Positions 1 to 39,011 of a stretch of 39,011 nt of DNA are shown here, in pieces. The notes beneath the pieces are model-generated. The model saw only the letters and a list, made by a program, of their open reading frames with translations, ran no database searches and was not told the DNA's origin. The translations under genes were made by a program, and so were the position numbers. Location: positions 62,332 to 101,342 of the forward strand of contig WHSQ01000004.1 in NCBI GenBank assembly GCA_009380005.1. Direction: 5' to 3'. Positions within the stretch are counted from its first letter, which is position 1; each line of letters begins with the position of its first letter. Source of the stretch: Actinomycetota bacterium (GTDB taxonomy: Bacteria; Actinomycetota; CADDZG01; WHSQ01).

Positions 1-1368
1 TGAATGTGCCGCTCGAGCGAGCTCCGCCCCCTCCACGTTGGGAGCGTACGCGACCCAGGTATCCACCATCTTCGCCAAGCGTTCCCGGCATTCCGCCTCG
101 GTCCAGAAGGTCGCATCCCCTCCGTGGGGACGCGACGGCACGAATTCCCATCCGAAGGCCGTGTGCATGCCCGCCGGGGCTTGAGTGGCGTCGACCCGGG
201 TCGGAACGCTCGCGTGGAGCGACACCGCCGAAGGCAGCTTCCCGGCGCGGACCTCGCGCATGTCGCGCTCGACGTCGGTGCTCGATCGGTAGCCGAGACA
301 CAGGTTGAGAGCACCTGCAGCGTCTTCGGGGTCACCGAAGGTGGGGGCCTCCTTCAACGCCAGGTGCAGCCCCATCAGTGCCTCTCCGTTCCACGGGAAA
401 GATTCCAGATCCTCGACGAGAGAGGCGTCTAGATGCCGTCGACCGACGAGGTCCAACAGAGTGAGCGGTGCGGGAACGCTGCTCACCACCGCCTTTCGAA
501 CCGCGATGCGCCGGCCGTCGTCGAGTACAACCGCCGCGGCCCGGCCGGTAGATACGTCTATCCGCTCGACGGACGCATCCGTCAGCACTTCGCCTCCGTT
601 CGAATACACCTGTTGGGCAAGTCCATGAGCGAGCTCGTAGCTGCCGCCCTCCACCATCAGGCAATCGACGAGACCGGCCACTGCCTGGAGTACCACGTAG
701 CCGGTCCCCGGCACGTCGAGAACGGGGAGGTAGCCGCGCAAGGCGGACGTGAACAGGACGAGCGCCCTGAGCTCCTCGGAGGCGAACGTCTCGCGGACCA
801 GTTCGAGAGCCGAGTACCCACTGAGCTCGAGGTACCTCCGCCCGCGCGCGCTCCTCTGGAGGAGCTCGCGCGTCTCGTCCTCGTCCACCGGGGGCGAGAA
901 GCGCAAAGGCTCGAGGATGGAGGCCGAAAGTTCACGAGCTTCCGTGAAAAAGTCGACGAACCTCCCCGCGTCCTGTCGGTCGAAGCGCCCGATGTTCTCG
1001 ACCGACCTCTGGAGATCCGAGTAGATGATCAGAGCCTTGCCGTCTCCCAGCGGCAACGCGTTCTGCTTCTCGGGCTGGATCATCGTCACTCCCGATGTCT
1101 GCAGGTCGAGGTCCCTCCAGAGCTTGTACCGAGGCGTCCAGCGCATGAAATACGCGTGCAGGTTGTGCTTGAAGAGCGGCAGCGTCAACTCCTCTGTCTT
1201 CAATCCCCCGCCCAGCCGCTTCCCCGCTTCCACCACAGCGACTTCCAGTCCCGCCTTCGCCAAGTACGAGCCACACACGAGACCGTTGGGCCCGGCGCCG
1301 ATCACGACCACGTCGGCCTCCCGCACGGCCTCCGGCGCGGGTCCAGAACCCTTCCGTCCGTCGCTCAT
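1..1368 (-). CDS. FAD-dependent oxidoreductase, phytoene-desaturase/amine-oxidase-like (C-terminus cut by window edge)
   Basis: The minus-strand frame is open from an ATG at 1368 to base 1, giving 456 codons without a stop; the C-terminus lies outside the window. The N-terminus has a Rossmann dinucleotide-binding motif GAGPNG (residues 24-29) and the acidic residue at the end of the second strand (VVEAG, about residue 47), followed by RLGGGLKTEE, the usual continuation in the CrtI/phytoene-desaturase and amine-oxidase branch of FAD oxidoreductases. The family oxidises C-C or C-N bonds in the cytoplasm or at the membrane; the substrate cannot be read here. The start overlaps the stop of the upstream alcohol dehydrogenase by 4 nt (ATGA), so the two are translationally coupled and probably act in one pathway. 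Confidence 0.88.
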   Translation of the reverse strand, partial: MSDGRKGSGPAPEAVREADVVVIGAGPNGLVCGSYLAKAGLEVAVVEAGKRLGGGLKTEELTLPLFKHNLHAYFMRWTPRYKLWRDLDLQTSGVTMIQPEKQNALPLGDGKALIIYSDLQRSVENIGRFDRQDAGRFVDFFTEARELSASILEPLRFSPPVDEDETRELLQRSARGRRYLELSGYSALELVRETFASEELRALVLFTSALRGYLPVLDVPGTGYVVLQAVAGLVDCLMVEGGSYELAHGLAQQVYSNGGEVLTDASVERIDVSTGRAAAVVLDDGRRIAVRKAVVSSVPAPLTLLDLVGRRHLDASLVEDLESFPWNGEALMGLHLALKEAPTFGDPEDAAGALNLCLGYRSSTDVERDMREVRAGKLPSAVSLHASVPTRVDATQAPAGMHTAFGWEFVPSRPHGGDATFWTEAECRERLAKMVDTWVAYAPNVEGAELARAAHS

Positions 1369-2402
1369 CGCTCCCCCCTCCATACCAACGCGCCTCGGCC
1401 CAGCAACTCCCCGGCCCGCAGCGCTCCGTGCACCGCGCCGACCTCGCCCGGGCCGACCGTCTCGCCGACCACCGCCTCCACGCGCCCGGAGGACACGAGG
1501 GCCGACGCTTCGATCAACTCGGACCTCGAGGCGTAACGACTGCCCACGATCGAGCTCTCGTGGAAGACCAGCGTCCGGGGATCTACCTCGAACGTCCTCC
1601 CACGGAAGGTGGTCAGGACGACGAGACGGCCGCCGGCCCGCAGATGTTCGATCGACCAGGTAAGGCTCTGCCTGGTTCCGACGAGATCCACGATCGCGTC
1701 GGCGCCACCGTCGAACTCATCGAGCTCAGCGGAAAGATCCGAGGAATCCACGGGGATCGCACCGAGGCGAGAGACGAGACCCAGCTTCTCGTCGGTCCTC
1801 TCCAGACCCGCCACGCGCGCTCCACACGCGGCCGCTACCTGGATCATGTGCGCGCCTACCCCGCCGGCCGCTCCGATCACCGCCACGAGGTCGCCGGTCC
1901 CGAGTCGCAGCCTTCGCTTGCACACGTGAACCGATGTGGCAACGGCATCGGGGATAACGGTGGCCTCGGTCGCGGAGAGGTCGCCCTCGAGAGGCACGGC
2001 GTTCCCCGCGGGCATGATCGTTAGAGGCGCGTAGCCACCGTCGCGGTGGACGCCGTACCAACCCGCGCGGCGATCACAACGCGACTCGTTGCCGGATAGG
2101 CACCAACGACATCTGAAGCAGGACAGGTAGAAGTACGCCATCACACGATCGCCCACCTGTGGCGACACGACACCCTCACCGGTGTCCGCGACACGACCCA
2201 CGACTTCGTGCCCGGGGGTCAGCGGAAGCAACTCCGGAGAATCATCGAGGTCGCCGTTCATGCAGTTGAGAACGGTAAGCCCGATGCCGCAGGCCTCGAC
2301 CTCGACGAGCACCTCTCCCGGGCCGGGGTCGCGCACCTCGATCGCTTCCCAACGCGGCTCCTCGCCCCAAGCGTGCAACCGATACCCGTCTACGACCGTC
2401 AC
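1365..2402 (-). CDS. Zinc-dependent alcohol dehydrogenase (MDR family)
   Basis: A 345-residue medium-chain dehydrogenase/reductase of normal length. Visible hallmarks are the catalytic-zinc ligands Cys38 (EACGI) and His65 (PGHE), the four structural-zinc cysteines 95, 98, 101 and 109 (C-x2-C-x2-C-x7-C), and the NAD(P)-binding GAAGGVG at residues 177-183. It should oxidise an alcohol to an aldehyde or the reverse with a nicotinamide cofactor in the cytoplasm. It is the first gene of a two-gene minus-strand unit with the FAD oxidoreductase. An aldehyde dehydrogenase lies 2 kb away, so an alcohol-aldehyde-acid route is a plausible inference. The substrate is unknown. Confidence 0.93.
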   Translation of the reverse strand: MTVVDGYRLHAWGEEPRWEAIEVRDPGPGEVLVEVEACGIGLTVLNCMNGDLDDSPELLPLTPGHEVVGRVADTGEGVVSPQVGDRVMAYFYLSCFRCRWCLSGNESRCDRRAGWYGVHRDGGYAPLTIMPAGNAVPLEGDLSATEATVIPDAVATSVHVCKRRLRLGTGDLVAVIGAAGGVGAHMIQVAAACGARVAGLERTDEKLGLVSRLGAIPVDSSDLSAELDEFDGGADAIVDLVGTRQSLTWSIEHLRAGGRLVVLTTFRGRTFEVDPRTLVFHESSIVGSRYASRSELIEASALVSSGRVEAVVGETVGPGEVGAVHGALRAGELLGRGALVWRGER

Positions 2403-2470
2403 GTCATCCCTCCCCGGCCTCGACAGGTATAAATGCAGACAAGTCGTTCAGACACCGCCGGGAGGTAACC
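2403..2470. promoter_or_regulatory. Divergent intergenic region between alcohol dehydrogenase and selenoprotein gene; strong RBS
   Basis: This 68-nt gap separates the divergent starts of the alcohol dehydrogenase (minus, 2402) and the OsmC-type gene (plus, 2471), so it must hold promoter elements for at least one of them. A short AT-rich stretch (TATAAAT, about 2427-2433) could be a -10 element. The perfect Shine-Dalgarno GGAGG at 2461-2465 sits 5 nt before the ATG at 2471 and supports that start strongly. Confidence 0.5.
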
Positions 2471-2926
2471 ATGACGGTGAACGCGAAGTGGCAGGGCGGA
2501 TTCTCGTGCCTCGCGACCGTACCGGGCACGGACATCCGGCTGGAGGGAGACGAGCCGGAAGAGCTGGGAGGCGACGGTCGGGGTCCGAGCCCCTTCATGT
2601 TGCTCGAGATGAGCCTCGCCGATTGAACGATCGTCACGCTCGTGGGGGTCGCCTACGAGAAGAACATCCCTCTCGGGTCGATAGAGGTAGACGTCAAGCG
2701 CAAGCAGAACCTCCTCGGGATCGGCCCGAAAGATCCATTGCAGAGATCGTTGAAGATCACCGAGCTCCGCCGGACGATCCACGTGACGGGTCCGCGTAGC
2801 AGGCAAGAGGCGGATGTGCTCCTGTGGGGCGCGGACAACTGTCCCGTATCGAACTCTTTGGAAGGCGCGATCGGAATACGCACACGTCTGCAAGTAGACG
2901 GACCATGGACCGGTCATGTCGGATGA
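2471..2926 (+). CDS. OsmC-family protein, predicted selenoprotein (in-frame UGA = Sec52)
   Basis: Read from the ATG at 2471 (RBS GGAGG) through an in-frame TGA at 2624-2626 to the TGA at 2924-2926, this gives a 151-residue protein, a normal OsmC-family length. Before the TGA it has the family's opening pattern (MTVNAKWQGG, then a GGDGRGPSP turn and LLEMSLAD). After it the helix TIVTLVGVAYEKN and strand IEVDV follow, then ADNCPVSNSL with the second family cysteine at residue 124. The UGA falls exactly where OsmC/Ohr-type proteins carry their first, peroxidatic cysteine. Family members reduce organic or inorganic hydroperoxides with a two-cysteine centre; here it would be Sec52/Cys124. A SECIS-like hairpin lies directly downstream. 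Standard gene callers would split this into a 51-residue stub and a later fragment. The alternative is a nonsense-mutated pseudogene, but the intact frame after the UGA, the cysteine alignment and the hairpin argue against it. The 3' end overlaps the convergent permease by 13 nt. Confidence 0.85.
2639..2659 (+). promoter_or_regulatory. Bacterial SECIS-like hairpin downstream of the UGA codon
   Basis: CTCGTGGG (2639-2646) pairs with CCTACGAG (2652-2659) over 8 base pairs, with one G-U pair, closing a five-base loop GGUCG (2647-2651). Bacterial SECIS elements lie inside the coding region just after the UGA. They have a small apical loop with a G among its first two bases, located roughly 16-37 nt from the UGA. 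Here the loop starts GG, 21 nt after the end of the UGA (2626). The element would recruit SelB with Sec-tRNA. Neither selB, selA, selC nor selD lies in the window, so the rest of the machinery must be elsewhere. Confidence 0.8.
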
Positions 2927-4095
2927 GGCCGTTCGGACCGCGGCGCCACCAGCAACCAACCGAAGGCGACGACGGCGCCCGCCAGGAAGGCAGCAAGCGA
3001 GATCGCGTCGCGAACGGCCAACGCAACGAGGGAACCCGCGAGCCAGGCCAGCGTGGCGTGTGAAGGCTTCGGACGATTCTTGAGGATGGGCACGGTCAGC
3101 ACCACTACGAGTGCCGGTGGGATGACGACGGCGATCGCTTCGAGGAAACCGATGAGGTTTCGATCGAAGCGGCCGGCACCCAGGGCGATGGCGACCAGAC
3201 CGACGAGCGACATCGTCACGATGTGACGCGTGCGCCGGATGCTGTCGATCGAAACGGCGCAGGAATAGACGGCGGTGATTGCCGGGCCGACGGCGGACAA
3301 CATCAGGAACGCTTGCCCGGCTTCCGGCCGCTCTGTGCCGGCCAGAACGTCCGCCATGTTGTGCAGGCCGGTCCGCCGGTACAGCCAGATGCCCAGGCCG
3401 GCGAGCGCCACGTAGGGAACCAACATGGTCAGCCCGACCTTCCACACGTCCCTCGCATGCCCGAGGTCCGCAGTGAAGTCCGGGGCCCGCATGGCGAAGA
3501 CGATCGCGTAGACGATGGCTCCACCCATGGCCGTGGCAAGTCCCTGCAGATCGACACCGATGTCCGATGGTTGCCGGGACACCGGAACCGTCAGCACGGT
3601 GATCAAGGTAAGAGCCACCGAGGAACCAGCCGTCAGGTAGACGAGACGGTTCCATAGGTCCTGTCCCGACAGGGCGGCGCCGAGCACGACGCCACCGAGC
3701 AGGAGCGAGCCCAGCCATAGCGGAGCCTCGAGGAGATCGGCGAGGGCGGCGCCCCCAAGCCCGAGATAGAAGCCGCACCAGCCGATCATCGCGGCCACCA
3801 GCGCCAGGGTCAGGGCCACGGGACCAGGTCCCCGGCCGAGGACTTCCTGGAGGTTCGCTCCCATCGCGAGACCGTGGCGCTGGCCGAGGGATCCGTGCGC
3901 CACGGCCACCAGGTACAGGGTGACGGCGCCGAGCGCGATGCCGATAGCCGCGGTGGTAACCCCGGTCGTTCTCGCCAAGCCGGCGCCGACCATCAACACC
4001 GCCGGACCGGTGCCGATCCCTATCCACGCCCCACTCCGGTCGTGCCACGCAACCGGGGCGTCGCCGCGAGCTTCGTAGGATGCTGTGGGAATCAC
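2914..4095 (-). CDS. Membrane permease, NCS1 / cytosine-permease-like
   Basis: A 393-residue protein with about 12 hydrophobic segments and short loops. The N-terminal WIGIGTGPAVLMVGAGLA and the following helix ending GSLGQRHGLAM resemble nucleobase-cation-symport-1 carriers such as CodB, which are of similar length. It would import a small nitrogenous substrate across the inner membrane with Na+ or H+. The start is a GTG at 4095, preceded by an unusually AT-rich stretch. It converges on the OsmC-type gene, with a 13-nt overlap of the two 3' ends, and diverges from the aldehyde-dehydrogenase/ABC operon. The substrate is not readable; the assignment is to superfamily level only. Confidence 0.75.
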   Translation of the reverse strand: MIPTASYEARGDAPVAWHDRSGAWIGIGTGPAVLMVGAGLARTTGVTTAAIGIALGAVTLYLVAVAHGSLGQRHGLAMGANLQEVLGRGPGPVALTLALVAAMIGWCGFYLGLGGAALADLLEAPLWLGSLLLGGVVLGAALSGQDLWNRLVYLTAGSSVALTLITVLTVPVSRQPSDIGVDLQGLATAMGGAIVYAIVFAMRAPDFTADLGHARDVWKVGLTMLVPYVALAGLGIWLYRRTGLHNMADVLAGTERPEAGQAFLMLSAVGPAITAVYSCAVSIDSIRRTRHIVTMSLVGLVAIALGAGRFDRNLIGFLEAIAVVIPPALVVVLTVPILKNRPKPSHATLAWLAGSLVALAVRDAISLAAFLAGAVVAFGWLLVAPRSERPHPT

Positions 4096-4281
4096 TATTT
4101 AATATATTATCGACCACTCCCCAGCGGCTAAATGGAGGTGGCGCCATCGCGTCGGAACGGTTCCGCGCGAGAGGACAATTTCACGTAACCCGGCCGGCGG
4201 CCGCCACGGTCCGCTCCGCTCCCCGGCGATCGCCCACCGGACTTCTCCCGTGCCGGCCCATCCCCTCCGCGAGGACTACGC
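4096..4281. promoter_or_regulatory. Divergent promoter region with AT-rich palindrome
   Basis: This 186-nt gap lies between the permease start (minus, GTG 4095) and the aldehyde-dehydrogenase start (plus, GTG 4282). It contains the perfect 10-bp palindrome TAATATATTA at 4100-4109, flanked by more A/T. That stands out sharply from the GC-rich surroundings and lies within 15 nt of the permease start. It may serve as -10 element or operator for the permease and possibly for the operon on the other side. GAGG at 4271-4274 is the likely ribosome-binding site for the dehydrogenase. Confidence 0.5.
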
Positions 4282-5784
4282 GTGAGCAAGCGTGACCATC
4301 TGATCTGGATCGACGCGCAGGAGGTGGCGGCCGCGGACGGCTCCACCTTCGAGGTAGAGAACCCGGCCACCGGGGAGGTGGCGTTCGAGGTTGCTCACGG
4401 CAAGACGGCCGACATCGACCGGGCCGTCGCCGCCGCTCGACGAGCCGCCGATGAAGGTCCCTGGCCACAGATGCATCCCCGCGAGCGGGGTCCGATCCTC
4501 CGTCGGGCTGCCGAGCTCCTGAGGGCGCGTCGGTCGGAGCTCGCCGATGTGGAGGTCCGGTCCACGGGGCGACCGATGCGTGAGATGCACCAACAGGTCG
4601 GCCGAACGGCGGACTGGCTCGACTTCTTCGCCAGCGTCGCCGAAACCCACGAAGACCGTGTCGTACCGGCGATCGGGAATCTCCTCAACTACGTCCGGCG
4701 AGTGCCGGTCGGCGTCGTCGGCCAGATAACCCCATGGAACCATCCCCTCTTGATCACGATGAAGAAGGTGGCGCCCGCGCTCGCCGCAGGCAACACCATC
4801 GTCGTGAAACCATCCGAGGTCGCGCCGGTCGCTCCCATCGAGCTCGGCCGCCTCCTCAACGAAGCCGGCGTTCCCCCCGGCGTCGTCAACGTCGTCCCCG
4901 GCTTCGGTGCCGAGGCGGGCAAGGCGCTGTCCGAGCACCGCGGGATCGACAAGCTCGACCTCACCGGCGGCACCGAGACCGGCCGCCACATAGCGGCGGC
5001 CGGCGGACGCAACCTGATCCCCGTCCAGGCCGAGCTCGGAGGCAAGGCCCCCGTCCTCGTCTTCGAGGACGTCCCCATCGCCAGCGCGGTCGCGGGAGCC
5101 ACCTTCGCCACCTTCGTCGCCTCCGGACAGAGCTGCATCGCCGGAGCGCGGCTCCTGGTGCAGCGAACGCGTTACGAAGAACTCCTGCGTGCCCTGATCG
5201 ACCGAGTCTCGAGCATCCGCGTCGGGGATCCCATGGATCCGGACACCCAGATGGGTCCCCTGGCGTCCAAGCAGCAGCTCGCAAGGGTCATGGAGCTCGT
5301 GACTTCCGCCCGCGACGAGGGCGCAACGATCCTGTGTGGCGGGGACCGGCTCGGAGGCGACATCTTCGACAACGGCTACTTCTTCGCCCCGACGTTGATC
5401 GCAGACGTCCGGCAGGACATGAGGATCATGCGCGAGGAGGTCTTCGGGCCGGTCCTCACGGTGCAATCCTTCGAAGACGAGGATGAGGCCGTCGAGCTCG
5501 CGAACGACTCTGACTTCGGGCTGGGGGCGGCGGTGTGGACGAACGACTTGAAGCGCGGCCACCTCGTCGCTCAGCGCATCCGATCCGGATCCGTGTGGAT
5601 CAACGATCATCATCGGGTCGATCCGGCTTCACCCTGGGGTGGCTTCAAGGACTCGGGGGTCGGGTCTGAGAACGGAGTCGTCGCGTACAACGACTACACG
5701 ATCCAACAGAGCATCCTGGTCAACCTCGACCGCGGTTCGTTCGACTGGTTCGCGCCCGAAGCAAGGGATCTGCGATACAGCTGA
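4282..5784 (+). CDS. Aldehyde dehydrogenase (NAD(P)+-dependent, ALDH superfamily)
   Basis: A 500-residue protein of typical ALDH length. Visible motifs: PWNHP (151-155), the cofactor-loop GGTETG (229-234, usually GSTxxG), the general base Glu251 in ELGGKAP, the catalytic Cys285 in GQSCIAG, and EEVFGPVL in the C-terminal part. It oxidises an aldehyde to the acid in the cytoplasm. It is the first gene of an operon in which the next gene, livH, overlaps it (stop and start share a base at 5784). Coupling to a complete ABC importer suggests that its substrate, or a precursor, is what the importer brings in; this is inference. A betaine-aldehyde-, aminoaldehyde- or gamma-glutamyl-aldehyde-like role is possible, but the sequence does not decide. 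Confidence 0.95.
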   Translation: MSKRDHLIWIDAQEVAAADGSTFEVENPATGEVAFEVAHGKTADIDRAVAAARRAADEGPWPQMHPRERGPILRRAAELLRARRSELADVEVRSTGRPMREMHQQVGRTADWLDFFASVAETHEDRVVPAIGNLLNYVRRVPVGVVGQITPWNHPLLITMKKVAPALAAGNTIVVKPSEVAPVAPIELGRLLNEAGVPPGVVNVVPGFGAEAGKALSEHRGIDKLDLTGGTETGRHIAAAGGRNLIPVQAELGGKAPVLVFEDVPIASAVAGATFATFVASGQSCIAGARLLVQRTRYEELLRALIDRVSSIRVGDPMDPDTQMGPLASKQQLARVMELVTSARDEGATILCGGDRLGGDIFDNGYFFAPTLIADVRQDMRIMREEVFGPVLTVQSFEDEDEAVELANDSDFGLGAAVWTNDLKRGHLVAQRIRSGSVWINDHHRVDPASPWGGFKDSGVGSENGVVAYNDYTIQQSILVNLDRGSFDWFAPEARDLRYS

Positions 5785-6647
5785 TGAGCGGCCGGGAGTT
5801 CGTTCTGCACACGCTGAACGGGTTCTCCCTCGGTGCGCTGCTCTTCCTCCTGTCCAGCGGGTTCCAACTCATCTTCGGGCTGATGCGCATAGTCAATCTG
5901 GCGCACGGATCCTTCTATCTGGTCGGTGGCTACGTCGGCCTCACCGTTCTGATCGCAGGGGGCAACTTCTGGATGGCGCTGGTCGCGGCCGCCCTTGCGA
6001 TAGGGGTGACCGGGCTCATCGTCGAGCGCACTCTGCTCCGGCGGCTGCGAGGACAGCCCATGCCCGAGGTGCTGCTCACGGTCGGTTTGTCGCTCATCGC
6101 TGCCGACCTATCGCTCGCACGATGGGGCGGCGATCCGATCCTGTTGCCTCGCCCCGAGCTCCTGCGTGGAACCGTTGAGCTAGGAGGCGTGACTTACCCG
6201 GTCTTCCGGATCGGCGTGTTCGGTCTTGGCTTGCTCGTCGTGGGACTCATGTGGTTGCTGCACACTCGAACGCGCATCGGCGCGATCGTCAGAGCCGGAG
6301 TCGATGACCGTGAGATGGTGGCTGCACTGGGCATCAACGTCGAAGCGATCTTTACGGGGGCCTTCACGTTGGGCGCCTTGCTCGCGGGGGTCGCCGGGGT
6401 GATCGGAGGGGTTTTCCTGAGCCTCTATCCGGGAGCCGACGGAGAGATCCTCCTCTACGGCTTGGTCGTCGTGATCCTTGGAGGCCTCGGGAGCCTGCCG
6501 GGAGCCGTCGTCGGAAGCCTGCTCGTAGGACTGATCGATGCCTTCGGCCGGGCGATGGTGCCCTCGCTCTCTTACTTCCTTCTGTTCGCCCCGATGGCGC
6601 TGATCCTCATCTTCCGTCCCCACGGACTGTTCGGGAAACCGGACTGA
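5784..6647 (+). CDS. livH: Branched-chain amino acid-type ABC transporter permease, LivH family
   Basis: A 287-residue integral membrane protein with the LivH signatures: the N-terminal LFLLSSGFQLIFGLMRIVNL helix, AHGSFYLVGGYV, the cytoplasmic loop GAIVRAGVDDREMVAALGIN contacting the ATPases, and a glycine-rich C-terminal segment (VVILGGLGSLPGAVVGSLLV). It forms the inner-membrane channel with LivM. The start ATG at 5784 shares a base with the stop of the aldehyde dehydrogenase, and its own stop overlaps livM. The LivH family also serves urea, amides and aromatic acids, so the family name does not fix the substrate. Confidence 0.94.
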   Translation: MSGREFVLHTLNGFSLGALLFLLSSGFQLIFGLMRIVNLAHGSFYLVGGYVGLTVLIAGGNFWMALVAAALAIGVTGLIVERTLLRRLRGQPMPEVLLTVGLSLIAADLSLARWGGDPILLPRPELLRGTVELGGVTYPVFRIGVFGLGLLVVGLMWLLHTRTRIGAIVRAGVDDREMVAALGINVEAIFTGAFTLGALLAGVAGVIGGVFLSLYPGADGEILLYGLVVVILGGLGSLPGAVVGSLLVGLIDAFGRAMVPSLSYFLLFAPMALILIFRPHGLFGKPD

Positions 6648-7762
6648 TGCTGACGATCGAACGAGGCCGTTGGTTGGCCCTGGCCGTCGTCGGGGCGGGG
6701 GCGGTCGCGCTCCCCTACATGGTGGACTCCTTCTACGTGAACATGGCGACTCAGGCCCTCTACCTGGGCCTCTTCGCCCTGTCCATCAACCTGATCGCCG
6801 GGTATGGCGGGATGGTCACGCTCGGACAGGCCGGCATCTCGGGCATAGCCGGATACACCCTCGGGATAGCCGCCACGCAATTCGGCATGTCGCTCGGTCC
6901 CGCGCTCGTCGTCGGCTTCCTCGCGACGATCGTCGTCGCGGTGGTGTTCGGAGCGCTCGCCGTTCGGACCGGCGACGTTTACTTCCTCATGATCACCCTC
7001 GCCCAGGGGATGATCATCTGGGGCATAGCGCAACGGTGGACCACCGTGACGGGCGGCGACAACGGACTCCGGGGGATCGATCGGCCCGGGTTCGCGCTGG
7101 AATACTGGAAGTACTACTACTTCACGCTGGGCGTCGTGGCCGTATGCACGCTGCTCGTTACCCTGATCACGCGTTCGACGTTCGGACTATCGCTCAAGGG
7201 CATCCGGGAGTCGGAGGGACGTATGCGGCCACTGGGCTACAACGTGACCCTGCACAAGTTCTGGGCCTTCACGATCGCCGGTGCTGTCGCGGCGATCGCG
7301 GGCTTGCTGCTCGCCATGTTCAACCAGTTCGTCAGTCCCGCGGCGGTACACGTCAAGGCATCCGCGGACGGTCTCCTCATGTCGATCCTCGGGGGCATGG
7401 GAACCATCGCCGGCGCCTTCGTCGGGTCATCTCTCTTCGTGGTGGTGACGAACTACGTGAGCGGCTACTTCGATCGCTGGCCCACGCTGCTGGGATTGAT
7501 CTTCGTGCTCACGATCCTGTTCGCCCAAGACGGGATCGTGGGGGCATGGAACCGGTTGGTTTGGGCCCCGCTGCTTCGAAGGAGGGGTCGAGAACTCGAG
7601 GCCGAACGGACTGTCGTCGGAGTAGGTGGCCCCCTTGCGAGAGGACAGCCGGTCCCGGCCTCGACCTCGAACGTCGACCGGGGCGGAGAACGAGCGCCCG
7701 TTCCCGTCGGCGGCTCTCCGGCTTCGAACGCGATCGAGGACAAGGTGGATCGAGAAGCTTGA
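6647..7762 (+). CDS. livM: Branched-chain amino acid-type ABC transporter permease, LivM family
   Basis: A 371-residue partner permease. Family features include LYLGLFALSINLIAGYGGMV, the LGQAGISGIAGYTLG stretch, and the cytoplasmic coupling loop around GLSLKGIRESEGRMRPLGYN. The last 70 or so residues form a hydrophilic Arg/Glu/Gly-rich tail after the final membrane helix, which many LivM proteins lack or have shorter. The start ATG at 6647 overlaps the livH stop. It lies in the inner membrane and pairs with LivH to form the translocation path. Confidence 0.94.
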   Translation: MLTIERGRWLALAVVGAGAVALPYMVDSFYVNMATQALYLGLFALSINLIAGYGGMVTLGQAGISGIAGYTLGIAATQFGMSLGPALVVGFLATIVVAVVFGALAVRTGDVYFLMITLAQGMIIWGIAQRWTTVTGGDNGLRGIDRPGFALEYWKYYYFTLGVVAVCTLLVTLITRSTFGLSLKGIRESEGRMRPLGYNVTLHKFWAFTIAGAVAAIAGLLLAMFNQFVSPAAVHVKASADGLLMSILGGMGTIAGAFVGSSLFVVVTNYVSGYFDRWPTLLGLIFVLTILFAQDGIVGAWNRLVWAPLLRRRGRELEAERTVVGVGGPLARGQPVPASTSNVDRGGERAPVPVGGSPASNAIEDKVDREA

Positions 7763-7802
7763 AACGGCGATGCAGCTCAAGCCCGTCGAGAAGGAGGTAC
7801 GC

Positions 7803-9122
7803 GTGAGAGCAACGAGAACCAGAAGGCAAGCGATAGTAGGACTGGTGGGGGTTATCGCGATCTTCGCCGCCGCATGCCAGGCCCCGGGCGAGGAAGAGAG
7901 CGGGGAAAGCGAGGGCCCGATCACCGTCGGTGTGCTCACTCCAACGACCGGGACCGTCGCCGCAGCGGGAACGGACATGCTGAACGGCTGGAACCTCTAC
8001 TGGGAACTCAACGGCGATGAGGTCGCCGGCCGCACGATCGAATCGATCCACGAGGACACCGCGGGCGATCCCCAGACGGGCCTGCAGAAGGCACGCAAGT
8101 TAGTGGACCAGGACAACGTCCAGGTGACCGTCGGACCTCTGCTCGCGAACGTCGGGTACGCGATCGCCGAGTACCTGGAGACGCAGCCGGACGTAATCGG
8201 GCTGAACCCCGTCGCATCGGCCGACGACCTCAGCCAGCGCACGCCGGTCGAGAACTTCGTTAGGACCGGGGGTTGGCAGAGCTCCACCCCCCACCACGTG
8301 GCCGGGGACTGGGCTTTCGACCAGGGCTACGAACGAGTGATCACCCTGTGCCAGGACTACGCCTTCGGACACGAGGTCTGCGGAGGATTCACGAACACAT
8401 TCACCGACCGAGGCGGGACGATCGTCAAGAAGCTGTGGGCGCCCCTTGGTTCGTCCGATTACAGCTCCTACCTGGCGCAGATCAACCCGGGCCAGGCCGA
8501 CGCAGTGTTCATGCTCACCGTGGGCGCGGACTCGGGCCGCGTGATCAAGCAGTGGGAGGACTTCGGCCTGAAAGGAGAGATCCCGCTGATCGCAGGCGAG
8601 ACCACGTTGGAACAGTCCCTCCTGCGGGCGATGGGTGACGAGGCCGTCGGCCTGCAATCCTTCGGCCACTACGCCGAGGGACGGGATTCTTCCGCCACTC
8701 AGGACTTCGTGGAGGCCTATCAAGAGGAATACGACGACGTCCCCTCTTACTACTCGTGCGCGCTCTACACGGGTGCGCAATGGTTCGCCCAGGCCGTTGA
8801 AGACGCGGAGGGAGACTTGAGCGACACCCAAGCCTTCCTGGACACCCTGAGGTCCGTCGAACTCGAGGACTCGTGCTTCGGCCCGATGGCCCTGGACGAG
8901 CATGGGGGCACCATCATGAACGTGTACCTCCGAGAAGTCGAGAAGGACGAGGAGGGACGGCTCGTGAATCGACCGATCGAGGAGTTCAACGACGTGAGCC
9001 AGTTCTACTGGTACGACCCGGAAGCGTTCCTGGACCAACCCGTATACAGCCGTGAGTATCTGGGCGAGGACTGGCCCACGTCGTGTGACGCGTTCGCCGA
9101 GGACTGTCCACTCGAGGAGTGA
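7803..9122 (+). CDS. livK: ABC transporter substrate-binding lipoprotein, LivK family
   Basis: A 439-residue periplasmic-binding-protein-like lipoprotein. I chose GTG 7803 because GGAGG (7793-7797) lies 5 nt upstream and the resulting N-terminus is a clean lipoprotein signal: Arg-rich n-region, hydrophobic core IVGLVGVIAIF and lipobox AAAC with Cys25. The longer in-frame extension to 7626 would run back into livM. After an acidic linker the mature domain begins PITVGVLTPTTGTVAAAG, typical of type-I LivK-like binding proteins, and continues with GDPQTGLQKARKLVDQDNVQ. It should be anchored on the outer face of the membrane and deliver ligand to LivHM. It holds several cysteines (CQDYAFGHEVC, SCALY, DSCFG, TSCDAFAEDC) that could form disulfides. 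Confidence 0.93.
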   Translation: MRATRTRRQAIVGLVGVIAIFAAACQAPGEEESGESEGPITVGVLTPTTGTVAAAGTDMLNGWNLYWELNGDEVAGRTIESIHEDTAGDPQTGLQKARKLVDQDNVQVTVGPLLANVGYAIAEYLETQPDVIGLNPVASADDLSQRTPVENFVRTGGWQSSTPHHVAGDWAFDQGYERVITLCQDYAFGHEVCGGFTNTFTDRGGTIVKKLWAPLGSSDYSSYLAQINPGQADAVFMLTVGADSGRVIKQWEDFGLKGEIPLIAGETTLEQSLLRAMGDEAVGLQSFGHYAEGRDSSATQDFVEAYQEEYDDVPSYYSCALYTGAQWFAQAVEDAEGDLSDTQAFLDTLRSVELEDSCFGPMALDEHGGTIMNVYLREVEKDEEGRLVNRPIEEFNDVSQFYWYDPEAFLDQPVYSREYLGEDWPTSCDAFAEDCPLEE

Positions 9123-9123
9123 C

Positions 9124-9933
9124 GTGACCGCGCCTGAGGATCTTGCAGACCGCGTCGAAGATGGGCGGGCAGACGGGGGTTCCCCCTCCCCCGTCCTGCG
9201 CGTCCACGGTCTGACACGTACTTTCGGTGGACTCACGGCGGTCGACTCCGTGTCATTCGAGGTGATGCCGGGAGAGCGATTGGCTGTGATCGGTCCGAAC
9301 GGCGCCGGCAAGACGACGTTGTTCAAACTGATCGCCAGAGAGGAGCGGATGACTGCGGGCCGCGTCGAGTTCAATGGGAAGGACATCAGCAGGATCCCCA
9401 ACTACGAGCTCGCGCGGTTGGGCATGGGTCGCACCTACCAGGTGACTCGCATCTTCCCGGCGCTGACGGTCCAGGAAAACGTGATGCTCGCCGCTCAGGG
9501 AACGAGACGAGGCAGATTCAGCATGTTCGCTCCGGCGAGAGGCAACTCCTCGATCCGGGATCCCGCTCGGGAAGCGATCGCTCGCGTCGGCCTCGAGAAG
9601 ATGGCGCCCATCACGGCGGCCGAGCTTGGACATGGCCAGCAGCGCCAGCTGGAGCTGGCTCTGGCCCTCGCCATGGAACCCATCGTGCTCCTGCTCGACG
9701 AGCCCGGCGCGGGGCTTTCGGCCAGCGAACGGGGGATGATGCGGGAGCTCGTTGCGTCCTTGCCCGCCGACATCACCGTCTTGCTGATCGAACACGACAT
9801 GCAGCTCGCCCTGGGTCTCGCAGATCGCTGCATTTGTATGCACAACGCGAAGGTGATCGCCGAGGGAACGCCCGAGGAGATCAAAGCCGACAGGAAGGTG
9901 CAGGACATCTACCTCGGGAAGGCTCTCGAGTAG
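9124..9933 (+). CDS. livG: ABC transporter ATP-binding protein, LivG family
   Basis: A 269-residue ATPase. GTG 9124 was chosen because it lies directly behind the livK stop with a GAGGAG site 4 nt upstream. Walker A is GPNGAGKTT (57-65); the signature helix reads LGHGQQRQLELALAL, the degenerate form usual in LivG proteins; Walker B is VLLLDEPGAG, followed by the H-loop in LLIEHDMQ. It would bind the cytoplasmic loops of LivH/LivM and pair with LivF. Its stop overlaps the GTG start of livF. Confidence 0.94.
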   Translation: MTAPEDLADRVEDGRADGGSPSPVLRVHGLTRTFGGLTAVDSVSFEVMPGERLAVIGPNGAGKTTLFKLIAREERMTAGRVEFNGKDISRIPNYELARLGMGRTYQVTRIFPALTVQENVMLAAQGTRRGRFSMFAPARGNSSIRDPAREAIARVGLEKMAPITAAELGHGQQRQLELALALAMEPIVLLLDEPGAGLSASERGMMRELVASLPADITVLLIEHDMQLALGLADRCICMHNAKVIAEGTPEEIKADRKVQDIYLGKALE

Positions 9934-10646
9934 TGCTTCGGATCCACGATCTTCACTCGTCCTACGGCCTTGCCGAGGTCCTGTCCGGCATCTCGATGGA
10001 GGTTCCCGACGGAACGCTCGTGGCCGTGATGGGCAGGAACGGCATGGGCAAGACCACGCTGTGCCGTTCCATCATGGGTCTCGCACCTCCCGTCGTCTCG
10101 GGCGGCGAGATCGAGTGCAACGGCACCGCCTTGGGCGGGCTTCCCGCTTACAGGCGGGCGCAGCTCGGGATCGGGTACGTGCCGCAGGGCCGGCACGTCT
10201 TCACTTCGCTAAACGTCGTCGAGAACCTGACCGTCGCGGCTCGTTCTGAGGAGAACGGCAACGAGCCGTGGGACCTGGATCGGGTGTGGGAGCTGTTCCC
10301 GCGCCTTGCGGAGCGCAAGACACATAGGGCAGGTCAGCTTTCCGGCGGGGAACAACAGATGCTTGCGATCGCTCGCGCCCTGATGACTAATCCCGGGCTG
10401 CTCGTGATGGACGAGCCCTCGGAGGGGCTAGCTCCCGTCCTCGTCGAGACCCTCGCCGAGCGGCTCCACGATCTCAAGAGCTCGGCCCTGTCGATCCTGC
10501 TCGTCGAGCAGAACCTGTCGCTCGCGTTACGGCTCGCCGACGTCGTGTACGTCGTGGAGAACGGCGGCATCGTCTTCCACGGAACACCCGCCGAGTTGGA
10601 CGGCTCCGAGGAGATCAAACGCCGGCACCTGGGCGTGGGAGTCTGA
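9933..10646 (+). CDS. livF: ABC transporter ATP-binding protein, LivF family
   Basis: A 237-residue ATPase that starts at GTG 9933, inside the TAG stop of livG (TAGTG). Walker A is GRNGMGKTT (34-42), the Q-loop reads IGYVPQGRHVF, the signature is LSGGEQQMLAIARAL, Walker B is LLVMDEPSEGL and the H-loop region is LLVEQNLSLAL; all are canonical for LivF. It closes the five-gene transporter set and completes the ATPase dimer with LivG. Its stop lies one base from the convergent stop of the SARP regulator. Confidence 0.94.
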   Translation: MLRIHDLHSSYGLAEVLSGISMEVPDGTLVAVMGRNGMGKTTLCRSIMGLAPPVVSGGEIECNGTALGGLPAYRRAQLGIGYVPQGRHVFTSLNVVENLTVAARSEENGNEPWDLDRVWELFPRLAERKTHRAGQLSGGEQQMLAIARALMTNPGLLVMDEPSEGLAPVLVETLAERLHDLKSSALSILLVEQNLSLALRLADVVYVVENGGIVFHGTPAELDGSEEIKRRHLGVGV

Positions 10647-10647
10647 G

Positions 10648-11394
10648 CTAGGGAGTCAAGTGCCGCACGAGACCGCGGATGTCGGACGAGGGTTCGACGT
10701 TCAGCTCAGAGCCGATCAACCGCTCGTACATCCGGAACTGACGCCGGGCCTCCGCGGCGTTGCCTTCGGCCAGGTGGACGAGTATCAGGATCCGGTGTGC
10801 GCTCTCTCTCAGAGGCTCGTCCCGAAGGGCCATCTGGCTGGCTTCGACGGCCTCGCCGTAGCGACCCGCCCGCATGAGGCGAAGGGCGAGTGCCTCGAGG
10901 GCATGCAGCCGGAGTTGTCGCAGGCGTTCGCGCTCCCAGATCACCCAATCCTCGTACCAGTCGGGCAGCAGATCGTCGAGGAGGTCGGTTGCATCGTCGG
11001 CCAACGCGGCGCGGTCGGCGATCAAGGAGTGCGCCTTCGAAACCATCCTGTGCATGTCCACGTCCACGAACGGCGCAAGCTCGATATGCGTCGGGCCGGC
11101 ATCGACGACGTGGTACCCGGGTCGGCTGATCCGCCACAACGTAGACCGAAGGCTCGCCTGGGAACGCTGCTCGGGCGAATCGGGCCACAACGTGCCGGCG
11201 ACATGCGACCGCACCAGGGGTACGCGCTGCAGCGCGAGGAACGCAAGCAGTCGTTGGGCTGCGAACGGCAACGGCACCCTCTCGCCCCCGCACGCCAGGT
11301 CGAACCCGCCCAGCAGCTTGAGGTGGATGGGGGCAGGCGGCGTCGGGTGGAGTGGGACGAGAACGTTTAGTTGAGAGCGGGTCCCGAGTTCCAT
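10648..11394 (-). CDS. SARP/BTAD-domain transcriptional regulator (short form)
   Basis: A 248-residue protein with an N-terminal OmpR-like winged helix (about 24-95, starting IHLKLLGGFDL and containing AAQRLLAFLALQ and GTLWPDSPEQRSQASLRSTL). A helical bacterial transcriptional activation domain follows (about 100-245, with LPDWYEDWVIWERERL and AVEASQMALRDEPLRESAHR). This is the architecture of the short SARP activators common in Actinomycetota, of near-usual length. It lies immediately 3' of the ABC operon in convergent orientation, so it could regulate that operon, but no binding site could be identified. The start ATG at 11394 has a weak purine stretch upstream. About 175 nt without recognisable features separate it from the TauE gene behind it. 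Confidence 0.88.
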   Translation of the reverse strand: MELGTRSQLNVLVPLHPTPPAPIHLKLLGGFDLACGGERVPLPFAAQRLLAFLALQRVPLVRSHVAGTLWPDSPEQRSQASLRSTLWRISRPGYHVVDAGPTHIELAPFVDVDMHRMVSKAHSLIADRAALADDATDLLDDLLPDWYEDWVIWERERLRQLRLHALEALALRLMRAGRYGEAVEASQMALRDEPLRESAHRILILVHLAEGNAAEARRQFRMYERLIGSELNVEPSSDIRGLVRHLTP

Positions 11395-11570
11395 GTCCCC
11401 CCAGAAGAGCGCCGGTCTCGCATTGTGCGCGCACGCAGACGCCTTGACCTATCCCTCGAATGGGGGGCGTTCATCCTCGGTCGGGGGATTTCTGGATACG
11501 GCAGGTTCCCAGATGCCGGCGAACCGGGCTCGGCACCCCCAACGACGGCGCCGGGCTGACGATTAGGAGC

Positions 11571-12299
11571 CTAGAGCGCAACGGCGATCAGGCGGAAGCC
11601 ATAGCCACCGATCACCATCCAGAAGACCACGGCGAAGCCTCTCTCCCCCACCTCGCGATTGATCCGGCGGCCGATGGCGGTGCCGATCATCATCAACGGG
11701 AGGGCAACCGCTGCAAGTCCGAAGGACCAGCCATGCAGGAGCGCTTCCTGACTGAACACGCCTACCTTGCTCAGGTCGCCCACGAGCGACGTCAGCGAAG
11801 CAGCGCCGATGAAATGCATCCGGTCGAGGTCGAGTGCTCTCACCGCGATGCCCTTCAGGGGCCCCGATGTCCCAGAAAGACCCGACGTGATCCCGGACGC
11901 GAATCCGAGCACGGGGGCGCCGACCCTTCTCAATCCGGGCAAGCGACGCCCTTCCGTCACGAGAGATATCAGGAGCACGACGATCACGGCGACCGCGACG
12001 AACGGTTCGGGCGCGCCCACGAGGACCGAGGCTCCTATGGCGGACGCCACCGCGATAGCGACGATCAGGGGCAGCGACCGTCGGAACGGAAGCGCATGTC
12101 TGTACGCCGCGATCTTCATGACATTGTTGCCGGCCAGCAACAGCGCGGCGAGCGCGACCCCCTCCTTGGTTCCGAAGACGAGAGCGAAGGTGGGAACGAG
12201 TAGCAGCGAGCCCCCCAGGCCGGCCGCCGAAGACAGGATGAAGGATGCGAGCGCGCCCACGAGCACGACTATGAGGACGGGCCCCGCATCGAGCGTCAC
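11571..12299 (-). CDS. TauE/SafE (TSUP) family membrane transporter
   Basis: A 242-residue protein with about eight hydrophobic helices in two similar halves. The first half contains SSAAGLGGSLLLVPTFALVFG and the second GFASGITSGLSGTSGPLKG, the paired signature loops of the TSUP family. Members export sulfite, sulfonates or other small organic anions through the inner membrane. The start is a GTG at 12299. The gene follows the small acidic protein gene by 34 nt on the same strand and may be the last gene of the beta-propeller operon, although it has no obvious functional link to it. The substrate is unknown. Confidence 0.88.
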   Translation of the reverse strand: MTLDAGPVLIVVLVGALASFILSSAAGLGGSLLLVPTFALVFGTKEGVALAALLLAGNNVMKIAAYRHALPFRRSLPLIVAIAVASAIGASVLVGAPEPFVAVAVIVVLLISLVTEGRRLPGLRRVGAPVLGFASGITSGLSGTSGPLKGIAVRALDLDRMHFIGAASLTSLVGDLSKVGVFSQEALLHGWSFGLAAVALPLMMIGTAIGRRINREVGERGFAVVFWMVIGGYGFRLIAVAL

Positions 12300-12333
12300 G
12301 CGCGACCGGCCCCCTGCGGGCAGGTTCGCATGC

Positions 12334-12681
12334 CTATTCCTCCGGCTCGCCTTCGGCCGACTCGTCTACCGGGACCTCTACCTCTACCACCTGGCTGCCG
12401 AGATCGGGCGCGCCGCCGGCGGCGAGCCCGGACTGAGCTTCGCCTTGGCCCTCGACGGTGGTGCCCGGCGTTCCCGGCTGGGGTGTGAAAGCAGAAGGCT
12501 CTTCGCCCCTCACCTCGGCCGGTGCGGCCCCGGCCGACAACGCACCGGCCGCCGCAGCCCGGGCCGCCACCTCAGGGGGCGGAGCCGTTTCCTCGGCCGA
12601 CTCGGCTCCCGTTACCTCGCGGCCTTCGTCCACGCCGGCGACGGAGGGCTTGCCATCCTCTGTTTCGATCGTGATCTTCAC
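12334..12681 (-). CDS. Small acidic Ala/Glu/Pro-rich protein of unknown function
   Basis: A 115-residue ORF from GTG 12681 with a strong GGAGGAGA site a few nt upstream. After a short N-terminal strand (MKITIETEDGKPSV) the rest is low-complexity and strongly acidic, rich in Ala, Gly, Glu and Pro, with no signal peptide, membrane segment or cysteine. It is probably disordered. It lies 9 nt behind the 84-residue domain gene and is co-transcribed with it and the beta-propeller gene. The good ribosome-binding site and tight spacing support a real gene. Its function is unknown; a chaperone, linker or cargo-tag role would be a guess. Confidence 0.65.
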   Translation of the reverse strand: MKITIETEDGKPSVAGVDEGREVTGAESAEETAPPPEVAARAAAAGALSAGAAPAEVRGEEPSAFTPQPGTPGTTVEGQGEAQSGLAAGGAPDLGSQVVEVEVPVDESAEGEPEE

Positions 12682-12690
12682 CGTCTCCTC

Positions 12691-12945
12691 CTAGTTGAGT
12701 ACCGCATAGCGTCCTTCGAAGGTCACCGTTATCGGAGTGAGGTTGCGCACGGTGATCCAGTAGGTGCAGGCGCCGGCGTCCGCGCGCTCGACCTCGACCG
12801 TCCAGTTGATCTCCGGCGCACCGTTCCTGGGAGTCGTCGGCATCATGTACCAGACGACGTGCTTCCCGGCGCTCCACCCCCAGGTGAACCAACGGTTGGA
12901 GGCACCCGGCCCGAGCGTTCCCGTCCACTGAACTCCGGTGTACAT
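12691..12945 (-). CDS. Free-standing 84-residue copy of the beta-propeller protein's C-terminal domain
   Basis: Starts at ATG 12945 with AAGGAGG just upstream, 9 nt after the preceding stop. The 84 residues align end to end with the last roughly 85 residues of the large protein upstream. Shared blocks in order are GVQWTGxL, RWFTWGWxA, WHVxWxxMPTTPRxGAP, WTVEVERxDAxxCTYWI, and NLTPxxxxFEGRxAVL. The pattern of Trp and alternating hydrophobics suggests a small beta-sandwich. It has no signal peptide. It arose by domain duplication, or the large gene gained the domain by fusion. It could be a subunit, competitor or binding module with the same target as the large protein; I know no family name for it. 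Confidence 0.85.
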   Translation of the reverse strand: MYTGVQWTGTLGPGASNRWFTWGWSAGKHVVWYMMPTTPRNGAPEINWTVEVERADAGACTYWITVRNLTPITVTFEGRYAVLN

Positions 12946-12954
12946 GCTTCCTCC

Positions 12955-15603
12955 TTAGTACCTGCTGAGGACCGCGAAGCGACCCTCGAACTGGAGCGGC
13001 GATGGCGTCAGGTTGGTTACGGATATCCAGTAGGTGCAGCGCTCGGCGTCCCCGCGCTCGACCTCCACGGTCCATCGGACCTGAGGTGCACCGGGTCGTG
13101 GCGTCGTGGGCATCACCGTCCAGAGGACGTGCCACGTCGCCGGCCAACCCCACGTGAACCAGCGCCGCGTTTCGTTGGCCGCCAGGGAACCGGTCCATTG
13201 GACGCCGCACCATGGTTGCGTCATCCAGCCGTCTACCGGGATCTCCCATACGCCGCGATTGCGCGTTCCTGCTCGGAGCACGCGAGCGTGGGGGTGGAAT
13301 ACCAGGTCACCGATGTACGCGTTGGGCAGAGCGCTCGAGAAGTTGGACCAGCTCGCACCCGAGTTCCAGCTCTGGTAGACGCCGAGATCGGCGGCAACCC
13401 AGACCCGCTGTGCGTTGCCGCTGTCCACCTCGACGGCATTGATCGGCAGATTGGGGAGGCCGGCGGACACGTTCGTCCACGTGTTTCCTCCGTCCTCCGA
13501 ACGGAACACACGCCCGCCGCCGACCCTCGAGCTGGTGGCCCATATCCGTCCGCCGCCGCCCGGCGTCGCGTGCAGGTCGCTCACCCAAGCCCCCGCTCGT
13601 GGCGTCGTGAGCGCGGCCAGCGCGCCCCAACTCCCGGTCCAGCGGGTGCGGAAGATGCGGCCGTCGGTCAAGCCTACGATGACCGTGTCGGCGTCGGGGA
13701 TGTAGAGAGCGCTGGCGGTCCCCGCGGCCGGGAACCCCAAACGCGTCCAGGTGGTTCCAAGGTCCCGAGATACGTATAGCGCCTGCCCTCCTACCGCGAT
13801 CGTGTTCCCGGTGGTGGCACTGCATTCGAAGGGCACGTAGAAGAGTCCCGGACCTTCGCCGGCGGGGCGAGCCGGAGTGATGTTCACCCAGCTGCCGAAG
13901 TTCCCGCCGTTGGTCGACCGCCACAGCCGTCCCCATTGCCAGGTGTGGAAAACCACCTGCGGGTTGGCACGGTTCACACCGCAGTCGCCGCCATCCGCGT
14001 CGCTAACGTGCTCCCAGGTCGAGGGGCCCGTCCATCGGTTCGTCCCATTGTCCTGGGTACCCCCGATCAGCCACCGAGACGTGCCGACATGATGCGCGAT
14101 GTACTCGAACTCGCTGATCTGCAATCCGTTGTTGCAGTGGACCCACGTGATGCCTCGATCCCGCGAGCGATAGACACCTCCGTCGTTGCCGGCGTAGACG
14201 GTGTTGGGCGCTCCGGGTTCGAACGCGATCGAATGCTGGTCCGGGTGGATCGAGTTGCCGACGGTCTTGCTCGAGAGGTTGACCCACGTCCATGTCCCAC
14301 TCGAGAGGGTCCCTCGGTGGATGTCGATCGCCCCGCAGTAGATCTGATTCGAACGGTCCGGGGCCACGGCCAGGTACCAGTCGTACCAGGATTGCCCCGT
14401 GGCCGCCCCCGGAGGGATGCCGACCGCGGTCCAGACCCCACGGGCTCGACGCCACAGATAGGCGGTCGGGATCGAGCTCGGTCCCGTGTAAGGCGCCCCC
14501 GTCCCCCATGCGTACGCGATCCTGGGATTGGAAGGTGCGATCGCCACGGCCAGACGATCGAAGCTGCCGGGCGAACCGCGAAGTCCGATCCGGGTCCACG
14601 TCGTCCCGTTGTCGTTGGATCGGAACAGCCCGTCGCTACACCCGGCGAGTATCTGGGCACTGCCCGGCACCTTGCTGATCGACCACGTACGCGCGCTTCG
14701 GCGTCGGGTCCAGTTCACGCCCCTGTCGGTGGAGACATAGAGCCCTCGGGTCGTCCCCGCGTAGAGACGCCGGCCGTCGGCGGGATCCACCACGATGCAG
14801 TAGAAGCCCTGGCCGACGAAGGGGGCCGTGCACAGCGTCGACCACGTCGTGCCGCCGTTCGTCGACCGCAGGATGCCGACCCCCAGATAAGACCACCAAT
14901 CCCCTTCGCCCGTGCCGCAGTAGACCGTCGCCGGGGCCGAACGATCGAACGCCAAAGCCCCCACGGTGAGCGTCGCCTGGTAATCGGTGCGCGGGCTCCA
15001 GGAGGCGCCTCGGTTGAAGCTCTCCCACACTCCCCCGTTCGCAGCACCGGCCAGAACGTGGGCCGCGTTGGAGGGATCCGTAGCCAGAGCGGAGACCCGA
15101 CCCGATACGTTTACGCGACTGCTCCCGTAGGTCTGTCCGTTGATGACGGTCCATGGGCCACACGACCTCCAATGGGGGCCCAGCCCGACCGGCGGTCCCA
15201 TCTGCTCCGTGGCTTCCAGGTAGGCGGTCGCGATCGACTCTGCGGTTGCCGTGTCATCCAGGGTGCCGGCCTCATCGGGCTCCGGCTCCTCCGCGCGGGC
15301 GGTGCGGCCGGTCGTGGACTTGCGGGCCGTGGACTTGCGGGCCGTGGACTTGCGCTGTCGCTTCGGCCGCTTGCCGCCGGCCGGAGCGATCCCGGCCTCG
15401 GCGGCGATCTCCATGACCTCGGCGACGGCTTCGTCGGAGACGGCGCTCTGGACCGTCTCTTCGGCGAGCTCGGTCAGGCCATCGCTCTCGAGCATCTGCA
15501 GGAGACGCAGCAGTGCCTTGCCGCCGGGGGGCCGCGGCGGTGACTCTCCCTCCTCCAGCACGGTTCCCGCCGGAACGGGCGCTTCGTCGCCGGGGCCTTC
15601 CAT
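12955..15603 (-). CDS. BNR/VPS10-type beta-propeller repeat protein with C-terminal sandwich-like domain, no signal peptide
   Basis: An 882-residue protein. I chose ATG 15603 because AGGAGG lies 7-8 nt upstream; an ATG 18 nt earlier would place that site inside the gene. Layout: acidic/helical N-terminus (1-75), a very basic stretch KRPKRQRKSTARKSTARK (about 78-95), an acidic linker, then from about residue 145 to 790 at least nine BNR (Asp-box-like) repeats. Examples are GILRSTNGGTTWS, GLYVSTDRGVNWT, GVYRSRDRGITWV, LYVSRDLGTTWT and VFRSEDGGNTWTNV. These fit one or two beta-propellers as in sialidase/VPS10/photosystem-assembly-like proteins. The final 85 residues form a domain repeated in the next gene. 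No sialidase catalytic triad is evident and no export signal or anchor is seen, which is unusual for this fold. It is the first gene of a three- or four-gene operon. Confidence 0.88.
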   Translation of the reverse strand: MEGPGDEAPVPAGTVLEEGESPPRPPGGKALLRLLQMLESDGLTELAEETVQSAVSDEAVAEVMEIAAEAGIAPAGGKRPKRQRKSTARKSTARKSTTGRTARAEEPEPDEAGTLDDTATAESIATAYLEATEQMGPPVGLGPHWRSCGPWTVINGQTYGSSRVNVSGRVSALATDPSNAAHVLAGAANGGVWESFNRGASWSPRTDYQATLTVGALAFDRSAPATVYCGTGEGDWWSYLGVGILRSTNGGTTWSTLCTAPFVGQGFYCIVVDPADGRRLYAGTTRGLYVSTDRGVNWTRRRSARTWSISKVPGSAQILAGCSDGLFRSNDNGTTWTRIGLRGSPGSFDRLAVAIAPSNPRIAYAWGTGAPYTGPSSIPTAYLWRRARGVWTAVGIPPGAATGQSWYDWYLAVAPDRSNQIYCGAIDIHRGTLSSGTWTWVNLSSKTVGNSIHPDQHSIAFEPGAPNTVYAGNDGGVYRSRDRGITWVHCNNGLQISEFEYIAHHVGTSRWLIGGTQDNGTNRWTGPSTWEHVSDADGGDCGVNRANPQVVFHTWQWGRLWRSTNGGNFGSWVNITPARPAGEGPGLFYVPFECSATTGNTIAVGGQALYVSRDLGTTWTRLGFPAAGTASALYIPDADTVIVGLTDGRIFRTRWTGSWGALAALTTPRAGAWVSDLHATPGGGGRIWATSSRVGGGRVFRSEDGGNTWTNVSAGLPNLPINAVEVDSGNAQRVWVAADLGVYQSWNSGASWSNFSSALPNAYIGDLVFHPHARVLRAGTRNRGVWEIPVDGWMTQPWCGVQWTGSLAANETRRWFTWGWPATWHVLWTVMPTTPRPGAPQVRWTVEVERGDAERCTYWISVTNLTPSPLQFEGRFAVLSRY
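15314..15354. repeat. Direct tandem repeat of 15 bp (2.7 copies) inside the beta-propeller gene
   Basis: GTGGACTTGCGGGCC occurs at 15314-15328 and 15329-15343, and its first 11 bases again at 15344-15354. On the coding (minus) strand each unit encodes a KSTAR-type pentapeptide, giving the basic KSTARKSTARKST segment. The copies are identical at nucleotide level, so the expansion is recent or prone to slippage; copy-number variation would keep the frame. Confidence 0.9.
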
Positions 15604-15792
15604 CGCCCAACCTCCTGCCATCTCAACGGGATCTTGCAGATATCGTGCGGACGGCCCGTCACGCCAACGTCACCCGAACGTCACGTCGAGACGGCGGATC
15701 GGTCATCGGCTCGACACGCGGGGCCTTCGGCGCGAGGTTGTGTCGATGCCCGGCACCGCGAAACCCGAGGACCGCACCGAGAAGAGGACGGC
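15604..15792. promoter_or_regulatory. Divergent intergenic region upstream of the beta-propeller operon
   Basis: This 189-nt region separates the divergent starts of the beta-propeller gene (minus) and a small acidic protein gene (plus). It must hold the promoter of the three- or four-gene operon. The Shine-Dalgarno AGGAGG for the minus-strand start lies at about 15611-15616 (seen as CCTCCT on the plus strand). No clear -35/-10 pair or operator repeat could be recognised by eye. Confidence 0.4.
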
Positions 15793-15978
15793 ATGACTCG
15801 AGAACCGAACGGAGAAGAGGAGCGGCCCGTCAAGGGAGGCGGGGCTGCGGAACGGCTTCGTCAATTCCTGGCAGAACGTTTCGGTGACGAAGCGCCCGAG
15901 GTCCCTCCGGACGAAGAGGAGGAGCGGGAGGAAACTCCTCCCGAGCCCCCGGATGAAGAGGCGTATCCGGAAGACTGA
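15793..15978 (+). CDS. Small acidic protein (61 aa), unknown function
   Basis: ATG 15793 is preceded by GAAGAGGA at a plausible distance. The product begins MTREPNGEEERPVKGGGAAE, has one amphipathic helix (AERLRQFLAERFG), and ends in a run of Glu, Asp and Pro. It has no membrane segment or cysteine. It is divergent from the beta-propeller operon and convergent with the repeat-containing membrane protein gene, whose stop is 17 nt away. Its composition resembles the small acidic protein at 12334-12681, though they are not obviously homologous. Coding status rests on start context and frame only. Confidence 0.5.
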   Translation: MTREPNGEEERPVKGGGAAERLRQFLAERFGDEAPEVPPDEEEEREETPPEPPDEEAYPED

Positions 15979-15994
15979 TCTTCCTCCGGGACGA

Positions 15995-17422
15995 TCAGTC
16001 GGCTATGAAATGGAACGTCGCTTCGACCTCGGTCCGCTGCGTCATCGGCAGGAGGCAGGGATCGCTTCCGGTGCAGGACCCGGTCCAGCCCTCGAAAAAA
16101 GAGCCCTCGGCGGGTATCGCCGTCAGCGTCAGTCCCTCTCCCTTGGGGACGTCCAGGACGCAAGTGGGAGGACACATCACGCCGGCCGGGCCGACCTCTA
16201 CGGACCCGGCCCCTCTTCCGGCTGGCGAGATGGTGAGTTGCACCGTGGCCGCCGGTCGCTCCTCGAACCTAGCCGTGACCGATGTTGCGTCGTCCATCGA
16301 TAGCTCGCATCCGCCGGTGCCCGCGCACCCACCGGACCAACCCGAGAACACGAATCCTTCGGCCGGGATCGCGGACAGGCTGAGGCCCTCCCCCCGGCGA
16401 GCGTCGTAGGAACATGTGGGAGGACATTCCACTCCCACGGCCCCCATCGTGACGAGACCCTCACCCTGGACCGAGATCGTCAAGGGAACCATCGCGGCCG
16501 GGCCACTCTTGCGGAAGCGTGCGGTGAGAGACGTGTCTTCGTTCATCTCCACGATGCAGCGCGGGGCGTCGGAGCACCCTTCGGACCAGCCGGCGAATCG
16601 AAAGCCCTGAGAAGGCACCGCGACCAACCTCAACTTGGCCCCCTCCTCGGCATCGAACGAACATGTCGGCGGACACGTGACCCCGGGCCGGATCCTTACG
16701 AGCCCGCTACCCTTCGTGCGCAGCGTGAGGCCGATCAGGTCGCCACCCCCCGTCTTGCCCTCGGGGACGTCGGCCATCGCGACGGTGATTATGAGGATCG
16801 CGACGAGGATCGCAGCGGTCACGTACCGGAGGAACCGCCTCTTCTGCGGACGGCGCGGGTCGGATCCTGAAGAGACCCCGGCTAGCACCGCGAGGAGGTC
16901 CTTCTCTAGCTCCGCGGCGCCTTCTTCCGCGCTGCGTACGCCTTCGCAGACCTCACGAGCCAGCTCGGGGAAGCGAGATGCCAGTTGATCCTTGAGCGCG
17001 GGAGCCACTAACAGGGGGACGCCGGACCTCGAACCCTCTTTCTCGTCGCGACCTTCCACGCGCGCGATCAGCCGGTCGCGAAGCGCGTCCAGAAGGGCAG
17101 CTCCGGCGACTCCGGCAACCAGCGCGATCCAGATCAGCGTGGGCAGCCCAACGAGAGCGGACCCATCCGTCTCGGTGCGAAAGGCGACCGCGAAGATCGC
17201 CGCGTTGCCCGCCACGACGCCGACGAGAACGGGTCCCAGGAAACCCAGATCGATCCCGCCCTCAACCCGGTGTGGCAGCGAGATCTGATTGTCGAGACGA
17301 GGCCGCTCCTCCGTCACCACGCCCACGGGGAACAAGATGTCGTAGACGAACCCACCCAGCGCGGCGAGCGAGGAGGTAACCGCCACGATCGTTACCAGTT
17401 GAGTCGCGAGGTCCAGCTCCAT
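15995..17422 (-). CDS. Membrane protein with three Cys-rich InlB/Flg_new-like beta repeats
   Basis: A 475-residue protein: membrane helices at about 5-27, 60-82, 92-112 and 199-217, with a charged cytoplasmic-type region between the third and fourth. Three homologous repeats follow at about 230-305, 312-387 and 393-472. Each contains CPPTC, a hydrophobic AxPxxGFxFxGW-type core, a pair of cysteines spaced C-x5-C or similar, and a final strand with TAxF. These match the divergent InlB B-repeat type found in surface proteins, and the four cysteines per repeat suggest two disulfides each. With four helices the repeats would lie outside if the N-terminus is outside. It is the last gene of the patatin/MBL operon, 10 nt behind the hydrolase gene. 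Confidence 0.8.
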   Translation of the reverse strand: MELDLATQLVTIVAVTSSLAALGGFVYDILFPVGVVTEERPRLDNQISLPHRVEGGIDLGFLGPVLVGVVAGNAAIFAVAFRTETDGSALVGLPTLIWIALVAGVAGAALLDALRDRLIARVEGRDEKEGSRSGVPLLVAPALKDQLASRFPELAREVCEGVRSAEEGAAELEKDLLAVLAGVSSGSDPRRPQKRRFLRYVTAAILVAILIITVAMADVPEGKTGGGDLIGLTLRTKGSGLVRIRPGVTCPPTCSFDAEEGAKLRLVAVPSQGFRFAGWSEGCSDAPRCIVEMNEDTSLTARFRKSGPAAMVPLTISVQGEGLVTMGAVGVECPPTCSYDARRGEGLSLSAIPAEGFVFSGWSGGCAGTGGCELSMDDATSVTARFEERPAATVQLTISPAGRGAGSVEVGPAGVMCPPTCVLDVPKGEGLTLTAIPAEGSFFEGWTGSCTGSDPCLLPMTQRTEVEATFHFIAD

Positions 17423-17432
17423 GCCGGTCCGA

Positions 17433-18608
17433 TCACCGCCTCTTCTTGGTCGGCTTGAAACGCAGCGCTTTGGTCAGATCGATCGGTTGCTTGGGGTCGT
17501 CCTCGAAACGCCACACGGTGAGCCCATCGCCCTTGCGCGGCGGGATCATCACTGCGATCGAGCCGAGCGGATCCTTGCTCCTGACCCCACGCCGATCGCT
17601 GGTGTACAGCACCGTCAGCTCGTGATCGGGGGTACGGCTCTGACCGGACGTGGTCGGTTCCATCCCCTCCCGTATCGATTCGAGCGCCAGCTGATGCGGG
17701 AAGTTGTACCTCCCGGCTCCCCCGACGGACGAGACCAGGCACAGGTCCGGATCCACGCGCTCCACGAGCTCGATGTTGACGCCATGTTTGGAAGCGTGAT
17801 GGGGGACCTTGAAGATCTGAGCGCGAAGGGGGTCGGCCCCCATGGGCTCGTCGAGCAGCTTCCGCAGCTCGCCCGCGGCCAGGAGTTGGGGGAAATCGAT
17901 CGTCGCCTGCGCCCACGAAGCGGTCTGGGCGTCGGCGCCCAACAATAGGGACCAGGGAGATCTGGGCCGCCGGTAGCGACGGTTCTCCCCCTTCTGGACG
18001 ATGCGTGCCGCAGGGAACTCGAACGACAGGGCGATCGACGCGTCGTTGATATTGATACCGAGCGTGTCGAAGCGCGTTCGCAACCCGACCCCTGGAGCGA
18101 TGGCCCTGATCTTGAGGGTCCCGAGGTAGCGCGTCATCCCGCTGGTGGGTTGGGTCACGAGGACCTTCTTGAGCCCTTCCAGCCGAACCATGGTCTCAAG
18201 GTACGCAGATGTCGGATGGTAATAACCCGAGTCCCAATATTCGGAGATGTGGTCGCCGAACCACGCGAGGAACTCGGGCATGCCGCCGAGGTGATCGTCG
18301 TGCGGGTGCGTTCCGACCACGAGCGGGATCTCATCCCCGCGCGGCCGCTCTGGGAATAGACCGTGGTGCGCGAGCTCCTCGATCAGCCCGGGTAGCTTGC
18401 GATTCGTCGCCACGTCGACCACGATCGCCCGGCGGCTATCGGCGGGATCCCCGGGATCCTGAGGGAGCAGGAGCAACTGCGTGTCGCCGTCGCCCACGTT
18501 CAGCACGAAGTACACCAGGCTGGCGGGGTCCTGCTTGCAGGCGGCGACGAAGTCCGCCTTCTCGAATCGTTCCGACGGGATGGGAGCCGGCGTCGTCGCG
18601 GCCCTCAT
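17433..18608 (-). CDS. ComEC/Rec2-like metallo-beta-lactamase-fold hydrolase
   Basis: A 391-residue protein starting at ATG 18608, which overlaps the upstream stop by 4 nt (ATGA). It begins with the strand LVYFVLNVGDGDTQLLLLP, the usual opening of ComEC C-terminal-type MBL domains. It then carries the metal-binding HPHDDH (101-106), a LLLGADAQ strand and KVPHHASKHG, all hallmarks of that branch. It has no membrane helices, so unlike ComEC it is a stand-alone cytoplasmic enzyme. The branch contains nucleases and phosphodiesterases; the substrate here is unknown. The operon pairs it with a patatin-like lipase and two membrane proteins. Confidence 0.88.
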   Translation of the reverse strand: MRAATTPAPIPSERFEKADFVAACKQDPASLVYFVLNVGDGDTQLLLLPQDPGDPADSRRAIVVDVATNRKLPGLIEELAHHGLFPERPRGDEIPLVVGTHPHDDHLGGMPEFLAWFGDHISEYWDSGYYHPTSAYLETMVRLEGLKKVLVTQPTSGMTRYLGTLKIRAIAPGVGLRTRFDTLGININDASIALSFEFPAARIVQKGENRRYRRPRSPWSLLLGADAQTASWAQATIDFPQLLAAGELRKLLDEPMGADPLRAQIFKVPHHASKHGVNIELVERVDPDLCLVSSVGGAGRYNFPHQLALESIREGMEPTTSGQSRTPDHELTVLYTSDRRGVRSKDPLGSIAVMIPPRKGDGLTVWRFEDDPKQPIDLTKALRFKPTKKRR

Positions 18609-19192
18609 GTCTGGATCTCGTCCTCGAGCCGCCACCGCTCGCCCACGTCGGCAGGCAACGTGGAGAGCATCGCTCCGTAGGAAGCCAGTTTCGCCAGCAA
18701 GCGGCCCTGATCGGTGAGATCCACCGGGCGGGTGAGGATCGTGGCCAGGTCCTCGACCCGCACCTCTCCGTGCTCGGCGTGTTGACGTAGGTCGTCGAGA
18801 AGCCGGGCGGCACGCCCCTTCTTGACCCGGGCGGCGAACGTCATGCCGATGCGTACCTCGACGCCTTCGTCGCCGGGTGTGCCATCCGCCCGCCGGCGCC
18901 GGCTCGAGGCGTCACCCCCGGTGCTCCCCGTCGCGAGGAACCTCTCGAGACCGGGTCGCGAGGTGCCCACCTCGACGGGATCGCCGGCGACGACGAATCT
19001 GAGGCGGCCCTGCTCGTCGGCGTGAGGCCACGGCGCGAACGAGAGCCCGACCCATCCCTCGACGATCTCGTCCACGACCACGTAGACCAGCCGTTCGTGC
19101 TCGTCGCTCAACGACGGCTCTGCCCTATGACCCGGATCCCAAGGGCGCTCGGGCACGACGGGCTCATCCGGGCGAGAAGGCGGCCAGGTCAC
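18605..19192 (-). CDS. Uncharacterised protein between patatin and MBL hydrolase genes
   Basis: A 195-residue protein if started at GTG 19192, which overlaps the patatin stop by 4 nt (GTGA); longer in-frame starts would run deep into the patatin gene. The N-terminal part has alternating hydrophobic strands (ERLVYVVVDEIVEGWVGLSF, GRLRFVVAGDP). An Arg/Gly/Asp-rich linker follows, and the C-terminal 70 residues are helical and charged (AARLLDDLRQHAEHGEVRVE, GRLLAKLASYGAMLSTLP). No catalytic motif, cysteine or membrane segment is visible. Its overlap with both neighbours (4 nt each side) implies that it is made in stoichiometric amounts with them, so it may be their adaptor or regulator. I do not recognise the family. 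Confidence 0.75.
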   Translation of the reverse strand: MTWPPSRPDEPVVPERPWDPGHRAEPSLSDEHERLVYVVVDEIVEGWVGLSFAPWPHADEQGRLRFVVAGDPVEVGTSRPGLERFLATGSTGGDASSRRRRADGTPGDEGVEVRIGMTFAARVKKGRAARLLDDLRQHAEHGEVRVEDLATILTRPVDLTDQGRLLAKLASYGAMLSTLPADVGERWRLEDEIQT

Positions 19193-20406
19193 GGAAGTGC
19201 CCTCCAGCGAGGAAGTTCGGAGGGGAGCTCTTCCCGGTGATAGGCGCTGAGCGTGGCACCGGAGAGCCACCAACCCCTGTAGATCAACTTCTCGCAGATG
19301 TCCCGAGGGAACTCGTCGAACGACGTCTTGTAGGCAGCGACGGCATCCACGGAGGAGCGATCCTCGTCCCGGCCCTCGGTCCACTCGGTCGGTGCGTCGG
19401 CCACGCTCGAGGCGAGCCCGAAGAGCACTCCCATCCGAGCCTCCTTCGGCGGTTCCCGGCCCTCGGCTCGGGCGCGCTCGAACATCTGGAAGCGTGCCAC
19501 CGAGTCCCGGAACCGGAGCGCCGTCGACTGTCGGTACAACAGCGAGTTGGCCCGCTGGAGATCACGCACCAGGGGGATGCCTCCGTACCGGCCGGTACGA
19601 AAGAGTCCGCCAGCGTTCAGGTTGACGATCAAGGCATGGGGGATGTTGTCCAGGGCCTCGATACCTGAATTGTCGTAGGCCCCGCCGTCCAACAGGTAAG
19701 GGGTGCGTCCTGCCGCGCAAGGGAACTCGATCCCCTCGATCCCGAGTGGCGCGAAGGCCCCGGGCACCGCCGCCGAAGCGGCCGCGGCGGTTGCCAGTCG
19801 CAGACCCGTGCCCTTCGTGTGAACGCGCCCCATCACCCAATCCCCCACGATCTCTCGCTCGAAGGCGAACCGGACACCGGTCGTCACGCTCGCTGCGTTG
19901 ATTATGAAGCGGCATTGCGAGGATAGGTCCTCCAGCTTGCGACCATCGAAGAACCACCGATCGAACATGTCCGCCAGTAGGTGGGTGCGCGTCTTGGAAC
20001 CGATCGTGCGCCAGATGTTGCGCAGCAATGCCCGGCTCAGCGAAGTGCTCGAGATCTTCTTCACGAACGGGCCGACGACGAGATCATCAACCGCTTCGGC
20101 CGTGAATCCGGCGTCCTGAAGCTTCTCGTACCGATGCGCGAACAGACCGTTGGCCAAGGATCCGCCCGATACGGACGACACGTAGCGGACGCGTGGCAGC
20201 ATCCCGGCATCTGCGACGAAGCGGAGGACCCCCAGAGCGGCAAGGGTGGCGCGGAAGCCACCCCCGGAGAACGACAGGGCGAGCGCGGTCCCCTCGTCCG
20301 AAGGGGGCGGTTCGCTCGCCCGCAACAGATCGTCACACGCAGCGATCAGGTCATTGCGTGCCGTGCCGATCGCCGGCGATTCCAGCGGGGACTTGGAGGT
20401 CACCAC
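19189..20406 (-). CDS. Patatin-like phospholipase
   Basis: A 405-residue protein from GTG 20406 (a second GTG follows directly). The oxyanion-hole motif is SGGGFR (47-52), the nucleophile elbow reads SVSGGS with Ser80, and the catalytic aspartate is Asp240 in LLDGGAYDN, giving a complete Ser-Asp dyad. The elbow has SxSxG instead of the classical GxSxG, as in some cytosolic-PLA2-like members. No signal peptide is present. The enzyme should hydrolyse acyl esters of membrane lipids from the cytoplasmic side. It is followed with 4-nt overlaps by an unknown protein and the MBL hydrolase, and preceded by a membrane protein gene 90 nt upstream. Confidence 0.9.
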   Translation of the reverse strand: MVTSKSPLESPAIGTARNDLIAACDDLLRASEPPPSDEGTALALSFSGGGFRATLAALGVLRFVADAGMLPRVRYVSSVSGGSLANGLFAHRYEKLQDAGFTAEAVDDLVVGPFVKKISSTSLSRALLRNIWRTIGSKTRTHLLADMFDRWFFDGRKLEDLSSQCRFIINAASVTTGVRFAFEREIVGDWVMGRVHTKGTGLRLATAAAASAAVPGAFAPLGIEGIEFPCAAGRTPYLLDGGAYDNSGIEALDNIPHALIVNLNAGGLFRTGRYGGIPLVRDLQRANSLLYRQSTALRFRDSVARFQMFERARAEGREPPKEARMGVLFGLASSVADAPTEWTEGRDEDRSSVDAVAAYKTSFDEFPRDICEKLIYRGWWLSGATLSAYHREELPSELPRWRALP

Positions 20407-20496
20407 CGGCGAGCCTCGGCGATCGGGGCGAGAGCCGCGACGGGCGGGTTCATACGCTCCTCCTGGATCGGTCGGACGATGGGCGAGAGATGAGCA

Positions 20497-21930
20497 TCAC
20501 ACGGCCTCTTCGGCAGAACGCAGCCACGACCGTCGCTTCCACTGGCGAACGTGCCACAGGTTCACCTCGCCCTCCAAGGCTCGGCGCAGGCCGGCCGTGG
20601 CACTTGGTCTGCCGTCGGCCTTCCCCCCCGGGTTGAGGACCCAGAGCAACGCCCGGCGGAACGCCGGATCGGTGTCGCCTTCGAAAGCGTCCATAAGATC
20701 CGTCGCCGTACGGATGCCGATCCTCCGAAGGTCCTCACGGTCGCTGTCGCGCGTCACCCTCAGATAGAGGAACGATTGATCCACCCAATCGATCACCCGG
20801 TTGATGGGCACACGAGTGTTCAGCATCAGCTCCACGAGGTTGGCCGTGGACAGGTTCTGCATGTCCTCGATCCCCTCTTCGAGGAGCCGGGCCCGGTTCC
20901 AGAAGTTGATGCCATCGAGGACCTTCAGCGAGTAGCGATCGTCGCCTTCTTCGTTCCGACTTCCCAGCTTGCCGACCACGCTCTTCCATAGGAGCTTCAG
21001 GCCGAAATCGGGGAAGAACCCGATGGCCCACGCGATCGCCAGCTCCCACTCCGCCGATACCCCAAATGAAGCAAGGATCGGATGAAGGGCGACGATCACG
21101 GCTCCGGCCAAGATCAGGTGGCCCATGGCGCTTATGTAGGCATGGGTCTTGAGGTCGCTCTGGAAGTAGCGCCGTATGAATTGCTGAACCATGAAGGCGT
21201 AAGAGCCGATGAACGCGAAACGAAGGGGATCAACCGGCGTCTCCGGCAGGCCCGTGAGCGCGCCCGTGAATATCCGTATCTGCGCGAACGCTTCGGGCAC
21301 CAGGACGGCGCTCCACCCGACGCAAAGCAACATCGTGAGCATGATCACCGGGAAGAAGGCGTCGACCTTTATCTGCTGCGAGATCCGCCCGCCGGCCTGT
21401 GCGGGGAGATTGCTATCGGAACTGCGCCTGCGGCGTGACTGAGCGATGGCAGAATCGCCGTAGACCGACTGGAACTTCTTCAGATAGATGTTCCGGCCGA
21501 CCTTGTGATCCTTGCTGACCTTTTCGTTCCACTCGTCCCAGTAGACGGATCCCGGCGGAGGTTTGGGAAGGTTCTCGATCGCATCGATCTTCATCCGGTA
21601 GAGGTTCAGGACGTACTCGTCGTACAGCCCCTGCCCCCTTATCTCTATGAATTGCAGATACAACCAACCCGGAACGACCGAGAGGAACAGGATCAGGAAC
21701 GCCTTCAGTAGGGATATCTGACTGGACCTGTCCACGAAGGTCGTCGCCACGAGAGCCAGGGCGATGACGAGCAACAGACTTCCCATCTTGGCGGCACGAG
21801 ACAGACGCACGGACAGGCCGCCGGGTCGAGCCGTTCGCTTGGAACGCCCCGAACTCGTCAGCGCATCCCGAGTGCGACGCCTCGCGGGGAAGAAGCGCCG
21901 GTGCTCGAGCGCTCCCGTGGTGCGACTCAT
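20497..21930 (-). CDS. Multi-pass membrane protein of unknown function, first gene of the patatin/MBL operon
   Basis: A 477-residue protein. The start ATG 21930 has GGAGGA at ideal spacing. The first 45 residues are strongly basic (many Arg), then two membrane helices (about 49-65 and 72-92) are followed by a 90-residue soluble loop. Further helices follow at about 193-215, 240-258 and 270-310, and a 160-residue soluble C-terminal region with predicted short helices (LRRIGIRTATDLMDAFEG is reminiscent of a helix-hairpin-helix; ATAGLRRALEGEVNLWHV). No enzymatic motif is seen. By position it may anchor or gate the soluble enzymes of the operon. I do not recognise the family. Confidence 0.8.
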   Translation of the reverse strand: MSRTTGALEHRRFFPARRRTRDALTSSGRSKRTARPGGLSVRLSRAAKMGSLLLVIALALVATTFVDRSSQISLLKAFLILFLSVVPGWLYLQFIEIRGQGLYDEYVLNLYRMKIDAIENLPKPPPGSVYWDEWNEKVSKDHKVGRNIYLKKFQSVYGDSAIAQSRRRRSSDSNLPAQAGGRISQQIKVDAFFPVIMLTMLLCVGWSAVLVPEAFAQIRIFTGALTGLPETPVDPLRFAFIGSYAFMVQQFIRRYFQSDLKTHAYISAMGHLILAGAVIVALHPILASFGVSAEWELAIAWAIGFFPDFGLKLLWKSVVGKLGSRNEEGDDRYSLKVLDGINFWNRARLLEEGIEDMQNLSTANLVELMLNTRVPINRVIDWVDQSFLYLRVTRDSDREDLRRIGIRTATDLMDAFEGDTDPAFRRALLWVLNPGGKADGRPSATAGLRRALEGEVNLWHVRQWKRRSWLRSAEEAV

Positions 21931-22126
21931 GTCTTCCTCCAGGCTGCGACGGTGATCAAGCCAATCCTAGGCACCGGCGGTTGGCGCATCCCTGCCAACT
22001 TGCGGCAGAGAACTGCCAGATTCGGGACCGGACTCGGCGCAGTCATGCGGCCCATCCGACATGGAACCGCGCCACCGCCGGCCCTACGCTGAAACCGACG
22101 CGGGATAGATGACAAGGAGGCCACGC
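21931..22126. promoter_or_regulatory. Divergent intergenic region between membrane-protein operon and trypsin-like protease
   Basis: This 196-nt region holds the promoters of two divergent units. AAGGAGG at 22114-22120 lies 6 nt before ATG 22127 and fixes the protease start. The complementary CCTCC near 21936 serves the minus-strand gene. A shared control region would link expression of the protease with the patatin/MBL operon. No convincing operator repeat was seen. Confidence 0.4.
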
Positions 22127-23212
22127 ATGATCCAGCGAACGGTGCCCAAAGAGTTCGACGATCTGGTCCAGGTTCAGGCAGATCATCAGGACCGGCTCCT
22201 GGACAAGTCCAACGTGGTGGGCGTTGCCATAGGGAACAAGGTCACCGGCGACGAGGTAACCGACGAACGTTCGATCACCGTGCTGGTCGACACGAAATTC
22301 GATGCCAGCCTGCTCGGAGACGAGGACATGGTTCCCGACGTCCTGGACGGGGTGCCGACCGATGTGCAGGAAGTGGGCGTGATCCAGGCCGGGGGGCCCG
22401 CGATGACGATGAACCGGGACATCCACCTCGGCGAACTCGACATCTCCGCGCCGCGACGTGCCGAAACGAACGGCGCCGAGCTCACGCACCCCACCGAGGA
22501 AGCTCCCCTCGCCGAACAGATCACCCCCTTCTTCCTGAAGACACGGATGAGGCCCGCCATGGGGGGATTCAGCTGCGGTCACTACAAGGTGACTGCGGGA
22601 ACCATCGCGACCGGTTGCTACGACCGCAGGTACATGCCCGGGATCCCTCAGGCCTACTACCTGCTCAGCAACAACCACGTACTTGCCAACTCGAACAACG
22701 CCAACATCGGGGATCCGGTCGTTCAGCCCGGGATCTTCGACGGCGGCACCGTCGCCTCGGACACGATAGGGCGACTCGCTCGCTTCGTGCCTCTGAAGTA
22801 CAAGACGGCGACCACGACCCCGCTCAACTACGTCGACGCGGCGATCGCTCAGGTCGACTTCCATAACCTCAACCGGGAGATCTACTGGATCGGCTACGTG
22901 AAGAAGCTCTACGTCGCCCCCACCCTTGGGCAGATCGTGCAGAAGACGGGACGGACCACCAATTTCACGACCGGGAAGGTGACGAACATCAACGCCACCG
23001 TGGACGTGAACTACGGAAGCGGTCGCGTTGCCAGATTCGCCCGCCAGATCCTGACGACGAACATGAGCGCGCCGGGCGACTCGGGGAGCCTGGTCACGAA
23101 CCTCGAGGAGCAAGGTGTCGGACTGCTCTTCGCAGGCTCCTCGGAGGTCACCGTGATCAACCACCTGCATTACGTGCAGTCCCTGCTCGGCGTCAGGGTC
23201 ACGGAGACGTAG
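22127..23212 (+). CDS. Trypsin-fold serine protease with N-terminal Nal1-like domain, no signal peptide
   Basis: A 361-residue protein. The catalytic triad is readable: His184 in SNNHVLA, Asp237 in YVDAAIA and Ser319 in APGDSGSLV, with the G-D-S-G-S elbow. Residues 25-90 form a separate domain (SNVVGVAIGNKVTG, SITVLVDTK, VPDVLDGVPTDVQEVG) of the kind found in front of bacterial proteases that resemble plant NARROW LEAF 1. No signal peptide or anchor is present, so it should act inside the cell. It is divergent from the patatin/MBL operon and is followed by a strong inverted repeat and a small gene that resembles its N-terminal domain. Confidence 0.88.
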   Translation: MIQRTVPKEFDDLVQVQADHQDRLLDKSNVVGVAIGNKVTGDEVTDERSITVLVDTKFDASLLGDEDMVPDVLDGVPTDVQEVGVIQAGGPAMTMNRDIHLGELDISAPRRAETNGAELTHPTEEAPLAEQITPFFLKTRMRPAMGGFSCGHYKVTAGTIATGCYDRRYMPGIPQAYYLLSNNHVLANSNNANIGDPVVQPGIFDGGTVASDTIGRLARFVPLKYKTATTTPLNYVDAAIAQVDFHNLNREIYWIGYVKKLYVAPTLGQIVQKTGRTTNFTTGKVTNINATVDVNYGSGRVARFARQILTTNMSAPGDSGSLVTNLEEQGVGLLFAGSSEVTVINHLHYVQSLLGVRVTET

Positions 23213-23233
23213 CACCTGGACGAAAAGGCGGTA

Positions 23234-23269
23234 GCTTGGAGGGTGCTGCGGTAAGAGCGCCCTCCAAGC
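23234..23269 (+). terminator. Strong inverted repeat (14-bp stem, 8-nt loop) after the protease gene
   Basis: GCTTGGAGGGTGCT (23234-23247) pairs with AGCGCCCTCCAAGC (23256-23269), with one T-G pair, around an 8-nt loop. It begins 22 nt after the protease stop and ends 31 nt before the next gene. No T-run follows, so it is not a classical intrinsic terminator. A hairpin terminator without a U-tract, an mRNA-stabilising structure or a protein-binding operator are all possible. Confidence 0.6.
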
Positions 23270-23300
23270 ATCTCGGGCGTGGATCTGAACGGAGGCCCGC

Positions 23301-23513
23301 GTGGCGAACGAAGACTTCGACCAGGCCCTGATCGAGGCACAACAGAGGTGGATGGACGAAGGGGGGGTCGTCGCGGTTGGACAGGGCGATGAAGGCGGCG
23401 CGCCCACCATCGACGTCTGGGCCTCGGGGGAGCTAGAGAGCGTCCTTCCGGAAACCCTTCACGGCTTCAAGGTCAGGATCCGAAGCAGCGGGGGGCCCAT
23501 CCAGGCCCAGTGA
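23301..23513 (+). CDS. Small protein (70 aa) resembling the protease N-terminal domain
   Basis: GTG 23301 is preceded by GGAGG about 5 nt upstream. The product has a helical start (DFDQALIEAQQRWMDEG) and then GVVAVGQGDEGGAPTIDVWA, LESVLPETLHGFKVRIRSSG. This follows the same order of strands as residues 30-85 of the protease upstream (VVGVAIG, SITVLVDT, VPDVLDGVPTDVQEVG). It is therefore probably a stand-alone copy of the Nal1-type N-terminal domain, perhaps acting as a partner or inhibitor of the protease; this is inference from short similarity. It has no signal peptide or cysteine. Confidence 0.7.
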   Translation: MANEDFDQALIEAQQRWMDEGGVVAVGQGDEGGAPTIDVWASGELESVLPETLHGFKVRIRSSGGPIQAQ

Positions 23514-23563
23514 CGGAGCCCGGCCGCCGTGAAGAAGTCCTCGGCGACGCTCGGTCCGGGGAA

Positions 23564-24229
23564 CTAAGAGCCGGTTGCCACGGCTGCGACACGTCGGGCC
23601 CGGAACTCCGTCAGGTCGTCCCAGCTCGCGTCCAGAACGCCCCATCGCGCGGCCCGCACGACGGCCTCGGTTCGGCCCGCCACTCCCATCCGAACGTACA
23701 GGTCGTGGAGCCTCCGGTACATCTCGCGCTCGGAGAAGCAGACCGACTCGGCCAGTTTCGTCACCTTCATCCCGCGAGCGAGCGAGCGCAACCATTCGAT
23801 CTCCAGACTCGACAGAGGACAAGCCTCCGGAGCTCGATCCTCGGCCCGGACGAGGTCGCGCAACAACTCCGTGGGGATCAGACTCAAGCCCGTGGCGGCT
23901 ACGTGTATCGCTCCGACGATCTCCTCCATCGAAGCTCCGGCGGGGAGACAGGCGGTGGCTCCGGCTGCCACGCATTGCCTGAGCGAAACGACGTCATCCT
24001 GCTCGTGGATGGCGACGACGGCGAGGTCGCGGTTACGGGCCACGGCGAGACGCAGATCCCTGATGTCCGAGGGCCCGCGGATCGAGAAGACTGCGATACG
24101 CCGTCCAGCCTGCGATCCCCAAGCCTGCAGCTCGACGGTCTCTTCGACCTGGAACCCCGCCTCGGACAGGGCCACAGACAACCCATGCCGGTAGGGCGGG
24201 AATCGGTCGACAACGGCAAGGCCATTCAT
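23564..24229 (-). CDS. LuxR-type regulator with degenerate receiver domain
   Basis: A 221-residue NarL/FixJ-like protein from ATG 24229 (GAGGG upstream). Residues 1-120 have the length and strand-helix order of a receiver (LAVVDRF, IAVFSIRG, LAVVAIHE, GATACLPAGAS). However, the position that normally holds the phosphoacceptor Asp reads FSIRG, so phosphorylation is unlikely. The C-terminal helix-turn-helix is also divergent: LSSLEIEWLRSLARGMKVTKLAESVCFSEREMYRRLHDLYVRMG in place of the usual LTxRExEVLxLxAxGxSNxEIA pattern. It is probably a DNA-binding protein responding to something other than phosphorylation. The gene is convergent with the small protein at 23301 and divergent from the MaoC gene. 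Confidence 0.8.
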   Translation of the reverse strand: MNGLAVVDRFPPYRHGLSVALSEAGFQVEETVELQAWGSQAGRRIAVFSIRGPSDIRDLRLAVARNRDLAVVAIHEQDDVVSLRQCVAAGATACLPAGASMEEIVGAIHVAATGLSLIPTELLRDLVRAEDRAPEACPLSSLEIEWLRSLARGMKVTKLAESVCFSEREMYRRLHDLYVRMGVAGRTEAVVRAARWGVLDASWDDLTEFRARRVAAVATGS

Positions 24230-24464
24230 GCTTCTGCCCTCTATGTCTAGCGGTCGATGATCATCCAGTCTGGACGATGCGACCTCGGATGCCTTCCCCC
24301 AAACAGGGTCAGGCGGGAACCCCGAACGGGTGACGGCACCAACGGCCGGGGATTCGTTCGATGAGCCGCAGGGAGATCCTGACCGGATTTGTCCGGAAAC
24401 TCATCCCCCCGACGCACCCGGAGGGAACGCGCCTCGTAAGGCATGCCAGCGCGATGCTAGCGAT
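24230..24464. other. Intergenic region, divergent, no gene recognised
   Basis: These 235 nt separate the degenerate LuxR-type regulator (minus) from the MaoC hydratase (plus). An open frame upstream of the MaoC start continues into the region, but its composition does not look like a protein of the family. I searched for known riboswitch cores by eye and found none. It presumably holds both promoters. Confidence 0.4.
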
Positions 24465-24863
24465 GTGAAGGTTGGGGATGTGGCCCGGAGAACTCGAAAG
24501 ATAACTACTCGAGATATCGAGCTGTTCACCGAGCTGACGGGCGACCGCAATCCGCTGCATTACGACGCGGAGCGGGCCCGCCGCTCGCGTTTCGGAGGGC
24601 TCATCGTTCAGGGCGGCGTGACTTCGGGACTCCTGAATGCGGTCGTGGCCGAGGACCTCCCGGGTCCGGGCAGCGTATTCCTTCACGTCGACTGGTCCTT
24701 CAAGGCGCCCGTCAAGCCCGGCGATGAGATCACGGCAGAGGTAGAGGTGCTGGAAGTCCGACAGGACAAGCCGATCAGCAAACTGCGGACCACCATCATG
24801 AATCAAGACGGAACGGTCGTGGTCGACGGCACCGCCCTCGTCTACACCGAGCCACTACCTTGA
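24465..24863 (+). CDS. MaoC-like (R)-specific enoyl-CoA hydratase
   Basis: A 132-residue single hot-dog domain from GTG 24465, the typical length of short PhaJ-like hydratases. The hydratase motif FTELTGDRNPLHYD carries Asp27, Asn29 and His32, and is followed by RRSRFGGLIVQGGVTSGLL, both diagnostic. It should hydrate 2-enoyl-CoA to (R)-3-hydroxyacyl-CoA in the cytoplasm. No strong ribosome-binding site is seen before the GTG. The open frame extends further upstream, but the earlier residues do not match the family. It stands alone between a regulator and a metalloprotease. Confidence 0.88.
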   Translation: MKVGDVARRTRKITTRDIELFTELTGDRNPLHYDAERARRSRFGGLIVQGGVTSGLLNAVVAEDLPGPGSVFLHVDWSFKAPVKPGDEITAEVEVLEVRQDKPISKLRTTIMNQDGTVVVDGTALVYTEPLP

Positions 24864-24968
24864 CGCAGAGCATCCGGTCGTCGGGAGTGGTTCGCCTTCC
24901 TTTTCAAGCGGCCGATCCAACAGCTAACGTAGACTTCGGCCGGTCCCGAATGGAAGGAGGCGACGAGC

Positions 24969-25868
24969 ATGCCGCCGAGACGCAAGTGCGGAGCGATGCA
25001 GGTCCACGAACGGCTCGCCGAGACCTACACATCCTTCCGGGACAACCAGGACCGTATCCAGAGGTTCACGGAGCGAAGCCTGACCACTGGGGAGGCGCAG
25101 GCCGCCGTAGACCGGCTGGTGACGATCCCGGTGGTCGTCCACGTCGTGTATCGGACCGATGAGGAGAACATCTCCAAATCCCAGATCAACAGCCAGATCG
25201 CGGTCTTGAACCGCGACTTCCGCGCGAACAACCCCGACAAGAGCCAGGTCCCGGATGTTTGGAAGGGACTGGTGGCGGATGCCCGGATCCAGTTCGCCCT
25301 GGCGACCACGGCACCGAACGGAACCCCCACGGACGGGGTTACGCGTACCGAGACGAACCGACAGTCCTTCGGCACGGACGACTCGGTCAAGAATCCAAAG
25401 AGGGGCGGTGCCGCTGCATGGCCCCGGGATCGGTACCTCAACATCTGGGTCTGCAAGCTGGACGAGGGATACCTGGGCTACGCGCAGTTTCCCGGAGGAC
25501 CTCCTCGCACCGATGGCGTAGTGATCCTGCATTCCGCATTTGGCACCCAGGGGACGGCGAGTGCACCCTTCAACCTCGGCCGGACGACGACACATGAGAT
25601 CGGTCACTGGCTCAACCTGCGTCACATCTGGGCCGACACCATCGGGTGCTCGGGGACGGATTACATCGCCGACACCCCCAACGCCCAGATGCCCAACTAC
25701 GGCACTCCGACCTTCCCCCACATCTCCTGCAACAATGGGCCCAACGGCGACATGTTCGTGAACTACATGGACTACGTGGACGACGTCGCGATGTTCATGT
25801 TCTCGACCGGCCAGGCCGCGCGCATGAATGCCTGTCTGATCGGGGCGAGGAAGAAACTCGCGAGCTAG
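24969..25868 (+). CDS. M43-family zinc metalloprotease (pappalysin/ulilysin-like), no signal peptide
   Basis: A 299-residue protein from ATG 24969 with GGAAGGAGG upstream. The zinc site is HEIGHWLNLRH (His209, Glu210, His213, His219) and the Met-turn is VNYMDY (Met267), which together define the metzincin family M43. TIPVVVHVVY (52-61) opens the catalytic domain. The first 50 residues form a short pro-region containing RRKCGAM; Cys7 could occupy the zinc as the cysteine switch known from pro-ulilysin. There is no signal peptide. It is followed after 2 nt by the next gene, so the two are co-transcribed. Confidence 0.92.
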   Translation: MPPRRKCGAMQVHERLAETYTSFRDNQDRIQRFTERSLTTGEAQAAVDRLVTIPVVVHVVYRTDEENISKSQINSQIAVLNRDFRANNPDKSQVPDVWKGLVADARIQFALATTAPNGTPTDGVTRTETNRQSFGTDDSVKNPKRGGAAAWPRDRYLNIWVCKLDEGYLGYAQFPGGPPRTDGVVILHSAFGTQGTASAPFNLGRTTTHEIGHWLNLRHIWADTIGCSGTDYIADTPNAQMPNYGTPTFPHISCNNGPNGDMFVNYMDYVDDVAMFMFSTGQAARMNACLIGARKKLAS

Positions 25869-25870
25869 GG

Positions 25871-26203
25871 ATGGCCGAAGTTCAGGACACCTTGCTTGGG
25901 CGGCGGTGGGTTCACGCGCACGAGGAGGACACGGAGAACAACATGGTCTTCAGGCCCGACGGCTACGCCCTCCCGCCGTCGCGGGGACGGATGTCGTTCC
26001 TGCTTCGAGAGGACGGCACCTTCACCGATCGGGCGATCGGCCCGACCGATCGCCCCGAGGAGGCCACCGGGACGTGGAAGCTGGAGGACGATCGGCACGT
26101 CGTCCTCAGCGACAAGGACACGAACGTCGTGCGCCGCCGGCTCGACATCCAGTCGGTATCGGATGATCGACTGATCCTCCGCAAGGAGACCTGGGCCGGG
26201 TAG
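25871..26203 (+). CDS. Conserved small lipocalin-like protein
   Basis: A 110-residue protein starting at ATG 25871, 2 nt after the metalloprotease stop. It reads LLGRRWVHAHEEDTENNMVF, PPSRGRMSFLLREDGTFTDR, GPTDRPEEATGTWKLEDDRH and ends with strands LDIQSVSDDRLILRKETW. This alternating-strand pattern, ending in a GxW...L...R motif, is that of small lipocalin-like beta-barrels of unknown ligand. It has no signal peptide or cysteine. Its position suggests it is made with the protease, possibly as a cytoplasmic partner; there is no direct evidence for a function. Confidence 0.72.
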   Translation: MAEVQDTLLGRRWVHAHEEDTENNMVFRPDGYALPPSRGRMSFLLREDGTFTDRAIGPTDRPEEATGTWKLEDDRHVVLSDKDTNVVRRRLDIQSVSDDRLILRKETWAG

Positions 26204-26269
26204 ACGAGAGGCGAGCTCGTCGAGGAAACTCTGCCCGTCGCCAACGACCGAGCTCTCGAGGAGCCGCGG

Positions 26270-26668
26270 GTGGACCGGGATTCCTTCAACCGATGGATCG
26301 ATCTGTACGAGCAGGCTTGGCGGGCCGAGGGGACCGAGCTGCTCAGAGACCTCTTCGCCACAGATGCGACCTACAGGACCGCGCCCTACGAGAAGCCTTT
26401 CCGAGGCCTCGACGCCATCGCCGAGATGTGGGACGAGGAGCGCGACTCACCACACGAGGCCTTCGAGATGAGCCACGAGATAGTTGCCGTCGAAGGCAAC
26501 ACGGGTGTCGCTTTCGTAGAAGTCCTTTACGGGGGTCCGGTCACACGCGAGTACAGGGACCTCTGGATCGTCCGTTTCGATCGCGACGGCCGCTGCGTTG
26601 CCTTCGAGGAGTGGCCCTTCTGGCCACCCGGCCGGAACGGAGGATGGATCGACGGACCCAAAGAGTAG
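26270..26668 (+). CDS. NTF2-like / SnoaL-like domain protein
   Basis: A 132-residue protein from GTG 26270 with GAGGAG upstream. It has the NTF2-like order: N-terminal helix with WIDLYEQAWRAEG, LRDLFATDATYRTAPYEKPF, GLDAIAEMWDEERDS, then antiparallel strands ending DLWIVRFDRDGRCVAFEEWP. Such folds serve as ligand-binding pockets or small isomerases or hydrolases. No catalytic residue set can be fixed. It lies 66 nt behind the lipocalin-like gene on the same strand and before a cupin, in a run of small single-domain proteins. Confidence 0.85.
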   Translation: MDRDSFNRWIDLYEQAWRAEGTELLRDLFATDATYRTAPYEKPFRGLDAIAEMWDEERDSPHEAFEMSHEIVAVEGNTGVAFVEVLYGGPVTREYRDLWIVRFDRDGRCVAFEEWPFWPPGRNGGWIDGPKE

Positions 26669-26698
26669 TGGTTCGTAGATCCACGAGGGTCGGGTTTG

Positions 26699-27133
26699 AT
26701 GGTCGAGATAGGACCTTCGACCGACCACGTGAGGGCCGTAACCATGGAATACGGCAAGGCGATCATCCTCGACCATCTCGATTCGGTGGAGCTGGACCGG
26801 TCCCAACCGGTCATCTATGACCGCGAGATCGGGGTACGGCTGCTGTATGAGGATCCGGACTCGGGGGCCGAGCACTATCTGATCCACTACCCTCCGGGTC
26901 TCCACGCACGCTTGCATCGACACACCGCCGCCCACACGATCGTGGTTCTCGAGGGCCGGCTGGCGGTCAACGACGAGATCATCGGTCCCGGCGCCTATTG
27001 CCACTTCCCCGCGGGAGAGGCAATGTTCCACGCACCCGCCGGTGAGGGGGCCTGCCTGTTCGTCACCATATTCCACGGTCCTTTCGACGTTGAGGCTCTC
27101 GGTGATCGGGCGATCCGACCCTCTTCACCGTGA
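26699..27133 (+). CDS. Cupin-domain protein
   Basis: A 144-residue protein from ATG 26699; ATG 26744 is an equally likely start (both have GAGGG 9 nt upstream) and would remove 15 residues. The cupin core is clear: YPPGLHARLHRHTAAHTIVVLEGRLAVN (metal-binding His/Glu motif 1), then IIGPGAYCHFPAGEAMFHAP (motif 2). It resembles small ChrR-type or AraC-sensor-type cupins and could be a metal-dependent dioxygenase or isomerase or a sensor. It is the last of the run of small plus-strand genes. Confidence 0.85.
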   Translation: MVEIGPSTDHVRAVTMEYGKAIILDHLDSVELDRSQPVIYDREIGVRLLYEDPDSGAEHYLIHYPPGLHARLHRHTAAHTIVVLEGRLAVNDEIIGPGAYCHFPAGEAMFHAPAGEGACLFVTIFHGPFDVEALGDRAIRPSSP

Positions 27134-27143
27134 ATCGAGGATT

Positions 27144-27506
27144 TCAGAGAGGGCCCACTTCGCATCGACCGTCGAATAGGCCCCCGGGAGGCAAACACTC
27201 GTCCCAGGCTTCCCACACGGCAGGCACGACAAAAGCGGTCCAGATGGCGATCGCCAGCAACGTAACTCCGAGGCCGAGCCCCATCCTGCGAAATAGACCC
27301 CATGGTCGGCGGCTCGGAATCAAGGAAGGCACTCCAACGAAGACAACAGTCAAGACGCTTCCAGCGATGAGGGCCACCCCCACGGTGGACAGCTTCCGCG
27401 CTAGAGACGCATCCACCTCCATGAGGATCGCGGACAGCGCCACCAGAGTTGATTCGATGGCGAGCGTCCAGACGAGGAATTGCCACCGAGAATGCACGCT
27501 TGACAT
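27144..27506 (-). CDS. Small membrane protein, three predicted helices
   Basis: A 120-residue protein from ATG 27506, with AGGAG 8-9 nt upstream; the open frame extends further but without membrane or signal features. Helices: LVWTLAIESTLVALSAILM, TVGVALIAGSVLTVVFVGV and GLGVTLLAIAIWTAFVVPAV. Two cysteines lie in the C-terminal tail (DECLPPGGLFDGRCEVG). I do not recognise the family. The gene converges on the cupin gene and is divergent from the DUF4760-like gene. Confidence 0.65.
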   Translation of the reverse strand: MSSVHSRWQFLVWTLAIESTLVALSAILMEVDASLARKLSTVGVALIAGSVLTVVFVGVPSLIPSRRPWGLFRRMGLGLGVTLLAIAIWTAFVVPAVWEAWDECLPPGGLFDGRCEVGPL

Positions 27507-27560
27507 ACGAAGTACTCCTAGCAGAACACGGGACCCTGTACATACTTCAAAATGGTGCTC

Positions 27561-27598
27561 ATCGGGTTTCCCCGATCCTGCTGCACGTTTGCTGCACG
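27561..27598. repeat. Inverted repeat plus 9-bp direct repeat in the divergent intergenic region
   Basis: ATCGGG-TTTC-CCCGAT (27561-27576) is a perfect 6-bp hairpin. Directly beside it TGCTGCACG occurs twice, at 27579-27587 and 27590-27598, an 11-bp spacing that places the copies on the same face of the helix. The elements lie between divergent genes (starts 27506 minus and 27649 plus), where an operator would be expected. Confidence 0.5.
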
Positions 27599-27648
27599 CG
27601 ATGCCAACGTAGAACCAGACCCGGGTTTCTGCTACTAAGGTCTGGCGG

Positions 27649-28263
27649 ATGGCGTGGGACGTCTTTGCCGCGGAACAAGGCCAGGCCATTAACTGGCCTA
27701 CGTTTCTAACCGCGGCCGCTGCGCTGATCACTGCCGTAATCGCCGGCGTAGCCGTGTGGGTCGAGGGTCACCGACTCCGCCGCCAGATAGGTATCGACAA
27801 CATGTGGCGGCTGATCGAGCAGTGGGAGGGCCCCGCGTTTCGTGAACGTCGCTGCCGGGCGGCTACAAGCCTCCTCGAGCGGTTCCCCGCAGGAACACAT
27901 GACGTGCCCCTCGAGGTCATGGACGTCCTGAACACCTTCGAGCTACTGGGCTACCTGGTGTTGCGGTCCAAGACGCTCCCCCTGGAGGACGCCTGGATCA
28001 ACTTCTCAGCCCCAGCGATTCAATGGTGGCACGTATGCCGCCCCATCGTGCTGCGCTTTCAAGAGGGCGATAAGACCATCTACGAGGATTACACCAGGCT
28101 TGCAGGCAAATTGATCGAGGAAGAGGTACGACGAACCGGCCTCGACGCCGAAAGCCTGAAGCCGTCTGCCCACGACCTTCAGGAGTTCCTGCGAGCGGAG
28201 GTGGCTTTGGTACCTAAGGCCCGGAAGGCGGGATGGCTCCGGCGCCGGCGCGGCGAGATCTAG
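27649..28263 (+). CDS. DUF4760-like protein with one N-terminal membrane helix
   Basis: A 204-residue protein. One membrane helix lies at about 19-38 (LTAAAALITAVIAGVAVWVE). A helical soluble part follows (NMWRLIEQWEGPAFRERRCRAA, DVLNTFELLGYLVLRSKTLP, DAWINFSAPAIQWWHVCRP), ending in a basic tail RRRRGEI. The pattern of a membrane helix followed by a helical 'WRLIEQWE...LNTFELLGYLV' region matches DUF4760-type proteins of unknown function. It has a weak AAGG site upstream of the ATG. It is neighboured by regulatory repeats on the left. Confidence 0.7.
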   Translation: MAWDVFAAEQGQAINWPTFLTAAAALITAVIAGVAVWVEGHRLRRQIGIDNMWRLIEQWEGPAFRERRCRAATSLLERFPAGTHDVPLEVMDVLNTFELLGYLVLRSKTLPLEDAWINFSAPAIQWWHVCRPIVLRFQEGDKTIYEDYTRLAGKLIEEEVRRTGLDAESLKPSAHDLQEFLRAEVALVPKARKAGWLRRRRGEI

Positions 28264-28349
28264 GCAACCCGAGACTTCGGCTTGGGCTTCGGCCGAGGCT
28301 GAGGTCCGGGGCTCGGGTAATCCCTATTGATCGGGCGCCGGTTCTTCAT
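28260..28349 (-). CDS. Putative 29-residue basic Pro/Lys peptide
   Basis: A short minus-strand ORF from ATG 28349 to TAG 28260. The product is MKNRRPINRDYPSPGPQPRP followed by KPKPKSRVA, with repeated Pro-Arg/Lys pairs. It has no strong ribosome-binding site and overlaps the end of the convergent DUF4760-like gene by 4 nt. It could be chance; it is listed because the composition is distinctive and the region is otherwise empty. Confidence 0.25.
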   Translation of the reverse strand: MKNRRPINRDYPSPGPQPRPKPKPKSRVA

Positions 28350-28428
28350 GAGGCCACTCTATTCGACTTGAGGCAGCCGGGGAACGTCGAGGAGGCCGTC
28401 AGGTCGATCCGGGCGCGCTTTGCCGGCT

Positions 28429-29784
28429 CTAGCTTGACAGTCCTTCGGCCTGCAATCCTTGCTCGTAGGGCCCCGGCCCCTCGACCAGGCTCAAGCGCGA
28501 CGGTTCCTGCGATACCACTTCACTCGGAAGGTAGATCGTAAAGGTCGTGCCTTTGAGTGAAGAGCTGAGATCGATCCGGCCTCCCATCACTTCAACCAAG
28601 CGGCGCACCACGTAAAGTCCGATGCCGATCCCCTCGGCCTTACTTGAGGCACCCACGATCCTGCCGAAAGGCTCGAACAGTGCATCATCGCGTTCGACCG
28701 GGATGCCGTTCCCGTCATCTGCGACCTCGAGAACCAGCTCCCCCTCCAGGATCTTGGCCGCCACCCGAACCGTGCTTCTCTCGGGGGTGTACTTGTAAGC
28801 GTTTTCTATGAGGTTGTGCAGGATCTGCGCGGTACGGGAGGCGTCGATCTTGCAGAGCAGCGGCTCGATGAACACCTCGAGATGGTGATCGCCCCGTTTG
28901 GAAGCCGCCGTTTCCACCGCCTGCTCGATCACCGATTCCAGCTCGACCCACTCAGACCTCAGCGTCACCCCGTCCGAACGCAGCTGCGCGGTCACCAGCA
29001 GGTCCTCGACCAGCATCCCCAGATGACGGCTCTGCCTCGATACCATCGACAAGAGCACCGCACGCTCGGGCCGGGCCGAACCGTCGGCCTTCGATCGCAG
29101 GGCGTGGGCAGCACCGGTGATCGCGGTCAAGGGCCCTCGTATCTCGTGAGCGGTCACCGCCAGTAGGCGTTCCACATCCGCCACGGCGATGCTTTGGTCC
29201 CGCAGCGCGCCGTAACGCTCTTCGGAGTGCCTTGCCAAGGAGCCCACCAGCCCCGCCACGGCAGCGGCCAGCCCGACGATGAAGCCGTAGCGGACCAGGT
29301 CGAATCCGCCATCGTTGAGATCGGCGATGTGGACACCCTCGGCTACGAAGAAGAGCCCGACGGCGGCCGTCGCCGCGAGCGCTCCCCCGAGGCGATACCT
29401 AAGCGCCCCCTCTACCGGGAGGAGAAGCATCAGGGCCCACGCGATCTCAGGTCGCCGAGGTGAAAGGGCCCAAACGAGCCCAGACAACACGACACCGTCG
29501 AACACGAAACCGGCCAGGCCGAGCAGCCGAAGGACGGAGGGCTTCGTCCCGAACCGCCATCGCCCCAGAGAGATAGCAAGGGTCCCAAGCGCAAGCGCCG
29601 CGAGGAGGACGGTCGCCCACGTGAACGTTTCGTCCCGGTCAGGGAGGTTTGCCATGATCCAGGCCGCTCCCGACGCAGCCCCGAACCACCGAAGGCGCGT
29701 GATCCAGTGTTCGACTCGCTGCAACTCGAGACCGCCGCCGATAGCCCTCTCCCTTCGTGGGCATGCACTTCGACCCAATGGCAT
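28429..29784 (-). CDS. Membrane sensor histidine kinase
   Basis: About 451 residues from ATG 29784; the exact start is uncertain and an in-frame start at 29820 adds 12 residues. The N-terminal half has roughly six hydrophobic segments without an obvious extracellular sensor domain. Then come the H-box TAHEIRGPLTAI (phosphoacceptor His about 213), the N-box HNLIENAYKYTP, the G1 box VADDGNGIP, the F-box FEPFGRIV and the G2 box GIGIGLYVVRRL, all intact. No cognate response regulator lies next to it. Divergent from it, 110 nt away, is a large MalT/AfsR-like regulator that could share control. It probably senses a membrane or intracellular state. Confidence 0.92.
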   Translation of the reverse strand: MPLGRSACPRRERAIGGGLELQRVEHWITRLRWFGAASGAAWIMANLPDRDETFTWATVLLAALALGTLAISLGRWRFGTKPSVLRLLGLAGFVFDGVVLSGLVWALSPRRPEIAWALMLLLPVEGALRYRLGGALAATAAVGLFFVAEGVHIADLNDGGFDLVRYGFIVGLAAAVAGLVGSLARHSEERYGALRDQSIAVADVERLLAVTAHEIRGPLTAITGAAHALRSKADGSARPERAVLLSMVSRQSRHLGMLVEDLLVTAQLRSDGVTLRSEWVELESVIEQAVETAASKRGDHHLEVFIEPLLCKIDASRTAQILHNLIENAYKYTPERSTVRVAAKILEGELVLEVADDGNGIPVERDDALFEPFGRIVGASSKAEGIGIGLYVVRRLVEVMGGRIDLSSSLKGTTFTIYLPSEVVSQEPSRLSLVEGPGPYEQGLQAEGLSS

Positions 29785-29894
29785 GCGCTTGCACCGTGAG
29801 ACTAGAGATGTCCTATTCAAGTGCCCTGAAAGTAGGATTAAGGGCCCGCTGTTGCCCGATCGACGCTCAGGAACCCTTTGTGGCCCGCATCTCT

Positions 29895-32800
29895 ATGGCT
29901 AAAGTGCTTCCGCCATCTCCCGCCCCTCCGGTGGTGCCGCGTCCGGTGTTGGCGGCGCGCCTGGGAGAGGTCCTCACTCGCCGTCTCGGAACGGTGGTGG
30001 GTGGAGCCGGAACCGGAAAATCGACGCTTCTTGGAGCGTGGGCTACGACGGTGCCCTCGGCCTGGTACACGCTGGACCGCCGCGACGCGGCCCTCACTAC
30101 GTTCGTCCTGGGCATCGTCGATGCCCTCCGGCTGCGACTTCCCGGCCTGACGTCCGACATCTCCTCGGTGGTGGAGGGGTCGCTTGGTCCCGATTCCAAC
30201 GAGCTGACCCGTGCCGAGGCGTTCGCGACCCTTCTGTGCGAGGTTCTCGAGGGCGAACTGGCCTCCGACCTGATCCTCGTGCTCGACGACGTCCAGGAGA
30301 TCGAGAGGGGTACCGCCTCTGCCCGGCTCATAGAGGGACTGTGCCGCCAGGCCCCCGCCGGTCTTCACGTAATCCTGTCATCGCGCACGGAGCCACCTTT
30401 CGCCGTCGAGCGCCTGCGTGGGCGGGGGCAGCTCCTCGAGATCGATGGTTCGATGCTTGCGTTCTCGCCCAAAGAGGTGGAGGCGCTGCTGGAGGCCGCG
30501 CTGGACGAGGGGGCCGTGGAACTGGCCGTTCAGTTGCACGAGCTCACCAACGGATGGCCGGCCGCGGTCCGCCTGACGATCGAGACGCTGCGAATGGTTT
30601 CTCCGGAGGATCGGGCAGCCAGTCTTGATCGGCTGCCACAACCGGGAGGGCCACTCTTCAGCTACCTCGCGGAGGAAGTCTTCGCTAGAGAAAGCACGGA
30701 CGTTCGCGAGCTTCTTCGCACCGTAGCGCCGCTCGAGCGCTTCACCGTCGAGCTCTGCGAAGCACTGGGGCTCAGGATGGCCGCTGAAACGCTGGGCGAG
30801 CTCGCCAAACGTGGTCTGTTCCTCAAGCCGCAGGACACTCCGGACGGCTGGTTAGAACTCAGCACGCTCGTGAGAGAGCTCTCTAAGGAACATCTCCCCA
30901 TAACGGATGACGTGCAAGAGAGTCTGCACCTGACGGCGGGCCGGTGGTTCGAATCGCGTGGATGGTTGGAGGAGGCCCTGCGTTCTTTCGGCGCGATCTC
31001 CGACCACGAGAGCATCGCCCGCGTCCTCAAGCAGCACGGTGCGGACATGCTTGCAGGCGGTGGAGCCGAAACCGTGATCCGGGAGGCGAGCTCTCTACCG
31101 AGACAGTTCTTCGACGCCCCCATCGAACAACTCGTTGGTCAGGGGCTCCAGATCCGAGGGGATTGGGAGGGAGCGCTGATGTGCTTCCGGCATGCGGGCG
31201 GTGACGATGAGGTGCTCGCTCCGGGCTTGGCGTGGCGGATGGGGTTGATCCACAACCTGGCCGGCGAGCTCGACGAAGCCCTGGCCGTATATGCGAGAGG
31301 CCGGATCGACGGGAGCGAACCGGCCGACGAAGCGCTTCTGCTCGCCTGGACGGCTTCGACGTACTGGCTGCGCGGAGATGCCGAACGCTGTCGTGAGCTC
31401 GCATCCCGGGCTTTCCAACTGGCGTCCAGCGCCCACAGCGACCAGGCGCTCGCCACCGCACACACCGTCTTGGCGATGCTCGCCGCTCTGGACGGCGACC
31501 GTCGGGCGAACGATGCCCATTACCTACAGGCGCTTGACGCCGCGGAGCGAGCGAACGACGTCTTGCAGATAATCCGGATCCGCACCAACCGCGGGTCCCA
31601 CTTCCTCGAGGAAGGCTCCTACGAGGAGGCGCTGAAGGAGTTGGAGATCGCGATCCAACTGGCGGAACTTACCGGCTTCGCTGCGTTCCTCGCGCTGGCT
31701 CTCACGAATCGAGGCGAGGTGCGCATCTACCTTGGGAGTTTAGAAGAGGCCATCGCGGATTTCGAAGCAGGCAAGGCGATCTATCAGCGAATGGGATCGC
31801 GCTCGATCGCCTACGCACTGCGCGGTCTGGGAGACGTCTATCGGGAGCGTGGCGATCTCACACTGGCCCGAGCCGCATACGAAGAAGCGATATCGCTCAG
31901 CGAGCAATCTCACGACGTCCAAGGCCTCGTACCGGCCCTCTCTGGGCTGGCGCGAGTGCTAGGTGGAGATGATCCCGATCAAGCGACACGTGTGGCCGAG
32001 CGCGCATTGTCGCTTGGACCCGGGATGGGCTACTGCGGGGCTCTCCTCGCCACGGGATGGGTCGCGCTCCTGCGCGGAGACCGGGAACGATCGAACAAGG
32101 TTGCCGCCGAGGCGGCCGCTGCCGCTCGGGAGAGAAGAGACCGCGCGGGCCTCGCGGAGTCCTTGGAGTTACATGTGCTTTCGTCGGCTGAACCTGGATT
32201 CGAAACATCCCGGCTCGAGGAAGCCATGGCGATCTGGCAACGGATCGGGAATCCCTTGGGCGAGGCTCGTGCGCAGCTGGCCCTCGCGCTCTTGTCCGAG
32301 AACGCCGCCGAGCGGGCCCAGGCGGCACGCGCCCAGCAACGACTGCATGGGCTGGGCGTACGCATCCGCGGAGCGACCGCAGCCGGATTGCTGGCATCCC
32401 TTCCCCGTGAGGTGAAGACTCCGGTGACGATCCAGTCCCTGGGTGGCTTCCGCGTCCTGCGCGACGCGAAACCGGTTCCGGCCACCGAGTGGCAGTCGAA
32501 GAAAGCACGAGACCTGCTCAAGGTCCTCGTGGCTCGCCGGGGCCGGCCCACGTCGCGGGAGCGTTTGACGGAAACCCTGTGGCCCGGTGACGATCCGGTC
32601 AAGCTTGCCAACCGGCTCTCGGTCGCCCTCACCACGGTGCGTTCGGTACTCGATCCCGAGCGACGATTCCCGGCAGATCATTTCGTCGTCGCGGACAAGG
32701 GCTCCGTAAGGCTGGAGTTGCGGAATCTCACCGTCGACGTAGAGCATTTCCTGGCGAGCGTCACCGCAGGACTGGCGCTTGAACGCGAGCAGCGCGGCGA

Positions 32801-33224
32801 CGAAGCACTGGCGTTGCTGAGAGCAGCCGAGGAACTCTTCGCAGGCGATTTCCTAGAGGAAGATGCATATGAGGAGTGGGCGATGCCACTGCGCGACGAG
32901 GCGCAAGCAACGTACATCTCGGTGGCCCGCGCGCTCGCCCGCGTGTCGGCATCATCGGGTGACCACGACGCGGCGGTCCGCTATTTCCTCAGGATCCTCG
33001 AGCGGGATACCTTCGACGAGGAAGCACACCTCGGCCTGGTGTCGACACTGGTTGCGGCCGGCAGACATGGAGAGGCAAGGCGTCGCTACAGGACTTACAT
33101 CGCCCGGATGGATGAGATCTCCGTGGAGGCCGCGCCGTTCCCAGGGCCGTCCGCCCGCCCGACCACCGACCCTCCACTCGGCAAGGATCCGGCGGCGGCT
33201 CCCCCGACCCGCTCAAACGCCTAG
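29895..33224 (+). CDS. Large MalT/AfsR-type regulator: NTPase + TPR + winged helix + BTAD
   Basis: A 1109-residue protein from ATG 29895; the frame is open further upstream (GTG 29880 is an alternative). Domain order: STAND-type ATPase with Walker A GGAGTGKST (36-44) and Walker B LILVLDD (126-132); a helical region with WPAAVRLTIETL; a long TPR superhelix (about 400-820, e.g. EEALKELEIAIQLAELTGFA, GLGDVYRERGDLTLARAAYE). Then an OmpR-like winged helix follows (about 838-920, with IQSLGGFRVLRDAKPV and ARDLLKVLVARRGR), and a C-terminal BTAD (about 930-1085). The DNA-binding half sits at the C-terminus, the reverse of AfsR and as in MalT-like SARP-LAL fusions. Such proteins switch on target genes when a ligand binds the TPR/ATPase part. 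The target is unknown. Confidence 0.92.
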   Translation: MAKVLPPSPAPPVVPRPVLAARLGEVLTRRLGTVVGGAGTGKSTLLGAWATTVPSAWYTLDRRDAALTTFVLGIVDALRLRLPGLTSDISSVVEGSLGPDSNELTRAEAFATLLCEVLEGELASDLILVLDDVQEIERGTASARLIEGLCRQAPAGLHVILSSRTEPPFAVERLRGRGQLLEIDGSMLAFSPKEVEALLEAALDEGAVELAVQLHELTNGWPAAVRLTIETLRMVSPEDRAASLDRLPQPGGPLFSYLAEEVFARESTDVRELLRTVAPLERFTVELCEALGLRMAAETLGELAKRGLFLKPQDTPDGWLELSTLVRELSKEHLPITDDVQESLHLTAGRWFESRGWLEEALRSFGAISDHESIARVLKQHGADMLAGGGAETVIREASSLPRQFFDAPIEQLVGQGLQIRGDWEGALMCFRHAGGDDEVLAPGLAWRMGLIHNLAGELDEALAVYARGRIDGSEPADEALLLAWTASTYWLRGDAERCRELASRAFQLASSAHSDQALATAHTVLAMLAALDGDRRANDAHYLQALDAAERANDVLQIIRIRTNRGSHFLEEGSYEEALKELEIAIQLAELTGFAAFLALALTNRGEVRIYLGSLEEAIADFEAGKAIYQRMGSRSIAYALRGLGDVYRERGDLTLARAAYEEAISLSEQSHDVQGLVPALSGLARVLGGDDPDQATRVAERALSLGPGMGYCGALLATGWVALLRGDRERSNKVAAEAAAAARERRDRAGLAESLELHVLSSAEPGFETSRLEEAMAIWQRIGNPLGEARAQLALALLSENAAERAQAARAQQRLHGLGVRIRGATAAGLLASLPREVKTPVTIQSLGGFRVLRDAKPVPATEWQSKKARDLLKVLVARRGRPTSRERLTETLWPGDDPVKLANRLSVALTTVRSVLDPERRFPADHFVVADKGSVRLELRNLTVDVEHFLASVTAGLALEREQRGDEALALLRAAEELFAGDFLEEDAYEEWAMPLRDEAQATYISVARALARVSASSGDHDAAVRYFLRILERDTFDEEAHLGLVSTLVAAGRHGEARRRYRTYIARMDEISVEAAPFPGPSARPTTDPPLGKDPAAAPPTRSNA

Positions 33225-33365
33225 AGCCGTCGTCCTACCAGAGGTACCCAAGGCTGCCTATTACCGGTTGCTCGATCCAGGTGGATCCGGATCGGTCCTC
33301 GATAGACCGAGGCCGACGACGATGGCCCAGATGAGGTACACGATCAGCGGCGCATGACCGAACAG

Positions 33366-34547
33366 CTACTGCCCCTCACCGTGCCCTGGGCCTTCGGAGA
33401 AGAACGCCATCGACGCGGTGAAACCGTGCAGAAAGTTCTTGCTCCCCACCGGTCCCAGCTCTCCTGCGCAGAAGAACCCTGCAATCGGAGGATCGCCGAG
33501 CTCGGAAGCGATCAGGGCAGCGTCGTGATCGGAAGTGGAAAACATCCGCGATCCGCGTCCGTTGCACGTAAACAGAAGCCCGCCGCCGACATTGCGGTCA
33601 CCGACTTTGTCGCGTGCAACCTTCAGCGTGGTTCGCAGATCTTCGTCGGCCGAGGCCGCATCGCGCACGTGAAACTGGATGGTCTCTCCTACGGCTACGG
33701 CATCGCCGACCGCTATCGCCCCCGAGTCGGGATCGGCACCGACAACGCTGCGTACCAGAAAGTCACCACGCTCGAAATCGGTTTTGTATTCATCGATGAC
33801 TCGTCCGACCAGCAGTCCCTGAGTCATCAGCTCGCGGTCGTGCTCGGGAAGCAACTCGTACAGCTCCTGGATTCGTTGAACCGAGGGCTTTCCGCCGAGC
33901 TCGAAGATGACGTTGCCCTCCGAGCGAGTCACTGCCAGAACGGGCCCGATCGGGCGGCAGCCCTGAGAGACGAGTGCGACGACCTCGAGGTTGCCGGTGA
34001 GCGCCACGCCCACGGCCCCCGAGTCCATCACCTTGCGATCCATGAACAGACGCGTCTCGCCCGGTCCCGTTCCTCCACTCGCCACTCCTCCCACGATGAA
34101 TGGCGAGCCCGGGGCACGGTCGTTCATGACGTTCAGCAGCAGGTCGACAGGGAAGCTGAACGGGTCGACGATCAGCAGGTATGCGCCGGCCGGATCTAGG
34201 GGCCAACCGGAAAAGGCCGCGCCCCCGTTTGTCTTAGCGAACTGGCAGTGAAAGGTGCGAACCTGGCTCTCGAAGCTCGCGAGCCACACCGAGACTGCCG
34301 GGCGCGACTCGATCTCCTTGCCCGTTCCGACCACCGCCTCGGCCACGCATCCCGCCAGGGATTGGGGGGCCGCGGCCTCGTGGACCGCGTCCACCACAGC
34401 CTCCGCCTGCGACGCGAAATGAGCCGACGCAAACACGACGGCCAGGCTCGGGTGTCTCTCGCCGAGGCCGTCCGCCGCCTCTAGGGTTGCCTCGACGGCA
34501 GCGCTACGCGCCTCTGTGTTTGTGGACAATGCCGCTCCGAATTTCAT
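33366..34547 (-). CDS. FIST N/C domain sensory protein
   Basis: A 393-residue protein made of the FIST N-terminal (about 25-215) and C-terminal (about 220-380) domains. Typical stretches are PFIVGGVASGG, GAVGVALTGNLEVVALVSQGCRPIG, GGLLFTCNGRGSRMF and PPIAGFFCAGELGPVG. FIST domains are thought to bind small ligands such as amino acids and feed two-component or c-di-GMP signalling. Here the protein is single-purpose, without kinase or cyclase domain, as in many Actinomycetota. The start ATG 34547 is divergent from an alpha/beta hydrolase. A hydrophobic open frame continues directly after its stop codon (see findings). Confidence 0.93.
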   Translation of the reverse strand: MKFGAALSTNTEARSAAVEATLEAADGLGERHPSLAVVFASAHFASQAEAVVDAVHEAAAPQSLAGCVAEAVVGTGKEIESRPAVSVWLASFESQVRTFHCQFAKTNGGAAFSGWPLDPAGAYLLIVDPFSFPVDLLLNVMNDRAPGSPFIVGGVASGGTGPGETRLFMDRKVMDSGAVGVALTGNLEVVALVSQGCRPIGPVLAVTRSEGNVIFELGGKPSVQRIQELYELLPEHDRELMTQGLLVGRVIDEYKTDFERGDFLVRSVVGADPDSGAIAVGDAVAVGETIQFHVRDAASADEDLRTTLKVARDKVGDRNVGGGLLFTCNGRGSRMFSTSDHDAALIASELGDPPIAGFFCAGELGPVGSKNFLHGFTASMAFFSEGPGHGEGQ

Positions 34548-34609
34548 GACCTACTCACGTATGCCGGCAGCATCCCATCAGCCTATCGATCTACTTACTA
34601 TGACAGGAG

Positions 34610-35347
34610 ATGGGCGAGCAGCCGCGGGTAGCCACGCTCGAATGGGGGCAACGAGGCCCCCGGGCGTTGCTGATTCACGGGATAAGTTCCTCGGCGCGCG
34701 GCTGGTGGCGCTTGGGAGCGGAGATGGCAAGAGCCGGCTACAGGGTTACCGCTCCCGACCTGCGTGGCCATGGCGACAGTCCTCCTGGAGACGACTATCT
34801 CCTCGCTTCCTATGCCTCCGACGTGCTGGCACTCGGTCGCGAATGGGACGCGGTTGTGGGTCACTCACTCGGCGGGGCGATCGCGGTGATCGCCCAAACG
34901 AAGGACCGCACCTTTGCACGTCGACTCGTGCTCGAGGACCCAGTACTTTCCTTGTCGGACCCGACCAGTTTCATCGCCGAGTTCACGAAACCCTTCGAGG
35001 ATCCCACCGCAGCGACGATCCTTGCCCGGAATCCCAGGTGGCACCCGCAGGACGCTCGCCTCAAGGAGGAAGCGCTCGAGGCAACAAGCCCGGAGGTCGT
35101 ACGACGCACCGCTCTTGAGAACCAGCCATGGGACCTGGTCCCCGCGACGATGGGCCTCGATAGCCCGACGCTGCTCATCGCCGCCGATCCCACCCAGGGC
35201 GCGTTCGTTGACCCCGATCTGGGAGACCGGATCGCGGCCAGCAGCCATCTTGTTACGTTCCGGGCGCTCGCCGGCGCGGGCCACTCGATGCATCGCGACT
35301 CGTACAAGGACTTCTGGGAGGCCGTCCGCAGCTATCTCTCCGAATGA
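34610..35347 (+). CDS. Alpha/beta hydrolase
   Basis: A 245-residue protein with the full catalytic triad: nucleophile Ser86 in VVGHSLGGA, Asp193 in LLIAADPTQG and His225 in AGAGHSMHRD. The oxyanion strand is ALLIHGISSSARGWW and the D-x-R-G-H-G motif PDLRGHGDS is present. It is a cytoplasmic esterase- or lactonase-type enzyme of unknown substrate. The ATG lies within an AGGAG-rich stretch, so the start could shift by a few codons. It is divergent from the FIST gene (62-nt gap). About 130-200 nt without recognisable features follow. Confidence 0.92.
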   Translation: MGEQPRVATLEWGQRGPRALLIHGISSSARGWWRLGAEMARAGYRVTAPDLRGHGDSPPGDDYLLASYASDVLALGREWDAVVGHSLGGAIAVIAQTKDRTFARRLVLEDPVLSLSDPTSFIAEFTKPFEDPTAATILARNPRWHPQDARLKEEALEATSPEVVRRTALENQPWDLVPATMGLDSPTLLIAADPTQGAFVDPDLGDRIAASSHLVTFRALAGAGHSMHRDSYKDFWEAVRSYLSE

Positions 35348-35477
35348 ACGTGAGATGTTTCAACAACGCCTGTCGGATCGACGTTCGAAGTCCGAAAACG
35401 GCGCCACGTCGTAGATGAACGCGTGACCAACCGCTCCGGCGCCGGGTCGACGGCGGCTAACGCACGGCGCGCTGTGC

Positions 35478-36917
35478 GTGTGCGACTTACGGCCCCCGCG
35501 AGGTAACTTGGATGGGAGGGCAATAGCCTTCCAAGGGACGGGCATCTTGCTTCTTGAGCCGCTGACTTCGCCCTTCGCCCCCCGCCGGGAGCGGCGGATC
35601 CCTCTGTGCGTGTTCGCACTGGTTATCGCGCTCTGGATGCTCGCCTCGGCCACCGGCGTCGGGGCCCAGGCGAGGACGGCGCTGGCGACCGAGGTGGACG
35701 GTGTCATCACCCCGGTGATGGCCGACCACATCCAGGAGGGGCTGACGCGGGCGGAGGATGAGGGCCACCACCTATTCCTGATCGAACTGGACACCCCCGG
35801 CGGACTGGACTCCTCGATGCGAGACATCATCCAGGCCTTCCTCGGGGCCAACGTACCCGTGGTCGTCCACGTCGCCCCCTCGGGGGCGCGGGCCGCCTCC
35901 GCCGGGGCCCTCATCACGATGTCCGCGCACATCGCGGCCATGGCCCCCGGCACCGCGATCGGGGCGGCCACCCCCGTGGATCTCCAGGGCGGGGACATCG
36001 AGCGAAAGATCATCGAGGATGCCGCTGCCTACGCGGAATCCGTGGCCCGGGCTCGCGGACGCAACACGGAGTTCGCCGTGGAGGCCGTGCGCGATGCTCG
36101 CTCGGTCACCGCCGAGGAGGCGAACCGGATCGGCGTGGTGGATCTGCGCGCCCCGAACCGGGCAGCGCTGCTGGAGGACATCGACGGGGAGACGGTGACC
36201 CTCGCGACTGGGGACGAGCTCGTCCTCGAGACCCGCGAGATCCAGATCGTCCCCTACGAGCTCGGAAGGTTCCGGTCACTCCTGCAGTGGCTGGCCGACC
36301 CCAACCTGGCCTTCCTGTTCATGTCCTTGGGGACCCTGGCCATCATCTACGAGCTCGCCAATCCGGGGATGGGGGGCGCGGGCATCGTGGGCGTGATCAT
36401 GATCCTGCTGGCTCTGTTCGCCCTGGCCGTGCTCCCGGTGAACGCGCTGGGGGCACTCATGCTGGCTCTCGCGGCGATCCTCTTCGTGGTGGAGATCTTC
36501 ACCCCAGGCATCGGGGTCGGCGCAGTGGGGGGAACCGCGTCCCTCGTGCTGGGCGGCCTGTTCCTGTTCCGTGGCGGGTTCGGGGTGGATCCCGAGGTGC
36601 TGGTTCCCGTGGCCATCGTGGTCGGAGGCGCCACCGTGCTCGCCGGTCGGATGGCATGGCGGACCCGGAGGCTGGCCCCGACCACCGGAGCGGGCGCCTA
36701 CCTGGATTCGGTCGCGGTGGTGCGATCGGCTCGCGGGACCAGTGGCCAGGCGATCGTGGGCGGGGCGTGGTGGAACGTGAGGACGAAGGGGGAGCAGCTG
36801 CGGGAGGGGGCCACCGTGCGGGTGGTCGACGTCGAGGGTCTAGACCTCGTCGTCGAGGAGCAGGAGGGACCGCAGATGGAGGAGGGCGAAGAGAGAAAGG
36901 AGAGAGGAGAGCCATGA
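35478..36917 (+). CDS. NfeD-family membrane serine protease (ClpP-class, long NfeD)
   Basis: Up to 479 residues; the true start is not clear and may lie up to about 70 nt further in, nearer the signal-like helix IPLCVFALVIALWMLASATG, since a GGGAGGG site is seen at 35514-35520. After this helix comes a ClpP-type protease domain with the nucleophile Ser141 in GARAASAGAL and the general base Lys177 in ERKIIED (numbering from 35478), as in the NfeD-type protease PH1510. About five membrane helices follow (for example LAFLFMSLGTLAIIYELANP, GVIMILLALFALAVLPV). A small C-terminal OB-like NfeD domain ends the protein (GQAIVGGAWWNVR, VRVVDVEGLDLVVE). It overlaps the stomatin gene by 4 nt. The pair forms a membrane protease with its scaffold, cleaving stomatin-like or other membrane proteins. 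Confidence 0.92.
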   Translation: MCDLRPPRGNLDGRAIAFQGTGILLLEPLTSPFAPRRERRIPLCVFALVIALWMLASATGVGAQARTALATEVDGVITPVMADHIQEGLTRAEDEGHHLFLIELDTPGGLDSSMRDIIQAFLGANVPVVVHVAPSGARAASAGALITMSAHIAAMAPGTAIGAATPVDLQGGDIERKIIEDAAAYAESVARARGRNTEFAVEAVRDARSVTAEEANRIGVVDLRAPNRAALLEDIDGETVTLATGDELVLETREIQIVPYELGRFRSLLQWLADPNLAFLFMSLGTLAIIYELANPGMGGAGIVGVIMILLALFALAVLPVNALGALMLALAAILFVVEIFTPGIGVGAVGGTASLVLGGLFLFRGGFGVDPEVLVPVAIVVGGATVLAGRMAWRTRRLAPTTGAGAYLDSVAVVRSARGTSGQAIVGGAWWNVRTKGEQLREGATVRVVDVEGLDLVVEEQEGPQMEEGEERKERGEP

Positions 36918-37720
36918 GCCAAGCGACGCTCTACGGCATCGTGATCGCGGTCCTGTTCATCTCGATCATCGCCATCTCGGCGATCCGGATCGTGAAGGAG
37001 TACGAGCGGGGAGTCATCTTCCGGCTGGGACGGGTGATCGGGGCGAAAGGCCCGGGCCTGTTCTTCATCATTCCGATCATCGATCGGATGGTGAAGAGAA
37101 ACCTCCAGACGGTGACCATCGACATCCCCAGTCAAGACATCATCACTATGGACAACGTCACCGTTCGGGTGAACGCGGTCACGTACTTCAATGTGGTGGA
37201 TTCCATCAGGGCCACGGTGGCCATCCAGGATTACCTGTTCGGCACATCCCAGGTCGCCCAGACGACCCTGCGAAGCGTCATCGGCCAGGTTGACTTGGAC
37301 CAGCTGCTGGTGGGGCGGGACGAGATCAACCGCCGCCTTCAGAGGATCATCGACGACCTCACCGACCCTTGGGGGGTGAAGGTCACGCTGGTGGAGGTGA
37401 AAGACGTGGAGCTCCCGGAGGCGATGCGTCGGGCCATGGCCAGTCAAGCCGTAGCCGAGCGGGACCGGCGCGCCAAGGTGATCCACGCCAAGGGTGAACT
37501 CGAGGCCGCGCAGACGCTATCCCAGGCTGGGCGGCAGCTGCGGGAGGAACCCGCAGCCATGCAGCTGCGCGTGCTGTCGACGATGTCCGAGATCGCCTCC
37601 GACCGGACCACGACGGTGATCTTCCCGCTGTCCACGGACATGCTGCAGCTGGTGGGCAGCCTCGGCGGGGGCGACGGGCAGCCGAGGGCCGACCGGACGG
37701 ACCAGGGAGGAGGCGCCTGA
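36914..37720 (+). CDS. Slipin / stomatin-family SPFH protein
   Basis: A 268-residue protein from ATG 36914, which overlaps the NfeD stop by 4 nt (ATGA) and has GAGAGGAGA upstream. One N-terminal membrane hairpin or helix (LYGIVIAVLFISIIAISAIR) precedes the SPFH core: EYERGVIFRLGRVIGAKGPG, FIIPIIDRM, PSQDIITMDNVTVRVNAVTYF, VIGQVDLDQLLVGRDEINR. The coiled-coil tail is AMASQAVAERDRRAKVIHAKGE. Stomatins oligomerise in the membrane, organise microdomains and partner with NfeD proteases, as the coupled gene order indicates. Length and motifs are canonical. Confidence 0.95.
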   Translation: MSQATLYGIVIAVLFISIIAISAIRIVKEYERGVIFRLGRVIGAKGPGLFFIIPIIDRMVKRNLQTVTIDIPSQDIITMDNVTVRVNAVTYFNVVDSIRATVAIQDYLFGTSQVAQTTLRSVIGQVDLDQLLVGRDEINRRLQRIIDDLTDPWGVKVTLVEVKDVELPEAMRRAMASQAVAERDRRAKVIHAKGELEAAQTLSQAGRQLREEPAAMQLRVLSTMSEIASDRTTTVIFPLSTDMLQLVGSLGGGDGQPRADRTDQGGGA

Positions 37721-37725
37721 AGGAT

Positions 37726-38713
37726 CTACAGGCTGCCGAGATCGATCGCTTCGTTAGCGGAAGAGAAAGAGTAGCCGGGTTCGGTCCCACCGGCTACGAC
37801 GTAGACCACCGATGCGATCGCGGCGGCTCCGAGCCCGTGGCGTGCGGTGGGCATCGGAGGCAGCGTCAGCCAGCGTCCTGCGCTGACGTCCAGTGCCTCC
37901 GCCTCGTCGAAGGTCGTCTCGGCCTCCCCACCCACCGCCAGCACGAATCCGTTCGACGCCGCCGCGGCCGCTATCCCGCCTCGCCCGGTCGGCATGTCGG
38001 GAAGCGCGTCCCAGGTTCCATGTCGGGGGTCGAAGCTCTCCACCGCTGCGAGATTGGAGCCGATACCGCCGGTGCGTCCACCCACGACGTACAGACGTCC
38101 GCCGAGGGCCGCCACGCCGAGGTGCTCGCGCGGCGTTGGGGGCCCCTCCGTCGTCGCCCAACGCTGCGAAGAAGCGTCGAACACGAGCATGCGGTCTGCA
38201 AGCCCGTCCGGTCTCACGCCCCCCCGCGACGTAGATGCGGTCTCCTATGGCAGCCGCTCCCCCCGCGGCGCGTGGTTCCGGCATCCGGGGCAGCTCGGTC
38301 CATCGGCCTCCTTGGAGCGCGAACGCACGGTCGGTGGGATTGCTCAATCCAGGCCCGAGATATCCACCCAACACGTAGATCGTTCCGGCCACGGCGGCGG
38401 ACATGGCGTGGTTGACGGGCAGGATCAGAGCGGGACCAGCGCTCCAGCGGCGCTGCTCGGGATCGTAGATCTCGACGGTTGGCTCGGTCTGCCCTTCCGA
38501 TCCGAAACCTCCGATCACGAACACGCGCTCTCCATCTGATAGCGCGGTCACCTCGGTACGGTCCGACGGCGCGTCGGGAAGGCTCCGCCACGAGAGATCT
38601 CCGCGGGAGGGCGTCTCGGCATCCCGGCGCGGGGTGGGTTCGCCGGTGCAGGCGACGACGGCGGCCTGGCCGAGAAGCGTGCACGAGACGATCAGGATCC
38701 TTACGAAGCTCAC
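37726..38713 (-). pseudogene. Kelch-repeat lipoprotein, frame broken at a run of seven G
   Basis: The 5' part (GTG 38713) encodes a lipoprotein signal VSFVRILIVSCTLLGQAAVV with lipobox Cys22, then kelch repeats (ERVFVIGGFGSEG, GTIYVLGGYLGPG, DRIYVAGG). At 38228-38234 (seven C on the plus strand, seven G in coding sense) the frame is lost. One base less continues the kelch pattern in the frame of the 3' part (GVRPDGLADRMLVF, GRLYVVGGRTGG, VLAVGGEAE, VYVVAGGTEPG) to the stop at 37726. Joined, it would be a roughly 330-residue secreted beta-propeller lipoprotein with five or six kelch blades. The break may be a sequencing error, a true inactivating mutation or phase variation at the homopolymer. 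The gene converges on the stomatin gene. Confidence 0.75.
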
Positions 38714-38834
38714 GTCGGCCGTCGGGACTGCACCGGGTGGAACGAGGCGAAACCTCACTGCGAAACGGGTCCGTATCGTTTCCTCGGGAGCGCGAGAATC
38801 ATTCTTACGCGCACACCGAGGTTGGGAGGGACCC
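38714..38834. promoter_or_regulatory. Divergent region between kelch lipoprotein and DUF1918 gene
   Basis: These 121 nt lie between the chosen kelch start (minus) and the DUF1918 start (plus). GGGAGGG (38824-38830) is the ribosome-binding site for the plus-strand ATG at 38835. An earlier kelch start (GTG 38758) would shorten the gap; the choice is not certain. No clear promoter hexamers were identified. Confidence 0.35.
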
Positions 38835-39011
38835 ATGGTTCAGGTCGGTGATCGGGTTGTCCTCGAATCGGAGAGGGTTGGCCAGCCGTCGCAGCTGGGG
38901 GTCATAACCGGCACCCACGGCCAGCTCCTTCACGTTCGTTGGGATAGCGGCAGGGAGTCAGCGTTCATTCCGAACGCCGGAGCACTCCAAGTCATCGGAC
39001 ATGAATCAGAG
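38835..39011 (+). CDS. DUF1918 domain protein (cut by right edge)
   Basis: ATG 38835 follows GGGAGGG by 4 nt. The 59 visible codons read MVQVGDRVVLESERVGQPSQ, then LGVITGTHGQLLHVRWDSGR and ESAFIPNAGALQVIG. This is the SH3-like pattern of DUF1918 proteins, which are small, typical of Actinomycetota and usually about 60-70 residues long. Only a few C-terminal residues should be missing. The function of the family is unknown. It supports the actinobacterial origin of the window. Confidence 0.88.
   Translation, partial: MVQVGDRVVLESERVGQPSQLGVITGTHGQLLHVRWDSGRESAFIPNAGALQVIGHESE

Follow-up and report, generated by a model that had tools for sequence, protein, structure and literature searches.

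OsmC-like selenoproteins carrying the motif UxxT have been described in the Sargasso Sea survey of 2005 (Zhang et al., PMC1088965), in the GOS survey of 2008 (PMC2398784) and in later reviews, the first-pass annotation of the present locus having pointed to metagenomic surveys in general. Within the wider superfamily, catalysis by Ohr is supported by the side chains of Arg19 and Glu51 (PMC5962072), OsmC proper keeps its catalytic Arg in a Gly-rich loop, the YhfA subfamily is without known activity, and the OsmC-family protein FTN_1133 lacks thiol peroxidase activity (PMC4069020). Twelve selenoprotein families were already listed for Actinobacteria in 2006, although none of the papers covered by our literature search named an actinobacterial selenocysteine (Sec)-containing OsmC; the earlier expectation that such a case would be unusual is thus only partly borne out.

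Here we analysed a 39,011-nucleotide stretch from the draft genome of an uncultured actinobacterium (the window), which contains an OsmC-type gene interrupted by an in-frame TGA. The gene is a member of an already known kind of selenoprotein, found in a new lineage, and we put the probability at about 0.93 that it encodes a full-length OsmC-family selenoprotein, in which SelB and a downstream hairpin direct Sec to codon 52 in place of the catalytic Cys.

A UGA codon in the catalytic cysteine column

The reading frame opens with an ATG at position 2471 and comprises 51 sense codons, the start included, ahead of the TGA at 2624–2626, after which the second half stays open until the TGA at 2924–2926, giving a joined frame of 151 residues. 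Sequence and translation agreed with the first-pass annotation in the coordinates of the gene, its ribosome-binding site and its intact downstream half. The gene had also been expected to escape standard gene calling, and automatic annotation indeed splits it in two. A promoter/terminator scan revealed no promoter and a single terminator-like pattern, located upstream of the UGA and near the shuffle background. The features of the locus are collected in Table 1.

Table 1 Features of the osmC-type locus and its neighbours (positions in the window)
Feature	Position	Strand	Remarks
Zinc-type alcohol dehydrogenase family gene	1365..2402	-	Divergent neighbour; kept in Dino_bin16
Ribosome-binding region GGGAGGTAACC, RBS GGAGG	2459..2470	+	Directly 5' of the ATG; from sequence
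Predicted osmC-type selenoprotein gene	2471..2926	+	151 codons + stop; UGA at codon 52 very probably read as Sec
Cys13 codon	2507..2509	+	Common to the Dino_bin16 homologue
In-frame UGA (predicted Sec52)	2624..2626	+	Catalytic-Cys column; TGA also in the Dino_bin16 homologue
Predicted bacterial SECIS hairpin	2639..2659	+	Stem CUCGUGGG / CCUACGAG, apical loop GGUCG; identical in Dino_bin16
Cys124 codon	2840..2842	+	In GADNCPV; second Cys of the family, likely resolving partner of Sec52
Predicted multi-pass membrane protein	2914..4095	-	Convergent neighbour; kept in Dino_bin16
Aldehyde dehydrogenase	4282..5784	+	Followed by branched-chain-type ABC transporter (5784-10646)

The assignment to the OsmC family was borne out by the read-through protein, which matched Pfam OsmC (PF02566) with 48 bits against a gathering cut-off of 27.5 and an E-value of 1.8e-12, residues 34–138 covering nearly the whole profile (positions 1–99 of 100). 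The UGA had been proposed to coincide with the first conserved Cys of the family, and our alignments place it exactly there. Codon 52 is occupied by Cys in all 31 homologues drawn from across the phylum, and in a larger alignment by Cys in 79 of 80 other OsmC rows, the remaining row carrying TGA. Likewise, Cys124, named earlier as the partner cysteine, aligns with the second Cys of the family (69/80 rows), and the two redox residues of the OsmC/Ohr superfamily correspond here to the predicted Sec52 in the helix motif and to Cys124 in the CPV motif. Besides the closest homologue described below, Cys13 is present in 9 of 80 other homologues. Matches in the PDB were Ohr proteins and an OsmC chain of fusion length, with their Cys opposite codon 52. 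The UGA at the active-site Cys very probably encodes selenocysteine.

A search for homologues with Cys or UGA at this position, as recommended by the first-pass annotation, yielded a relative from a different genus that also has UGA at codon 52, and Cys in more distant homologues. The single-protein search of the genome contigs returned no relative; the search with the two-row alignment led to the record WHSV01000046.1 of Actinomycetota bacterium isolate Dino_bin16 (G013), a separate assembly from another genus of the same family. This homologue, found in one of 16 genomes of the family, is about 60% identical and brings the Sec sequences of this exact subfamily to two, both from fragmented draft genomes. 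The copy in Dino_bin16 (L067 6007-6437) bears one frameshift near codon 111, which places its carboxy-terminal part in another frame and may represent an assembly error or decay; the sequence beyond the frameshift is still well conserved. The genome holding the window is itself a draft (3.8 Mb, 639 contigs, completeness 100, contamination 1.43), which might lead one to suspect that the TGA was created by sequencing or assembly error, yet with the same TGA in a separate assembly from another genus we consider the chance of this negligible.

Selenocysteine machinery and conservation downstream of the UGA

We searched the genome for selA, selB, selC and selD, as the first-pass annotation had advised, and all four were present. 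One selC exceeded the cut-off, with 84.5 bits and the anticodon tca (UCA); selA (539 bits) and selB (341 bits), both likewise over their cut-offs, lie near each other on contig C33, and selD was found with 386 bits. Among the 16 family genomes examined, 11 carry a tRNA-Sec, including that of Dino_bin16, which indicates that the Sec trait is native and a binning artefact unlikely.

Comparing the window gene with its Dino_bin16 homologue after the UGA, with codons 53–64 left out, gave a dN of about 0.36 and a dS of about 2.8, and the resulting dN/dS of about 0.13 indicates purifying selection and hence selective maintenance of translation beyond the UGA. Codons 53–64 are conserved beyond the level of the protein, as identical codons were used for 11 of 12 same-residue positions, whereas outside this block the figure was 29 of 67 (Fisher p = 0.002). 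The two sequences differ within these first 12 codons after the UGA by one base, which is synonymous. Together, the same TGA codon in another genus and this block of codon-level conservation make a coincidental UGA very unlikely.

These data bear on the possibility of a pseudogene, in which the TGA arose by mutation of a Cys codon (TGC or TGT) in a gene undergoing decay. TGA is one base away from either Cys codon and the Dino_bin16 copy has its frameshift near the 3' end, but the TGA is common to two genera at about 60% identity with purifying selection behind it, the DNA following the UGA shows stronger conservation than the remainder of the gene, and the Sec machinery of the genome is complete, rendering gene decay very improbable. 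We assign a similarly small chance to the UGA acting as a true stop, be it of a 51-residue product or in a split or regulated gene where GTG 2642 starts a separate carboxy-terminal protein. An open reading frame of 94 aa does run from this GTG, and some natural termination is expected at Sec UGA codons; however, neither half contains the whole active site, no evident ribosome-binding site precedes GTG 2642, the stretch between the UGA and this GTG is itself conserved codon by codon, and the homologues are single proteins.

The conserved block contains the predicted hairpin, with 8 bp and a loop that begins with GG, starting 12 nt after the UGA and leaving 20 nt between UGA and loop. Bacterial SECIS elements are described as following the UGA directly and as having a guanosine at the start of a small apical loop, and the geometry observed here agrees with this description as judged by a consensus rule. 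The same rule was satisfied after 46 of the 862 TGA triplets in the window, a background of 5%, so that the hairpin taken singly is weak evidence, which does not apply to its conservation in the DNA. When 60 nt of the window sequence are folded on their own, another structure is favoured, whereas shorter folds and the Dino_bin16 sequence favour the predicted SECIS hairpin. The Rfam SECIS family (SECIS_1) did not match, the same model being silent in every control genome as well, and cmscan of the region gave no match.

Taken as a prediction from sequence, Sec insertion by SelB at the codon 52 UGA is strongly supported. SelB loaded with Sec-tRNA(UCA) would bind the hairpin and selenocysteine would be inserted at codon 52, where Sec52 would take the place of the catalytic Cys. 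The pseudogene, the assembly error and the split gene were rejected on the conserved TGA, the selection after the UGA, the Sec machinery and the single-protein homologues.

Family placement and putative function

The best NCBIfam model for the protein was NF041052, OsmC_like_Se (OsmC-related (seleno)protein), which aligned over the full length with an E-value of 7e-14 and 52 bits, a score below the model's cut-off of 95 bits. Like the OsmC-like selenoprotein of the marine surveys, the window protein belongs to the OsmC family and has UGA (predicted Sec) where the catalytic Cys would be, with a bacterial SECIS, here the predicted hairpin, directly following. Unlike the UxxT type, it reads U52-T-I-V-T, with T at U+1 and U+4 and V at U+3. 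Cys-containing OsmC/YhfA-type proteins from Actinomycetota, among them fusions of an alpha/beta hydrolase with OsmC, are about 30–40% identical and carry Cys rather than UGA at the position of Sec52, some of them within much longer open frames or fusions. The nearest PDB chain, 9wo1, falls among these Cys-containing OsmC/YhfA-type relatives, and tblastn against plasmids gave weak matches only, to hydrolase-OsmC fusions. An AlphaFold model derived from the two-row alignment reached a pLDDT of 35, a quality too low for use.

The protein resembles Ohr in its superfamily and two-Cys arrangement, and the PDB entries 6mjn and 3eer align nearly over their full length, but the catalytic Arg and Glu positions of Ohr correspond to Phe11 and Phe42. 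Furthermore, the Ohr model TIGR03561, whose cut-off is 88.85 bits, scored 21 bits, and the SACOL1771 model stayed far below its cut-off. Based on the Ohr model score and the Ohr catalytic residues, we did not accept an Ohr label, nor the fast peroxidase proposed by the first-pass annotation, the YhfA branch being one without shown peroxidase activity.

Most likely, by analogy to the Cys-Cys pair of the OsmC family, Sec52 and Cys124 would form a selenenylsulfide redox pair, which may serve the reduction of a peroxide or another electrophile connected with the alcohol and aldehyde dehydrogenases encoded next to it. Whether the protein functions as a peroxidase is uncertain. As a refinement that leaves Sec insertion untouched, it may instead act on another substrate, as a thiol/selenol oxidoreductase or sensor of the OsmC/YhfA type, a suggestion to which we give slightly less than even odds. 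The two Phe residues and the inactivity of FTN_1133, alongside YhfA-type members without an assigned activity, speak for such a role, whereas selenoproteins that reduce peroxides typically have a Sec/Cys pair and Arg37 (Lys in the Dino_bin16 homologue), which lies within the Gly-rich loop as placed by sequence alignment, could replace the OsmC-type Arg.

The gene order in Dino_bin16 is alike, with a divergent alcohol dehydrogenase, a convergent membrane protein, an aldehyde dehydrogenase and two branched-chain-type permeases. This kept order suggests that the predicted selenoprotein may serve an alcohol/aldehyde oxidation pathway. The membrane protein had no Pfam or NCBIfam match. Elsewhere in the window, positions 12958-15621 on the minus strand encode an 888-aa protein with Sortilin-Vps10/BNR repeats, near which lie a Flg_new_2 repeat protein (15998-17422) and a patatin-like protein (19192-20406).

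Candidate Sec-OsmC lineages and the origin of Sec

Two further actinobacterial loci were observed. One, L098 (G236:C45:3488-3844), is a full-length OsmC gene from another actinobacterial family in which the catalytic Cys position holds an in-frame TGA (LCA-U-INVS). It has a hairpin GGCC-AGGAU-GGCC and is a separate candidate Sec-OsmC; no selC was found in its genome, which is only 67% complete. The other, L099 (G190:C176:5931-6101, minus), is the amino-terminal half of an OsmC with TGA at the Cys, reading U-M-L-T and thus UxxT like the marine Sec-OsmC. Its hairpin is GUCC-GGUAC-GGAC and its genome has selC; the gene appears frameshifted and truncated ahead of the next gene.

In a phylogenetic tree, Sec required three state changes, and the window protein stood apart from L099. 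A single clade of all four Sec rows was rejected (p 0.0017), as was a clade of the window pair with L098 (p 0.0097), whereas joining the window pair with the short L099 was not rejected (p 0.107), the tree being a quick one with long branches and the groups having been named after it was seen. These tests make separate Cys-to-Sec origins likely, although less settled with respect to the UxxT type, from which the window lineage probably represents a separate Cys-to-Sec lineage, judging by the sequences compared. More tentatively, and at somewhat under an even chance, Sec may have arisen at one and the same OsmC Cys on several independent occasions in uncultured Actinomycetota, the window lineage forming a second, non-UxxT Sec-OsmC subfamily that is associated with a cluster of alcohol/aldehyde dehydrogenase genes and lacks the Arg and Glu of Ohr, whose activation of Cys might be replaced by Sec.

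The finding adds a well-supported selenoprotein to a little-known actinobacterial lineage in which tRNA-Sec is common, and suggests that Sec-OsmC proteins extend beyond the UxxT type known from the marine surveys. Ordinary in principle, it has its value in the corrected annotation and in what may be an independent gain of Sec by an OsmC protein, and it lends itself to the question of whether Sec can take over the activating role that Arg and Glu play in Cys-based Ohr enzymes.

Follow-up and report, generated by a model that had tools for sequence, protein, structure and literature searches.

A rare actinobacterial gene core joining a patatin-like phospholipase, an orphan protein, and a ComEC-type hydrolase is a candidate conflict module

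In a 39,011-nucleotide stretch of contig WHSQ01000004.1 (hereafter, the window) from an Actinomycetota bacterium, we examined a core of three genes, encoding a patatin-like phospholipase (PAT), an orphan protein (U), and a ComEC-type metallo-β-lactamase hydrolase (MBL), which, judging from sequence and gene context, is rather probably an anti-invader conflict module, probably of the abortive-infection kind, with the lipase and the putative nuclease as its effectors. We favour this reading because the distribution of the genes is patchy, the enzymes lack predicted transmembrane (TM) segments, and relatives of PAT on plasmids are linked to MBL and peptidase genes and, in a few records, to Hachiman or CBASS genes. 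The host is a soil-type actinobacterium carrying a rare operon.

The five genes that a sequence-only reading had grouped together all proved to lie on the minus strand, in the order M (20497..21930; a membrane protein of 477 aa with four TM segments predicted from hydropathy), PAT (19189..20406; 405 aa), U (18605..19192; 195 aa from a GTG start), MBL (17433..18608; 391 aa from an ATG), and R (15995..17422; a membrane protein of 475 aa, with C-terminal InlB-type B-repeats, by Pfam and hydropathy). On recomputation, the 4-nt overlaps between PAT and U and between U and MBL, as well as the 10-nt gap between MBL and R, were as claimed, whereas the M-PAT gap is corrected to 90 nt. This gap contains a 17-codon open reading frame (20400..20453, minus strand), read from the sequence, which has a strong Shine-Dalgarno element, overlaps the PAT start, and may be a leader for translational coupling of PAT. 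Divergent from M is TRY (22109..23212, plus strand), which combines a NAL1-like N-terminal domain with a trypsin-fold serine protease. Codon-position GC supported M, PAT, MBL, R, and TRY as coding; U was dropped from this test by the overlap filter and is accepted as a gene because it has homologues in four other genomes.

PAT matches the patatin family PF01734 at 1e-17 (65.5 bits against a gathering score of 27.7), with both motifs of patatin-like phospholipases intact, namely SVSGG at residues 78-82, where the nucleophile Ser80 had been numbered correctly, and DGG at 240-242; its proposed identity as a patatin lipase is thus borne out. Two other genomes contain PAT relatives at 1e-12 (G101 and G060), both in ordinary surroundings. 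MBL matches PF00753 at 9e-6 and carries the motifs THPHDDH (residues 100-106, in agreement with the earlier numbering of His101), GADAQT, and PHHASKH. Its likeness to ComEC was upheld by (i) a profile match to 9ic4 at 3e-9, (ii) a Foldseek search in which 9ic4 ranked top (E 1.5e-10), and (iii) an alignment to ComEC, all of which place it nearest to the ComEC nuclease domain rather than to lipid hydrolases, and we infer that MBL would act as a DNase. A genome-contig search with MBL returned a ComEC as the sole match, and PADLOC models gave weak matches far under the cut-off (LmuA at 2.5e-8 and Avs1a at 1e-5). Relative to ComEC, MBL contains two insertions, of 18 residues (203-220; 17949..18002, minus strand) and 17 residues (230-246; 17871..17921, minus strand), which flank D226; the structural model is too uncertain there, with a pLDDT below 50 for residues 225-347. 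The second insertion is strongly conserved within the MBL family, unlike a disposable loop.

U belongs to no family in our Pfam and PADLOC profile scans, and its low-confidence α/β structural model, with a best PDB match at an E value of 0.03, allowed no assignment of a fold. U lies directly upstream of MBL in all five loci with a close MBL, which come from four of 396 genomes of the phylum (G000, G012, G112, and G190) and from the Streptomyces plasmid NZ_CP109461. The first search alignments were built without G112 and G190. On the plasmid the order PAT-U-MBL is repeated, with an IS701 element between PAT and U. U is strongly present in five of the 396 genomes and missing from 14 of the 15 other genomes of the same family, and a universal housekeeping operon is therefore rejected within the sample, given also the MBL count. 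No close MBL occurs among 121 genomes of a Streptomycetaceae-like family (the family of G044), and no MBL matches were found in phage records or in viral contigs. The plasmid relative was the one true match in a plasmid search with MBL; a second match (archaeal, 6e-6) has unrelated neighbours, and a plasmid search with a U relative gave nothing at E 0.01. Weak U matches with E values of roughly 1e-4 to 1e-3 in G047, G111, G376, and G384 appear to be fortuitous; gene calls were inspected for G384 (L033), where the match falls inside a ribosomal-protein cluster, and an ORF list for G047 (L008), L034 and L035 being left out.

From these gene orders we conclude that the conserved core is PAT-U-MBL and that the five genes are not one conserved unit, contrary to what co-occurrence of all five families would have implied. 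The N-terminal part of R was found in one of 149 genomes, that of the window, and M relatives occur in eight of the 396 phylum genomes, mostly solitary; they also occur on plasmids. Independent scattering of homologues thus holds for M and R, but not for PAT-U-MBL. These observations, together with the 90-nt gap upstream of PAT and the TRY-like genes that stand alone elsewhere, are the points in favour of the view that PAT-U-MBL is a unit abutted by unrelated neighbours (M, R, and TRY). We nevertheless regard this as unlikely, for three reasons. First, the closest relative of TRY (61% identical) lies in a genome of another family, G190, where it is divergent from an adjoining U-MBL pair, which argues that the trypsin-fold gene belongs with the locus. 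Second, in G009 the order is DUF3376 patatin-MBL-M-protealysin-emfourin, so that M adjoins a patatin-MBL pair and a protease. Third, Paroceanicella and R. phaseoli share a different membrane protein (42% identity) at their patatin loci. In our proposal, the PAT-U-MBL core is accompanied by proteases and membrane proteins that can be exchanged. In G012, U-MBL is followed by genes for a HETGH zinc-peptidase-like protein, another MBL, and a peptidase of M10/M12-like type. Over 405 columns, this last peptidase shares 30% identity with the HETTH protein found next to patatin and MBL on plasmids of rhizobia.

The divergent protease had been described correctly as trypsin-fold: TRY has an intact H..D..GDSGS triad, and its N-terminus is of the NARROW LEAF 1 type. 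TRY-like proteins are also found without U or MBL (in G062 and others), and TRY relatives also occur on plasmids. A LuxR-type regulator common to the window and G190 was considered and rejected (the window protein at 23564-24229 gave an E value of 0.08), while G190 and G238 do share one, at 37%; the X328 family was also encountered. M has no Pfam family, its sole match having an E value of 0.2. In R, three stretches match PF18998, and the cysteines behind the earlier description of disulfide-rich repeats are present, although they sit in these InlB-type repeats, which by our own reading of the positive-inside rule would be outside the cell.

The two membrane proteins that flank the enzymes, and the Cys-rich repeats of R, invite an explanation in terms of envelope or phospholipid turnover, in which PAT would remodel lipid, MBL would hydrolyse a phosphodiester or lactone intermediate, and M and R would be envelope proteins with extracellular stress-sensing repeats. 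The flanks, too, lack defence genes and hold ordinary ones (a TauE-type permease and an amino-acid ABC transporter, named by reading). We consider this improbable, since the locus, by the MBL and U counts above, is too rare for housekeeping, PAT-U-MBL has a plasmid-borne copy, MBL is nearest to a DNA nuclease, and the patatin clade is linked to peptidase and MBL genes beside Hachiman and CBASS. Several hydrolase genes within 14 kb, including those for a BNR sialidase-like repeat protein (12955-15621) and an M43 peptidase (24969-25868), both named from Pfam, could alternatively suggest nutrient scavenging, with extracellular lipase, nuclease, and proteases digesting dead biomass. By hydropathy, however, none of PAT, U, MBL, TRY, the BNR protein, and the M43 peptidase has a predicted TM or signal-like hydrophobic segment, and the distribution is very patchy; we regard scavenging as highly improbable.

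The conflict-module reading draws further on the patatin clade of PAT, for which we assembled 20 plasmid records, including all 16 plasmid records that match PAT. An MBL lies within 5 kb of the patatin in 15 of the 20, a peptidase likewise in 15, and both in 13, the broken peptidase and MBL frames of L099 being counted as present; five loci have no MBL within 5 kb. Counted as 17 distinct loci, 12 have MBL and 10 have MBL with peptidase. Control tiles contained MBL in 0 of 15, and the HxHxDH motif occurred in two of 262 control gene calls, the tiles being mostly actinobacterial and the plasmid loci mostly rhizobial; the peptidase half of this control is invalid because seven control loci were chosen for TRY. 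Some MBL and peptidase seeds were drawn from the scanned loci, and the scan therefore classifies rather than discovers. Hachiman (HamA; PADLOC 4e-145) adjoins three of the 20 records, and a CBASS cyclase (PADLOC 3e-148) lies near two. In S. americanum (L048), a caspase-404aa-MBL operon is divergent from a patatin. The idea of a conflict or abortive-infection locus is thus strengthened by rarity, the plasmid copy, and these patatin neighbourhoods, but its depiction as a five-gene unit is not. Nor do the surroundings in the window form a defence island: for the 25 flanking proteins chosen, PADLOC gave nothing beyond generic matches. Pfam and PADLOC scans of the operon revealed no sensor of the STAND, helicase, SMC, or cyclase type. 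The core sensors of AVAST, Lamassu, Hachiman, and DRT (STAND NTPase, SMC-like LmuB, HamAB, and reverse transcriptase) were found neither in the operon by these scans nor among the 25 flanking proteins by PADLOC.

In CBASS systems with CapV, a patatin serves as a suicidal membrane-degrading effector (PADLOC 'Effector Phospholipase'). The patatin of the Streptomyces plasmid weakly matches this model (2e-6), whereas the window PAT does not, and CBASS was rejected, as no cyclase occurs among the operon proteins and the flanking proteins scanned with PADLOC. The plasmid operons closest in effector logic are patatin-membrane protein-S8-MBL on Paroceanicella profunda pD4M1C (L047) and patatin-HETTH protein-MBL in rhizobia (L092-L094 and L096). 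Their patatin is 37% identical to PAT over 227 residues, but they lack U, contain a peptidase S8 or HETTH protein, and have an MBL of another subfamily: that of Paroceanicella matches the Avs1a model at 2e-44, and the rhizobial patatin-linked MBLs are remote from the window MBL (hhalign probability 74, over the N-terminal 104 columns).

Protease-activated MBL nucleases are known in Hachiman and AVAST, along with caspase-nuclease loci (Tuck et al. 2025, PMC12799240), where gated MBL nucleases are paired with trypsin-like proteases (HamM/HamA, Avs1a/Avs1b, Lamassu, and DRT) and two disordered insertions, with a conserved cleavage residue, block the active site. The window resembles these pairs in its ComEC-type MBL with an intact metal motif, its nearby trypsin-fold protease, the insertions near the MBL active site, and the recurrent exchange of a nuclease-protease pair between loci. 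It differs in that their protease is fused to the defence enzyme, directly downstream, whereas TRY is separate, divergent, and 3.5 kb from MBL, as well as in the addition of a patatin, U, and membrane proteins, and in the weakness of the Avs1a and LmuA similarity. Canu (CanABC; PMC12799240) likewise combines an MBL nuclease with a protease from a different family and with a third, functionally uncharacterized protein, an arrangement to which the caspase-404aa-MBL operon of S. americanum is comparable, but its protease is a caspase, absent from the window. The EACC1-caspase and NucA-trypsin systems (Kaur et al. 2020, PMC7159879) share exchangeable peptidases and effectors, an actinobacterial setting, and a small constant protein, although the window has neither caspase nor NucA; U was rejected as an EACC1, which has one TM helix, whereas U has none and no caspase gene is present. 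The words patatin and lipase are absent from the main text of PMC12799240, as are patatin and MBL from that of PMC7159879, and open-access PMC titles and abstract openings, a part of the literature, yielded no patatin-MBL-protease system. The earlier statement that no known defence system has this composition accordingly stands for the exact set, but not for the nuclease-trypsin logic.

Our comparison favours a logic related to the gated nucleases of Tuck et al., with a lipase and U added. In a resting cell, U, the two insertions next to the active site of MBL, or both would restrain MBL. Infection or envelope damage may be reported by a membrane component (M, R, or the two together) or by a different sensor, upon which a protease (here TRY) would cut U or MBL and free the nuclease, while PAT would attack membrane phospholipid, and the cell would die or stop growing before the invader spreads. 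Protease activation, taken by itself, is a tentative suggestion to which we give about one chance in three. Slightly better placed, though still short of even, is the possibility of an undescribed defence family, in which a patatin and a ComEC-type nuclease would be fired together by an exchangeable protease (a trypsin, an S8 peptidase, a HExxH zinc peptidase, or a caspase) and would destroy membrane and DNA simultaneously, with the actinobacterial U as a dedicated nuclease gatekeeper and with the patatin clade travelling near Hachiman and CBASS genes on plasmids of rhizobia. If true, membrane lipases and proteolytically gated nucleases, usually described apart, would be joined in one exchangeable cassette that spans Actinomycetota and Alphaproteobacteria, and U would be a concrete orphan family whose role as a nuclease partner is directly testable.

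The window (G000:C444:62332-101342) belongs to a draft genome of 3.8 Mb in 639 contigs and carries five genes on its minus strand, namely a membrane protein, M (21930-20497; best Pfam match just 0.2); a patatin, PAT (20406-19189; Pfam patatin, 1e-17); an orphan 195-aa protein, U (19192-18605; no Pfam family); a ComEC-type metallo-β-lactamase hydrolase, MBL (18608-17433; Pfam Lactamase_B, 9e-6); and a second membrane protein, R (17422-15995), with InlB-type B-repeats in three stretches. A trypsin-fold protease, TRY (22109-23212, plus strand), is divergent from M and matches Pfam NAL1_N (1.5e-6) and, under that model's cut-off, Trypsin_2 (1e-4). The intergenic distances are 90 nt (M-PAT), -4 (PAT-U), -4 (U-MBL), and 10 (MBL-R), and the coordinates thus confirm the one-direction gene set with 4-nt overlaps, a 10-nt gap, and a divergent trypsin-fold gene that the sequence-only reading had described. 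PAT (SVSGG 78-82, DGG 240-242), MBL (THPHDDH 100-106, GADAQT 224-229, PHHASKH 269-275), and TRY (NNHV, VDAA, GDSGS) all retain their catalytic motifs. By hydropathy, transmembrane segments are present in M and R and absent from PAT, U, MBL, and TRY; PAT, U, and M have no matches in PADLOC or NCBIfam. A 17-codon ORF with a strong Shine-Dalgarno sequence (20400-20453) terminates within the PAT start region and is a possible leader for translational coupling to PAT.

The ComEC-likeness of MBL, proposed from the sequence, was borne out: in a PDB search, a four-member MBL profile matched 9ic4, the nuclease domain of ComEC, at 3e-9, and 9ic4 was also the top Foldseek match (1.5e-10; second match, 1.4e-7) of the MBL AlphaFold model, which has a mean pLDDT of 59.9 and is reliable at roughly residues 12-170 only. 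Models of LmuA, RTasMBL, Avs1a, and ComEC (PADLOC, NCBIfam) match MBL weakly, mostly in its C-terminal PHHxS part and far under the NCBIfam cut-offs. Aligned with ComEC of a Bacillota contig, MBL has additional residues at 203-220 and at 230-246, on either side of D226; the model is poor in both stretches, and 230-246 is conserved across the MBL family. Tuck et al. 2025 (PMC12799240) describe gated nucleases whose active site is covered by two insertions, a role that the two MBL stretches may share.

The conserved core of the operon is PAT-U-MBL. Among 396 genomes of the phylum, a three-row U alignment (G000, the window's genome; G012; G046) gave eight matches at 1e-3, of which five were strong (G190 and G112, besides the three in the query), and a two-row MBL alignment (G000, G012) gave close matches at 1e-15 in four (the two in the query, G112, and G190). 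In all four of the latter, the U gene end meets or overlaps the MBL start. Further, on the Streptomyces plasmid NZ_CP109461 a patatin gene is followed by an IS701 transposase, then by a U relative of 146 aa (hhalign probability 93) and by an MBL with 40% identity to that of the window. U therefore accompanies MBL at 5/5 close-MBL loci, two of which, the window and NZ_CP109461, also have PAT linked to U-MBL. G046 carries U but no close MBL; a 453-aa protein and a DyP-peroxidase-like gene lie downstream of U. An orphan pair of 522 aa and 328 aa also adjoins U in G046 (L007 4198-6755, L040 1-2784, L083, L084); in G020 the 328-aa part forms a fusion with an S8 peptidase (40%), alphaproteobacterial plasmids encode matches to it that are annotated as phospholipase D, and it looks like another adaptor that hydrolase effectors have in common.

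A protease-like gene adjoins U-MBL in three of the five loci. Besides TRY in the window, there is a TRY relative (61% identity) in G190, from a different family of the phylum, where it and a LuxR-type gene are divergent from U-MBL. Downstream of U-MBL, G012 has a HETGH protein, a second MBL, and an M10/M12-like peptidase. Neither the Streptomyces plasmid nor G112, whose contig ends ∼850 bp past MBL, has a recognised protease directly next to U-MBL. TRY relatives occurred at 1e-20 in 12/246 genomes; of the two next-closest, that of G238 has a LuxR gene as its neighbour and lies where the contig, and with it the neighbourhood, is cut off, and that of G062 has no U or MBL within the 17 kb examined. 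TRY and the proteins of L064, L069, and L070 are related to NARROW LEAF 1, a plant protease; several of these bacterial relatives have a short extra gene alongside, judged by reading to resemble the N-terminal domain (in L064, 38% over 80 aa by blastp). A second peptidase of M43 type (pappalysin-like; 24969-25868), with no apparent signal segment, lies ∼2 kb past TRY.

M relatives were found in 8/396 genomes, most of them solitary. In G009 the transcription order is a DUF3376 patatin, an MBL, M (split across two contig ends with a common 127-nt overlap), a protealysin-type M4 peptidase, and a small gene assigned by reading as emfourin-like. R was found only in the window's genome (1/149 genomes searched), and patatin loci of Paroceanicella and R. 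phaseoli have a common membrane protein (42%) different from both M and R. A membrane protein is thus a frequent, but not fixed, part. Among the five families, co-occurrence holds for U with MBL and partly for PAT, but not for R or, in most of its genomes, M.

A tblastn search of 72,556 plasmids with PAT gave 16 records at 1e-5, all contained in the 20 obtained at 1e-30 with a Paroceanicella relative. When all 20 patatin neighbourhoods were scanned within ∼5 kb, MBL was present in 15, a peptidase in 15, and both in 13; MBL was absent from L087, L090, L091, L097, and L098. With L088/L102, L093/L101, and L048/L100 each merged, 12/17 loci have MBL and 10/17 have both. MBL occurred in none of 15 control tiles (≤11 kb, loci not chosen for MBL), a control unusable for peptidases, and a second control gave HxHxDH in 2/262 gene calls. 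Typical arrangements are patatin, HETTH protein, and MBL, then HamA and a helicase (L093, L101, L094) or with a CBASS cyclase upstream (L092, L094); patatin, membrane protein, S8 peptidase, and MBL (L047); patatin, S8, and MBL (L089); and caspase, 404-aa protein, and MBL with a divergent patatin (L048, L100). HamA and the cyclase were identified by PADLOC (4e-145 and 3e-148), and against the Avs1a model the Paroceanicella MBL scores 2e-44, under the model's cut-off. The HETTH protein shares 30% identity over 405 columns with the G012 M10/M12-like peptidase, which links the actinobacterial U-MBL locus to the rhizobial loci. On an Agrobacterium plasmid (L086 1538-6164), a single operon comprises an MBL, an E2/E1/JAB fusion protein, and a patatin of the window type, and may be what the NCBIfam '6A-MBL' model represents; no publication naming such a system was found in the literature searched. 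At L099 (1089-6067), the zinc-peptidase and MBL genes of a patatin locus are split among several frames, reflecting either a decayed copy or sequencing error.

The window itself is not a defence island, a setting the sequence-only reading had raised: PADLOC gave generic matches only for 25 chosen flanking proteins, and the GC content, 62-68% throughout, gives no sign that the locus is of foreign origin. Nearby, an 888-aa Asp-box/sortilin-type repeat protein (12955-15621) has no apparent signal segment, and a free-standing 84-aa gene (12691-12945) duplicates its C-terminal domain (65% identity over 81 residues).

We propose that PAT, as a phospholipase, and MBL, as a DNase, would be two effectors co-produced and held inactive, with U and the MBL insertions as likely brakes; a protease would set the nuclease free, and the membrane components may provide sensing or anchoring. 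For HamM and Avs1a, gating of the nuclease in this way is established (PMC12799240), and by analogy protease activation at the window locus is possible, if rather tentative. Tuck et al. also note that nuclease homologues have radiated together with proteases from 'other diverse families', but 'lipase' and 'patatin' are absent from the paper's main text. While the parts are of known kinds, the combination of PAT-U-MBL with exchangeable proteases is not named in the literature searched, mainly titles and abstracts. Overall, the locus probably serves in biological conflict.
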